Position numbers and translations under genes: made by a program
Part shown: one piece after another, positions 1-64,000 of the stretch
Layout of the letters: every line of letters starts with the position of its first letter
Position numbering within the stretch: the first letter of the stretch is position 1
Notes under the pieces: model-generated
What the model was told of the DNA's origin: nothing
What the model saw: only the letters and a program-made list of their open reading frames with translations
The model's database searches: none
NCBI RefSeq assembly: GCF_014839805.1
Contig: NC_051116.1
Span: forward strand, 5,127,556 to 5,191,555
DNA: 64,000 nt
Source of the DNA: Manduca sexta
Taxonomy: Eukaryota; Arthropoda; Insecta; Lepidoptera; Sphingidae
Reading direction: 5' to 3'

Positions 1-313
1 GAAATTCAGTTTAGATGAGAAGTTCCTACTCTATTGTAATTTTGAAATAAAAATATTTTACGGAGTTTATTGCGGTTTTTTATATTATGAGTAGTATTTT
101 GTAGATTAAATATCAAACATACATTTCTATATCTCAATCCAATATAAGAAAATTATGATGAAAAGAAGCACAAAAAATACCTAGTTTTAACGTATTCCCA
201 CTTACTTTAAACAATGATCCTGCTAAAAGTTTCAAATACCCCGCATATTTAGTTTGAATATGATAAAATCAAATAATACTAAAGAAAATTATAAAATAAA
301 TACTCTGTTTCAG

Positions 314-3300
314 ATATTAGTAAAATCAGCACAAATGTTGTACAAAAGGCTACACATACCTGAAATGTCGTATCCAGACGTCGCCGAGGCTTCGTTAGAA
401 GTGGGACCGTTCCCAAAATTAAGAAAATACAGCAAATGGTTCAGGTAAGTTATTTTAAAAAGTATTTTTGTAACACTCCACTAACAAGGTAAATGCTAAT
501 TAGTAGCCTAGTTGGGCGTGGAACGGACTGCTGAGACGAATGACCGCAGGTTCAAATCCCAAGGGCTCTGACTTTTCTAAAAAATCATGTGTGTATTCTT
601 TGTGAATTTATCGTTCGCTTTAACGGTGAAGGAAAACATCGTGAGGAAACCTGCACATCTGAGAAGTTCTCTATAGGAATTTCGAAGGTGTGTGAAGTCT
701 GCCAATCCGCACTAGGCCAGCGTGGTGGACTAAGGCCTAATCCCTCTTAGTAGTAGAGGAGGACCGTGCTCAGCAGCGGGCTAGTATATAATACAGGGCT
801 GATATTATTATTATTATTAATCGGTTCAAAAAAATGAATTACGTAAAATAACGTAAAATGCACATGTACAGGAAGGCAATTGCTATTGTAGATCATTTAG
901 ATACTTGCCTCTTTTGAATTATGTGGAGTTTGATTGAGTGTTTTTTTGCAATTTTCAAATTGTAATATTGTTATTCTTTTCTATATATGTATTATCTATT
1001 AGTGGAAACTGTCTTGAATTAAGAACCTTATTTTACATTCATTTATTTTTAGTCATAATTTATTGTTTTGTTTCCCAAATAAATGAATACTGTTTCTGAT
1101 GCAAATTAGTGTAATTTATATTTTCGAAATTCTTAGGCATGACAAATTCTCAGACATGATCCTTCTCGTCGTTTTTCTTCACCGTCAACGCCAGTGATAA
1201 TTGACAAATAATTTACACATTACAATCATAATTCGGAGATATCAGTATTCAGTATATCTTTAACGATATATATCACCATGTCATCTGTCCAAAAGTTAAA
1301 AGGTTCTATAAAAAAGATAACAATTAATCATTCAAATTCCAGATACGCGGTCGATATAACTATATGCATAGACCTATTCGGAGCTTGTTGTGTCTACCAG
1401 ATCATAATAGCGAAGACCATTAAACAATTAGCAATGAACAGCACTGAAGTCCCTGCGGAAGATCTGAATTACCTCAGGCTTTATATTTTCGCCCTCTTGG
1501 TGCCCATATTGCTGTTATGCATGATCACAACTTTGAAGTATTTGGCACCTTTCACCTTGATTGCTGATGTGTTTATTGGTATGTTTTTTATTTACTTTGA
1601 ATGACGAGACGAGCTTGCCATTCGCCTGATGGTAAGCGATACGACCGCCCATAAACAGTATAACGATCATCCAACACCTTGAATTGCAGAGTATTGTTTG
1701 GTATTCCACTACACTCGCCATATTATGTCCAGTAGTTACGCAGGTTACAATGTCCTTCAAACCGGAACATAACAGTGACTAAACACTGCTGCTTGGCGGC
1801 AGAAATAGACTTGCTTCTTAGTACATAACAAATTAAAGCTATTACTTTGTCTACTGCAACTGATGATGAAACAAGCATACCGCTTGCCTGATGTTAAGTG
1901 AAACGCCCTCTCAAAAACAGAAGCACCATCCAATCCTCCCAAATTATAGTATAACAAACAAGACACAAAGGTCCAACTTTAATTGTGATGATCGCGTGAT
2001 GACGAGTCACGTGTTAGTTTCTCGACCAATCACAATGAAACAATAGACTCTCGTATCATATTTTTGCAACTTTCTAAGGGTTTTGAATTAGGAATGTATT
2101 AAATTCTTTTATGCTTGAAAGTGAATGATATCAATTAATCCATTGTATATTAAAGACAGTAGTATTCGTGGAGATCAGTACTTGGTATCACAGAAATGCG
2201 GGTCAATTTAGATCCCACTTTAAAATTTTGGTGAGAGGGTTTAAAATCGCTAAACTATTTATAAATTTGACATTACATGTGACATATTTAACAGAGTCCA
2301 ATACTTACAATGAGTTACTCATTGCGTTTATTATTAGGTAATTGGGCTAATTTGTTAGAATATTAAGAATAATAGTTCGGAAGGAAGTAAGACATTGTGT
2401 CGTAAACTTAATGACCGTAGACTTACATTACCCTGTATAGATTAATATTTATCGCTTATTAAGCCTACTTACATAACATAGAACATATTAGATTGCCTCG
2501 GCGATGTAGTTATATAACATTCGCAATACAGCCATAGTCCTGAGATCCCGTGGCAGAATCCCGTGTTGGGCATATTTTGAATTATAAATTCCAAACTCCA
2601 GATTGATATTGAGCCGAAAAATCTAACATTACTTCATCCGACTCGGGAATTTAACCCGAAATTTCAATTCGGCAGTCCTATTACAATACCGACATCAATC
2701 TAGTGAGACACTCGAGCGTGATTATTTTTGTTACGGACTCTGAAAAGTGACATCAGTTCACCTGATGATAAATGAAGTGTAGATAGAGCTTCGACTGACT
2801 GAAGATGATTTCCCCTGATGAATTATACCTGCCTTTTAATTATTTTTTTATTGCTTTGAATGATGAGATGAACTTGACGTTCGCCTGAGGGTAAGCGATA
2901 CATAAGTAGAAACACCACCCAACACCTTGAATTACAAAGTATTGTTTGGTATTCCATTGTGCTCGCCATCCTAAGACATGAGATGTTAAGTCTTATTATG
3001 TTCAATAGTTACACTTGCTACAATGTTCTTCAAACCGGATTACAACAGTGACTACACACTGCTGCTTGACGGCCGAAATAGATATTGCGGTGGTACCTAC
3101 CCAGGCGGACGTTCACATATGAGAGACCTACCACCAGTATAGCTACACATGCTGATCTCACAACGCTACCTTACGTGGAGCTCTGTGTCTATTTTACACC
3201 TGGACAATGGTCGCTATTTGGGCGGATACATATCACCTAGTATCTATTCAATTCAATTTATTGCTCTCCACAATTGTTAAAATATTTACAAATAAGGAAA

Positions 3301-5658
3301 GTACATAATCGTGGGCCCTGCAGGGCACGGCAAGATAGACCAGAAGGAGAAACTTTTCCTTCAATAAAAAGTGTTGTTCGAAGGAATTATTAATTTGTTT
3401 CTTCTTAAACTACTAATCTAAAAATTATTTAATAAAAAAGCAATGTTTTGTAGTAAGTAAGTAAATAGTGTAACAAATATATTATTATGACATGCATTTA
3501 GATTTAATGTAATTGTATTTTTGTTTTAAACATTAGCTGATTCATAATTCTTTTTTAAGTATGAAGTCAAAGTTAGAATTATAGTTCATACGAATAAATC
3601 AGTTATGGAGTAATAGCATTTTTCATACAGTAATGATTTTAGTTTATATACAAATAAATTATTTTTGGGTTCTTCAGTTATTGTTTTAGGTAGTTTATTG
3701 TATACTTTTATTGCTGTAACGTAATCTATCTTAACGTATCTAGATAGATATCTACTCTAATTTCAGTGGCCTGCGTCATAGCAACAGTATACTACAGTCT
3801 TCGCGAAGCTCCAAACATCTCCGAAGTGCCATCATGGAAAGGAGTGATAGGGTTCTTCGAGTTTTGCGGTATTGTGGTGTTCAGTATGGAAGGGATTGGA
3901 GTATCGCTACCAATTGAGAATAATATGAAGGATCCTAAGAAATTCCCTTTGGTGTTATGTGGGGGTAGGTAATAATAATTTCTTACTAGTTGACCCGACA
4001 GGCGTTGTCCCGTCTTAACTATGAATTTGCAGCGGCATTCTGTCAATCGCACAGTTATTTCAATCAATTGACAGTTATATAAAATAAATATTTTCGTTAA
4101 AGTTTCTTAAATTTTCTAATTTTCCGCGCAATTTTTTGAATTTTTTCTTTCATAAGAACCTTCTCCTGACAATAACAAATACAACAACAAAAAAATAGTG
4201 AAATCGGTCCAGCCGTTCACGCGTGATGACGTGACCAAGGGAAATAGGGTTTCTTTTTTATATATATAGATTACCCTTCGACAGACGACAAAATTATGCC
4301 AGCTTGTTGGAACCTGATATACACAGGCTGATCCCGGAACGCGACACACTTACGAGGACTACTATGGCGGGTTTTAACACCTTGTGTACGGTGGTCGCTA
4401 TCCAGGCGGACATAAAATATATCCTACCACCAGCAAAATCCAATCTTTACGCATTATTGAATTTTACGACTTCAAAATCTCAAACATTTTCACGTCACAT
4501 ATCGTACAAACGTTATACGAAAACTAAGTACATTTTCCTTATCATTATATTGTTTGCAGGCATGTCCGTGGTTGTATCATTTCTGATTCTTGTGGGATTC
4601 TTCGGATACTGGGGTTTTGGAGAAAATTCTCGATCACCAGTCACGTTGAACTTCCCTCCAGATGTGTAAGTACTAATATTTGTTTCTATACGCGCTCAGC
4701 AAAGTGCCCCCACTGCTTCTGATGATAAGCGAAGTAGGGTCTAAAAGAGTGTCGAGTGACGAGAGATGATTACCCCTCGATAGTCGACACAATTATGCCG
4801 GCGTGTTGGAACCGAATATACACAGGCTGATCACGCAACGATAACGACACATTAATAGTGATGAGATTTTGAATTATCTGATATTTCTTTCAGATTCCCA
4901 ACAATCCTCAAGTGCCTAATGGCAGTGATGATATTCGTGACGTTCGCCCTAAACTTCTGGGCTCCGTTCAACCTGGTGTGGCACTACGTGTCTAGGAAGC
5001 ATGATCCCAAACGCTACTGGCTGTGGGAGAGGGTGTACAGAGCTATATTTATTGTTGTCATCACGGCTATAGCGATTGCCTTCCCGAATATTGGTAACTT
5101 GATGGGTTTGGTGAGTTTTCCGTAAGATTTAATAATTCTCGATATTATTATTCATCTTTTGGAGATTTGAATCGTGATCAATTCATACTACACCACTTTT
5201 AATGAACCTGTCATCATATACTCCAATTATTGGTCTGTCGCTCAACGTCCAAAAAATATTAATTAAATAAACGTTAGAAACACATCATAAAATTCTAGTT
5301 TAGCTTCTGCTTTTCGTACATGTAACTTCTTACCAACTGAACACCTCGTTAAGGACTGATGATGAATTTTATAGTTTATTTATTACCACTAAAACCATCA
5401 TTATAACATCAGAATTTCCTGGAAATGTTACAATCCCATTGAGTGAATTTATTTTTATTCCAGCTCGGAGCTTTCTGTCTATCCAACATGGGCTTCATAT
5501 TCCCAGCGATCATCGAACTTCTGGTGGTCTGGGAGAACCCAGGACTTGGCAGATACAAATGGCGATTATGGAAAAATGTATTCGTTCTTATTGTAGGCGT
5601 GTTATTATTTGTAGCAGGGACCTATTCTAATGCTAAGGGATTAATAGCAAATTTATAA
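314..5658 (+). CDS. SLC36-like proton-coupled amino acid transporter, 3' part (six exons; 5' end outside window)
   Basis: Exons by splice sites and phase are 314-444, 1343-1578, 3767-3964, 4560-4665, 4894-5110 and 5464-5658 (stop TAA). They join to 1083 nt, about 360 residues, without a frameshift. The translation opens with ILVKSAQMLYKR, the loop after the first membrane spans, and continues with repeated hydrophobic segments. PIENNMKDPKKFP in exon 3767-3964 and FWAPFNLVWHY in exon 4894-5110 are typical of insect SLC36/PAT (AAAP superfamily) transporters. These move small neutral amino acids with protons across the plasma or lysosomal membrane. The N-terminus and first span lie before the window. 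The neighbouring minus-strand gene is a paralogue with the same exon lengths. Substrate and subcellular site cannot be read from the sequence. Confidence is high for family, moderate for exact exon edges. Confidence 0.9.
497..822 (+). repeat. tRNA-derived SINE family A
   Basis: A box TAGCCTAGTTGGG and B box GGTTCAAATCCC lie at the head. The body contains AACGGTGAAGGAAAACATCG and GCACTAGGCCAGCGTGGTGG. The tail is CAGGGCTGATATTATTATT. It lies in a transporter intron. Confidence 0.8.
1588..1815 (+). repeat. Interspersed repeat family B
   Basis: Begins TTTGAATGACGAGACGAGCT and contains GCCTGATGGTAAGCGATACG and TGCTGCTTGGCGGCAGAAAT. Lies in transporter intron 2. A related degraded fragment follows at about 1868-1965. 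Confidence 0.7.
2850..3145 (+). repeat. Interspersed repeat family B, near full length
   Basis: Runs from TTGCTTTGAATGATGAGATG through TTGCGGTGGTACCTACCCAG to AGAGACCTACCACCAGTAT. Confidence 0.72.
3987..4270 (+). repeat. Interspersed repeat family D
   Basis: Starts ACTAGTTGACCCGACAGGCG; contains CTGTCAATCGCACAGTTATT and TTCCGCGCAATTTTTTGAAT; ends AATAGGGTTTCTTTTTTATATATATAGAT. About 285 bp; class unknown. Confidence 0.68.
4271..4440 (+). repeat. Interspersed repeat family E
   Basis: CCTTCGACAGACGACAAAAT, CCGGAACGCGACACACTTAC and TTTTAACACCTTGTGTACGG. Directly follows a family D copy. Confidence 0.6.
4705..4862 (+). repeat. Family E, 5' part
   Basis: CTGATGATAAGCGAAGTAGG, CCTCGATAGTCGACACAATT and ATACACAGGCTGATCACG. 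Confidence 0.55.
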
Positions 5659-5703
5659 ATTGTATTTTATATTTTTTGTTTTAATTCAAATGAGTTATGA
5701 TTT

Positions 5704-6000
5704 CAGCCCTGTATTACATACTGTCCTACTGATGGGCATGGGCCTTCTCTATTATCGATAGGGATAAGGACTTAGTCCACCACGCTGGTCTAGTGCGCAT
5801 TGGTAGACTTCACACACCCTCAAAATTTTTGTTTCTCAGGTATACAGGTTTCCGCATGATGTTATCATTCACCGTTCGGGCAACTGATAATCTCAAAGAA
5901 TACACACATAACTTTAGAAAGATTAGTGTCCTTGGGTTTGAACATGCAGACATTCGTCTTGGCTGCCTGTTCCACTTCTAACTAGGCTATCACCGCGAGT
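5704..6000 (-). repeat. tRNA-derived SINE family A
   Basis: Reverse orientation: starts CAGCCCTGTATTACATACTG and ends in the complement of the A box (CTAGGCTATCACCGC). Immediately follows the transporter gene. Confidence 0.78.
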
Positions 6001-6055
6001 GCATGAATTATATTTAATTTTTTCTCTTTTAAAGGCCAAGAACGATAGGTTTGTA

Positions 6056-6236
6056 ACCAACGGTGAAGGAAAACATAGTAAAGAAATCTATATACCTAAA
6101 AGTTTTCCATAATAATTCTAAATGTGTGTGAAGTCTGCCAATCCGCACTAAGCCATCGAAACGAATTAAGGCCTAAATTCTCCAGTAGTAGAGAATGCCT
6201 GTGCCCAGTAGTGGGACAGAATATAATACAAGACTA
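6056..6236 (+). repeat. SINE family A, 5'-truncated
   Basis: Carries AACGGTGAAGGAAAACATAG and GTGTGAAGTCTGCCAATCCG but lacks the tRNA-like head. Confidence 0.65.
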
Positions 6237-6239
6237 TAT

Positions 6240-7816
6240 AATCTCTCCCACTCGTACATTAATAGCTAAGCATTTACATTTAAAAAGCAGCTACAAATAC
6301 AAAAAACATTTGATTAAATATTTCAAGAACTCAACAACTACCACATAATTTCAAATGTCTACCCAAATGAGATTAACAAATTAACTTATTGACTTAGTTC
6401 TGTCGCTCTAACCCAAGAAATGTAACCTCAATTAACGATGGTGTGAACGAACCATCCAATTAATAAGTAAATACTGTCCAAACTCCAAAGTTAACTTTAA
6501 ATACACATTTGTTTCCACCTTATAATAGCTTCAAATAGATATTATTGCTGCCACCGTTTATTTATCGGTGATTTTGCCAATGTCAAGTATGTAGCGGATA
6601 AGAAGAGACGAAAAAATTCGGTAATAAAAAACTCCATTTAAAAAAATGGCTTAACAAATCAAAAGAAAATTATAGTTCCTACGTACACCGACACAACATG
6701 TTATTTTTTCAAAAGACAGCTATTTGTAGTTTCGCGTAGTGTACGCAAAGGTCCAATTGGGATAATTTTGAGTCTTAAGATTGTACGTGCTAATGGTATA
6801 TCTATACAGAATACTTTATTTAACGCTCTTTTTACAGTAATAATCATTATATTACCAAAAATAATAACAGAATACAATTTTAGACATTTTAGCCCGATGT
6901 CAATCGGCTAGGATAGCGGCGCGTAACAACTTATTGAATATAATATAGGGTCGTAAAATAAATACAACACTGTTTCGCTCTCAAGCGCGATATCTCATGA
7001 CATGCTGTCAAACTAACGTCGACATCTTAAGGTCGTTATTTAATAAACCCATGTTAACATCGACTCAAATGACATTCTTCCTGTTGGTCGTGTTCTTCAT
7101 TATTAAAGGTCGTGTCCCTGAAAGTCCTTACTGGCTGTTTATATAAGATCTTTCCATTTTGTTCGATTTTCGCCTTCTTTTAAGGCAATCGCAATAGACA
7201 GTCCAGTGAGGGCAGTCACTTGATCTATCTAACAGATAGGTGTTCGGCCGCGAGGTCTTTTTCCTTCTTGCCCACCACAAATAACTTGTCAAGGTTATCT
7301 GTCTGACGGGCAATATGTCCAAAATAACCAAGAATCCTTTGGCAACAGAATGACATATTAAGTCAAAATATACGACAAATTTGAAAGCTTGTTTTTGTTT
7401 ACAGCACTGACCTAGCTGAGATCAAGCTCTTAAATGGCAGCTTAAGCTTGGTTCACAAAATAGTTAATATTAAACGCCTACTTGAGATCGTACACAAAGT
7501 TGATACTGATTTATCAACATGGCCCTGAGTATAAATTAAAATTAGGCATGACGCAAACGCTTCAATTATACAGCATGTCAATAAAACGAACGTGAAATAT
7601 ACCAAACAAATTTATTAAAACTCCAACAATTATAATTATTAAAATAGGTCCACTTTTAACAAAAGTCTGTACAATATAGTAAATTTTAGTCAATCACATA
7701 AAATATTTATTATACGCAAAGTATACATCAAACGAGGTATCCACTAACAATTCTAACACAATATTCATAATAAACATTATTAAAATCATGTTCAAAATAA
7801 ATAACATTTCAAAATG
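6240..7816. other. Intergenic spacer between the convergent transporters
   Basis: AT-rich. About 7085-7340 looks repeat-derived (AAAGGTCGTGTCCCTGAAAG and a GC-richer block) but was not classified. The rest, including the paralogue's 3' flank, shows nothing recognisable. Confidence 0.5.
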
Positions 7817-9540
7817 TTAATAAAAGACCGTCAGCAACTCCATTATATTGACTAAGGACCCGCAGAAGAGTATAAATATACCTACCAAAATGAATACGAT
7901 GGACCGCCAGAGCTTCCAGTAGTATTGCCCAAAACCAGGTCTTTCCCAAATGACCAGCAAATTGATCACATTTGGCCAAATGAAAGCCATGTTTGACAAA
8001 CAGAAGGTGCCAAGCTGAAAGAATGGAATAAAGCTTTATGAATTAATAATAATAATTAATAAATAAACCTGTAAATAAAACAACACTGCAGCAATTACTT
8101 ATGGAATTGTTAAAAAACAAACTATGTAAGGTGTATGTTTTGTTGGCTGTTCAAATAAATAAATAAATAAATGAAAGAAATAAGGAAGGTAAATAATACA
8201 AAAGTAACGGTTAACTTATCGTATTAGGTTAAAAAAGACACACGCACACTCAAGGGGTAGGCATAGACGCAATTGGTGATAATGTAATAGGGGACGAGCC
8301 TATCGCCATATCCGGCACAAATTTTAGACTTCGGTCTGATACTGAGTAGAAAAACCCAAAATCGCTTTGCCCGACCCAGGTATCGAACCCGAGACCTCAG
8401 CACTGCAGTTGTACCGTAATACAACTTCAGCTAAATTAACTTAAATTACGAAGCGTACTTTCGCTCCCACACCCGGCACTGCAATTCCAGTAAGCGAGAG
8501 TTGACAGTGACCCCGGGGCTGTCTCGTGTGTGATGAAAGCCACCGCGGCTTTTGATTATTATGCCGGTGTAGAATATACAATGGTTAGGGACTCGGTCCA
8601 ATGCTCGGAAAGCCACCACGGGTTTTTGGTTGGTATGCTGGTGTAGAATGTACAGGGGTTAGCGACTCGGTCCAATGCTCGCTCGGATGCTATACTCCTG
8701 AGTGTCGACATTGGGCCGTATGACCGGGGAAACTAACAAAACCGTTCCACTCATCCGCCAAGTAATGGTACCGATAATGCGTTTTTGCCCGCCAATAAAA
8801 TGGATTGACTAACACTTTATGACACCGTGCGGTGATGCTCGGCAAAATTCAGAGCATAATTAGTCTTAGCGCGTAACAAAATCAATCAATTAAAATAAAC
8901 TATTTTTACTAATTTTAACGCCGTCTTCGATATTATAATTTTCGAAGACTGCCGCCTTCATCGTCACATGGGCATGAAGTCGTCAGCAAAGTCAAAGTTA
9001 CAACATACCTACATTTTGCAATAAAAACAAAAGAAAATAACATGAAACTTACGAATCCCATCAAAGCGTTGATATTAGGAAAAATGATTGCAACAATTCC
9101 AATAATTATCACGAATATCGCCCTATACAACAGCTCCCACAAGACAATCCTCTCTGGAGAGTGACGTTTCTTCAAATAGTGGAAGACCAGGTTGAACGGG
9201 GGCCAGAAGTTCAAAGCATGAGTTATATAAATCATTATAATGACAGCATACTTGAAGATCAACGCGACTCTGTAAAAACACGTTGGTAATTAAACATGGG
9301 TAAATGAAAATCAATTATTGCAAATATAACATTTCTTATGTTTACGCGAATTTTAGACATTAAAATTAAACTATTTTGCGGATTTTAGCGCGGTTTTAAT
9401 ATTTTAGTTTTCTCCCGACTTTTCGAAGACTTTGCAGCCTCCATGGTTACGGGGGGGACCATGGCAAAAATAGTTTAAGTTTAAAATATAACATTACTAG
9501 GTTTTGCTCACGGCTTCGCCCGCGTAAAGATTTATAGGAT

Positions 9541-9618
<78 letters not shown>

Positions 9619-12600
9619 CCTATAACCTTCCTAGGGTTTTAAACTATCTTCATACCAACCGTGTGATTCATAATACTTACACAGTCATAGGGAAGTTCAC
9701 GGTGATAGGTGCTTCGGATTTCTCCAAGAATCCCGCGTAGCCGAAGAATGATACCAAAAACGTGCAGATAACTATAAGTGACATGCCTGTAAAGATAATA
9801 ATATAAGTAATGGAAATCAAACAAAAATACAATCGTCACTCAAAGTAGTGTTTCATATCGATAGTCTGCTATCGATACATAATCGATTATCTATCGATAG
9901 TTAAGGTAAAAGCAATGGTATCGATATTTTTGTCACGATGCAATCGACAGTACAATGGATATCCTGAATTTAGATGTTTTGTATTTGTATATATTTAGTT
10001 GGTGCCAAATAAATATTTTATTTATTTATTAACGCGGCCCTAAGGATTCTAAAAACAAATTCTATTGATACCTCAAATGATTTACTTTCGTAGCGCTGTC
10101 ACCAGCCTAGTTTACCACAAAGCTAATCAATAAATATATCCGATTCGACAATATTTGGAGATGTTTCGCAAAATTGTTTATCCAAATCCGCTTACGCGGT
10201 GGCAACTTGCCTACAGAAATCAGCCATTTTTTATTGATGTTGAATGTTTCATAATGTTTGGATAGAAAGATCACATTTTTTAGATTTATTTCACAGATTT
10301 TTTATTTATTTAATTATTTATAAACCCACACTCCAACTTCTCTGTAGAAATAATTTCACTCTATGGTTGTCTGGAAGAGATCGCTCTTAGCGATAAGACC
10401 GCCTATTGTTGCACTTGTTATAGTTATTTTGTTTATAGGTTTTATTTTTTCTTTTACTTATGTTGGTGTTCAATAAAGAATTATCTATCTATCTATCTAT
10501 TGTATGCAATGCAATGGCGAAGGGTTTATATAACCCAATTCCTATCTTACCTTTTGTAACTTATATAGAATGTAATTATCATTTTAATTTGCAGACTGCA
10601 CTTATGTATATTAGCACCTATATGTTATGTCGGGTTCCCCTTCAGAATATTTCGCCATTCGCCACTGAATTGCAATCATCATCATCAGCCCTGTATTATA
10701 TACTATCCCACTGCTGGGCACGGGCCTCCTCTACTACTGAGAGGGATAAGGTCTTAGTCCACCACGCTGGCCTAGTGCGGATTGACTTATACTTCATTAG
10801 ACTTATCTTTATTAGACTTCACACACCCTCAAAATTCCTGTGGAGGACTTCTCAGGTATGCAGGTTTCCTCACAATGTTTTCCTTCACCGTTAAAGCAAG
10901 CGATAATTCACAAAGAATACACACATAATGTTTTTTATAAAACTCATAGGTGTGTGCCCTTGGGATTTGAACCTACGGACATTCGTCTCGGTAGTCAGTT
11001 CCACACCCAACTAGGCTATCGCCACTTTTTTGATTTGCAATATTATTTTAAAATAAAAACGCGTAAATACGTGACGTAATCTTCGATAGGTACGCTAAAA
11101 TTGAATTGAAGTTTATTGTCTAAGGAGATTCCTAAACATTTTTTTCTCATAAACCAATCTCAATTCTTTTTTGAATTCGGTGGACCCCCTGCAGCAAAAT
11201 TTCTACCATGTTCTTCAAAATATGCAAGTTTTTAAATGTAACAGTCACTGACCTACTTAAAATATTATCTGCCTACATTGATAGGTGAAGTATAGGCAAC
11301 ATTTTAGTTCATTACTATCAAAACCATGCAGCCCTCATGGTCACAGGGCGACTGAGGTGTTGGTCCTCCGAAACGACAACGTTACAATAGTTATCTACAT
11401 TTTACAATAATTATTATACACTAGTTGACCCGACGTTGTCCCGTCTTAACTATTCATTTGCAGCGCACATTCTGTCAATCGCTGACAGTTATTTCAAACA
11501 ATTGACAGTTACATAAAGATAATATTTTCGTTAAGTTTTCTTAAATTTTCTAATTTTCCGCGTAATTTTTTGAATTGTTTTCTTTCATAAGAATACTGAA
11601 CCTGATAATAACAAACACAACAACAAAATAATTAATGAAATCGGTCCAGCCGTTCACGCGTGATGGCGTGACCAAGGGAAATAGGGATTTATTTATATAT
11701 ATATAGATTTCTTATTTTTTTTTAATATTATAATTATAAAATCTGGCTATTTATTATTTTATAAATGCAAATTAATTACCTACCAGAAAAAATAAACCAA
11801 ACCGTAATACTTGCCAATGGTCAACGCTAGAGGGAATTTCTTCGGCTCCCTCATATTATTCTCGATAGGTATAACGACTCCTGCGCAGGACATGCTGAAG
11901 ACAGTCATGCCGACGAATTCCAAGTAGTGGTAAAGCGAAGTGTGCCCCACCAAGTTCTCAAAATTTGGATTGTATTCGAAAGCGTAGTAAATCGCCATTA
12001 TGATGCAAAACACTGAAAGTATTGATAGTTTTTGGGTTTTATAATTACTAGTTTTTGCGGGGTGAGCTACGTTAAATTTCTTTACCAGTTTAATCTCACT
12101 ATGCACTTTTCAGAATCAAAAGCATTTGATGTGCTAATATTGACAAGAGATGATTACCCCTCGACAGTTGACACAATTATGCCGGCCTGTTGGAACGCGA
12201 CAAACACAGGCTAACCTCGGAACGCGACATAGTGGGCCACTATGGCTGGTAACTCATATATATGATATAAAATATATCCAACCTCCAGCAAATAGACCAA
12301 CAACAGATACTTACCAATTGTCATGTTAGCAGCAAGAGAAAATGGCGCCAACCACTTCAGATGCAGTATTAAACATATACATATAATTGGTACTATCATG
12401 CATGCCATGTACACCCTCAAACTAGGATAACCTGAAAATGTTTTTTTTTATTATCACTTATTATTAAAACCGCAATTACGTTGGTCTTGAGTCATTAGAA
12501 CGTGCTGTTTTAAAGTACCTGATATGTTTTTTTTAAATCTCCCACCTATACTGTCTAATTGTTGGTGAACTACGATTGGAAAACAAAGGAAAGAATATGA

Positions 12601-15600
12601 CTGATTTTTGTACGGGCGCTGGTTCTTTATTTCGAACAAATTCCACCCAACCTCAAACTTATTGGATAATAAAATGGCAGGAATGTGGGACTTGGAATCA
12701 TTGAAAAATAATGAAGAATTGTAATGGCAGAAAAACTCAACTTTATAGATTTGTGAAAAGAGACGGAGTAGGTAATTACGTAGATTTATGATTTTTTCAC
12801 ATAAGTAACTGTAAGTTATTGTCATTTGCTAATTTACTTTTTTTGTGATTACGTTCCTATGTAGCATTTATATTTCAAAAGCGTTGATATTAAGTGTAAT
12901 TTTTAAGTTAATTCAATTTAAAAAATCTGCAAAACGGAAGTCTTTATAATTAAATGATTAATTTCAATAATCTCGTCTTGGTCTTTTGCCATATCGGGCA
13001 TGAATTCCAGAATCCAAGCTGACACTGAGTAGAAACACCCAATATCACTGCCTGACCCGGAGATCAAACCCGAGACTTAAGCACTACAGTCGCAATACAA
13101 CAACGCCAAGGCAGTCTAGTCAAAATATACACTAATATTGTTTCGATCCAACAGCTCAATACTGGAGGAACTGAAAATAAAAGAGCGACTGTCCGCCATC
13201 GTTATCCTTAGATGTCTCCAGTTCTTCGGTCATGTGGCGTTGAGAAACCCTGACAACCTGGAACGATCTATCTTATTAGGAAAGGTCGAGGGAAGTAGAC
13301 CACGTGGCCGTAGTTGTGCTCGTTGGGCTGATCAAATAAGCAAGATGCTAGCCATGACTATACCGGAGGCACTGCATCTGGCGGAGGACCGTCATACCTG
13401 GCGATCAGCCGGCCAAGTGACAGGGGTCACGATCCTCAGCATTGAGGGAACGATTAGAGAGAGACACGAATATTATACCCAGACCCTAGCTTCGCACCCG
13501 AAATTCCTTAGCTCAAAGGCAATAAATAATGCACAAACATACATAATACAAATCCATCGCACGCACGAATGCATTATTCAACGTACCCCGACAGGCTTAC
13601 ATTGAAAACGTAATGGATTTGTATGAGTGTTGGCATTGGAATATCATCTTTATGAAAGTTTTTACTGGGTTCATTCACGGTTATGCTTACAATAGCCTTG
13701 TTTGCCTGGGTGGGGAAGTTGCATTGCCTTCGCGCTACGACACCACTTTGAAGTCCCGAATTTGAAAACCGGACGATAGTGAGTATTTCGGGTCAGTATC
13801 AGCCCTGGAATTTGTATCTGATATGGCGATAGGGCTGTCCATCATGGGAACACATGGGAAAAGTGAATGCAGTTTGCCTACGCTTTTAGAGATAAAGGCG
13901 TGATGTGATTGTTTAGTTTGTCGATTTTGCATTTCTGTTCCCCTGTTGGCCACGGGTCTTCTCTACTTTTAAGAGAATTTAGCTTTATTCCGGCAATTGG
14001 CTTATTGTCGATTGCTAGTTTTCAACTTTCTGCTGTAAATGGAGATAAAGTTACCTGGATGCAATGGTTCCATCGATGTTTCGATAGTATTCTCTACCAG
14101 CTGTTTTAGAGACTTTCCTATTATAAGATGGTAGCATGCGCATGCGCCGAACAAGTCTATGCATATTATGACGTCGATCATGTGCCTGGGAACAAGGATG
14201 GTGGAGATATAAAATTTGTTTCCGGCTTTTTAGTGAATGAACTCTTCCTAGTCGAATTTCGGCCACGGTGGCCAACCTTAACGGAAATCAGCCAGGTACG
14301 CACAAGATATTATAGCGTACAAGTATGTGCACAATACACAAGTGCACTCTCTGTTCCTTCACTGTCATAGTCTGGAGAGATGGCAATCTGACATGACTGG
14401 AGAAAAATCAGGCGCAAGACCAACGGCTTTACGTGCTTTCCGAGGCACCGGGGTATCACATTCCCAACTTCCTGATTCCCAGCTACGAAGACGAATTTTT
14501 TTAAAATGGAATAGTCCAGTCATCCATTAATTACATTATGATTTATTTTTAAACTAAATAGAGATGAAGATTTTATAAATAAATATAATTCAAATAATCA
14601 TTGATAACAACATGCAAGAACGCGATGATTTGTTGATCTAATTCCTCTTGAAAAATATGTCAATCGTGACGAAACGGTTCAATAAACAGAGTGCAAACAA
14701 TGCACACGGGCGAGGGCAGCTAATTATATCCCCCACTTTAATAACTTGTCTATCGACTTAATTGAGAAAACTATACCATCTAATTACAAAGGTAAGTTGA
14801 AAATTTAATTTTTTATCAATCAATAATTATCTATTGCTATACAGCGTGGTAATTGCCAGCATCTTTGATTAGTTTTAGAAGAAACGTTTAATCAAAAATA
14901 TTTCAAAATGTAAAAAAAAATATTTACTATCTTATTATTATAGAAAATATAAACATTGTTCTAATAAATTTACGTATATTTGATGTTAAAAGTGTATATA
15001 GATTTATATTGTCTTAAATAATTGCTAATAACAGTCTCTGTATACGTATGTCGTATGTCGCTGTATATTACACTAAATATCTATAACTATGTATGGATAC
15101 TGTTGTAAACTCTGAGCTATAGTACAAACCTAAGTAGTTTGATAGATGCTATTATTGTGAAATTTGTATTTCTGTGTAATAAATAATGATAATAAGACAA
15201 ATGTAGCCAAATTTTCCAAATGCAAACAGTCTTCAGGGAACCTGTAGACGATTGATAGAATTATGCCGGTGTACGTAGGTATGTACGTCTTTAGGTTTGA
15301 CTTAAAGAAATCATTGAATCAAGAATGAGAATAGTACTTCACTATACAACATACAACTCAGTTTTGTTTCAAATAAAAGAAGAGCAGATCACGAAATTAT
15401 TACTGGCAAGCCACCCTCCCCATCACTAGTATCATCATCATCATTTCAGCCGGGAATCGTCCTCTGCTGGACATAGGCCTCCCCCATTGAGCGCCACAGG
15501 GTCCCGTTCTGGGTCGCTCTCATCCATCGGACTCCGGCAAACCTCACTAGGTCATTGGGGTAGTATACTCTAACACACTCATTGCAATTCCTCAAAGCCA

Positions 15601-18479
15601 AGATCGGCAGTGGCACGGATTTTATGACACCGAGCGCAGAAGATCAGCGAATTCTAAGGACTAATCTGTCTTGAACGGAAGTTCTAATGGTAATGAGACT
15701 TTCCCGCCCTCACACCCACCACTACAACTCCTGTAAGCCAGGATCAGCAGTGGCATTGTGTGACACCGAGCGGTGAAGCTCGTCGAGTTTCAAGGAACAC
15801 TAATTTGTCATTATCCCGTAACGAAATTAATCAAATAAAAAGATAGGGAGGAGTTGGAAATATTAACTGTCCACTTCCCTCCATAGTAATGCGGGTGACA
15901 AAATAATACAAGGAGGCATTTTAACCTCAAGGATAGGGACGTTTACAACTAGATAAGCTAGTTATAAAGCATCACAGATAAAATTAAGAGAAAGGGAACC
16001 CTTTCTTTCTAATGGTAATAGGGGCTATTCCAATGCAACAAATCACCTGAACACTTTGGCGAACCTTGCAAGCCTTCGGTTAGGACAACAGGCCAAGGCA
16101 GCTTCCCCAACGTCCGCGTACGACATGGATGGTATTCTTGTCCTCTTATACAGAGTCTGGGCTGATTGTACCAGCAACTATAAACAATATATAATTAGCA
16201 AAATAATAGATGACCGGTAGGCGTTGCTTCACTGCAACGTCAGAATGGCATGGTTGACATGGTCAGTCGTGCGAAAAAAAAAGATAACGAAAAAGGGCGC
16301 GAAACTGAGCCGGCCAGCGTGCGGACCACTGCGTCGGCCACACACTTTTGCTTACATTTTGCTTTGGATTGGACGGACGTTCACAATCGCTTCATTTCGC
16401 TACCTGTATTTTTATGTTCTCGCTCTTTTGCTTATTTGTTAGCTAATTTGATTAAAATTGTTGCCCTTTCTGTAAATGAGTTAAGTTTTCGTTATAAGTA
16501 CTAAATACTATTTTATTTGATTTTTCAACCAATAAATATAAAAACACTGTACTACCCCTATGGCGTAGTTATATAGCGTGCAGAGTACGACCACTGCTAT
16601 GGAGAACCGGGTTCCAATTCCAGGGCAAAGTGATATTGGGTTCTTCTGTTCATTATCTGGAGTCAGGAATTTGATCCCTACGGCGATAGGCTCGACCCCT
16701 ATCATGGTGAGTAATAAACACAGCTAAAAATGAGTTAGTTGCGCATTTGCCTACCTCATTGAGGATAAAAGGCGTCAGTGTGTGCGTGATATTACTTACA
16801 TGTAAACAGTAGCCCATATAAAATCCAAATAGGACGTTCAGTGGCACCGCGACCTTGACGCCGGCTTTCATGTAGGCAACATGACCGCTCAGTATACCGC
16901 CTCCGAGCGCACCCTTCACTATATGCGCAACTGATCCTGTCACCCTGCAAAACAAAGAACAGGCCGGCATAATTACGCCGACTGACGAGTAATAAGCCAC
17001 AGTCTATCTGGACGCCACTTGAAGGGTGGTAAGTCTCTCATATATGAGAGTCCGCCTGGGTAGGAACCTACCACCGCAATGTCTATTTCTGCCGCCAAGC
17101 AAGAGAGTGAAGTGACTGTTCTGTTCCAGTTTAAAGGACACTGAGTCAGTGTAACTACTGGACATAATAAGACTTAACATCTCATGTCTCAATTCTCAGG
17201 ATGGCGCACGCAATGGAATAACAAACGATACTTTGTAATTCAAGGTGTTGGATGGTGTTTCTATTGTTTATGAGCGGTCGTATCGCTCACCATCAGGCAA
17301 ACGGCAAGCTTATCTCGTCATTCAAAGCAATAAAAAAAAACTCGCCTTCCCCTCAAGTGGAGTAACTTAGCCATGGTCGAATAAAAAATGGCATTATACG
17401 TAATCAAATTACTGGGAATTATGAACCTTAACATCTCATGTGTCAGGGGGATACGAAGTCGATATTGCCATGCAGAGTTTTCTTGTTTAAAGTTCTATTT
17501 ACTATACATATTCTAATAAAAACTCCCCATTTTTGTCTTTCTATGTTATTTTCTCAAAATCTACTGAACGGATTTTTATGATATTTGGCACGGAGATAGT
17601 TTAAGATACTGGGAATTATCAGTTTCTAAATTTCGTATGTGTAATATTAAATGTTACAGCATCGGTGGCGTCGTTATTGCGTCCGCAGTACGACACTGTT
17701 CCGATGTCCCTGGTTCTAACTTCGGATCGAGCAAAGTGATATTGGGTTTGCTGCGCAGTGTCAGTCGGTAATCTGAGATTTGTGCTCGATATGGCGATAT
17801 CATGGGACGGAATGTACCGGCAAAAATTAGTGGTCTAGTTACATCTGCCTACATGTTCACGGATAAAGGCGTATACAGACTGGGTATATCAAACAGACTT
17901 ACGAAGTAAACTTAACGCCATGCCTAAACTGGACATAGTTAAAAGCCTCTTCCTCTTCTTCTGATTGCGCAATTACTGTGAAGTTCCCCGGACCGCCCGT
18001 TGAGGGTTTGGGAGTCGCCTGTACAGGACATATACATTATACTGATGGTGGATGTCTTATATGCGAAGATCTGCCTGAGAAGGTACTACCAAAATGCCCA
18101 TTTCTCCCGCCAAGCATGCGCATGCGGTCTTGTATGCTGGTTTTATGGACATTATAGCCAGCGTAATGACCACTAATATCTTATATCTCCGCGTAACCAG
18201 CGCAGGCGCATGCCATTCAATACTTTGTAACTTGTAGTTCCCGATGGTGTTGCTATTTTTTATGAGCAGTCATATTGGTTACCACCAGCCGAGCATGCTA
18301 CTCATCTTGTCATTCAAATCCATAAAAAATGACAGACTGAGCCCTTTCTTCTATTTAATTAAAGAGATACTTGCCGAACTAATAATTACAAAATGTTAGA
18401 TGTCTAATTGAATCCGAAACTACGCAAGATAAAGCAGAAAATAAGTAGATTAATTTAAAAATACTTGATTACTTACCAT
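7817..18479 (-). CDS. SLC36-like amino acid transporter paralogue; two middle exons not found
   Basis: Minus-strand exons, 5' to 3', are 18477-18479 (ATG alone), 17903-18018, 16800-16944, [gap], 12315-12431, 11815-12012, 9681-9786, 9053-9269 and 7817-8014 (stop). The N-terminal tail is acidic (QSEEEEAFNYV). The first span region contains HIVKGALGGGILSG, followed later by KWLAPFSLA, PIENNMREPKKFP and FWPPFNLVFHY, all SLC36/PAT signatures. The last four exons equal or nearly equal those of the plus-strand paralogue (198, 106, 217 and 198 nt against 198, 106, 217 and 195). The intron after 11815 uses a GC donor (G|GCAAGT). Exons matching the paralogue's 131-nt exon and the first 119 nt of its 236-nt exon are absent from 12432-16799. 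Splicing across this gap directly would shift frame and stop within five codons. It is therefore either a damaged gene, an assembly deletion, or has exons I failed to recognise. Confidence 0.82.
8236..8425 (-). repeat. tRNA-derived SINE family C
   Basis: Reverse orientation: AGCCTATCGCCATATCC, CTGATACTGAGTAGAAAAAC and the complement of a B box (ATCGAACCCGAGACC). Confidence 0.72.
8455..8890 (+). repeat. Repeat family G, with locally duplicated blocks
   Basis: Opens CCCACACCCGGCACTGCAAT and ends CGCGTAACAAAATCAATCAA. In between, GACTCGGTCCAATGCTCG and GGTGTAGAATGTACA occur twice about 80 nt apart, showing a local tandem duplication. Confidence 0.5.
9544..9617. repeat. (TA)n microsatellite
   Basis: About 37 uninterrupted TA units within an interspersed repeat (GCTCACGGCTTCGCCCGCGT upstream) that lies about 60 nt from the transporter paralogue's exon at 9681. 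Confidence 0.95.
10483..10501. repeat. (CTAT)n microsatellite
   Basis: Four to five CTAT units follow a transcript-3'-end-like context (GTTCAATAAAGAATTAT). Confidence 0.8.
10675..11030 (-). repeat. tRNA-derived SINE family A
   Basis: Starts with ATCATCATCATCAGCCCTGT and ends AACTAGGCTATCGCC. Includes a small internal duplication around TTCATTAGACTT. Lies in the paralogue transporter's intron. Confidence 0.75.
11422..11707 (+). repeat. Interspersed repeat family D
   Basis: Same start (CTAGTTGACCCGACG) and end (GGAAATAGGGATTTATTTATATATATATAGAT) as the copy at 3987; nearly full length. Confidence 0.68.
12140..12310 (+). repeat. Family E copy
   Basis: CCCCTCGACAGTTGACACAA, GGAACGCGACATAGTGGGCC and AAAATATATCCAACCTCCAG. 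Lies in a paralogue transporter intron. Confidence 0.55.
12985..13125 (-). repeat. SINE family C, partial
   Basis: GCCATATCGGGCATGAATTC, CTGACACTGAGTAGAAACAC and ATCAAACCCGAGACTTAAGC. Lies in the transporter-paralogue gap. Confidence 0.65.
13138..13460 (+). mobile_element. LINE reverse transcriptase C-terminal fragment
   Basis: The frame reads LRCLQFFGHVALRNPDNLE, then VEGSRPRGRSCARWADQI and EDRHTWRSAG. This is the zinc-binding/C-terminal region of RTE-like LINE reverse transcriptases. Nothing of the polymerase domain remains. It lies inside the transporter paralogue's 12432-16799 gap, where two exons are missing. Confidence 0.75.
13780..13915 (+). repeat. SINE family C, partial
   Basis: GGGTCAGTATCAGCCCTGGA, GATATGGCGATAGGGCTGTC and GATAAAGGCGTGATGTG. 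Confidence 0.55.
14041..14470 (+). repeat. Probable interspersed repeat with coding-like composition
   Basis: The segment has GC above its surroundings and short frames such as YYDVDHVPGNKDGGDIKF and LVEFRPRWPTLTEISQ, ending near CGTGCTTTCCGAGGCACCGG. The wording resembles repeats seen widely in Lepidoptera. The class is unknown and no full protein was recognised. Confidence 0.4.
15425..15560 (-). mobile_element. LINE 3' end fragment with ATC tail
   Basis: ATCATCATCATCAT is followed by CTGCTGGACATAGGCCTCCC, the reverse complement of the 3' terminus seen in the RTE LINE at 41322-41400. Only about 130 nt is present. Confidence 0.65.
15590..15940 (+). repeat. Repeat family G, two partial units
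   Basis: AGCCAAGATCGGCAGTGGCA and AGCCAGGATCAGCAGTGGCA mark two successive units; continues GGGAGGAGTTGGAAATATTA and TGTCCACTTCCCTCCATAG. Confidence 0.58.
16555..16795 (+). repeat. tRNA-derived SINE family C abutting a transporter exon
   Basis: Head TATGGCGTAGTTATATAG with B-box-like GGGTTCCAATTCC, then AAAGTGATATTGGGTTCTTC and an end near GATAAAAGGCGTCAGTG. The paralogue's donor (16794-16799, minus) lies right at its end. Confidence 0.68.
17018..17335 (-). repeat. Interspersed repeat family B, near full length
   Basis: Reverse orientation from GTGGTAAGTCTCTCATATAT to CGTCATTCAAAGCAATAAAA. Lies between the second and third coding exons of the transporter paralogue. Confidence 0.72.
17655..17885 (+). 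repeat. tRNA-derived SINE family C
   Basis: CATCGGTGGCGTCGTTATTG head, GAGCAAAGTGATATTGGG, CGATATGGCGATATCATGGG, GGATAAAGGCGTATACAG. Confidence 0.68.
18040..18325 (-). repeat. Interspersed repeat family B, diverged
   Basis: Same order of blocks as the copy at 17018 with many substitutions (GCCTGAGAAGGTACTACC near the start, CTTGTCATTCAAATCC near the end). Lies in the intron between the ATG exon and the next exon. Confidence 0.58.
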
Positions 18480-19519
18480 AATAAATTACATTAAAATCAT
18501 CACAATAAAACACGACACAATATCACAAATTAATAAAAATGATCCTCAGAAATACGCATTCATATGTCAATTCAAAACTTCTGTCACATTTTTTTAAACT
18601 TCTAAAGAAAGGATTTCTTTTTTAGATAAAAATGTCATTGCTCTCTGGTTCAAACTTGGAGTTTCGTTTATCAAGCGTGGAGAAGCTGCCAAAAGATTAT
18701 CACATACAAAAGACCCGTTGGGATGAGTTTTAAGAAAATCAGGATCCAAATATGAATAGTATTATCAAACCTTCAAAAACATTTTATGTAAATAGCAATT
18801 ATAGTATAATATAGTAGTTTGAATGCCACAACATCTCGGGTTGATACGATAATGATAAAATCCTAAGCTAGCTCAAAGAGCTGTTTACAAAACTTACTAA
18901 TTTACCAAAAAAAATAATGTTATATCACTATCAGTTCCTCTTGTTCCTACTCCATCTGCAGTCTTACTTATAAACTTGTTTTAGCATTAATAGGTGCTTG
19001 AGAATCGCTTAAATAGCTGTCAAAAACATCACCGGTTTCCTAGTTTAAACCTTATTAAGAGGCAAGATGTCGGGTTTTGACTTATACCTGATAAATTTTT
19101 GTTTTAACTGAGCATGGCTTTGCGATATTTTTATAAGTAAGATTGCTAATGTCGAGTCGTGTGACTTACCTTCTCAAGCCTTGAAGTTTCAAACATTACA
19201 GAAACGAATTTACCTACTAAATCTATAATTACACAACAAAATTTAACATCAAACGTATTGTATAATATAGACTTAATTTGTAGATTTTCTAATAAAAATA
19301 ATGTAAGTATAAACTTATATACCCACTTCTGAATCAGTGTTTCCCTTCGTCATCACAGAGGTACCTTTTAATGATATATTCGTGATGTTTCTTACAATGT
19401 GTATCTTGAGATATGACAAAGTACTAGAATAGTTTAAAAGAAGTATTCATATGCAATTAGTATGTAATAATCTAAAGTGCAGGCGTGTACTTAGAAAATA
19501 ATAGGGGCATTTTTGATAT

Positions 19520-19825
19520 AACCGGTGGTTGGTCTCTCATATGTGAGAGTCCGCCTAGATAGGTACCACCGTAATGTATTTCTGCCGCCAAACAGTTGTG
19601 TGTAGTCACTCTTGTGTTCCGGTATGAAGGACATTGTAGCCAGTGTAACTACTGGACATAATATGACTTGACATCTCATTCCAGATGGCGAGCGCTGCGG
19701 AATACCAAACAATATTTTGTAATTCAAGGTGTTGGATGGTGTATCTGCTGTTTATGAGCGGTCGTATCGCTTATCATCAGGCGAGCGGTAAGCTCGTCTC
19801 TTCATTCAAAGCAATAAGAAAAACG
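19520..19825 (-). repeat. Interspersed repeat family B
   Basis: From GTGGTTGGTCTCTCATATGT to TTCATTCAAAGCAATAAGA. Confidence 0.72.
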
Positions 19826-19914
19826 ACGTAAAATTATTAATGGTTAGATTTTAGGGTTTCTCTGAGTACCTGTACCACAGCAATTTCTAGTCTTACCGCC
19901 ATGTACTGACAGCG

Positions 19915-20150
19915 CTGTCATGGTGGCATAGTTGTATGTGGTACGATTTCCGTTCTAAGGTCTCGGGTTCGAATCCCAGGTCGAGCAAAGTTATATTGGG
20001 TTTTTCTTTTCAATATCAACTTGGGGACTTGAATTTGTGCCAGATATGGTAGACTCGCCCCTTATGAGACAGAATACACCGAGAGAATCGGTGTCCTAGT
20101 TACACCTCTACCTATCCTTTCACGGAAAAGTCGTGATGTGTGTTCGTAAG
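19915..20150 (+). repeat. tRNA-derived SINE family C
   Basis: GTGGCATAGTTGTATG head, B box GGGTTCGAATCCC, GTTATATTGGGTTTTTC and a terminal AAGTCGTGATGTGTG. Confidence 0.72.
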
Positions 20151-20750
20151 TAGAATTATGCTAACAATATGGTGCCGGTTTAAAAAAGTTTATATACCTA
20201 CATACTAGATTTATGAAAGTTTTATCTTCAGTTCGAGGGAAACTAGCCATTATAATCCTATGTTTATGTGGTTAAGAGGGACTTTTCCTATAAAGCGTAC
20301 TCTTGTAAGCCAGTATCAGCAGAGACATGCATTTAAGATACCAAAAGACGGTCGCCGAGTCTCTGGAAACACTAGTCTACGTTTCTTTACTACTTACTTA
20401 AGGAGTTGAAAATACTAATTTTGTTATCGTTTACGGGCAGCCAAGACATTTGTATCAGACAAGTGACAAGTTTCGTCTCATTCTCGTATAAAGAAAATAC
20501 AAACGTTCCTATGTTTCCAGCTATAAGCATAACAAATCCGATTTCGACCCTGAAATTAAGACTCCATTACTCCACATTCTACGCCGTCAATGAAGTTAAA
20601 TAGCGTGAGAATTAATCAGCAGTAAAAATAAATGAGAAAGTAAACATATTAAACGTTCACGGATTAAATGTGTAATCGATTGTTATTAACACAATAAAGG
20701 TAAATCGTACATTAGTCGACGTAGTTATTTGGATGTGTTAACATACAACA

Positions 20751-21625
20751 ATGTTCAGTATTAAAACCATTGTTATTATAATTGCCGTAAATATTGTCAA
20801 AGCGGAACGTGTGAGCGTAATTGGAAATTTGTGTTGCACTTTGTTGTAATATACTACTAATGTGGCTTTGTGGCTATTAAAAAAAATTAAAACATTTAGT
20901 TATTGGTGTTGATATTTTATTGATTTAATAATTTAAAGTCCATTATTTTAGATAATATTATTTAAATCACAACGTAACATCAGTAATTACACCGCTAATT
21001 ATATTCGCTACCCAATAGAAAGAATTGTATTGAAAATTATAATTCGTATTAAATCATATATAATGAGAAAAACTAGACCACTAGAAAAAACATTTTTGAA
21101 CGTGGATTCATTTGCTAAAATACTCCTTCAAAGCCACAAAAAACTCAAGTATTAAAATTAATAAGCATTCTATGGTTTCAGGAAAATAAACACACTGATT
21201 CGGAAGAAAAAATAGAACCACACATTTTACCCGCTGCTAATATTCGCCAACTAAACGGTAAACGATCGGCCGATACCAGTTTAGGTCCATCAGATGATTA
21301 TGGATCAATAGAATATGATGAAATGGATAATGAACATTCAAAACGCTTTGCAGACAATCAAGACGAGCAAATTAACGAAGACAGAAATTCTTATTTAGAA
21401 GAAAAAAATACTGACGACGAAGAAAGATCTGCAAATGCAAATGGAGATAATAGGAATGATAAAGATGAAAACATTGATTCAACTAAAAGTGATATGATGA
21501 CACATCACGTTATATTAGATACTAAAGGCAGATCGGCTACTGAAGATGCGATGCAAGAGGATTTTAAGTCACCTGTACGTGATGTTAGGCGTTTCGAAGA
21601 CCCAAGACTTGGTAGTAAGGAATAA
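20751..21625 (+). CDS. Small acidic secreted protein, possible peptide precursor (two exons)
   Basis: Exon 1 is 20751-20810 and exon 2 is 21182-21625, joined in phase 0 (donor CGT|GTGAGC, acceptor TTTCAG), giving 167 residues. Residues 1-19 form a hydrophobic signal peptide (MFSIKTIVIIIAVNIVKAE). Residues 46-48 are GKR, the combination needed for amidation plus dibasic cleavage, and residues 74-75 are KR, so a 25-residue acidic spacer would be released between them. The remainder, residues 76-167, is very rich in D, E and N, with an RR near the C-terminus, and looks disordered. No known family was recognised. A neuropeptide-like or other processed secreted precursor is an inference from architecture only; an unrelated acidic secreted protein is equally possible. 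The stop codon overlaps an AATAAA at 21622-21627. A SINE fragment follows about 100 nt downstream. Confidence 0.6.
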
Positions 21626-21727
21626 AATTAGAATTATTATAATACTGTTTATAGTCTTAGGAATTTAAAACCAGTATATAATTTCTGATAGTGGCATAAT
21701 ATTGAAATCATAAGATTATTATTGAAC

Positions 21728-21935
21728 GGTGAACGGTGAAGGAAAACATCGTGAGGAAACCTGCACATCTGAGAAATTCTCTACAGGAATTTCGAAGGTG
21801 TGTGAAGTCTACCAATCCGCACTAGGCCAGCGTGGTGGACTAAGGCCTAATCCCTCTCAGTAGTAGAGGAGGCCCGTGCTCAGCAGTGGGCAAGTATATA
21901 ATACAGGGCTGATATTATTATTATTATATTATTAA
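21728..21935 (+). repeat. SINE family A, 5'-truncated
   Basis: Starts at GGTGAAGGAAAACATCGTG and ends with CAGGGCTGATATTATTATTA. No A or B box is present. Confidence 0.75.
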
Positions 21936-22354
21936 GATTATTATTTGCGTAGAGAAGACTACAACCCATAAGCGTTTACTCTCGCGTAAGAAGACAGCAG
22001 AGGTAATCTGTTGCGACGTGGAAGTCTTCACTCTTGTATAAACTTTATTAAGTATAATAAAATAATTAATTAATTGCAGTTATCCAAAACACAAACCATC
22101 AACCGTGTAGCGCTGGGAATAAAGTTTGCAGATCAATAACGGGTGGGTTTACTCACATAAGTATAACCGCAGTAGGGAGATAAAAACCTACTTTAAGAAA
22201 CCTTTTTTAAGTTAACAATGTCAGTACAATAAATTATTTCAATATTTTATCACAACGTAGCGAGATTTTTTCATTTCCTGGTCAATCTATCCTTTAAACT
22301 TTGTAGCTTTGTTGAAGTAGATTTCAAAATAATTTTAGATGAAAATAAAATATT

Positions 22355-23029
22355 ATGACTAGATATAAAACTAATATAATATTTTATGCACTCATTATTA
22401 CATTTCCATGTATTAAATCAATTACGGGCATAAATTGCCTCTCATAATCTCATCAGATTTTAATCCTTCACAATAATTTCCGTTATCCATTGATGAATTT
22501 GGGACCTTCACTTTTATCTTCGATATTCAATGCTACAATATCAGATGACAATACATTATTTCCAGATCCTTCAAGGAGCGGATTCCTGAACTCTTACTTC
22601 CCCACAATGTCAAGACCTGGATTGCTCCAACCGCTATATACCGTTCAGCATCCTCTGCTTCAAACAAATCCAGAATTGCCTACGCCCTTCCTTAATTCAC
22701 CTATAATTGAAAAGGAAAATTTACCATTCGTGAACATCAATTCGTATCCTTACCAGACGCCTTTAACGAGAATGGTGGAAACTGACTATCAAGCGGGATC
22801 TGGCTTAGATGTATTGAAGAAATTGGTAGAGGCTACAAACTCAGCTTTGACTCCCAATGAACCAGTTGCTTATCTTGAGAATTATCCTATGAACCTTCCT
22901 GGAAGATTTCGCCGGTCAGCTGAGATAAAAATTAATCCACTTGTTACCATCGTCCTTCCGAAAGGACAACAGTTAGATAAAATTCCTAGAATGATTAATT
23001 GGGGTAAAATATATAACTTTTGTTGCTGA
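22355..23029 (+). CDS. Unrecognised secreted-type ORF interrupted by an in-frame TAA
   Basis: An ATG at 22355 opens a hydrophobic N-terminus (MTRYKTNIIFYALIITFPCI) like a signal peptide. The frame meets TAA at 22445-22447 and then continues open, in the same frame, to TGA at 23029. The open part starts with methionine at 22493 if translated alone (178 residues). It is rich in P, L and N, with a late dibasic site (GRFRRSAE). No family was recognised. No GT donor in the segment gives an intron that removes the stop and keeps the frame. Possible readings are a nonsense allele, a sequencing error, readthrough, or a missed upstream exon spliced at the AG at 22455-22456. A continuation exon at about 23219 (after TTTATTTCAG), with a donor near 23004, is possible but unproven. 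Confidence 0.45.
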
Positions 23030-24201
23030 TGATGATATTATTGGGTATTCGTCGCGGAACATGGCCATTTATAAAATATGGCTTAGGTAGGTAGGTATAT
23101 ATTGTAACCAAAAGGAAGAAGGTAATAAAAATAATGTTTTGTGAAATTAAATTAATGACATTCAATGTTAAAAGGCGAGATTAAAATTAATTAAGAATTT
23201 AGTTTTTTTTTTATTTCAGTGAGGAGACTATCCTGCCTTTGCAATGTTTTTCTCCCAAAAATTTATTCTTTCTTCAAAAGGCTTGCGTAAATGATCCATT
23301 TCTATTCTTGTTCCTTCATCCTAAGAACTTTTCTTCTGTGCCGGATTTAAACATTTTTGCAAAAGCACAAAATTCCCTCGATTGCCGTTGTGCCGCCTCC
23401 TAAGTAGCTGCCGCCTTAGGCCACGGCTTATACGATGCATTCGGCTAAGTTCTGATGAGGGGTTAGGTATAACGTACAAAACAAAACTAATTTCGTACTT
23501 CTTACCAAAGATTTAGACTTCTATTTAGTTCTGTGGACGTTATGAAATTTGAAAATCCGATTTTTGCAGGGTTATTAATTCCTGTAAAGATATTATAACT
23601 TAGGTAGGTATTGTTAAGCTTAGATACAAGGAGTAGGTAGGAAAATGATAAAATTATCATAATTTAAAGTAGTTTCAATAAAAATTCCGAACTTAACCGA
23701 GTGCACCTTAGAGTCTATTAGCAAAACCGCTACTGTCTTTCTTATCTTCCTTATGTTTCTGCTGTCCCAGTTCCTTGTTCCGGGCCGCTGCAGTAAGTGA
23801 GCCTGAGCACCTATACGAGAGTGTTATCAAAACGCAACCCAGTATATCAGTAAGGATCCTGGGACAACTACAGCAAAATCTACAGTGGTTATAATAAAAA
23901 ATAATTCAATAATTTCATACCTACATGTTTCAAATTAAAGAGACTTGTTTGGAGACTTGTTCCAAGAACATAATATTACAATCATTTAGTAACTTTATAT
24001 CTAACATTATATCCATCCCTTTTTTCACACCGAAAAATTATTAGCTATCTTTCTCTTATGGTTACAGCTGTCGCCTTCAACTGCTTGTCAATATAAACTG
24101 ACAGTGCGCAATTCGAAGCACAGAGTACTTTATAATATAGGAAAATTCGAATTCATTTTTACAACTCGAAAAGGATATTTAAAATACAAAATTCATTCAA
24201 A
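23030..24201. other. Intergenic region upstream of ZMAT5
   Basis: AT-rich. A possible extra exon of the preceding ORF starts at 23219 after TTTATTTCAG. 23330-23470 and 23700-23900 look like unclassified repeats. No other gene was seen. Confidence 0.4.
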
Positions 24202-25867
24202 ATGGGCAAAAAATATTACTGTGATTATTGCGATAAAACCATAATGAATACGTTGTCAACAATAAAAACCCATAACAAGGGTATGGTGCATCAAAAATTA
24301 TTGCTAGAACATTATCAACAATTCAAAAGTATGTTTACATTTTTTATTATTTTCTACAATGTTGAGACAATTATTATTTGCATCTATGCTACATAAATTA
24401 AATGTAATCAGTAGGTCCGAATACTCATATTCCATTTGCAATTAATTAATGGTTACCAAAATTTCATTGCTATAAGGCACATGCTTTTTACAACATAGAA
24501 TATTTACTACTTAAGATATTGAGTATTGGTATGAATTCTGCTAACCCGCACTAGGCCAATGTGAGACCGAGAGCCATATCCTAAAGTAGTGTAGGCCTAT
24601 GCTCAGTAGTGGGACATAGCATAACATAAGACATGACTGATATTATATAAGTATAGGAAACCATCCATTTATGTAACATTTATATGTATTCCAGGCCCTG
24701 AAGAAATTTTAGCCCAAGAAAGTAAAAAGAAGCCATGCGTTAAACATCCTTTGGGAAAATGTAAATATGGATTAATTTGTCGCTATACACATTACTCTAC
24801 AGAAGAAATAAATTCCATGAGGGCATATGGTAAGAACTGTTTCATACTACTACCACTTGTGGTAGGTCTAATAATATTTGACAGTTGGCCTGGGTAGGTA
24901 CCACCGCAATGTCTATTTCTGTCGACAAGCATCCAGTTTGAAGGACACCATAGCCTGTGTAATTACTGGAAATAATAAGATTTAACATCTCAAGTCACAG
25001 AATGGCAAGCGCAGTGGAATATCAAACAATACTTTGTAATTCAAGGTGTTGGATGGTGTTTCTACTGTTTATGGGCGGACATATTGCTAACCAATGGCAA
25101 GCTTGTCCCCTCAGTCACAGCAATAAAAAAAAATATATATCAAACATCTTATGTCTCTGGTGATGATCACAGTAGAATGCCACGCAATACTCCATAATTA
25201 AAAGTTTGCATGGTGTTGCTACTTTTTAAAGGTGGTCCTATTGCTTCCTATCAGGTAAACAGTATGATTGACTTTGAATTTAGTTACTATAGTCTCATAC
25301 TATCTCCATATGAAAATTCATGGAAATCCGTTTGATAGTTTTTGAATTGAATGTGTTTAGATAAACAGATGCAGCAGAGGACTTTGTTTTATAATATTTA
25401 AGGATTTTTGTGTAAAATGTCAATTTCAGTATTAAGAATGTATTAGTTTTTCAACATCATGATAATATTTACACAATTGTCACATTGTAGGCTTGCAATG
25501 CCACCCTAATTAAAATATAATATATTATAACCTGCATTTTTGTTATCACGCACCATATGTTACAATAAAACCTTTTTTTATTGACTTATTTACAATTCCA
25601 GTGTCATTTAAAAAGGATATTGAATCTAAAAACGCACAGCCAAGTTTTCAAGATATATATCAGCGGTTACAAATTCAGAAATCGATTGAAGACGAACCAC
25701 AAAAAGACACAACAATTATTGATGACAATGGTGTTACACATGTCCTGCCTTGGACTTATAATGTATTGCTTGATACATTTGTTGATCTACCTCCAAGTAT
25801 CAAAAGGATGAAGGTAGAAGACTTAAAAGATGTACAGTTCGGTGAATGGGGTTCGGAATCATTGTAA
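24202..25867 (+). CDS. ZMAT5: ZMAT5 homologue, U11/U12 snRNP 20 kDa protein
   Basis: Three exons, 24202-24328, 24695-24829 and 25602-25867, join to 175 residues, close to the 170 of the human protein. The N-terminus MGKKYYCDYCDK is the U1-type C2H2 zinc finger (C7, C10, H24, H30). Exon 2 carries a CCCH finger, C-x7-C-x5-C-x3-H, reading CVKHPLGKCKYGLICRYTH. The C-terminal exon has LPWTYNVLLDTFVDLPPSIKR, corresponding to the family's late W/P-containing segment. ZMAT5 is a stable component of the U11/U12 di-snRNP, which recognises the 5' splice site and branch site of U12-type introns in the nucleus. Its own introns look like ordinary GT-AG (GTATGT, GTAAGA donors). Intron 2 (24830-25601) contains interspersed repeat copies. 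Confidence is high. Confidence 0.9.
24533..24652 (+). repeat. SINE family A, diverged fragment
   Basis: Only the 3' third is recognisable: CCGCACTAGGCCAATGTGAG and a CAGTAGTGGGACA block. Lies in ZMAT5 intron 1. Confidence 0.5.
24866..25130 (-). repeat. Interspersed repeat family B in ZMAT5 intron 2
   Basis: From GGTAGGTCTAATAATATTTG to CAGTCACAGCAATAAAAAAA. A degraded relative follows at about 25140-25260. Confidence 0.68.
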
Positions 25868-27889
25868 ATTGTGCTCTACCAGTTATGTTTTGGTAAGATG
25901 TAATTGTTTTTATTTATTTTTATGATTTGCTTGTGGCTTAATATAAAATCCTTTATATAAAGCCAAGGCAAAATGATTAGGGATAAAATAGTTAAAACTA
26001 ATATGTAGTTGCATGTGGGTTGCCGTTGCTGAAGAGGATCAGATGGTTGCATCCTCTATGAAAGAGTAAGATCTCCAGTTAGGCAGAAGTTGCGCCAACC
26101 CGGCCACGACCCATCCGGCGGTTTTTATTCGGAGATGGCATATATACTGCGCGACGCGCAAATTGACAACATTTCATTTTTTCAACATACCAAAATGTTT
26201 ATATTTTATGAAACTAGATCTAAAGACCCATATTTTTTCTTTTTTCGAAATGCAGATATTTTCATTCATGATTTTCACTTTGAATTTTATTTTATTCTAA
26301 AACGACGTAAGCTCCAAATGACGTCACATATACGGCTCAAAACGCAATGACCTTTGCTTTGCAGTAAAAAAAAATGAAGTGACAGTTTTTTTGTTTCTGT
26401 CTCTCTCGTTGAAAGTGACAGTTGTGACGTATCTATTGTAACATTGACATTTGACATTGACAAATCACGGTGTCTTAGTTTTTTAAAATAAATAATAAGG
26501 TGGACCAAGGAACTATTTCATTCAACCGTATATGTGACGTCATCAAGCATTTTTCGGTTTTTAATTTTTTCTCCGAAATTAAAAAAAATATAAAAAATTC
26601 ATAATCGAACTCAGAGTAGAAAAATTAAGAAACGGTATTTTTGTTTTAGGCACGTTTACATTTTGAAATGTTGTCAATTCTGCTACCGCAATTCTGAATC
26701 GACTGTCGCCATCTAGTGTAATTATTGGATATTATTTCCTAATTATCAATATTCATCTCACAGTTCCAGTGATATTAACGTGATGGCGGTGTATAATAAT
26801 TGTGCCGGCACAAATATATTAATTTAGGATGCAGCCTTATTTGTGCTTTCAGTTATAAATAAATCCAATATTAAGCATTTATTTCTAACAAAAGAAACAT
26901 CAAAACTCCTGCATTTATTTTGGTAAGGTAACAGAAATCTCAATTATAAGCCAGACATACTGGCATTTGAGATTATTTCAATGTTTTTTTTAATTTTATT
27001 TTACTATATCCCAGAACTTGGATATATTTGTATGCAATCTGTGGGAATTCTCAGATGTGGCTCATAGGAGTATTGAAACTAATTGCTAAAATTTATACTT
27101 ACCTACATTCTCCGTATAACATTACTCAATTACTAAAACTGTTATGGTGCTATATTAATATAAATAGTAAATAAAAATAAAAAATAATAGAACATAAGAA
27201 AGGAAATATTGGATTGGATTATATTGTAACTTTTCACTACCATTTTACATATCAGCATTGATATTGAAAGAAGTGCATACTAACTACTCAACCAAAAGCC
27301 AAAGACAGTAATGGATTGTGCTATGCTGTATTATAATCTTCTTGGTAGATGCCTTGTTGTCTTATGGGAAGATCTTTTAGGTATCTGTAGGACTAGGGGT
27401 TGGTAATTGATAAATCTGAATTGTGGTGACACCTCGTACCAGGAATGTATCTGAAATAACAGTTTTAAATGATTTATAATGGTCCCGTGTTAGATTGCTC
27501 TGTTATTTAAAGCTATAATGGCCAAAGGCACCCATGGTAACTCATTGCAAGTATACCTGCTCTAAAAATAAGAAAATATTTAACAATAACAAATAAGTTT
27601 TATTCCACATTTTCTTCAGATATGTATAAGTAATATGTATGCCAATTTGTATGATAATGTTCTACAGAATATGTTCTTTCTATTTTTTATAATTTATGAA
27701 AATAGTTTATCCTAAAATGTATACAGAGCAAAAAGATTTCTTATCGCAATATTTAATCTTTTCAGCAATGTTTGTAAACATTATTGCCTTTCTATTTATT
27801 TCAATCTTTATCAACTGAACTTTCACAATACCAATAACTTTTTTATTAGCACAACAGTAAAACTAAAATGATTTTAAGATATTTACAGT
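25868..27889. other. Intergenic region downstream of ZMAT5
   Basis: Contains the 520-bp TIR element (26161-26679) set in what may be an older repeat (26010-26160, GTTGCGCCAACCCGGCCACG). 26700-27889 is AT-rich with no recognisable gene. Confidence 0.5.
26161..26679. mobile_element. TIR element of about 520 bp, copy 1
   Basis: Begins AATTGACAACATTTCA and ends with its inverse TGAAATGTTGTCAATT. The interior includes GACGTCA sites and TGACAGTTGTGACGT. The same element lies inverted at 52968-53488. No coding capacity was recognised. Confidence 0.72.
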
Positions 27890-28567
27890 ATGAATGTATT
27901 CAAGATTGTTTTTGCTGTAAGTTTATAATATAAGGAATTTAAAAAATAAACAATAATGCATCTTTTAGTAAATTAATTCATGGTCAAATTATATTTTTAG
28001 GTATTGCTACAAATAACTTATTTGAAGAGTATGCTTACAAAAGATTTTGTAAATGATGTGAATTCAAGAAATGGCCTAAATAGCAAATACTTCATTATTG
28101 TTAAGAAAGATGATGACAATGATTACAACAAAATAGATCAAGTTGATCAAAATCATAATGGTGCATATTATTTGATTTTCGATAAAAATCTAAAGCCAGT
28201 ACAAAGAAGATTTAGAGATTTAAAAAAAGATAGAGAAGAAAGGAAGCAGGCTGAGCTTCTGAAAACACAACAAGAAAGAAAGGTGAAAGAGATAACAGAG
28301 TTCATTAAAGATCATCAAATGACAACGAATTTTTTGTATGATGAAGTGCAAAGGATTAAAAGACAGAGACAGGTGAAAGATGATTTGAGAAGAATGGTGG
28401 AATATTTAGAGAAACCGGGGAAGGGTGATATGCGTTTGAAAGTATTAAAATGCTATTACCAAGCGAGAAAGGAAGAACCACTGTCAAGAGATATATGGGG
28501 TTTGGAGACGAATAACCTGGTTATTAACGTGCTGAAAGATCCCTATAATTATGGATATATTAATTAA
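27890..28567 (+). CDS. Secreted-type protein of unknown function, charged and probably helical (two exons)
   Basis: Exon 1, 27890-27916, encodes only MNVFKIVFA; exon 2, 28001-28567, continues in phase 0 (donor GCT|GTAAGT, acceptor TTTTTAG). The product is 198 residues. The first 18 or so residues are a hydrophobic signal peptide split by the intron. A D/N-rich stretch (KKDDDNDYN) is followed, at roughly residues 75-150, by a K/R/E/Q-rich segment with heptad-like spacing that is likely helical or coiled-coil. The C-terminus ends in tyrosines (DPYNYGYIN). No conserved family was recognised. The layout, a short signal-peptide exon joined in phase 0, is shared with the gene at 20751 and the minus-strand gene at 29374-32417. 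AATAAA overlaps the double stop at 28565-28570. Confidence 0.6.
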
Positions 28568-28689
28568 TAAAAATTATATTTAAATTCATAGCAATTTTCG
28601 ATGCTGACCCATTTTGTAGGGCGACCATGGATCAGGTAATATTAGATTTTGGAAAGTTAAGTCTTGGATTAATGCCTCTTATGTTTACG

Positions 28690-29260
28690 TTTAATTATAT
28701 GCCCGTTAGACATGGCGTTGTCTGCAGAGTCTTCTCTTTTATATAAAGTGTTGCTTGCGGATCCGCACGCGTGAAGAAAATTATCCACTAACCCCCTTAT
28801 TCATAGACGTTTTTTTATCTAAGGACGGAGTAAAGCTGTGATAACAAGTCGGTTTCTCAATGCTGACGGCATGGTAGTCTTCGCAGTGCGTAGACATAGA
28901 GCTATTGTGGTTGGCTAATATTGAGATACAACAGCACTGAGAAATAGACATGTAATCACAGCTTTACTCCGTCCTTAGATAAAAAACGTCTATGAATAAG
29001 GGGGTAAAAGTTCATGAGTTACTATAGCGATCCATAACGCCATCTAATATAAAAATATTCCCCTTAGGTGCAAATTACCGGAACAGAAATAGCCTATTAT
29101 GTTAATTCAGGATATGGTCTATCCGTGTGCCAAATTTCATCCAAATCCGTTCATAAGTTTTTGCGTGTACTTCTAACAAACATCCAAACGTTATCACTAA
29201 TATTCACATTCATAAGGAGTAAGATGAGATGTGTGTCGATTTGGTTCGATGTGCTGTTTA
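28690..29260 (+). repeat. Lepidopteran interspersed repeat interrupted by a MITE
   Basis: The left part contains GTCTGCAGAGTCTTCTC and TTGCTTGCGGATCCGCACGCGTG. The right part contains TGTGCCAAATTTCATCC, AAATCCGTTCATAAGTTTTTGCGTG and AACAAACATCC, wording common at the ends of widespread lepidopteran repeats. The Harbinger-like MITE (28792-29004) splits it. Confidence 0.55.
28792..29004. mobile_element. Harbinger-like MITE, copy 1, TAA target duplication
   Basis: Inverted repeats of about 50 nt begin CCCCCTTATTCATAGACG and end with the mirror CGTCTATGAATAAGGGGG. TAA flanks both sides (28789-28791, 29005-29007). There is no coding capacity. It sits inside another repeat spanning about 28690-29260. 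Confidence 0.85.
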
Positions 29261-29373
29261 TAATTGGCGCGTCTATAACAGTCCAATTAATGTAACGCAA
29301 CTCAACTCGACGAGCCCAGTCGACGTTAGGCATTACAGTAACAGGAGATTGAAACACAGGTTATTGATAAAAA

Positions 29374-32300
29374 TCACTTTTTCTTCTGTTTATTGTTGAT
29401 TATATAGAGTAGCCTTGGAGACCGTTCCTTTAACTTCGATGCCACGTCGTATAAACTCGATCCAGGCATTATCTTGATATTCATTGTTTCCTTTAAAAAA
29501 GTAAGGATTAGAATTATTTAGAAAGGATTCGTTGCATGCCATGATATTAAAACAACTTTCGGCGCGCGTATGAATCTAACATTTTTACTATGAGTTCCAC
29601 TTTCATCGAAATTGTTGGTGCAGAACATACATTCTATCGACCCGTATTTCCGTAACGTGTTTTGCTTTCCTTTATTGATAGTTGATTTTGGAGATAGTTC
29701 AGTGTAAATAAAAAATTTGTTCCTCTAATTTTGACAGTAAATAAAAAAATAGTTCCTCTAATTTTGACAACTTGCAAACAAAGGTAATGACTTTCGTGTC
29801 TCAAATTAACCATGATGACATTATAACTTGAAACCGGCTATAAAGACTGCCCTTAGCACCTAGATAATTTCTTTGATACCTAGGTTTTAAAGACTTACTA
29901 AGTTGTTCTTTTCCTCAACTGTTCGTAATAGAGTTTCTGGATTAACATCTTCCCTCCATACATCGTTCCAGAATTCCTGAAAACTATACTTATGAGAAAT
30001 GCTTAATTAAATAGAAAATGTCAGTACTTGAGTAAAATGGAAGCTTACATTATTGGTAATTCTCCCATGAAAATATTTGTAATTATCCATTGAAAATATT
30101 CAACTGAATTAAAACATACCCCTGTTCTCAGAATATCTTTCTGCAATTTCTCGTCCACTTGTTTCAAAGGTTTTGATGCTTCTAGTAAAGCTGATTTCTT
30201 GGCAACTGCTAGAACTAGTTCTGGTGAGGCCTGTATCATAATAAACTGTGCTTTTAATTGTTAATAACCTTTTTAGCCAGGAACACTGCGGAATTTAACA
30301 TTATCGGAGAATTATGACGGACTGCCTCGGTGGCGTAGTTAAACTGCGGTACGCCAGCGCTCTGAGGTCCTGGGTTCGACTCCTGGGTCGGGTAAAGTGA
30401 TATTTGGGATTTTCTGCGCAGTATCAGCCCGAAGTTTGAAATTTGTGGTCAATATGGCGATAGGCTGGCCCCCTGATCACGTCTTGGGATGAAATATACT
30501 TGGCGAAAAGTAGTTGCCCTAGTTGCGCCTCTGCATACACCTTCGGGCCTAAATGTGCGACTTGTGTGTACAGAGAATTATGTGGTGGCGAGGACTCACT
30601 TTTGTTAAGGTGATAGATATCTATAAGAACGTAGATATACTTCAATCTACGTTCTTATAGGCGTGTTATTTATATAATACCTATAGTATTCAGCTAATTT
30701 ATAAGTAGTAGTCTGTTATACCATTACCTATTATGTATCTAGTATTTAAAATCACGTCCCTGCACACAGTAAGTAGCTTTTAATAGATATGCCTTACCAG
30801 TTTGGGCGTTAATCGATTGTCTTTATTTTTCTTGATTTTGTTTTTGACCTGAAATAATTATAATGTAATGATATGTGAAATTCCGTGTAAGTAAAATTGG
30901 AAATTATCGTAGCCAAGTAAACACTCAATGCATTAAAGTTCAGTATGCAAAGCAGATTGAATAAATCTTTATCTAATATACCCACTTCTGTGTATAGATA
31001 CTGCGGAACGAAACGTCTTGATAAATCCTTGTAGAAAACAGGCTGTCTATAATGTTGATTCGTGCCAAACAGGTCGGCTGGGCTACCCGCCTTCATCTCC
31101 GATATGTACCGATCGATTAATTCCTATAACGACAGATATATAATATAATAATATCTGCCCTGTATTATATACTGTCCCACTGTTGGGCACGGGCCTCTAC
31201 TACTGAGAGGGATTAGGGATAAGTCCACCACGCTGGCCTAGTGCGGATTGGTAGACTTCATACACCTTCAAAATTCCTATAATTTCTCAGGTATGCAGGT
31301 TTCCTCACGATGTTTTCCTTCACCGTTAAAGCAAGCGATAATTCACAAAGAATACACACATTTTTTTTTAGAAAAGTCAGAGGTGTGTGGCCATTGGGAT
31401 TTGAACCTGCGGACATTGGTCACGGCAGTCCGTTCCACAATCAATTAGGCTATCGCCGCTTTTTTTGATAACGTTAACGACAAATATTTATTATTATATC
31501 CACCTATCCACCAGTTAGTAGAACACTGGCAGACATACGCCTTCAGAATCGGGGTAGGAACAAAATATCAAGAGCAATTTTTTAAATGTCATTTTCGGCC
31601 GCCAAGCAGCAGTGTGTAGTCACTGTTGTGTTCCGATTTGAAGAACATTGTATCCATTGTAACTACTGGACATACTGAGATTTAACCACTCATGTCTCAG
31701 GATGGTGAGCGCAGTGGAATACCAAACAATACTCTCTAACTCAAGGTGTTAGGTGGTGTTGCTACTGTTTATGGTTGGTCGTACCGCTTACCATCAGGTG
31801 AACGGCCCGCTAGTCTCGTTACACAAAGTAATAAAAAAAAATGCGATTCGGTTCGCTTAGATTGTGCTCTAGTCGATGCCCGCCTTTAGGTACCTATTTA
31901 ACGAGATTCGCATAAAAGACCTAGTAACTACCTGTTTTTATGAAACCATATTAATGCAAATCTACAGACATAGGACGACTTACATGATCTGTAAGGTCAC
32001 CATCGTAGCCTTTTAATTGCAAAATGTCGCGCTCGTAAGAACCGGAAGAAAAATCCTCGTAGCTTGACGATTCGTATGTTCGAGAATCAGCAGATTCGTC
32101 TGAATATTCCGTACTGTACGCTCTCAATTGCTCTGTATCGCGTTCGGAACTGTACTCTTCACTGTCAGAATATTCGTTTGATGAACTGCAGTGCTGCGTA
32201 AATCAAAATTATTGTCGGATTTATCCATAATTCCTACTAAAATATGGTGATACTAATTTCATTGATTTATGCCGAATCTTACAATATTAGAAAAAAATAT

Positions 32301-32417
32301 TAAATCGTTGAACTGGGTAGATCTGTAAATATTTTGGTATATTGATATAATGAAAATATTTACCACATGATAATTTTTATTCAAAGCGAACACTAACGCA
32401 AACCACACACAATTCAT
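29374..32417 (-). CDS. Secreted-type protein of unknown function, seven exons, all introns phase 0
   Basis: Minus-strand exons, 5' to 3', are 32364-32417, 31984-32193, 30986-31123, 30798-30848, 30120-30230, 29899-29976 and 29374-29490. Their lengths (54, 210, 138, 51, 111, 78, 117) are all multiples of three, so every intron is phase 0; the joined frame is 252 residues. Exon 1 is a signal peptide (MNCVWFALVFALNKNYHV). Exon 2 is rich in S, Y, E and D. Exons 3-6 look folded, with aromatic and charged motifs such as FVPQYLYTE and EFWNDVWREDVNPETLL. The C-terminus is basic (NNKQKKK, then TGA). The exons are too small to show as single long ORFs. No family was recognised. Splice sites are mostly canonical (GTAAGT donors); the donor after exon 3 is GTGGGT. 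Intron 2 contains an inverted SINE and a family-B repeat; intron 4 contains a tRNA-like SINE and a hairpin. Confidence 0.68.
30308..30600 (+). repeat. tRNA-derived SINE family C
   Basis: CCTCGGTGGCGTAGTTAAAC head, B box GGGTTCGACTCC, GGGTAAAGTGATATTTGGG and CAATATGGCGATAGGCTGGC. It looks the least diverged copy in the window. Confidence 0.78.
30621..30660. repeat. Perfect 16-bp inverted repeat
   Basis: CTATAAGAACGTAGAT and ATCTACGTTCTTATAG are separated by an 8-nt loop. Located in an intron of the minus-strand secreted-protein gene, right after a family C SINE. Confidence 0.85.
31148..31465 (-). repeat. tRNA-derived SINE family A
   Basis: Starts GCCCTGTATTATATACTGTC and ends in CAATTAGGCTATCGCCGCT. 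Lies within intron 2 of the minus-strand secreted-protein gene. Confidence 0.75.
31592..31842 (-). repeat. Interspersed repeat family B
   Basis: From TTTTCGGCCGCCAAGCAGCA to AAAGTAATAAAAAAAA. Lacks the terminal TACCACC block. Confidence 0.7.
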
Positions 32418-32624
32418 TCTGCCAAGTTAAAATTATGATTATAAAACGCGTCACCGAACAATCATTTCGTGGGTTACAAAATAAGGTCGATTTAATTAAT
32501 ATTTTTTATGACTGATTTTTATTGTACTTTTTAACTTTTCTGACGTGCCGATTGCAGATTTTAATAAGTCATACCTATTATTTATGACCATACAGTACTC
32601 CAATGTAGGGTTAAAGCTATAATT

Positions 32625-32910
32625 TCCTAGTGGTAGGTCTCTCGTATGTGAGAGTCCCCATGGGTTGGTAGCACCGCAATGTCTATTCCTGCCTCTAAGC
32701 AGTAATGTGTAGTCACAGTTGTGTTCCGGCATAAAGGAAATTTTAGCCAGTGTAACTACTGGACATAATAAAACTTAACATTTCATGTCTCAGAATGATG
32801 AGCGCAGAGGAATACCAAACAATAGTTTGTATTTCAGGGTGTTGGATGGGGTCTCTACTGATTATGGGCGGTGGTATCGCTTACCATCTCGTCATTCGAA
32901 GCAATAAATA
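32625..32910 (-). repeat. Interspersed repeat family B
   Basis: From AGTGGTAGGTCTCTCGTATG to CGTCATTCGAAGCAATAAAT. It lies just upstream of the minus-strand secreted-protein gene. Confidence 0.7.
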
Positions 32911-34360
32911 TAATAATAATAATTATATACTTTACAAGCATGCTGCGCATTTTTATGATATTACTGCTCTTTGGATATTACCATACCTAGGCTGCTATCA
33001 CCTAAATTGCCGATGCCGGATAAACACGGCAAAAATTCCGGAATACTCGTTTGATAGGAATAGGAAGCTAAAGATAGGTTTTTCTCCGGACACCTCTGAG
33101 AAAATATTTTTTGGAACGCTCGGGGGCACTGGTGGGAACGTTCGATCGCCGACTATTTTGCCGTGCCTTCTTGAATGCGAGTTATTATGAATAAATTTTA
33201 ACTAGGATTTATCCCAATTCATCGCTTATCTATAAAAACATTTGGATTACCGCTGACAGCAAAAATGACCGGGTTATACTTTTTAAAACCCCTGCCGGAC
33301 GTACTTCAGATTAGGACAAATCCAAGGAATTCCGGACGGATGGCGGCCCTAACTATCCCCCACGACTACAAGCCGCTTGCTTGATGTTGACCATCTCGGA
33401 ATCAAGACTGGCGCAAAAGTGTTAGTAAAGCATATTTAAGTGCTGTCTGATTTGAAAGTCGAATCCAGATCAGTTTCTCCATGCAGCTCCAAGGCGGTGA
33501 TTACTTTGAGTAGTACAAGTAAGAAATGTTCTCTTTATATATGTAAGTAATTCTTGAATGTCTTTTATAATAAACTAGGTACGTATTTATTTTTATATAA
33601 TGTACTTATGTGTTGGATTCAAAAATATTAAATAAAATATGAAATTATTTGTATTCATAATAATATTTTAAATACATATATTTTTTTAGCAACATAAAGT
33701 AATAAGAATGCTGACATGAATAACTACAATAGGTGTGGTATATGGAACGTAATTAATTGTTGCCAACGTAAAATTACCACCAATTTAGTAGGATTTTTTA
33801 TTAACTTTATCATACCTAATTATACATATTATCAATGATTTATAATTTAATATTCACAACTATCTTGATACGATTAATATAATAAAAATGAATACACAAG
33901 ATGTTTGTTTTTTTTTATATAGTTACATAAAGAAATGTAGGAAGTATTTTTGATGTTTTTTTCGAACGTTGTATTTTCCTGCGAATAACATTTTAATCTC
34001 AGAATTGTTCTGAGCTTTAAATAGATTGTATTAAAAAAAGAGTATTTTATGTTATAATAATATTTCTACCCATTTTAATTATTAATAAACTATTTCTGAC
34101 CATAATATAAAATTTTGAAATAAGGTGGTAGATTCTTTAAACAATTGCTGACAACTAGAATTACTAATTTTAGATTTGACATCTGTAGTAATCAGCTGAA
34201 CAATGCATTATTATTTATTTATCATTGAAAAAGGAAGTTCTAATTTACTTTTGTCATTAAGTGTAGTGTAATTACAAAACTAATCATACAAATTTACAAG
34301 TGATATAGTGTGAACATTTTGTACTCGAGTACAATATTTTTTTCGAAAAATTCCGAAATA
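32911..34360. other. Intergenic region upstream of UVRAG
   Basis: 32950-33470 is repeat-like and GC-richer (ATTGCCGATGCCGGATAAAC) but unclassified. 33500-34300 is very AT-rich. The UVRAG 5' UTR and promoter should lie here; no TATA box stands out. Confidence 0.45.
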
Positions 34361-37300
34361 ATGATCGGAAGACCAAGATGTAGGGAATGGACGCCTTTAT
34401 CCACCCAGCAGTTGCGTCTAAGGAGTCTTATACAGGTAAGGTTCCCGCCAAAAATTTCCTTAGCCTATTAACAGTTTATAAACAAAATGATACAGTCGTG
34501 ATTGTATCGCATGACTATTACTGTAGATTGGCTGTCACACTTCGCTGACGATGTATGTTCGATTGTTTGCATTTTGATCTTGTTTGCGTCATTGTCAGTA
34601 TTTTACGAGTACCGAAAAGCATCATTATTGGCTATTAGCACCCATTGTTTTTAGCAGATTCTAAAGTTTTCATTGTTATTATAATTACTGCCAGGTCCTA
34701 GTATGAGTCAAAAAGTTAAAATTACATTGTGACATCTACAGAAATATTCTGCATAGGTATATATATATTTTTGACCCTTTTTGTTTGTGAGCCGAGGTAT
34801 AAGGGTCGACTTACAAACACAGAGGATGTTCAGGTTTTTTATTGTCTTATTTACAAAAAAAAAATATCAAGGATAACCAAGCTTCCCTGACCTAACGGCA
34901 GTGTCAGTCTGGCCAACTATCCTCATCTTCCTCAAAGAGAGGTTAATAGAATAGGCACACAATTTCAAGCCTGTTATATGACATTTGTAACTGTAACAGG
35001 CCTGTCATAGCTCGATCCAAGCTTCTACAACTGCACTCATGCATGTCCCAATACTTAGTAGTTAGTTCTGCTCTGGCCATCTTTGCACCCTTCAAGTCTG
35101 CTCCTTAGGAAGCTGGCTGGAATAACCAGGCAAAGGGTTAGTTAGCGTTGGCACCACCAGGGTTTGAACATTGAGTTCTTGGCTTAGTTATTAGAATAGT
35201 TCAACATCGACTTCTGTTGGACTAAGGTTTGATTGCTCCACCATACTGGTAAAATTCGCTGTCAAAATTCCTTTGTATAGATTATTTTTAACACATACAA
35301 CTCACCCACTGTATCACTTGAAACCAAAGCTACTAAGATTACATAAAGTGGGAATTAGGAAGATTGTCATACAAAATTTTTGCACTCATGCGATGGTTAC
35401 TCAGTCTACCGTGAAATAGCAAAACACCAATGTAAAATACTTCATATTTCTTCCATATTGTGATGTGGACATTTTGAATGGCCATAGCATATTTTCTGTA
35501 AATATGTTATTTTTGTATTAATATCAAATGACACTGCAATATCTTGTCACATTTAAATAATAAAATGACTTATTACCAAACGGTAATAACTTTTGGAGCA
35601 CAAATTTAGTCCTGGTGTCCAGTCTATAACTAACTACAGTAGAAACCGGTTATAACGATTCCGGTTATAGCGACGCACCGTTTTTAACGACTAAATAGTA
35701 AGGTCATTTTAAATGAATGTATATAAAAAGCCTATCGTTTATAACGACTATTGCATATAGCGTCCAAATTCGATGATCCCCCGATGGCGTTATAACCGGT
35801 TTTCACTGTATACTGTTCACCGTCTGCTTGAAACTGTACTTATTCAATTGTTATTCTGATGCAATAAATAATAAATAAATGTTATCTCGAACTATCTATA
35901 TTCCGCCTTTGTTTAAAAAGATCTGTGGGTTATTGTTATTTCATAGTAGGTTCCGATATCATTGACATAAAACATTTTTTCTCATTCTGGTATAGGTAGC
36001 CTATTATTCACTTATTTATTTTCAAAATGCCGCAGTTTCATAGTTGTATTACAGTATGTAGTGTAGTGTAGTGTGTACTGTAGTGCTGAGATGGGGGATT
36101 AGAGCCCCGGGTTGGCAAGTGTTATTGAGTTTTTCTGCTCAGTATCAGGTCAGAGTCTGGAATGTGCCCAATATGATGATAGGCTCGCTTCTTATAATAT
36201 TATGTGTGGGTATTATTTAAAACATTAATCCTGCACACATTAAGTGTTGTTAGGCCAAAATCATAAGAAAAAACTGGTTATAAGATAAATCATATAGCGT
36301 TTTGCTTATCAAATATGTTAATTCATAATGTATTTCCGAAAAAAAAATAAATATAGACACTTTATCTTATAAATTTGCATTAATTTTAATAATAAGTTCC
36401 ACCTTGACTTTGAGGGATAGCATGTTTATGTTTTATATGACATTAATTATGCTAATGCCAATGGTTGCCAATAAGCACTGAGCGATAGCAGCAGAAAGGC
36501 CTTATCTCAACAATACAAAAAACATTATGCTATTGTTTAATACCCATCGAACACTTAAAGAGTTATGGAAAAACAAAATTAGGATATCTATAATGTGTTA
36601 AATTTATTTTCATGCCATGTATGAGAGTAACACAATACCATGACTTGATGGTGTTTCACACTACCCATTTTTTGTAACTACATCACCAAAGTATTAATTA
36701 CAAAGCATCATCCCGCTTCATCATCCATAGACTAGGAATCAGGCCCAGAATTTGTCAAGCCAAAACCTATATAAGCTCCTCAAGCAAAAAAGTAATATGT
36801 TTCTTGGCTTACATAATAATATAATAATAATAATAATAAAGCTTTATTTATTCCATACTTAGTTCAAGTGGCTTACATACTGCTCTATAAATATAGTCGT
36901 TATAATATTTCATATACATCATATTATTTTTTGTTATCATATCATTAGGGCTTGCACGGGCACCCCCCCGTTGTGATACCTACTATAGTGTGTAGATTGC
37001 AGTTGCACTTCCCTAAAAATTATCTTGACGCCGCTCATGTTTGTTACCGTAAAATGTAAATATTTGAAAAATATGTTCCAAATATAAAACTGGTACCAAA
37101 AATGTTAACATTTTAAGTTAGCTTAACATTTTAAAATTGTAAATTAATTCAATATAGTTTTTACTGGATAGATATTATATCTGATAATCTTTATTCGTTA
37201 TTACCTACGAAAAATATGTTACAAATATAAAACTGGCACCAAACATGTTAACATTTTAAGTTAAAGTAACATTTTTAAATTGTAAATAAATTCAATGTAG

Positions 37301-40300
37301 TTTTTACAAGATATATATTATGTCTATTTTGCCGCTAAGCAGCAGTGTGTAGTCACTGTTGTGTTCTGGTTTGAAGAATATTGTAGCCAGTGTAACTAAT
37401 GAAAAAAAAAAAAACAGTAAATAGTCTCTTCTAATAATTCTTCTAGTTAAAAATCTTCAGTTACTATTATTATTAACTAATACATATTTAATTGCACTAT
37501 CTTATGGCCATCATCTGGCCATTTGTTTAAAATGAGACCTCCAACTGATACAGGGTTACAAACAAGGGAAGCTAATACTTTATCTATAGGAAGGAGCAAC
37601 ACAGTGCTTCTGCAGAAGAATATCTATCGAATAGGGCCAGCAATCTATAATAAACTTAGTCCAACTATTAAAGATGTGGAACAGATTAATTTGTTTAAAA
37701 GTAAACTTAAGAATTTCCTTATTAATAAATGCTTTTACTCATTTGATGATTTCTTCAAATCATAATAAATTTAATCTTGTCAATGTAATATAATAAATAT
37801 AATGTGATTATATAATAATTCATGTTATGTAATACTTCTTTCCTTATATTTAATAATTATTTACGGCTAGAAAAAAAAATGCACACCCAGTTAGGGTAGA
37901 ATATGGCGAGACTTCATTTTATAACACCTATAAATGTACATGTACTGTATTCAGCAAATAAATTATTTGAATTTGAATCTTTATTTTGAATAACATCCAT
38001 GACGGATATGACTTCACCAAACACATAAATAAAATCCACTACTCAACATAGGTCTCTAAAGATTTCCGAACGGACCTGTCAAATACGATCATATAATTTA
38101 TTCTATTAATTCCATATGTTACTACATATGGAATTAATAGAATAAATTATATATGATGATAAATAATAATGTAACGTTTTTTGGTTCTGAGATTTTTTGT
38201 GTGTTTTCTCGTCATTTAACTCCAATTCACACATAACATTTGCATGTCAATGAGATAAGACAAATTAATAGAATTTAAATTTTGAAATCTGTCTGATATT
38301 TCCTACTTTTTGTGTTTATTACAGTAATTATTATTAAAGTTCAAAGTTTCACGTTAATTAAGTGCACTGGGTATTAAGTATTAACAAAAACAAATAAGTT
38401 GTTCTATAATGGTCGTTTTCAATAAACGATTCCAATCTCAATCTTTAATCCGATCCCAAGAATAGACCAATCAAAATAAGTAATTTCTAATAATGTCAAA
38501 AAAAAACTTTGTATTTATTGGTCCATTTTTGCGATGGATTAGAAAAAACGTTTGAATTCAAATCACCGAAATTGGACACTTAAATAATTCGAAACACGTG
38601 AGTCCAAAAAGGTGTAAGTAAACATTTTTATCGTTGAATAAAATTATAGATAAAAAAATATCTGAAAATGAAATGATGAACCGTGAACTGAACACGTGAG
38701 ACTGGTTTTTTATTAAGTCTAAAATAAATTATTTTCTATAGCTTAATGGAAAAAGGGAATTGAGAATAAAGTGATCCTCTTTATTTGTATGTATCGAGTT
38801 TCCATTACTCAGAAACTGTAGATTCTCATTTGTAATTAATATCTAGTACTATGGTCTATAGAATCGCCTTTTTGACCTAGTATTGCCTCCGCGACCTAGA
38901 GACAACGAATATACGCTGTGGATACGAATATTATGGGTTCGGTTGTCAAGGCAGTACAAATTTGGGTATGTTTTTCTAACACGATATGGCCAGGATGGCA
39001 TGGGCTAATGGACTGTTTTTGTATGGGTCCCTGCAGTCCACACCGGGGAAAACCTGCGAATGAAATACTGGAATCCTCAGTTTAGCGACTGCAGTGACCC
39101 GGAGGAAAGTTGGGAGGGCAGTGTGGGGGAACGATAGAAACCCTTTTAGGATGGGTGCAGGGGGGAAGAAAGGAAAATGTACAAAAGGCCTTTATAGGCC
39201 TCAATTTGAATTGGCAACCATGAGGTATACATATTTAACTGTATGCTTAGGGCAGTGACAAATGTCCCCTGTGCATGGGCGCGCATTCAGTGACAGAGCG
39301 CCCAAGAATTACCTCAAGGGGGGGGGGGCGTATAAACTAAGTCAAATTCGCTCATCTATATAGAAAATTTTATATGGGCACCATATCGAGCACACAATTT
39401 TAAATTGTACCAAGATGGCATTCATTTCGCAGTGATGTAACGTTGGTAATAATAGCACTTGTAAATAGATAAAAGTTCGTTTGAATGACTCGGCTTATCT
39501 GTTGCATATAAATAATCATTGCATTTATATTAACAAGTAATGAGATAACCTGCAAAAAGTTAGACTTTAGTCAATGTATTTGTGTATACTTTTCAGAAGA
39601 GAATGACCAGGGTCTGAAATAAGGTTTGCTTGAGGATATTTAAATCCGCTCAAATAGGGCCCAGCGTATATAAGATGTAAAACCCGCCATAGTGTCCAAC
39701 TTAAGTCTTCAAAAGTAGCTGAGCAAGTCCAAAACTTCAAAATTATTTTACAAGATGATATAAGTTCAGGGGCCCTATTCCATCTATAGGGGCGAATCCG
39801 TCTTTTTGCAATTGCGGACTTTCTAACCGAAAGATAGCTTTGATAGCCGTATAGGTAAATAGGGGATTTTTTACTCCCTGACTTATACAGCTATCGAAGC
39901 TGTCCTCCCCTCCATAGACGAAATAGGGCCCATTGACCTTAATTTTGAAATAAAGTAGTCCCTCTCAAGTTTATTTTAGTGATGAAATAACTAACTGATA
40001 TGGAGGCGAAAGTTTAAAGGCGATTTGAAATTTTGCATTTGTTCAGCTACTCTTGTAGCTGAAAGTACGTTCCGGGATCAGCCTATGTACATGAGGTTTT
40101 AAACAAGCCGGCATAATAATATCGACTGGGGAGCGGTCATTTGGCATCAAGCAATACTTCATCGATGATCGAAATTTTACCATCAAGTGCACAGAAGTTA
40201 CTTTACCGTGCTTCTAAAAATGTGTTTTTCAGATCGTCGGCTACAACATTCGACCGCCCGAATGGTGTACGTCCACTTGCAGCTTCTATCTGACGCTGCA

Positions 40301-43300
40301 TCACACCACCATGTGCGCCCCTTTCTATACCAGTGAGAGGATATGCTCGCCGCATCCTAAGTGGAAGGAGATTGACTCAGGTGAGAATAAATAAAATCTT
40401 ACGTTTATTCTCGATCATTCTAGACTGAAATATCGTAGGGCAAAGATTACTGACAGTCAACTTATTTTATTTTTATTGCATACTATATTTTGTCAGGGTT
40501 GTGGTCTGTGTAAGCCCTTTCCGGCAATAAAACTGACCGTTGTTTTTCCGGTACAAAATAATTGTAACAAATATCTTTATAAAACTATAAAAATAAGCCA
40601 AATTATACAAAACAATCCATTCTGTAATAGCATGGAAATAGGTTAAAAAAATATATTGGTACGAGTGTGTGTTCGTGTAACAGGAATATGACGCTATCGC
40701 GCTCGCACGCGCATACGTAATACCAGTGACGTCATAGTAGACGTTATCAACCATTTGACAGGCACTTTTACCTCTTTTATTAAATGGTACTAGTTGTCGC
40801 CCTTTTGCGAGTATTCGTTTGACTTTAAACTTGAATTTAAAATATGCCTTGGACCGGTTTTTCAATTATTAAATATTTTTTTTTCAATCGTAACCAAACT
40901 TACGTTTACATTTTAATATGTTTATAAATAAACAACGATATTGACATTCGTGTCAGTGCCCGTGAATTCATTTCTATGTAAAATGTACGTTAGGGCGAGA
41001 TTGGCGTAGCATATTATTATGAATCTATTGTTACACAGTATATATTTATAAGCTGCCTATATATTAAACACGCGGTGTCTGACATTCAGTGGACGTCCTC
41101 ATTTAAATTTGGTAGCGATAAAGACAAATGCGGGTTTTCAATTTTCATCTAATTAATGTAATTGAGAAAGTTTGTTTTCGAATAAATTAATTATAATTAT
41201 AGCATTTACGCGCAACTCTACCCGCATAAATGTCTAGTGCCAAATTAAATGAGTCAGTGTGCATTTTTCTAGTAAAAGCCTATTTATTAATCCCATAATA
41301 GTTAGACTTGGCCTATCTGACAGACATCATCATCATCAACCTACAGCTGTCCACTGCTGAACATAGGCCTCCCTTAAAGCGCGCCACGCTGTTCGGTCCT
41401 CCGCTCTCCTCATCGAGCGTCCACCGGCGATCCTACGAATATCGTCGGACCAGCGGGTCGGAGGTCGTCCTACGCTACGCTTACCGAGACGCGGTCTCCA
41501 CTCTAGGACTCGTCTGCTCCAGCGGCCATCGGTCCTACGACAGATATGGCCAGCCCACTGCCACTTCAGCTTGCTTATTTTCCGAGCTATATCCGTTACT
41601 TTGGTTCTCTCACGGATATCCTCATTTCTGATTTTATCCGCGAGAGAGACACCTAGCATAGCTCGCTTAAATTTATGGACTAGCCTTACCGTCAGTGTCC
41701 ACGTCTCGGCACCATACGTCATCACCGGTAGGACGCAATGCTTGAAGACTTTCGTCTTCAAGCATTGTGGAATCGTCGACGTAAAGACTTGACGAAGCCT
41801 GCCGAATGCTGCCCAGGCCAACCGAATCCTCCTATCAGCCTCCCTCTCAAAGTTGTGCCGGCCTAGTTGGATAGTCTGGCCAAGGTAGACGTAATCCTGC
41901 ACAACCTCGAGGGGGATGCCGTCGACAGATATCGGTCCCGGCATGACATGTTCATTGAACATGACCTTGGTTTTGTTCAAGTTCATGCCGAGAGCGACCC
42001 GCCGAGAGGACCCACCTAGGTCGTTCAGCATTCCGCTAAGCTCTTCCAGCGTCTCTGCAAATATTACTATATCGTCTGCGAAACGAAGATGAGAGATGCG
42101 CTCTCCATTGACGTTGACGCCTCGTGCAGTCCAGTGCAGAGTCTTGAAGACGTCCTCCATCGCGTTGGTGAACACTTTTGGAGATATTATATCTCCCTGT
42201 CTCACCCCGCGACAGACAAATTTCATTAAAATCCCTTCAGTCGTTTATGTGTTTAAGACACGTTCAAACACTTTCACGAACCACATTTATATTGATCATG
42301 TTAAATTAAACTGTATTAATTTAAACACACACACACGCATACACGCACATCATGCCTATATTCCCGAAGGAGCAGCCAGAAGTAGATTTAGGGCACCCAC
42401 ATTTCACCCATGATGTGATAGGCATAGGCGCTGGGAGCCCTACCCAGAAATAAATCACATAAAATATAAGTGACTTAATAAATCTGCAACAATGGGAACC
42501 ATCGACTACAGAGGTTTTTAGATAAATCATTTTCAAAAACTCGCGCGATTTGAATTGGAAAAAAACCTTAATATCATGTAGTATAGAACGTAGGAGCAGA
42601 TGCGCCTTCCTAAAACTTATCTTGGCGGCGCCCATGGCGATAGGGGTAAATCTGTCGCCATATCGAGCACAAATTTCAGACTCCGTGCTGATACTGAGTA
42701 GAAAAACCCTATCACATTATTCATTTATCAATAAGGATAAACCAACTGTCCAGAGGTGTGAACGCGTCATAAATTCCAGATATGCGTATGACTCACGCAC
42801 TATGCGTTGAATTTGTGTCAGTTGTTATCGTTTGAACATTCACGTCATGTCAACTGTGGGAGTATTTCAGTAATATGTCAATAACAGATAAACATAGAAT
42901 AGAAATTACCTCAATAACATTAGTGTATTTTATCTCAATAATACTGTGGGAAAGTTTGTGATGATGTTTGACTGTTTAGAAGTAAATGCGAAAACCTTAG
43001 TGTTTAAACATCCCCGTAACTATAGGGAAATATAATTTACTGACAGAAAAAAAAAATCAAACATACCAAAAACTTGAAAACATTAGTATTTATTTCTGTT
43101 ACAGAAATAACTCAAAGCATGTCATCAACCAACGTAGTTATAAGGATATGGTGTCACATACTCCATCCTAATGAAGACAGCAATGTGCCTCAAAACACTG
43201 TGATACAAACGTGGGGAGTCTACTTCAGTGGTCTCCGGTATATAGGGGCTAACCTCGCTTCAAACTTCACTTCAGACTGCTTCAAAAGCAACACTCTCGT

Positions 43301-46300
43301 ATTTCAAATGCACGGAGGCTACTTCTGTTCTTACAAAAGCTTGAAATTAGATATAATACCTGCTGAGAATGAGATGGAACATGGATCTCTATCGTCAGAT
43401 TCATCAGGCCGCACGATATCCAAAAATATTGAAGCGAAATTCATTTCCACTCAAAGACTTAAGGAGGCGCGGTCGATCTCCCCAAGCAAATATATAAGAA
43501 AGGCTGATAAAGAATATTCGAAGAGCCACAGCCCAGTAGAAAGAGGGTTTCAGCAAAATTTTCCAACCTTACGTCCAGCAAGCAGTCTGAATATTAAGGA
43601 GAGACACACTGGCAGTGTGGACAGACTTAACGAAGCAAAAGAACACATTTACGAGCACTCGCCAGATCACATGGATGTAAAAGAATTTACCGACGTTAAT
43701 TACGATAGTTTATCGAAAAACACGTCCCAAGAAGAGCTATCTAACAGTAAAATAGATTTAAGTGAGACGGCAGAAAGCTATGATTTAAGAAACGAAGACG
43801 GAATGCCTAAGTTTAGGTATCTGGCTTTGAACTTTTTAAAATCAGAAATACGACCGAGTTACACCGCCGCGAAGCTGCAGAAACTCCACTTACTACAGTA
43901 TTCTATAAAGAAAAGACAGGTGAAAATAAAAAATATTTATTTGCAATTAAAAAACACGTGAATGTTTTGGATCAGTCTCAAAATATATTTAGTTACAAAG
44001 ATAGTTAATTAAAGCACCTAGGAACCGAACTGTTTACGATGCAAATCATATTTAACTATTCAGATTTTATCTTAATTATATATTTTGATGGACTTTTTTA
44101 TCTAGATAAATCAGTGACTATTAACATCTGCGAGGTTTGATTTAAATGTTTTTCATATTAATACTATTGAACATTTATCTAAAATTGGATTTTGAATACC
44201 TGTTATAGTTAATGAAGATACAACATTTCACATTGTAACAGACGCTCTACTGGTGGTAGGTCTCTCATATGTGAGAGTCCGCCTGTGTAGGTACCACCGC
44301 AATGTCTATTTCTACCAAAACGTAGCAGTGTGTAGTCACGTTGTTTTCCAGTTTGAAGGACATTGTAGCCAGTGTAATTACTGGACATAATGAGACTTAA
44401 CATCTCATGTCATAGGATGGCGAGCGCAGTGGAATATCAAACAATACTTTGTTATTCAAGGTGTTGGATGGTGTTTCTACTGTTATGGGCGGTCGTATCG
44501 CTTACCATCGTGCGAACGGCAAGCTCGTCTAGTCATTCAAAGTAATAAAAAAAAACGCGCCATTTATATTATAGGAAGCAGTACAAGAAATAAAAGAAAG
44601 GATATACAAAAAGTCAGCACTGACTGATGGATGGCCGCAAGATGAAACAGAGAAATTGAAATTCAAGAGTAGATCACAAAGGAATCTTTTTTCACCCGAA
44701 GATGAAGGTTCGGATGGAGACAAATCTTCATCTCAAAGTGATCTGAGCGTCAAAAATGGTAAAGTTAAGGATGGTAAGCCCGTATCTAATGGACCAAGAT
44801 TGACTTTGAAGTTAAACGATCTGCTATCTTTTAAGGTAAGTTTCGACTCATAATGTGTGTATTTGTACCAACTTTTAAAATGCCAATTTTAATTTTAATG
44901 CATTTTATTACACTGATGACATTATTTTCTAATGTATAGCGTCTTTTCAATGCTTCATGAATATTGTCATTTTCTGTAATTCTTTGTCGATACTATAAAC
45001 TGAATTCAACTTTATGTCATTAAAGATCGATTATTAGGAGATTTTATCGATTATCATTTACTTTTTATCGATATTTTTATACGGAGCCCAATATATGTAA
45101 ATTCTTAAGAAATTACCTTCAAAAACATTCTGTTCTTACAATTGACAGACGAAACCATCCCCCTTCCAACGTGCCGAACACGTGAGACTGACGAAACAGT
45201 TGGAGATATTGCGGTTCAAACGTATCATATTATCGGACGAGCGAGACAGCAAACTGGCGAACATACGACGTCTGAAAGAGAGGCACGCTAAGCTGAATGA
45301 AGAGAATCAAGATGTTGGTAAGTGTTTATATTGTTTCCATTATAATTTGGGTACGTTAGTTTTCCATATAGTTTTTGTTAAGTTTGAGACTGTGTCACCA
45401 TATGTCAATCAGACGGTAGTTATGAGGCTCCTGCTCTCACACCCTCCACTACAACTTCTGTAAGCCAGGAACAGCAGTGCCACGCATTTTATGACATAGA
45501 GCGGTAAAACTCGGTGAGTCTCAGGGAGCACTAATTAGTCTTAATCCGCAACAAATCAAATGGAAAGATAGGGAGCTGTTAGAAATATTAAATTGTCCAC
45601 TTTCCACCATAGTAAAGTGGGAGACAAACTGATGAACCAAAGAAGCAATTGCTGCCAGCAAGCCAGTTGTACAGCACCACAGATAAATAATAATGAAATG
45701 GTCTTATCACATGAGATGTTAGATTTGATTTCAATATTAGGAATGGCAAAAACGCCGGGAAGCACGAACATTCTGTGTTATCGACAAGGTTCATGTAGTA
45801 TACAACCCGGGGTGTTATTTGCATACTGTGTGGCGCATGTGTGGTATAATGTGTGTGTAGCGTGAGTGTGGGTGACATGTGTGTGTGGCGCGAGTGTAGT
45901 ATCATGTGTGCGCGGTGCGGGCGGTGGGTGTGCAGGGTCGGAGCTGATGCAGGGCCTGCGCGCGGTGTCGCGCGGGGGCGAGGCGGCGCGGGAGGTGCGC
46001 GCGGCAGGCGCGGCGCTGTGTGTGTGTGTGGCGCGAGTGTAGTATCATGTGTGCGCGGTGCGGGCGGTGGGTGTGCAGGGTCGGAGCTGATGCAGGGCCT
46101 GCGCGCGGTGTCGCGCGGGGGCGAGGCGGCGCGGGAGGTGCGCGCGGCGGGCGCGGCGCTGTGTGTGTGTGTGGCGCGAGTGTAGTATCATGTGTGCGCG
46201 GTGCGGGCGGTGGGTGTGCAGGGTCGGAGCTGATGCAGGGCCTGCGCGCGGTGTCGCGCGGGGGCGAGAGCAGCGCGGGAGGTGCGCGCGGCGGGCGCGG

Positions 46301-49300
46301 CGCTGTGTGTGTGTGTGGCGCGAGTGTAGTATCATGTGTGCGCGGTGCGGGCGGTGGGTGTGCAGGGTCGGAGCTGATGCAGGGCCTGCGCGCGGTGTCG
46401 CGCGGGGGCGAGGCGGCGCGGGAGGTGCGCGCGGCGGGCGCGGCGCTGTGTGTGTGTGTGGCGCGAGTGTAGTATCATGTGTGCGCGGTGCGGGCGGTGG
46501 GTGTGCAGGGTCGGAGCTGATGCAGGGCCTGCGCGCGGTGTCGCGCGGGGGCGAGGCAGCGCGGGAGGTGCGCGCGGCGGGCGCGGCGCTGTGTGTGTGT
46601 GTGGCGCGAGTGTAGTATCATGTGTGCGCGGTGCGGGCGGTGGGTGTGCAGGGTCGGAGCTGATGCAGGGCCTGCGCGCGGTGTCGCGCGGGGGCGAGAG
46701 CGGCGCGGGAGGTGCGCGCGGCGGGCGCGGCGCTGTGTGTGTGTGTGGCGCGAGTGTAGTATCATGTGTGCGCGGTGCGGGCGGTGGGTGTGCAGGGTCG
46801 GAGCTGATGCAGGGCCTGCGCGCGGTGTCGCGCGGGCGCGAGCCCGCGCGGGAGGTGCGCGCGGCGGGCGCGGCGCTGTGTGTGTGTGTGGCGCGAGTGT
46901 AGTATCATGTGTGCGCGGTGCGGGCGGTGGGTGTGCAGGGTCGGAGCTGATGCAGGGCCTGCGCGCGGTGTCGCGCGGGGGCGAGGCGGCGCGGGAGGTG
47001 CGCGCGGCGGGCGCGGCGCTGTGTGTGTGTGTGGCGCGAGTGTAGTATCATGTGTGCGCGGTGCGGGCGGTGGGTGTGCAGGGTCGGAGCTGATGCAGGG
47101 CCTGCGCGCGGTGTCGCGCGGGGGCGAGAGCAGCGCGGGAGGTGCGCGCAGCAGGCGCGGCGCTGTGTGTGTGTGTGGCGCGAGTGTAGTATCATGTGTG
47201 CGCGGTGCGGGCGGTGGGTGTGCAGGGTCGGAGCTGATGCAGGGCCTGCGCGCGGTGTCGCGCGGGGGCGAGGCGGCGCGGGAGGTGCGCGCGGCGGGCG
47301 CGGCGCTGCGCGCGCGGGCGGCGGCTGCGCACGCGGCGCTGGCGGTGCGGCGCGCTGAACTCCTGCACCAGCTGCACCATATATTCCAGATTGATCAGGT
47401 TAGTGTTATTGCTCATGATATCTGTTATCATCAGACTGCCCCAGTGGCGTAGTTGTGTTATAGTACTGAGGTCTGGTTCAATCCCGAAGTCAAGTAGTGA
47501 TATTCGGTTTCTCTACTTAGCATTAGCCTGGAAAAAAAACATTTTATTTTTGTAGATAGACCAGCATACCTGGACGATTATCGGAGTACCTCTACCCATC
47601 TGCGGTGACGATAGTCCTCGAGGTAACAGTCCCGTCAGTGACTCAGTGGCGGCGGGGTTCGTAGCCCAAGCGACATGTCTCTCAGCCGCAATGCTCAACC
47701 AGCCCATGCGGTATAAGATTACGTTGCTCGGCTCGGCTAGCAAGATCTTGGATATAACCCCAGATCTGCCGGACCCTAAGTGAGTATTTATTTTTGTTAC
47801 TATTGGCATTTTAGTAATTGACCTCTAAAAAAACACTTAACAATTTTAATGCTTTTTCCGGTTCGGAGGACCAAAACTTACTAGGACATTTTTGGTCCTC
47901 CGAACACGAAAATTTAAAAAAAAGTGGTGATCATTTTCATTAGTAAATAAATTGATTGCATGAAGAACGATCAAAGAATCCCCGCAAATGCTATTAAGAA
48001 TCATTAAATCTATGATTAAACGTAAGCTAATGTAATTTTGGAATTCTCATCTCCAAAAAGGTAAAAAGTGTTTATTATGCAAATTTGATTTATGGATTAA
48101 AGTAACATTAATGTTCAGTATCAATTTAAAAGAAGAAAAATAGGTTTATTGTCACATCTGCTGCAATACATAATACAAGTACAGCGCTACACGCCTACGA
48201 TGTAACAAAAAGGTGGCCATTTAAGAACAGACTTTTAATAATGAAGTAGGTTGACAACAAACAAAACAGCGATAGCCTGGTTTGTTGTGGAACGGACTGT
48301 CGGACGAATGTCCGCAGGTTCAAATCCCAAGGACACACATCTCTGACTTTTCTAAGATTATGTGTGTACTCTTTCTGAATTATCGCTTGTTTTAACGGTG
48401 AAGGAAAACATCGTGAGGAAACCTGCATACCTGAGAAATTCTCTATACGAATTTTGAAGGTGTGTGAAGTCTTCCAATCCGCACTAGGCCAGCGTGGTGG
48501 ACTAAGGCCAATCTCTCAGTAGTAGAGGATGCCTGCGTCCAGCAGTGGGACAGTGTATAATACAGGGCTGATATTGAGTTAACAACTGCCTTTTTTATTT
48601 CCCAGTATACCGCTATTCGCTCGTGGCGGCGACACAACGCTATTCCGCTACGCATTGTTCCTGCTGAACAAGTGTATCGCCCAGCTGATGTGGGGCCGCG
48701 GGCTGCCCGTCAAGGACATAAGGCCAACGCTAGCCAATCTGCAACGATTACTTATCACGCCTAATAATTTGTGAGTATTTTTCGCCTTTATCTGCGTCCT
48801 TCTGTCAAAATTAGTGATGTGCCGGATCGTTAACAAACTATATCCGCTGATACGGATACGGATACGGAGGCGGATATTTTGGTGTCATGATCCGCGAATA
48901 CGGATGCGGATACGGATTCTAACGTTCTTACTCAATCGATGTCAGTGCGGTGTCGGTTTGATAACTTGCTACGTTAAATGTTTGCGATATAAAAATGACA
49001 AATGTTTTATTTTAAAAATTAAATATTAATCTGAATCGAATTTAATAGTTTTCAACTGCTACCTAATCACCTACATACTGGGTAATTTTAAAATAAAATA
49101 ATCCTGTATAGAATTTCATTTATGTATTGAAAATTAAAAAGGTAATAGATCCGTTAAAGATCCGCCGATAAAGTGCACACTTTATCGGCGGATAAAGTGT
49201 GTACAGTTTGTGCGGATAAGTTCACACTTTCTACACTTTCCATCAGGTGAGATGGAAGACAAACGCCTATTCCTTTGCAACTGTATAAAAAAAAAGTAAC

Positions 49301-51866
49301 GGATACGGATACGTATATATCTTATCCTTCAGATATCCGCGGATACACATCGGATACGGATATCCGACACATCACTAATCAAAATATATAAAGTATTTTG
49401 GCAATGGCAATTGACCCCACTGCTGATGGTAAAAACGGGGTGGGGTGAAAATAGAGCGTCTGACCAAAAATTATCACTCGCCAATCGACACAATTATGCT
49501 GGCCTTTTTGAACCGATTATACACGGATTGATCCCGGAACGCGGCATACTTACGTGGGCCATTATGACGGGTTTTTAACACCTTGTATACATACCCCAAG
49601 GCAATTCTTCGCTCGGTCTCCACACCGAATGCACGCCCATGCACGGGGGGACATAAGTCGCGGCCCTAGGCACACAGTTAAGTGTGTATACCTCATGGTT
49701 GCCAATTCACATTGAGACCTATAAAAGCTAACGAACATTTCCTGGGTTTTTCCCCTCCTCCCATCCTAAGAGTTTTCCTTATCCTTTCCCCACATTTCCT
49801 TCCCAGCTATTCCCTCCCGACTTTCCTCCAGCGCCCTACAGCCGCTAAGCCGTAGAATTCCAGTATCCCATGCTCAGATTTCCCCTATTGTTGACTGCGA
49901 GGTCCGATAACCAAAAAAAAAAAACACCTTGTATATGGTGAAAGCCATCCGTTCAAATACTAAATAATTCGCACTCTTAATAAAATAACGCCCCTTTACA
50001 AAATTGCCAATTTGTGGAAATCGTCAAATAACCGATTCCTGTTTGCGACCTTTTAGTTTTTTCCCTTTTTTTCATGCTATAGGTTTCATTTACTACCTAT
50101 CTTTAATAAGTTCCATTTTATAGCAACTTCAAAAAGAAGGTAGCAAACAAAAAATAGTTTTCCGACGACTGCCACAAATTAACAATTTTGAAATAGGTCA
50201 TTATTTTATTAAGAGCGCGAATTATATCTTAACTATCTCCAAACCAGAGGCGCGTGGAATTTTATTTGTTAATTTTTACACTTGGCTTGCCGCAATGCAT
50301 CCCAAATAACTCTTTGCTAACTATATTTTTATATTACAGAACGGAGACTTCAAAACTGTTCGGCACTTATCCGTGGAGTGTGGATAGTCAGTGTCCGCGG
50401 ACGCAGTCTCTGCGGAGCCTCGTGCCCTCCGAGCGAGGGAAATACAGGCAGTTCAACAGGTTTAAGGTAATTTATATACACTATGGGAATATTTATCGAA
50501 TACTAGCTGACCCGACAGACGTTGTCCCGTCTTAACTATGAATTTGCAGCGCGTTCTGTCAATCGCTGACAGTTATTTCAAACAATTGACAATTATATGA
50601 AATTAATATTTTCGTTAATTTTTCTAATTTTCCGCGCAATTTTTTGTTTTTTTTTTTCTATTATAAGAACCTTCTCCTGACAATAACAAATATAACAAAA
50701 AAAAAAATAGTGAAGACGAGACGAGCTTGCCGTTCGCCTGATGGTAAGCGACACGACCGCCCATAAACAGTAGAAACATCAAAACCTTGAATTACAAAGT
50801 ATTGTTTGGTATTCCACTGCGCTCGCCATCCTGAGACATGAGATGTTAAGTCTTGTTGTGTCCAGTAGTTATCCTGGCTACAATGTCCTTCAAACCGGAA
50901 CACAACAGTGACTATACACTGCTGCTTGGCGGCAGAAATAGACATTGCGGTGGTACCTACCCAGGCGGACTGTCACATATTAAAGTCCTGCCACCAGTGA
51001 AGTTATCGATTCTTGGGCAGTCAATAAGAATGTGCTCCTGATGCAATATTATAATATGTTGACAGGATTCTGTGGACGGACAGTCTCCTCAGTCTGCCAT
51101 GAACCTGAAGAAGCACAGGCACTCCAGGAGTGTCGGTAGCTACCATGATGACCAGGTAAAACCTTGAAACTAAAATTATGTGAAATTGAAATACCTAAAA
51201 TAAAAATAAGTCGTAAATTAAAAAAAAAAAATGTCTGTGAGAAGTCAGTTGCGCAATTATCAACTAATAAAAAATAATAATCGATAACATCGATAAATTC
51301 CCCCACAGGAACTGCCGACACTGGACGCGTCAACAACATCGATAATGGGCAGCGAATCGAACATCTACAACATGAAACTAACGCAAGAAGACACAGAAAC
51401 ATTAAAAACACACAATTCGGACTCCGCCATATTGACTCTTAGTGATGCGAAAACTACCGAACATGTCGATACAGAAGTAAGCTTCATTATCGGCGAAGAT
51501 GAGAAGTTAGTCCGAATATCGAGTAATAACGAAGACGAAATGACCTGTTCGACATGTTTGGACGAAAACGTGAAACGGATATGTTCGCAAATCACGGATT
51601 ACTGTTCGACAAACATCGATATACATAAAGGGTTCGATATCGTGAAACACATGGAGAATGATATCGATATATCGAAGTTTATGGAGAGACGTCCGAGTGA
51701 TATAGAGGGTGCGGATGTGTGCTCGACTTGTGAGATGAATAGAGATGGCGTGTGTGATATAGGGTGTGCCAAAAACGTGACGGAAGTTATAGTGATACCA
51801 AGTGCGGAAGCCATCTTGGATACCGGTCAGGAGGTGTGCGATAATGTCGACGAAGAAAGCTCTTAG
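34361..51866 (+). CDS. UVRAG: UVRAG / Vps38-like subunit of the Vps34 PI3-kinase complex (11 exons, complete)
   Basis: Exons are 34361-34435, 40233-40380, 43105-43919, 44575-44835, 45149-45317, 47226-47398, 47556-47779, 48606-48770, 50340-50466, 51066-51155 and 51309-51866; they join to 934 residues. Exons 1-3 encode a C2-type N-terminus (RLRSLIQIVGYNIRPP, then SERICSPHPKWKEID). The rest of exon 3 and exon 4 are low-complexity and S/K/E-rich. Exons 5-6 form the coiled coil (HVRLTKQLEILRFKR, then an A/R-rich helix). Exons 7-9 match the BARA-like Vps38 region, including FRYALFLLNKCIAQLMWGRG. The tail is disordered. UVRAG joins Vps34, Vps15 and Beclin 1 (Atg6) in complex II, which makes PI3P on endosomes and aids autophagosome maturation. 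The last exon contains several C-x-x-C pairs. Exon 6 is preceded by nine tandem partial copies of itself. Confidence 0.92.
35360..35615 (+). repeat. Repeat family I, copy 1
   Basis: CTCATGCGATGGTTACTCAG, CTACCGTGAAATAGCAAAAC and GGTAATAACTTTTGGAGCAC. The same blocks recur in order at 61740-61975. Confidence 0.6.
35637..35808. mobile_element. pogo/Tigger-like MITE, 172 bp, TA target duplication
   Basis: Left end CAGTAGAAACCGGTTATAACG and right end CGTTATAACCGGTTTTCACTG are inverted repeats, flanked by TA on both sides (35635-35636, 35809-35810). CAGT termini with a TA duplication are typical of pogo/Tigger nonautonomous elements. Located in UVRAG intron 1. Confidence 0.85.
36060..36240 (+). 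repeat. SINE family C, diverged
   Basis: AGAGCCCCGGGTTGGCAAG, TTTTTCTGCTCAGTATCAGG and ATATGATGATAGGCTCGC. Confidence 0.58.
37067..37325 (+). repeat. Tandem duplication of about 143 nt in UVRAG intron 1
   Basis: AATATAAAACTGGTACCAAA and AATATAAAACTGGCACCAAA start two related units offset by about 143 nt. Both continue with GTTAACATTTTAAGTTA and a TTCAAT(A/G)TAGTTTTTAC end. Confidence 0.7.
37325..37400 (-). repeat. Family B fragment
   Basis: Only GCCGCTAAGCAGCAGTGTGT to the CATTGTAGCCAGTGTAACTA-like block is kept. Confidence 0.55.
37440..37982 (+). mobile_element. LINE 3' remnant (CR1/Jockey-like reverse transcriptase C-terminus)
   Basis: The 80-codon frame 37523-37765 ends with IYRIGPAIYNKLSPTIKDV and FKSKLKNFLINKCFYSFDDF, the characteristic C-terminus of CR1/Jockey-like LINE proteins. 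It is followed by an AT-rich 3' UTR ending in AATAAATTATTTGAATTTGAATC, a TTTGAA-type tail. Located in UVRAG intron 1. Confidence 0.7.
38088..38157. repeat. Long AT-rich inverted repeat (hairpin)
   Basis: The left arm 38088-38118 and right arm 38125-38157 are reverse complements except for a 2-nt indel. Both contain TTTATTCTATTAATTCCATA or its complement. The loop is TTACTA. Confidence 0.85.
38985..39335 (+). repeat. Interspersed repeat family F in UVRAG intron 1
   Basis: CACACCGGGGAAAACCTGCG, AGCGACTGCAGTGACCCGGA, AACCATGAGGTATACA and CCCCTGTGCATGGGCGCGC, then a G run (39329-39338). An inverted partner lies at 49600-49915. Confidence 0.6.
39770..39931. mobile_element. Short TIR element (MITE-like)
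   Basis: GGGCCCTATTCCATCTATAG at the left pairs with CATAGACGAAATAGGGCCC at the right, allowing a few mismatches. Further inner pairing is seen at CCGTATAGG/ACTTATACAG and ATAGCTTTGATAG/CTATCGAAGCT. Target duplication is unclear. Located in UVRAG intron 1. Confidence 0.6.
41322..42232 (-). mobile_element. RTE-type LINE, 5'-truncated, reverse transcriptase 3' half
   Basis: A minus-strand ORF of 296 residues (41336-42226) contains RQGDIISPKVF, the catalytic FADDIV motif, GAETWTL and the C-terminal RPPTRWSDDIRR block typical of RTE-clade reverse transcriptases. The element ends in a short (ATG/ATC)n tail at about 41322-41335 and is cut off 5' at about 42232. It lies antisense in UVRAG intron 2. 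The N-terminal endonuclease is missing, so the copy is dead, though the remaining frame is intact and it may be fairly young. Confidence 0.88.
42628..42715 (-). repeat. SINE family C fragment
   Basis: TCGCCATATCGAGCACAAAT and GTGCTGATACTGAGTAGAAA. Lies in UVRAG intron 2. Confidence 0.55.
44240..44555 (-). repeat. Interspersed repeat family B abutting UVRAG exon 4
   Basis: From TACTGGTGGTAGGTCTCTCA to TCATTCAAAGTAATAAAAAA. The acceptor of exon 4 (44575) is only about 20 nt beyond its end. Confidence 0.72.
45430..45640 (+). repeat. Repeat family G in UVRAG intron 5
   Basis: CTCACACCCTCCACTACAAC, GCCAGGAACAGCAGTGCCAC and TTGTCCACTTTCCACCATAG. Lies just upstream of the exon 6 array. Confidence 0.6.
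45878..47308 (+). repeat. Tandem array of the UVRAG intron 5/exon 6 junction, ten units of 143-144 nt
   Basis: The acceptor GTGTGCAG followed by GGTCGGAGCTG recurs at 45936, 46079, 46222, 46366, 46509, 46652, 46796, 46939, 47082 and 47226. Each unit has about 60 nt of intron end (TG run, GCGCGAGTGTAGTATCATG, G-rich tract, AG) plus the first 83 nt of exon 6. Only the last unit runs on into the rest of the exon. Copies are nearly identical. The units starting at 46222, 46652 and 47082 are 144 nt because of GCGAGAGC, so a three-unit, 430-nt higher-order period is visible. The array is strongly GC-rich in an AT-rich locus. It is a coding-derived minisatellite, most likely grown by unequal exchange or slippage. 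Confidence 0.95.
47435..47530 (+). repeat. SINE family C, head only
   Basis: GCCCCAGTGGCGTAGTTGTG, TGAGGTCTGGTTCAATCCC and TAGTGATATTCGGTTTCTC. Occupies most of short UVRAG intron 6. Confidence 0.6.
48266..48577 (+). repeat. tRNA-derived SINE family A next to a UVRAG exon
   Basis: A box TAGCCTGGTTTG and B box GGTTCAAATCCCAAGG; tail CAGGGCTGATATTGAG. Its end is under 30 nt from the acceptor of UVRAG exon 8 (48606). Confidence 0.78.
48812..49377. mobile_element. hAT-like MITE with GGATAC-rich interior
   Basis: Termini TAGTGATGTGCCGGAT and ATCCGACACATCACTA are inverted repeats. Flanks GTCAAAAT and ATCAAAAT match at 7 of 8 positions, fitting an 8-bp hAT duplication. Subterminal GGATACGGATACGGATAC arrays occur at both ends. 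Located in UVRAG intron 8. Confidence 0.8.
49425..49590 (+). repeat. Family E copy in UVRAG intron 8
   Basis: CCAATCGACACAATTATGCT, CCGGAACGCGGCATACTTAC and GGGTTTTTAACACCTTG. Confidence 0.55.
49600..49915 (-). repeat. Interspersed repeat family F in UVRAG intron 8
   Basis: ACGCCCATGCACGGGGGGAC, GTATACCTCATGGTTGCC and TTCCTCCAGCGCCCTACAGC are the reverse complement of the family F copy at 38985. Confidence 0.6.
50503..50709 (+). repeat. Family D, 3'-truncated by a family B element
   Basis: Starts CTAGCTGACCCGACAGACGT and stops after AAAAAAATAGTGAA, where a family B copy begins. Confidence 0.62.
50714..50998 (+). repeat. Interspersed repeat family B in UVRAG intron 9
   Basis: From AAGACGAGACGAGCTTGCCG to AAGTCCTGCCACCAGTG. 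Its left end coincides with the truncation point of a family D element. Confidence 0.72.
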
Positions 51867-52289
51867 CTATTCATTTGCCCGGTTATCCGGTTACAATATT
51901 GCAAAAGTTGTTTATGATATTCGGTTAATGTTGAGTGGTTTATTTTTAAATGGTTCTGTCGAAGAGGATTCTTTAACAATAAGAATCGGTACTGTAACAG
52001 CAATAGATAAATAAATAATCCCAATAGCTATCCCCAGATCGATCCCGAAAATGAACCAATCAAAATGAGCAATACGATCTAACGCTGTTCTGATTGGTCC
52101 ATTCCCTTGATCAACCTAGACATAGGAATCATATATTTGCAAAATAATTACACGTACAAATATTGTAAAAATAAAATAGATGCTGGCTAAAATTCTCACG
52201 CAGTAAACAAAACTAACGTATATATTATTTGATACGTGACTAAAATAATCAGGCCATGTTGAGTTCGCCTGCGGTCTACCACTGCCGCC

Positions 52290-52580
52290 AAGCCTTTAGG
52301 TGGGGAGAGGAGGGAAAGGTTTTATACGAGACTCCCACCCTCACACACACCACTACAACTCCTGTAAGTCAGGATCAGCAGTGGCACGCGTTTTATGACA
52401 CCAAGCAGTGAAGCTTGGCGAGTCTCAGGGAAAACTCATATGTCATTATCCCGCAGCAAAATTAATCAAATAGAAATATAGGGAGGAGTTGGAAATATTA
52501 ATTGTCCACTTCCCTTCATAGCAATGCGGGTGACTAAATCATGATCTAAGGAGGCGTTTTACTAGGTAGGGATATGTTGG
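52290..52580 (+). repeat. Repeat family G
   Basis: CTCACACACACCACTACAAC, AGTCAGGATCAGCAGTGGCA and TTGTCCACTTCCCTTCATAG; downstream of UVRAG. Confidence 0.6.
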
Positions 52581-52967
52581 TATTGCCTGCTTAGCAGATG
52601 TTAAAAGTCGATCGCCGGGCTGAATCTCTACACTTTGTACACCCCAAGATCGAGAATGTCAATTAAAACTGCATTGACCATCTTCGCCTTAGAAATGGCT
52701 GCCGGCGTCCTCTGACGGTAGATGTTATTACCTACAATTTTATTCCGACATTATTAGACATGTCCCTGGAGATTAGATCTATGAAGAATGGTAAAAGTTA
52801 AAGCATACTCTTCGATATAGAATGTACAAATTCTCAAGGCAATAAAAATACCGATAGCTGTGATCCAAACTTTTTACAAGTTTATTGTAGACATTGAAAT
52901 ATGGTTTGTACGTCACACCGCCAGTAACCGATCTAAATCGACTTTTGAATCCCTCTTTAAATGAACC

Positions 52968-53488
52968 AATTGACAACATTACATCTAAACGTACCTAAAA
53001 CAAAAAAAGTTTCTTAATTTTTCTACTTTAAGTTCGATTTTGTTTTTTTTTAATACTTAATTTTGAAGAGAAATAATTAAAAACTTAAAATGCTTGATGA
53101 CGTCATACGTACGGTTAAATGAAGTAGTTCCTTGGTCCACCATACTTTTTATTTAAAAAACTAAGATCGTCATTTGTCAGTGTTATTGACAAATGAAAAT
53201 TGTCATCAAACTACAATAGGTACGTCACAACTGTCACCTTCAAAGAGAGAGACAAAAAAACTATCACTTCTTTTTTACTGCAAAGCAAAGGTCATTACGT
53301 CTTAAGCTGTATATATGGCCTCACTTGAAGCTTACGCCGTTTTAGAATTAAAAAAAAATCAAAGAGAAAATCATGAATGAAAATATCAGAATTTTGAAAA
53401 AAGAAAAAATTCGGGTCTCATAAATTTAGATCTAGTTTCATAAAATATTAACATTTGAGTATGTTGAAAAAATGTAATGTTGTCAATT
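52968..53488. mobile_element. TIR element of about 520 bp, copy 2 (inverted relative to copy 1)
   Basis: Begins AATTGACAACATTACA and ends TGTAATGTTGTCAATT. The interior is the reverse complement of 26161-26679 with scattered changes; shared strings include CCTTGGTCCACC and CTGCAAAGCAAAGGTCATTA. Confidence 0.72.
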
Positions 53489-53805
53489 GAGTTTTGACCG
53501 GTTTAATATTCGGAACGGATCGACTATTAAGATTGGAATTATTTATTGAGAACGGTTTTCGTTTCGACTGACATTATCCTCAGGCGATAGGACATTACCT
53601 TTAGGTATTGGTTTTTGTAGTCGACATAATGACTGCAACTGACGATTTAATAGTTTGGCTTGTCATTGATATACAAAAAAACGGAAATATGCGAAGAAAA
53701 AGAGATATATTGGACGGCTTTTTCAAACACTTTCCATTTAATTCTTTATTATTCTCACTAACTACGCAGAATAATTGGGTTTTAAAAGTACAAGTCTTAG
53801 GCTTA

Positions 53806-54022
53806 CCCCCTTATTCATAGACGTTATTTATCTAAGGACGGAGCATTGCTGTGATAACAAATCTGTTCTCAGTGCTGACGGCATGGCAGCCTTCGCAGTG
53901 CGTAGACATAGGGCCGTTGTGATTGGCTAATACTGTTTACTGTCATAAACAAAGATGAGAAACACACTTGTTATCACAGCAATGCTCTGTCCTTAGATAA
54001 ATAACGTCTATCAATAAGGGAG
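53806..54022. mobile_element. Harbinger-like MITE, copy 2, TTA target duplication
   Basis: Same family as the element at 28792: CCCCCTTATTCATAGACG at the left and CGTCTATCAATAAGGGAG at the right, flanked by TTA (53803-53805 and 54023-54025). The interior matches with substitutions. Confidence 0.85.
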
Positions 54023-55362
54023 TTAGTCCTTTCCATAAAGATGCTTATTATTCAGATACACAAGCAATCCAATTTTAAGTTGTAATTAAAAATTACATTT
54101 AAAGATTGCATAACTTCAATTTAGACATTTAATTTGATCAGTCTTTCGGAATAAATAATAACTATAGAGCATTTATTGTTCGTTATGAATAATTGATGTT
54201 TGATTATATTTGTTTTAGTAGGGATTGCATGAAACGTGTCCGCGTACGGGTTGCGTTCCACCGGTACTGCGGCGCATACTATAATGTCGCATAGCTCGGA
54301 GTCAATTTATTTATTCAAGGACCTCCAACGAAGTATACACGGCATATAATGAAAACAATGTAGAATTTTTACAATTAACAATGTAACGTGCCTCTTCAAG
54401 TATAGGAGACCACAGCATGCAAATTTATATATAGGGTCATTTAAACATTGCGTTACTAAATTAAACCACACACTTGTCTTCACCTTTGCTGACATTGTGC
54501 CAAAAATCATTCATTAATAACAAATATTTTCATCAAAAATCCTGGTTTTAGTTTTCTGATTCTATGATCATTTTATAGTTTAATGCAAATATGGTGTGTG
54601 TGTGAGTGTATATCTGACTGAAAATATCATGTGGCCGCTGCGACGAACTCTCTTAGAGTAGTTAGTGGCATTAGGGCGCGTAAAATTAAAATTACTTTTT
54701 ATTAATATTTATTTTGTTCGAAACTTACACTTTTTATTTTACATCTACGGCTCAAGTAAGTTATCGTAAAGTGTTATTTGCATGTAGATATGTATGTGGT
54801 AGTAACGCAATCTCAAAATGACCCTGTATTGGTACAGCGTATTTTCATAGAAACTATTAGTGTCGATTGCAGCCTGCGCTCTGCGGCTGCGGTCTGCAGT
54901 CTGCAGCTCGTCTCGGACTTGTACCTTTAAGCGATTTTTTGATGAGCTCGCACTTTTCTTTTAAACTAATCGAATATGAATTTTGTTGGATTTTAAAAGT
55001 ACTCCGCAATTGATTTTTTTGTATATCAAATTATTTTCAAGAGGTTTTGAAGTCACCTGCAGAATAATGAAGTAACCGAATTGTGTTATTACCAAAAAAT
55101 CGATTTGTCATTTATCTACTTAATTTAATCTATTGCAATACTTGCATATTCTTCGTTATTCGATATTCTATGTCAAAGTTGATGAGTATAAAAGGTGTTT
55201 TTGTTTCCTGCATCATCGATTTCCGAATATTTATCGATAAAATTATGAACTTATAGACTTTGTTTAATTAATATCGAATGTTGAAGGCTAACTGACTCAA
55301 GTGATATTTCATTTTGATTTTTTTTACTAGTTTAAAAACAGAAAAAAAGCTGATTTCACATA

Positions 55363-55861
55363 GGGACCGTTCAAGTATTACGTAACGCAATTTGGGGGGG
55401 GAGGGGATATTGTAAAACGTTACGATGCGTTACAGGCGCCGGGGTTCGTACAACGCGTTACGTAACAATGTTTTTTTTTTATTTTAAAACAATAACAAAG
55501 GTATTTTAACGACTTTCCGGTATTTTGCATAATTGTGAATATTCCAAAAAAATTACACTTTAGAGTTAAAAAAAAAATTTAATGATTTATTCATCACGTA
55601 GGCGAACATAGTTGCAATTATGATAAGTCAAGGTACATGAGAATATTTAATTATTACTTAATTAAATTAGCTTATATAAAAGACAATTTATATTGAAAAT
55701 AAAATAAATGAAAAATATACCTATAAACAAAGAAGCCAGCTCGGGCTGGCAGGGGAGAAGAAGTTACATAACTTTTGGATGAATACGTTACGGCGCGTTA
55801 CATGGGGGGTGGGGGGGTCAAAAATGTTCAAAAATTGCGTTACGTAATACTTAAACGGCCC
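55363..55861. mobile_element. TIR element with subterminal G tracts, copy 1
   Basis: Left end GGGACCGTTCAAGTATTACG and right end CGTAATACTTAAACGGCCC are inverted repeats that continue through GCAATTT/AAATTGC. Long G runs follow each end (about 55393-55404 and 55804-55817). TA borders the element on both sides. Confidence 0.75.
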
Positions 55862-56799
55862 TATATGTATGAAACTGAGTGTCGCAAAAAATCGCTTAAG
55901 TAAATTAGCCTTTCAATCGTCGATATAATTTAAAATAGACAATCGTTACTAAAATAATTATTCAAATAGAGTTGTATTTATCGATACTTATCGACTTAAA
56001 CATAAAATATCGACACATCAAATTGCAATTTCGACTTAGCTTATGCCTAATTTAAAAAAGTGATACTATATTGTTATATACTTATCCTATCTTAGTGTAT
56101 TGCCTGAAAACACTGCAATAGCAAAGGAAAATCGGACCTAAAGTTTAGGTGTTAATGTAGTTTTTCCATTGCAGTTGTATTTTGCAGGTAATAAGAGTAG
56201 TGAATTTGTACTCGAAACGCATTTGTGCGGTTAGTAACTAAGGATTCAAGATCGGTGCAGTTTTATTAGCATTTTTTTTTTATCTATAAATTAATTTTTC
56301 TTTTTGGCTCCGGCCGTGTAAAAATTCTTCAGTTCATCGATATATATGTACTACGTACTAGATTTCGCGTTTCGAATATTCTGTTCAACTGAATTGAACT
56401 GCAATCCATACAACTGCTTTAGTAATTCAATATTGACAGCTTGTGGTTGTGTACGGAGTGACGCTCATAATATAAAAACTCGAGTCTAAGTGTAAACCTG
56501 GATGTGAAAAAAAAAACTCAAATAACTAAAATTATTTGTTGTTCAAGTGAATAAATAAGTTATAACACTGACGTTTTGGTAGCCATTTTAGTTCAGATTT
56601 TAAACGTATAATATACGTCAATGCTTCACACGTATTACGTAGAAAGTAGTAAAGTTAAATCCGAAGTTCGTTTCGGACCGACGTTTCGGCGTTCGTTTTT
56701 TAAGTAGATCTGACGACGCCGTCAATTTATGTGTATCGCCATCGCAATCCACGACCACTATCAATAGTTCTCGAATAATAAAAAGTATTTATTATTTTG

Positions 56800-56885
56800 A
56801 TCACATCCTGGGAAGGGACACAAAAGCGAAAAATGAGTCTCCTAGTTGCACGTCTGCTTATCCCTTTGGCGATAAAGGCGCGATT
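56800..56885 (+). repeat. SINE family C, 3' fragment
   Basis: TCACATCCTGGGAAGGGACA, GTTGCACGTCTGCTTATCCC and GGCGATAAAGGCGCGATTT. Confidence 0.5.
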
Positions 56886-57115
56886 TTGCAAATTTTTTCG
56901 ATTGATCCAATGATAACTATTATAGTTTCTTGAAATCCGTAACGTTTTTCAATAAATGATCCCAATCTCAATCTTCAATTCGATTCCGAATGAAATACTT
57001 TGTTATGATTGGTCCATTTTTGTAATGGATAGTAAAATGGATTGGTATCGTTTATTCAGATAGATCAGATTTTGTATGTAAATGAACAATGGTTTAATGC
57101 GATAAGGGGCCGTTC

Positions 57116-57423
57116 AAGTATTACGTAACGCAATTTTTGAAGATTTATGACCGCCTCACACCCCCATGTAACGCGCCGTAACGTTTACCCGTAACTTTAA
57201 CCCCCCCTCCCCCCCCACCATGAAAAAGTTATGTAACTCTAAAATTTTTTTTTTCGCAAAGTACCGGAAAATCGCTAACATATCTTTGTTATTGGCTTAA
57301 AATAATAAATCCAATGTTACATAACGCGTTGTACGAACCCTCCCTCCCCCTGTTACGCATCGTAACATTTTACAAGACCGCCCCTTCCAAACAAATTGTG
57401 TTACGTAATACTTAAACGGCCCC
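57116..57423. mobile_element. TIR element with subterminal C tracts, copy 2
   Basis: Same termini as the element at 55363 (GGGGCCGTTCAAGTATTACG and CGTAATACTTAAACGGCCCC). The shorter interior is in inverted orientation and has C runs at 57204-57218. TAA flanks both sides (57113-57115, 57424-57426). Confidence 0.75.
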
Positions 57424-57734
57424 TAAGGCCGCCAATTGTATATTTATTTTATTATTATTACTATTTCATGTTCGTACTTTCACTTTTGATGTACAATAAA
57501 GTGTAATAAATGAAAAAAATGCCATTAAACCGCACCGATAGACCCAAATGTCGATATAATAAAATTTGTATGTAAATTGTAAATATCCATCGGATTCTAC
57601 TTTGTATTGCATGATATCGGCTATTGTTTAAATATAATTATTTATTTGATTATAATTTGTTATTTTATTGAGAAATAGGATATATCTCCCGAATATCGAC
57701 TGCTGTACACAAGGTGTGAAACCCGTCAGTCTTT

Positions 57735-57820
57735 TTCTATTGTTTTGAATGAGGAGACGAGCCATTCGCCAGATGGTAAGCGATACGACCGCCCATAAAC
57801 AGTAGAAACACCATTACATT
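57735..57820 (+). repeat. Family B fragment
   Basis: TTGTTTTGAATGAGGAGACG to CCCATAAACAGTAGAAACAC only. Confidence 0.6.
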
Positions 57821-58942
57821 ACACATTAGTCGTCCAGGTAAGTGTCGCGTTCCGGGATCACCCTGTATATAATAAAGAAAAAATCATGATTCTTGAGAGG
57901 GTTGTGCAAGCATATAAAAAAATTAAATTAATTTATTCCTTATTTCACGAGCCTATAAATGAACTGCTCTAAACAACAAAAACCAACTGTACTTTTTCTC
58001 CTCTCCTTATCAGACTAAGGTAATTAAACTGATTTTGAAAAGAGCAACATCAGAGTTATTTGCCCGTTCTTCTCCGGTGAGAACTGATGGTAGAGTTAAT
58101 ATTGACGGAATCTAAACAATGTATAACATTTTACGGATTCAAATAAATCATTTCATTTCATATAATTTATGAACAGGCTTTATGACTGGCGAGAAGTAAT
58201 AACTGAATTTCAGTTACAACCATCAACTTTCCCAAAACCCAAGGGACATACTCGTTCCCTCCAAAACAGCTACTAAGTGGCCACACAAGTTGCCAAGAAA
58301 TTATAAGAAGCTAATAAATATAATAACAATCTATTACTCATGAAAATTAAAATCGCGTATTCGACTTATAAAATTAAATATCAAAATTATTAAATATTAG
58401 ATACTTAAATGAATTATTTCAACATGTTTAATTCAAACTATAGGATAGGACCCAGGCTACATATTCGGTTCACTTCAACTGACTCAAATTCATGTATACC
58501 TGAGAATGCTCTAAAGGTTGCGAATGTGTGTGAACTCTCCCAACCCGGAATATGCCAGTTTGTATTGAAGAATATTATTTTCATCGCAATCTTACAAAAT
58601 ACAGATCCACGTGTCCACGACACGTGATATATATAAACTACAAAATCACCAATTTATAAACTTAGACTAATTTTTAAAATAAACAAACTATAAATTATCG
58701 TATTCATGAAATCATATTCACGTCCGCAGATTTATATATTATTAGGCCAATGAGTTAGTTTGTAAGGAAGTTACACTAAAGCTCAAGTGTTTCGCCCGGG
58801 TGTGTTAACGCTCAGTCAAAATAAAGTTAACCGGCTAAATTAAATTGAGCTGTAGCTAGGTAAAGGTGCACCTTGATTTGCACTGTCCAAATCACCGTTC
58901 AGAAGGTCAATCTAAATCAGCCGATTCGCTCGCCCAGCAAAA

Positions 58943-58950
58943 TATAAATA
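58943..58950 (+). promoter_or_regulatory. Candidate TATA box
   Basis: TATAAATA lies in AAAATATAAATAGCACG, followed by locally raised GC content and about 260 nt later by a strong donor (ACTG|GTAAGT). A start site about 25-30 nt downstream, near 58975, would be expected. The assignment rests on position and motif only. Confidence 0.45.
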
Positions 58951-58974
58951 GCACGCCACCGGCGCGCATGCGTG

Positions 58975-59211
58975 GTCCCGTTCTGTTCTAAATTCAAATA
59001 GTCCGGCGCTTGAGCAGCCCGGACATTCAACGAATTCGAATTTTGAAATTTTGTTTAAATTTCGAATTTCGCGTCGACTGGAGAGGCCGCGAACGAAGGA
59101 CTGTGCGTTCGGAAACGGACGATTTGTGTTTATTTTTTTGTGTGAAGTGATAATGTGTGACCAGTGCGTGCAGCGTTGATTCCAGAATTCGGATTACTGT
59201 CCATAAAACTG
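58975..59211 (+). other. Candidate non-coding first exon of a gene extending beyond the window
   Basis: This segment lies between a TATA box and a canonical donor at 59212 (GTAAGTATT). It is richer in CpG than its surroundings and has no long ORF; an ATG at 59153 opens only an eight-codon uORF that ends at TGA. A near-palindrome of AATTCGAA/TTCGAATT type sits at about 59030-59070. No coding exon follows on this strand before 64000, so the first intron would exceed 4.7 kb, which is common for developmental regulators in insects. The gene cannot be identified. Confidence 0.4.
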
Positions 59212-60149
59212 GTAAGTATTTGGTTTATTTTACTTTTTATATTTGGAACAAAGAAACAAATCAGTTGTATCATAAAATTTCATGATCATATTTTCCATGC
59301 ATACACTTTGATAAAGCTAAGTGGTTTTAATACCACTGTCTTTAATTACATAACGCTAAAAAAAGCAGAGAGGTTAGCCACATTCCGCAAATTCTCGCCA
59401 TAAATTCAGTTTTCCCGCGACTCTAGCTTCCCGCTACCATTCCGAAATACTTCAGTAATACATCAGTCTGCGTCTAATTATTTTAATCTCGGTTTTATAT
59501 TCTATCATCTCATATTACGAAATGTTATAAAAAATGCTCAAATTATATAGCTACCACATTGTGATTAGCCAAATTATACATGTAGAGGTTATTTCATGGA
59601 TGTAATATAAATATGTTTTTTGTTTTCTAAAAATACTAGCCAGAGGTATAAATAATGTCCTGTAAATACTATAATGAAAATTAGCTTTACAAGGGTGTTA
59701 GATACTGAATCATATCCAAACAGTATGAATAGTTATTCTGATTCATATCCTGGTGCCGAAGCCAAAACGATTTCTACAATTGTTAACGCTAATAAAAAAC
59801 AAAAAAAGGTATAGTACTGACATATCGTATCGATAAGCTTATCGTTTATACATAACGTTAGCGTTTACGATTGTACAAAGGCATTTTGGGTATATCCCCT
59901 GCTTAGTTTCTAAAATATATGACTAGAGATTTGATCGGTCATTGATTCACATTGTAGTGTTCTGTTCCGTTTATTTGCCTCTAGAATTCAACTACATCAA
60001 AGGATAAATAACCATCTTGTAAATCACAGCTCTTTAGAATATCCAAATCAAACTTAAAACGTATAATGAATCAAGGAAACTCATATGAATTGCGATATGC
60101 AGTCTCTCCTAAAATCACTACACTACTAAGATAGTAACAGTCACTTCCA

Positions 60150-60424
60150 GTCATTCCACTGCTGGGCATGGATCTCTACTACTGAGAGATATTAGGCCTT
60201 AGTCCGACGCGCTGGCCTAGTGCGGATTGATAGACTTTACATACCCTCAAAAATCCTACAGGGAACGTCTTAGGTATGCAGGTTACCTTACGATGTTTTT
60301 CTTTACCTTTAAAACAAGCTACACAAAGAATACATACATTATTTTAGAAAAAATATGGTTTTGAACGTGCGGACATTCGTCTCGGCAGCCCGTTTCTCAT
60401 TCAACTAGGCTATCGCTGCTTTTT
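60150..60424 (-). repeat. tRNA-derived SINE family A
   Basis: Contains CCACTGCTGGGCATGG, GCGCTGGCCTAGTGCGG and a terminal AACTAGGCTATCGCTGC; somewhat diverged. Confidence 0.68.
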
Positions 60425-60924
60425 GTTGTACATTATCTGTTGTATATTAGTGATAGTCCGCAACAAGTTGAGCATCTTCGACGTCCTGTTAATTCACCAA
60501 TGTAAAACCTCAAATATTTAAATATAACAAAAATCTTCTGCCGGAAAGGTTTGGCGTATTGCCTATACCGATAGTAATTAGTAGGTCATGCCATGTTGGT
60601 ATGCGATATCGCATTGACTTTGAGATATAAACGTTAATGAAATTACTGGGCAATGTGATTCATATTGTATTTGCATTGCCACCCTGGTGATTAAAACTTC
60701 TGGGGAGTATTTCTCATGTAGACATGTTATCTCACTAATATTTTATTACTTATCTTACTTATGTTTTTAAAAAGTTTGTGAAAATGCTTGTTAGAATGAA
60801 ATTCGGAAACAGCTGCATGTTTTTGGATAAAATTTGGCACACAGATAGGCAATGCTATGGATTAACACGCGCTAGTTTATCCTCGTTATTTACTACCATA
60901 TGAAACAATTGAAGTTTTGTGAAA

Positions 60925-61180
60925 GTGAAGGGCACGCACCTCTGACTTTTTTTAAAGTTATGTCGGTACTTTTGTGAATTATCGCTTTCTTTAACAGTGA
61001 AGAACAATATCGTGAGAATACTGCATATCTAAGAAATTCTATAAGAAGAATATTGAACGTATGTGAAGTCTACCAATCCGCACTAGGCCAGCGTGGTGGA
61101 CTAAGGCCTAATCTCTCTCAGTAGCAGAGGAGGCCCGCGCACAGCAGTGGGCAAGTATAATATAAAACAGGGCTGATATT
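60925..61180 (+). repeat. SINE family A, diverged and 5'-truncated
   Basis: Contains TTAACAGTGAAGAACAATAT, GCACTAGGCCAGCGTGGTGG and a terminal CAGGGCTGATATT. Confidence 0.68.
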
Positions 61181-61299
61181 CGAAATAAAACTAATAATTT
61201 ATAAGAATAAATACTACTAAAAACTCATATTATTATAATATAAATCGTAACTTATTTAGGTAGGTATCTTTTTTTTTATTCTGGCAAGTTAAAATGCAC

Positions 61300-61530
61300 T
61301 GCACCTGATGGTAAGTGGAAAGAGATCCAATAGAATGTTACTGACGAAAATTGTTTACCCTTCAACAGTCGACACAATTATGCCGGCCTGTAGGGACCGG
61401 ACATACCCGAGCTGATCCCTGAACGCGACACATTTACGTGAGCCACTATGGCGGGTTGTAACACCTTGTGTACGGTGGTCGCTATCTGGGCGGATATAAA
61501 CTATATCCTACCACCACCAAAAATCTACAA
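61300..61530 (+). repeat. Family E copy
   Basis: CACCTGATGGTAAGTGGAAA, TCAACAGTCGACACAATTAT and GTAACACCTTGTGTACGGTG. Confidence 0.6.
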
Positions 61531-61739
61531 TATAGTTAAACGCAATTCCTTTAAACATAACAAAATCTAAAACGTATGTTTACGTTGTTTATAAAATAAC
61601 TAAAACTATGATAACTAAAACAGATACTAAAATATGAATATGACGCCATCGACGGACAAGCCAAGAACTGCTAATCTTCGGGTACAATCATTCTCATTGT
61701 GCCAAACAAAGAGATCTGAGATTATATAGAGCGGACATT

Positions 61740-61975
61740 GGGAACATGGTCTTACAAAAATTGCGCTCTCATGCGATGGTTAATCAATCTACCGTGAAAT
61801 AGCAAAACACCAAAAACACTTAAATTTTTTCCATATCGTGATTTGCATATTTCTAATGTCCGTATTAGCATATTTTCTGTATGTTATTATTGTATTAATA
61901 TCTGAGGATGCTTTGACAACTTAAAACAATACTACGGCTAATTGCCAATTGGTAATAACTTTTGGAGCACTTTGC
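61740..61975 (+). repeat. Repeat family I, copy 2
   Basis: CTCATGCGATGGTTAATCAA, CTACCGTGAAATAGCAAAAC and GGTAATAACTTTTGGAGCAC, same order and orientation as 35360-35615. Confidence 0.6.
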
Positions 61976-62946
61976 TCCTATTGTTCTATTACAATATAAA
62001 CTGTTTATTGTCTGGTGTTAACACGCCCAAATATAAATCAACGTAGGGTAGAGTAGAGTTTCAAATCCTATTTATTCTCATCATTTTACAGGAAATTATA
62101 TAGTCTAGAATCGTACTATTTTAATAAATAGTTCAATGGGACCAGTAATTGCACGCTTAGACTTTCGGTAACCTATTTAAAAAAGACGATTTGTAGGAAA
62201 CAAAAAATATTTTTAAAAAAATATATCAAAGGCAGTGGGACGATCGTCGAAAGTGGGAAGCTCTATTTCTATTCTATAATTTTGACGTTTTGTCGTCATA
62301 GGGTTATAGAGCATGCTTCGCAAGGCCGTTTTTAATAAAATCAAAAAATAAAAATTAAAGTTAGGTCACTTAGTTCCAAGGCTGCGATTTGTAAAACGGT
62401 TTGGATGTTCGTTAGAAGTAAACGCAGATTTGGTACACTGATCGATCAGTTTTGGATAAACATCGCCTTATTGGAACAGTCCACGGTGGTAATTTTATTC
62501 TGGGAAAGGGCTTTCAGGCTGCCAAAACCACAAACAATACTTAATGAGGTGAATAAGAAATTAAATATTTTTATAAGTTATAATAATACTGCAATGTGGG
62601 TAGTTGCATAAATGCTAAAGCATATATCAGAATCTTTATAAAAACGACAACCACCTCTAGAAGGGAATCTCTTGCTTCTGATTTGCCTTACAATACTGAC
62701 ACCAGAAAGCAAACATACTATGAAAAATAGATAATTGAAACGAATAATGAATTGTAAAACACTAAGTTTTCAAAAACAGGAGACTATAAAGGACCATTTT
62801 GTAGGTGTTTTAGTTGACACAATTTTTTTATTAACAAGATATCAATGGCAAAGGTTCCATATAATCCGATTCCTGCCTCCCTTCACGTAGAATCTAAATA
62901 TCATTAAAACAATTTGTTGACCGCATTCTTGTACCTGTATATGTTA

Positions 62947-63538
62947 CAGTCAAAACCCGTTCTCAGTTCCAACGCGTTTTCCCTAGTTAAACCTTATTTT
63001 CGCTAACTACCTTAAAATTAGAATTAACTGCTGCTAAAAATGACTATCAGGGAAAAGTACTTCTAACTAGACAAAACACGTTTTGTCGAAAAGATTCAGT
63101 TAAAACTGTTTCAAACAAAGTCAAACTTCAATTGTTATATGCCGTTATTTACTATTATATACTAACCTAAACCTGCATCAAGAATTGCACTAACTTTTAG
63201 TAAAAACTGTACAAAATTCCTTCCAGTAGATTTTGAGTAAATCGATCACATACAGACTAACAGCTTTAGGGTATTTTATTTTATAATATGCTGTAATGTA
63301 CTATTATACACTAACCTAACCTAACCTAAACCTTCTTCAGGAATCTTACTATCTTTTAGTAAAAACCACATGAACATCCGTTCAGTACATTTTTAAAAAA
63401 CGTTAGAACTAGTTTTATCTAATATTTAAATATAGAACAATAAATTCTAGTTATAATTAGGGAATTCTAGTTTTAACAAAAGCTTAGTGGAAACTATTTT
63501 TAATTAGTGAAAATTGGAACTGACAGCGGGTTTGACTG
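62947..63538. mobile_element. pogo/Tigger-like MITE, 592 bp, with internal duplication
   Basis: Ends are CAGTCAAAACCCGTTCTCAG and its inverted partner CTGACAGCGGGTTTGACTG, with TA on each side (62945-62946, 63539-63540). The interior contains two copies of a segment around CACTAACCTAA...CTTTTAGTAAAAAC, one with three CCTAA units. There is no ORF of note. Confidence 0.78.
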
Positions 63539-64000
63539 TAACATAATATAAGTTATACCCATATATCCGGTTCCCTTTCGGGAAATTTCACCTTTCGCCA
63601 CTGCAAGATCTATATAAAATATGGCTCTCGAGGTCATTTTGAATGTCACCTAAATCCAAAGCAAAAAGATTTATAACCGTCAAATCTAAAGAAATCCTGA
63701 AACTGATAAATCGTTCCAATGTCCTTGAGGATCCTTTCATCGGTTTTCCTTTGTTAAAGACGAGACACGCAAAAGTCCTTGAACTGTTATCTTAAATGTT
63801 AGATAAATTGGGGTAAAGTTGTATTTGACTTATCTTTATTTAAAACTTTTATAAAATAGGTACGTCGTATAAATTGTAAATATGAACAAATCATTGAAAT
63901 CTGATGAAAAATCTACAAGTTATAAGCCATTGAAATTAGGTACTAGAGGTGCGTGTCAAAAAACAGAAAAGGGAAGAAATACATGCGTGTGACGTCAGCG

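Follow-up and report, generated by a model that had tools for sequence, protein, structure and literature searches.

A tenfold mirage minisatellite where intron 5 of Manduca sexta UVRAG meets exon 6

Engineered duplications have been the usual means of asking how the spliceosome chooses among identical sites. The UVRAG gene of the tobacco hornworm Manduca sexta, contained in a window of 64,000 nucleotides that is the whole stretch of DNA analysed here, poses the question in natural form, since the acceptor of its sixth exon occurs ten times in tandem. Which copy marks the real boundary, what would become of a transcript spliced at another, how did the array arise, and what may it have done to the exon? 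The features on which our answers draw are collected in Table 1.

Orthologues and UVRAG structure chains agree on the identity of the gene, and with them the naming and exon numbering given in an earlier, sequence-only reading stand. Fifty-seven homologues were found, several of which bear the name UVRAG, and the UVRAG chains 7bl1_AAA and 9rx5_D match residues 13-182 of the 189-residue query collinearly (E ~6e-9); the Pfam family PF10186 (ATG14), compared with exons 5-7 only, scored 19.8 bits (E 0.00045) against a family cut-off of 33.2 bits. The exon 5-6 junction is spanned by 50 of the 57 homologue rows, 44 of which align there without an indel. Reading frame, orthologue junction and structural collinearity thus uphold 47226 as the real start of exon 6. 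The exon 5-6 splice is absent from the sole Manduca protein found, P0045, whose C-terminal end reads into intron 5, and a Manduca UVRAG model covering the C-terminal half was not among the six matches of a search for one (two from Leptosia nina, identity at most 81%). The array itself may explain why the only public UVRAG model found for Manduca sexta is truncated: a junction read that stops no more than about 40 nt from the acceptor has ten exact placements, and a read that stops within 83 nt still has several. Annotated RNA families are absent from the window at gathering scores.

Table 1. Positions in the window of the UVRAG exons, the array and its acceptor copies.
Feature	Position	Strand	Evidence or remark
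UVRAG exon 1, ATG start	34361..34435	+	matches N-terminus of P0045, Manduca sexta O3G_MSEX003206
UVRAG exon 2	40233..40380	+	matches P0045; cag/ATCGTC ... TCAG/gtgag
UVRAG exon 3	43105..43919	+	open frame, splice signals, P0045, orthologues
UVRAG exon 4	44575..44835	+	open frame, splice signals, P0045, orthologues
UVRAG exon 5, donor TTG/GTAAGT	45149..45317	+	
Intron 5, given use of the authentic acceptor	45318..47225	+	contains nine decoy acceptors
TG-rich stretch 5' of unit 1, weak 27-nt period	45827..45877	+	possible array seed; TRF row 45827-45910
Mirage minisatellite, 10 units of 143/144 nt	45878..47308	+	TRF, exact-copy count, unit comparison
Decoy acceptor 1	45934..45935	+	leads to in-frame stop
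Decoy acceptors 2-8	AG ends 46078, 46221, 46365, 46508, 46651, 46795, 46938	+	each leads to in-frame stop
Decoy acceptor 9	47080..47081	+	adds 144 nt in frame, without stop, 48 residues
Authentic acceptor of exon 6	47224..47225	+	reading frame, conserved orthologue junction, collinear with UVRAG structure chains
UVRAG exon 6, donor CAG/GTTAGT, 77% GC	47226..47398	+	
UVRAG exon 7	47556..47779	+	
UVRAG exon 8	48606..48770	+	
UVRAG exon 9	50340..50466	+	
UVRAG exon 10	51066..51155	+	
UVRAG exon 11, including stop codon	51309..51866	+	

The array is far beyond chance. TRF, run on the window, returned a period of 143, 10.0 copies, 98% matches and a score of 2772, and the sequence spanning the boundary, GGGTGTGCAG/GGTCGGAGCTG, is present in ten exact copies, spaced from acceptor to acceptor by 143, 143 and 144 nt in a pattern repeated three times. 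In each unit, 60 nt from the end of intron 5, AG included, are followed by 83/84 nt from exon 6. The 50 nt upstream of the acceptor are identical across all ten copies and the 60-nt spacers between units across all nine, and the differences from unit to unit are confined to the exon-derived 83/84 nt. Copy 10 alone extends into the rest of exon 6 (47309-47398), which is followed by GTTAGT. The description of ten 143/144-nt units, each joining the intron end and AG to the first 83 nt of exon 6, with only the last running into the complete exon, had therefore been near base-exact. A tandem minisatellite-like repeat, a unit that spans the boundary and a single authentic copy beside the duplicates are marks of what has been called a mirage, and all three are found here.

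Apart from its tandem form, nothing about the array recalls a dispersed satellite or a transposon-borne repeat inserted at the boundary. UVRAG's own intron and exon supply the whole of the unit. A genome query with exon 6 and 8 nt of intron, for which only the best candidates were scored, gave at least 34 matches in the assembly searched, one of them full-length; of the 34 listed, ten were the UVRAG array copies and the other 24 were GC-rich places elsewhere at 72-82% identity. No close copy of the unit outside the array was among the matches listed for the moth's own assembly, which contradicts an insertion and leaves it a negligible probability.

From the authentic acceptor to the exon 6 donor the exon measures 173 nt, as compared to 317-1463 nt from the decoys. 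Splicing to most of the decoys had been expected to run into an in-frame TAG or to shift the frame; a premature stop is indeed predicted for eight of the nine, whereas decoy 9, which the earlier reading overlooked, does neither and alone is open and in frame through exon 7. If this decoy were a used alternative acceptor, UVRAG would regularly be made in a second form, longer by 48 residues, and the unit 9 length of 144 nt agrees with such an isoform, as does the open frame that no other decoy has. We consider it very improbable, however: the base added in units 3, 6 and 9 is part of a GC-rich tract in which the assembly may err, and the insert, in which Gly, Ala, Ser, Cys and Val abound, is by inspection unlike a coiled coil. 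The further claim that no unit contains a good 5' splice site is fairly safe and no more, as the best candidates in the unit (GAG/GTGCGC, GCG/GTGGGT and CAT/GTGTGC) match 6 of the 9 positions of MAG/GTRAGT, the eight real UVRAG donors match 6-9, and the weakest of these, that of exon 8, is no better.

The acceptor copies are poor by their own sequence, with 65% G from -20 to -4 and a final 100 nt that lacks any YTNAY. Scored with a small matrix, the acceptor copy is the lowest of UVRAG's nine acceptors, and the authentic acceptor is outscored by 45 of the 114 unannotated AGs of intron 5, so that sequence alone would not choose it. RNA structure was rejected as a selector, three stretches of one unit showing no folding advantage over shuffled sequence (z 0.57, 0.46 and 0.76). 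Four-run GGG quadruplexes with loops of up to 12 are absent from the window; a two-tier quadruplex motif overlies the acceptor. Exon definition is a selector grounded in known splicing rules, and under it the tenth acceptor would be mainly used because no other lies as near as 173 nt to the donor of exon 6. It had also been suggested that the decoys compete with the real acceptor and that the number of units may differ from one individual to another and so govern how much functional UVRAG is made. Such tuning is compatible with the explanation that we favour, and it would draw on ten acceptors identical over their last 50 nt, nine of them nearer the exon 5 donor, on the premature stops behind eight decoys and on the variable length of the amphioxus mirages. 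It is nevertheless unlikely, given that, apart from the exon context, these acceptors are weak and that amphioxus mirages are reported to leave splicing undisturbed (PMC3087553, PMC3902484).

Exon 6 itself has diverged. Its identity in Manduca is the lowest of 49 (0.506, versus a mean of 0.658, sd 0.048, for the rest), and it is the sole outlier of nine UVRAG exons, Manduca being unremarkable in the other eight tested. Conserved residues are retained at 22 of 30 positions in exon 6 as compared to 396 of 407 in the eight other exons (Fisher p = 8.5e-6), and the share of Gly, Ala, Arg and Pro is 0.50 in Manduca versus 0.24 (sd 0.04). Erosion combined with 77% GC would be the pattern expected from GC-biased gene conversion. 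The GC content is higher in the 45 nt just past the repeat (0.91) than in the repeat (0.84), so the rise in GC may predate the array.

The UVRAG array is not a one-off, because three other genes of the same genome, WDR19, RALGAPB and GTF2H1, carry arrays on donor sites, with 15, 30 and 22 copies, respectively, of units mostly 131-158 nt long; none of their decoys stays open across the stretch that was tested. In the RALGAPB array (28 units) there are 4.06 mismatched cells per 100 in the exon-derived parts versus 0.14, in the GTF2H1 array (21 units) 2.69 versus 0.09, and in the WDR19 array (14 units) the differences are found inside a G run and next to it. We put forward tentatively, with somewhat less than even confidence, that Manduca sexta has a genome-wide class of splice-boundary minisatellites, in which GC-rich exon edges, acceptor or donor, give rise, in conserved genes (UVRAG, WDR19, RALGAPB, GTF2H1), to arrays of ~130-160 bp units with tens of decoys, the arrays being tolerated because exon definition would pick the copy at the array's end, and with GC-biased conversion rewriting the protein of the exon.

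Since variation is concentrated in exon-derived parts or by a G run, the differences between units are treated as possibly technical. A higher-order repeat of 143, 143 and 144 nt, three times over, is in the assembly, but its placing has p = 0.036 (3/84) and its deciding base sits in a GC-rich tract, so that the pattern may be base-calling noise; we do not adopt it. Units 1, 3, 5 and 9 carry G-to-A changes, every one at a third codon position; this is not significant, because 9 of 18 CpG G's occupy third positions anyway. Three changes in unit 7 produce a perfect 9-bp hairpin, versus 6 bp in the reference, and resemble template switching, with the same technical caution.

A more radical form of this doubt is that the whole array is an assembly artefact, drawn from a locus that really has one or two copies; we see very little likelihood of this. 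We know of no nanopore error that generates 140-bp tandem arrays, and the public gene model P0045, whichever assembly it derives from, likewise breaks off in intron 5. The assembly is probably JHU_Msex_v1.0, in which case it combines nanopore R9.4.1 reads with Illumina polishing (PMC8022704), and differences by a G run in WDR19 and almost wholly in exon-derived, GC-rich parts in RALGAPB and GTF2H1 look like residual base-calling error. With the read N50 of 9,156 b and yield of 19.47 Gb given for JHU_Msex_v1.0 (PMC8022704), however, reads should cross 1.4 kb many times.

Alongside the observed anatomy, reading frames, exon erosion and recurrence in three other genes, we infer a route of array growth, a choice of acceptor and a conversion process. 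It is likely, in our judgement, that a mirage minisatellite formed when the boundary between intron 5 and exon 6 underwent successive tandem duplications, that its tenth acceptor is the one mainly used, and that GC-biased conversion erodes the exon. An initial junction in the TG-rich tract would have started the array, and unequal exchange or replication slippage would then have duplicated the boundary repeatedly, leaving nine copies within intron 5. With the spliceosome mainly taking the tenth acceptor, the weak upstream copies would be low-level cryptic sites at most, giving mostly premature-stop transcripts and, from decoy 9, possibly an in-frame form longer by 48 residues. Recombination in the array would expose the real exon to GC-biased conversion, through which its coding sequence would be eroded.

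These arrays amount to a natural set in a model insect, with 10 acceptors in UVRAG and 15, 30 and 22 donors in WDR19, RALGAPB and GTF2H1, respectively, and they hint that the process recurs within one genome and may pull coding exons towards GC-rich codons. Splice sites were duplicated in cis in globin genes in the laboratory in the 1980s, and like those constructs the UVRAG array places identical competing sites in one transcript; it differs in being natural, tenfold and in an endogenous gene. No arthropod or insect case of boundary repeats was found by title or abstract start among the open-licence papers listed, and a prawn lectin family (PMC7536079) was set aside as a precedent, its repeats as described there lying inside one exon, which is a different thing. 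In the potato RdRp gene, a tandem duplication across an intron-exon boundary is described as having produced a new intron (PMC4974935). There, as in UVRAG, an intron's end was duplicated together with the beginning of the exon that follows, and the upstream exonic part turned intronic, but the potato duplication supplied a donor, whereas the UVRAG unit has no clearly good one and a new intron is therefore not expected.

The closest counterparts are the amphioxus "mirages", minisatellite-like duplications of an intron-exon boundary described in the globin genes BflGb6 and BflGb9 (PMC3087553) and also in Adh3, troponin C and PGBD5 (PMC3902484), and the UVRAG array is a further case of this kind. 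BflGb6 repeats the 3' intron end and the 5' part of exon 2 in units of 150-160 bp, 6 and 3 of them in two haplotypes (PMC3087553), and thus resembles UVRAG in joining intron end to exon start, in nearly equal unit length and in having several units with one authentic copy; its RT-PCR is described as suggesting regular splicing (PMC3087553), a statement echoed in PMC3902484. Acceptor and donor sides are both affected in amphioxus, as in the moth. The hosts differ, an insect as opposed to a cephalochordate, as do the copy numbers (10-30 in the moth arrays versus the 6 and 3 units of BflGb6) and the likeness of units (98% matches in UVRAG versus 81-100% identity in BflGb6). Unlike the amphioxus cases as described, the moth arrays, examined here as DNA, have very GC-rich units, and in UVRAG the coding exon is itself eroded. 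If the reading of a genome-wide class is true, the moth is, like amphioxus, a natural testing ground for the choice among identical splice sites.

The array at 45878-47308 was recovered by TRF as a single strong array of period 143, with ten copies and 98% matches. The ten occurrences of the string GGGTGTGCAG/GGTCGGAGCTG are spaced 143, 143 and 144 nt apart in a pattern that runs three times over, and only copy ten continues into the remainder of exon 6 (47226-47398); these results bear out the coordinates and exon numbers of the sequence-only reading. No difference among the ten copies is seen in the 50 nt preceding the AG, nor among the nine intervals in their 60-nt spacer. All differences between units fall within the exon-derived part, which is 83 nt long (84 in units 3, 6 and 9), and since they lie in GC-rich, error-prone tracts, no history is drawn from them. 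In unit 7 (46796-46878), a near-palindrome has become a perfect 9-bp hairpin by three G-to-C substitutions, which reflect either template switching or an assembly error. The account of JHU_Msex_v1.0 describes nanopore R9.4.1 sequencing (19.47 Gb, read N50 9,156) with Illumina polishing, and 3D-DNA scaffolding into 4057 scaffolds (PMC8022704). A perfect (AT)36 microsatellite occupies 9545-9617 of the window.

Exons 5-7 match the UVRAG chains, which we take to be human, of the solved structures 7bl1 and 9rx5 (E about 6e-9). An 859-residue query from exons 3-11 returned at least 57 homologues among the 7988 candidates with most shared words, which were the ones scored; the named homologues are mostly lepidopteran. 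Among these is P0045 (Manduca sexta O3G_MSEX003206), which covers 48% of the query at 100% identity. Its end reads from exon 5 into intron 5 (ENQDVGKCLYCF...), so that gene model stops short of the array.

The exon 5/6 junction falls at 47225/47226, the acceptor of unit 10, as judged from the conserved ENQD with x-x-x-E-L after it. Leaving out P0045, P0052 (which ends at the junction) and five distant rows (P0054-P0058) from the 57 compared, 50 rows span the junction, 44 of them with no indel there and six (P0007, P0009, P0017, P0022, P0034 and P0047) with an indel of 2 or 4 residues. The two additional residues (EW or EC) in P0034, P0017, P0007 and P0022 are as would be expected from a tandem acceptor 6 nt apart.

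Joining exon 5 in turn to each of the ten acceptors left the frame open at acceptor 10 and at the ninth decoy, which adds 144 nt (48 residues). In line with the expectation that using most decoys would bring an in-frame stop or a frameshift, decoys 1-8 all reach a stop codon in frame, either at codon 92 or at codon 140 of the stretch tested; decoy 9 does neither. Acceptor 10 itself is poor: positions -20 to -4 are 65% G and 35% pyrimidine, no YTNAY lies within 100 nt of it, and, by a matrix built on eight sites whose scores are indicative only, it ranks last among the nine tested acceptors of the gene and is outscored by 189 of 381 unannotated AGs in the region (45 of 114 in intron 5). Consensus matches number 6 of 9 positions for the best donors within a unit and 6 to 9 for the eight real donors that were scored, so a cryptic donor within a unit is possible. 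With acceptor 10 the exon is 173 nt long, and with the decoys 317-1463 nt; because a short exon results from acceptor 10 alone, we infer that it would be the one mainly used, through exon definition.

Exon 6 has diverged. Across nine exons aligned between Manduca and 48 of the 57 homologues (P0002-P0050 minus P0045, with P0051-P0058 left out; 45 to 49 rows per exon), Manduca is an outlier in exon 6 only. There its mean identity is the lowest of 49 (0.506 versus 0.658, sd 0.048) and its Gly/Ala/Arg/Pro fraction the highest (0.50 versus 0.24, sd 0.04), and it keeps 22 of 30 columns that are at least 85% conserved, against 396 of 407 across the remaining eight exons (Fisher p = 8.5e-6). From 0.84 within the repeated 83 nt, the GC content of the exon rises to 0.91 over the following 45 nt and then falls to 0.49 over its final 45 nt; codon positions 1/2/3 of the first 126 coding nt have 0.93/0.69/0.98. 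Both the GC rise and the erosion could stem from GC-biased gene conversion acting at a recombining array. Since the GC peak reaches beyond the repeat, either conversion tracts spill over, or an earlier GC rise made the sequence prone to amplification.

A search of the same genome (470,002,661 bases, 4056 contigs) listed at least 34 matches, 10 in the UVRAG array and 24, of 72-82% identity, elsewhere. The latter mark 23 places, and 10 kb around 20 of these (199,820 bases in total) were examined with TRF (period at least 30, array at least 120 bases). The output includes, among others, three GC-rich arrays across donor sites, in RALGAPB, WDR19 and GTF2H1, from which no genome-wide rate follows because the 20 places had been chosen for resembling a GC-rich query. 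The WDR19 array was not selected by its own sequence, since the match that led there is about 3 kb away.

Positions of two UVRAG exons (window) and of donor-side mirages, i.e. minisatellite-like duplications of an exon-intron boundary (L, examined regions; G000:C, their contigs)
Feature	Position	Strand	Remark
UVRAG exon 1	34361-34435	+	placed by P0045 N-terminus
UVRAG exon 2	40233-40380	+	placed by P0045 N-terminus
RALGAPB donor-side mirage	L015:4603-9347 (G000:C8)		TRF 31.1 units of 154 nt
WDR19 donor-side mirage	L016 with L029, G000:C22:15150370-15152429		
GTF2H1 donor-side mirage	L022:1933-4973 (G000:C6)	minus	

The RALGAPB array contains 30 exact copies of the donor AACACCGACCT/GTGCGTGC, spaced 152-158 nt apart in 24 of 29 intervals (the others 137-146, and one 306), in an exon of 82% GC; its identity rests on a match (E 4.6e-11) that crosses the exon join. 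In WDR19 (E 9.1e-35 and 1.3e-15), G/GTTAGTATATACC occurs in 15 copies 131-134 nt apart, and all differences among 14 units are confined to a G run and the bases next to it. In GTF2H1 (E 3.8e-12) the exon has 86% GC and the donor ATGGCGC/GTGAGTACACACAG is present in 22 copies; the usual spacing is 139 nt, and spacings of 107, 130 and 141 nt each occur once. In the WDR19 and GTF2H1 alignments, the intact first copy and the next exon are collinear with the known protein. No decoy donor kept an open frame over the tested stretch (RALGAPB 0/29, WDR19 0/14, GTF2H1 0/21).

Other repeats were present in the examined regions. At L026:5062-5342, a 147-nt repeat of two copies (83% matches) has similar coding-like sequence, both copies ending TTCTACAAG/GTACC, and may represent an earlier duplication of a boundary or an exon. 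A 123-nt tandem repeat of 41-42% GC (L011:8104-8717, L020:393-1007, L023:3476-3721, L024:5377-5622), with a TRF consensus that is alike by eye at the four loci and in opposite orientation in L023, is probably a dispersed satellite or part of a transposon.

As judged from genomic DNA alone, the UVRAG array shares the anatomical features of the mirages described in amphioxus globin genes. The reported BflGb6 unit, 150-160 bp long, joins the 3' end of an intron to the 5' part of exon 2 and is present 6 times in one haplotype and 3 times in another, BflGb9 has a duplicated 3' exon boundary, and RT-PCR suggested that regular splicing was undisturbed by mirages (PMC3087553). Adh, troponin C and PGBD5 are named as further mirage genes (PMC3902484), and a duplication across an intron-exon boundary is described as having given rise to a new intron in potato (PMC4974935).
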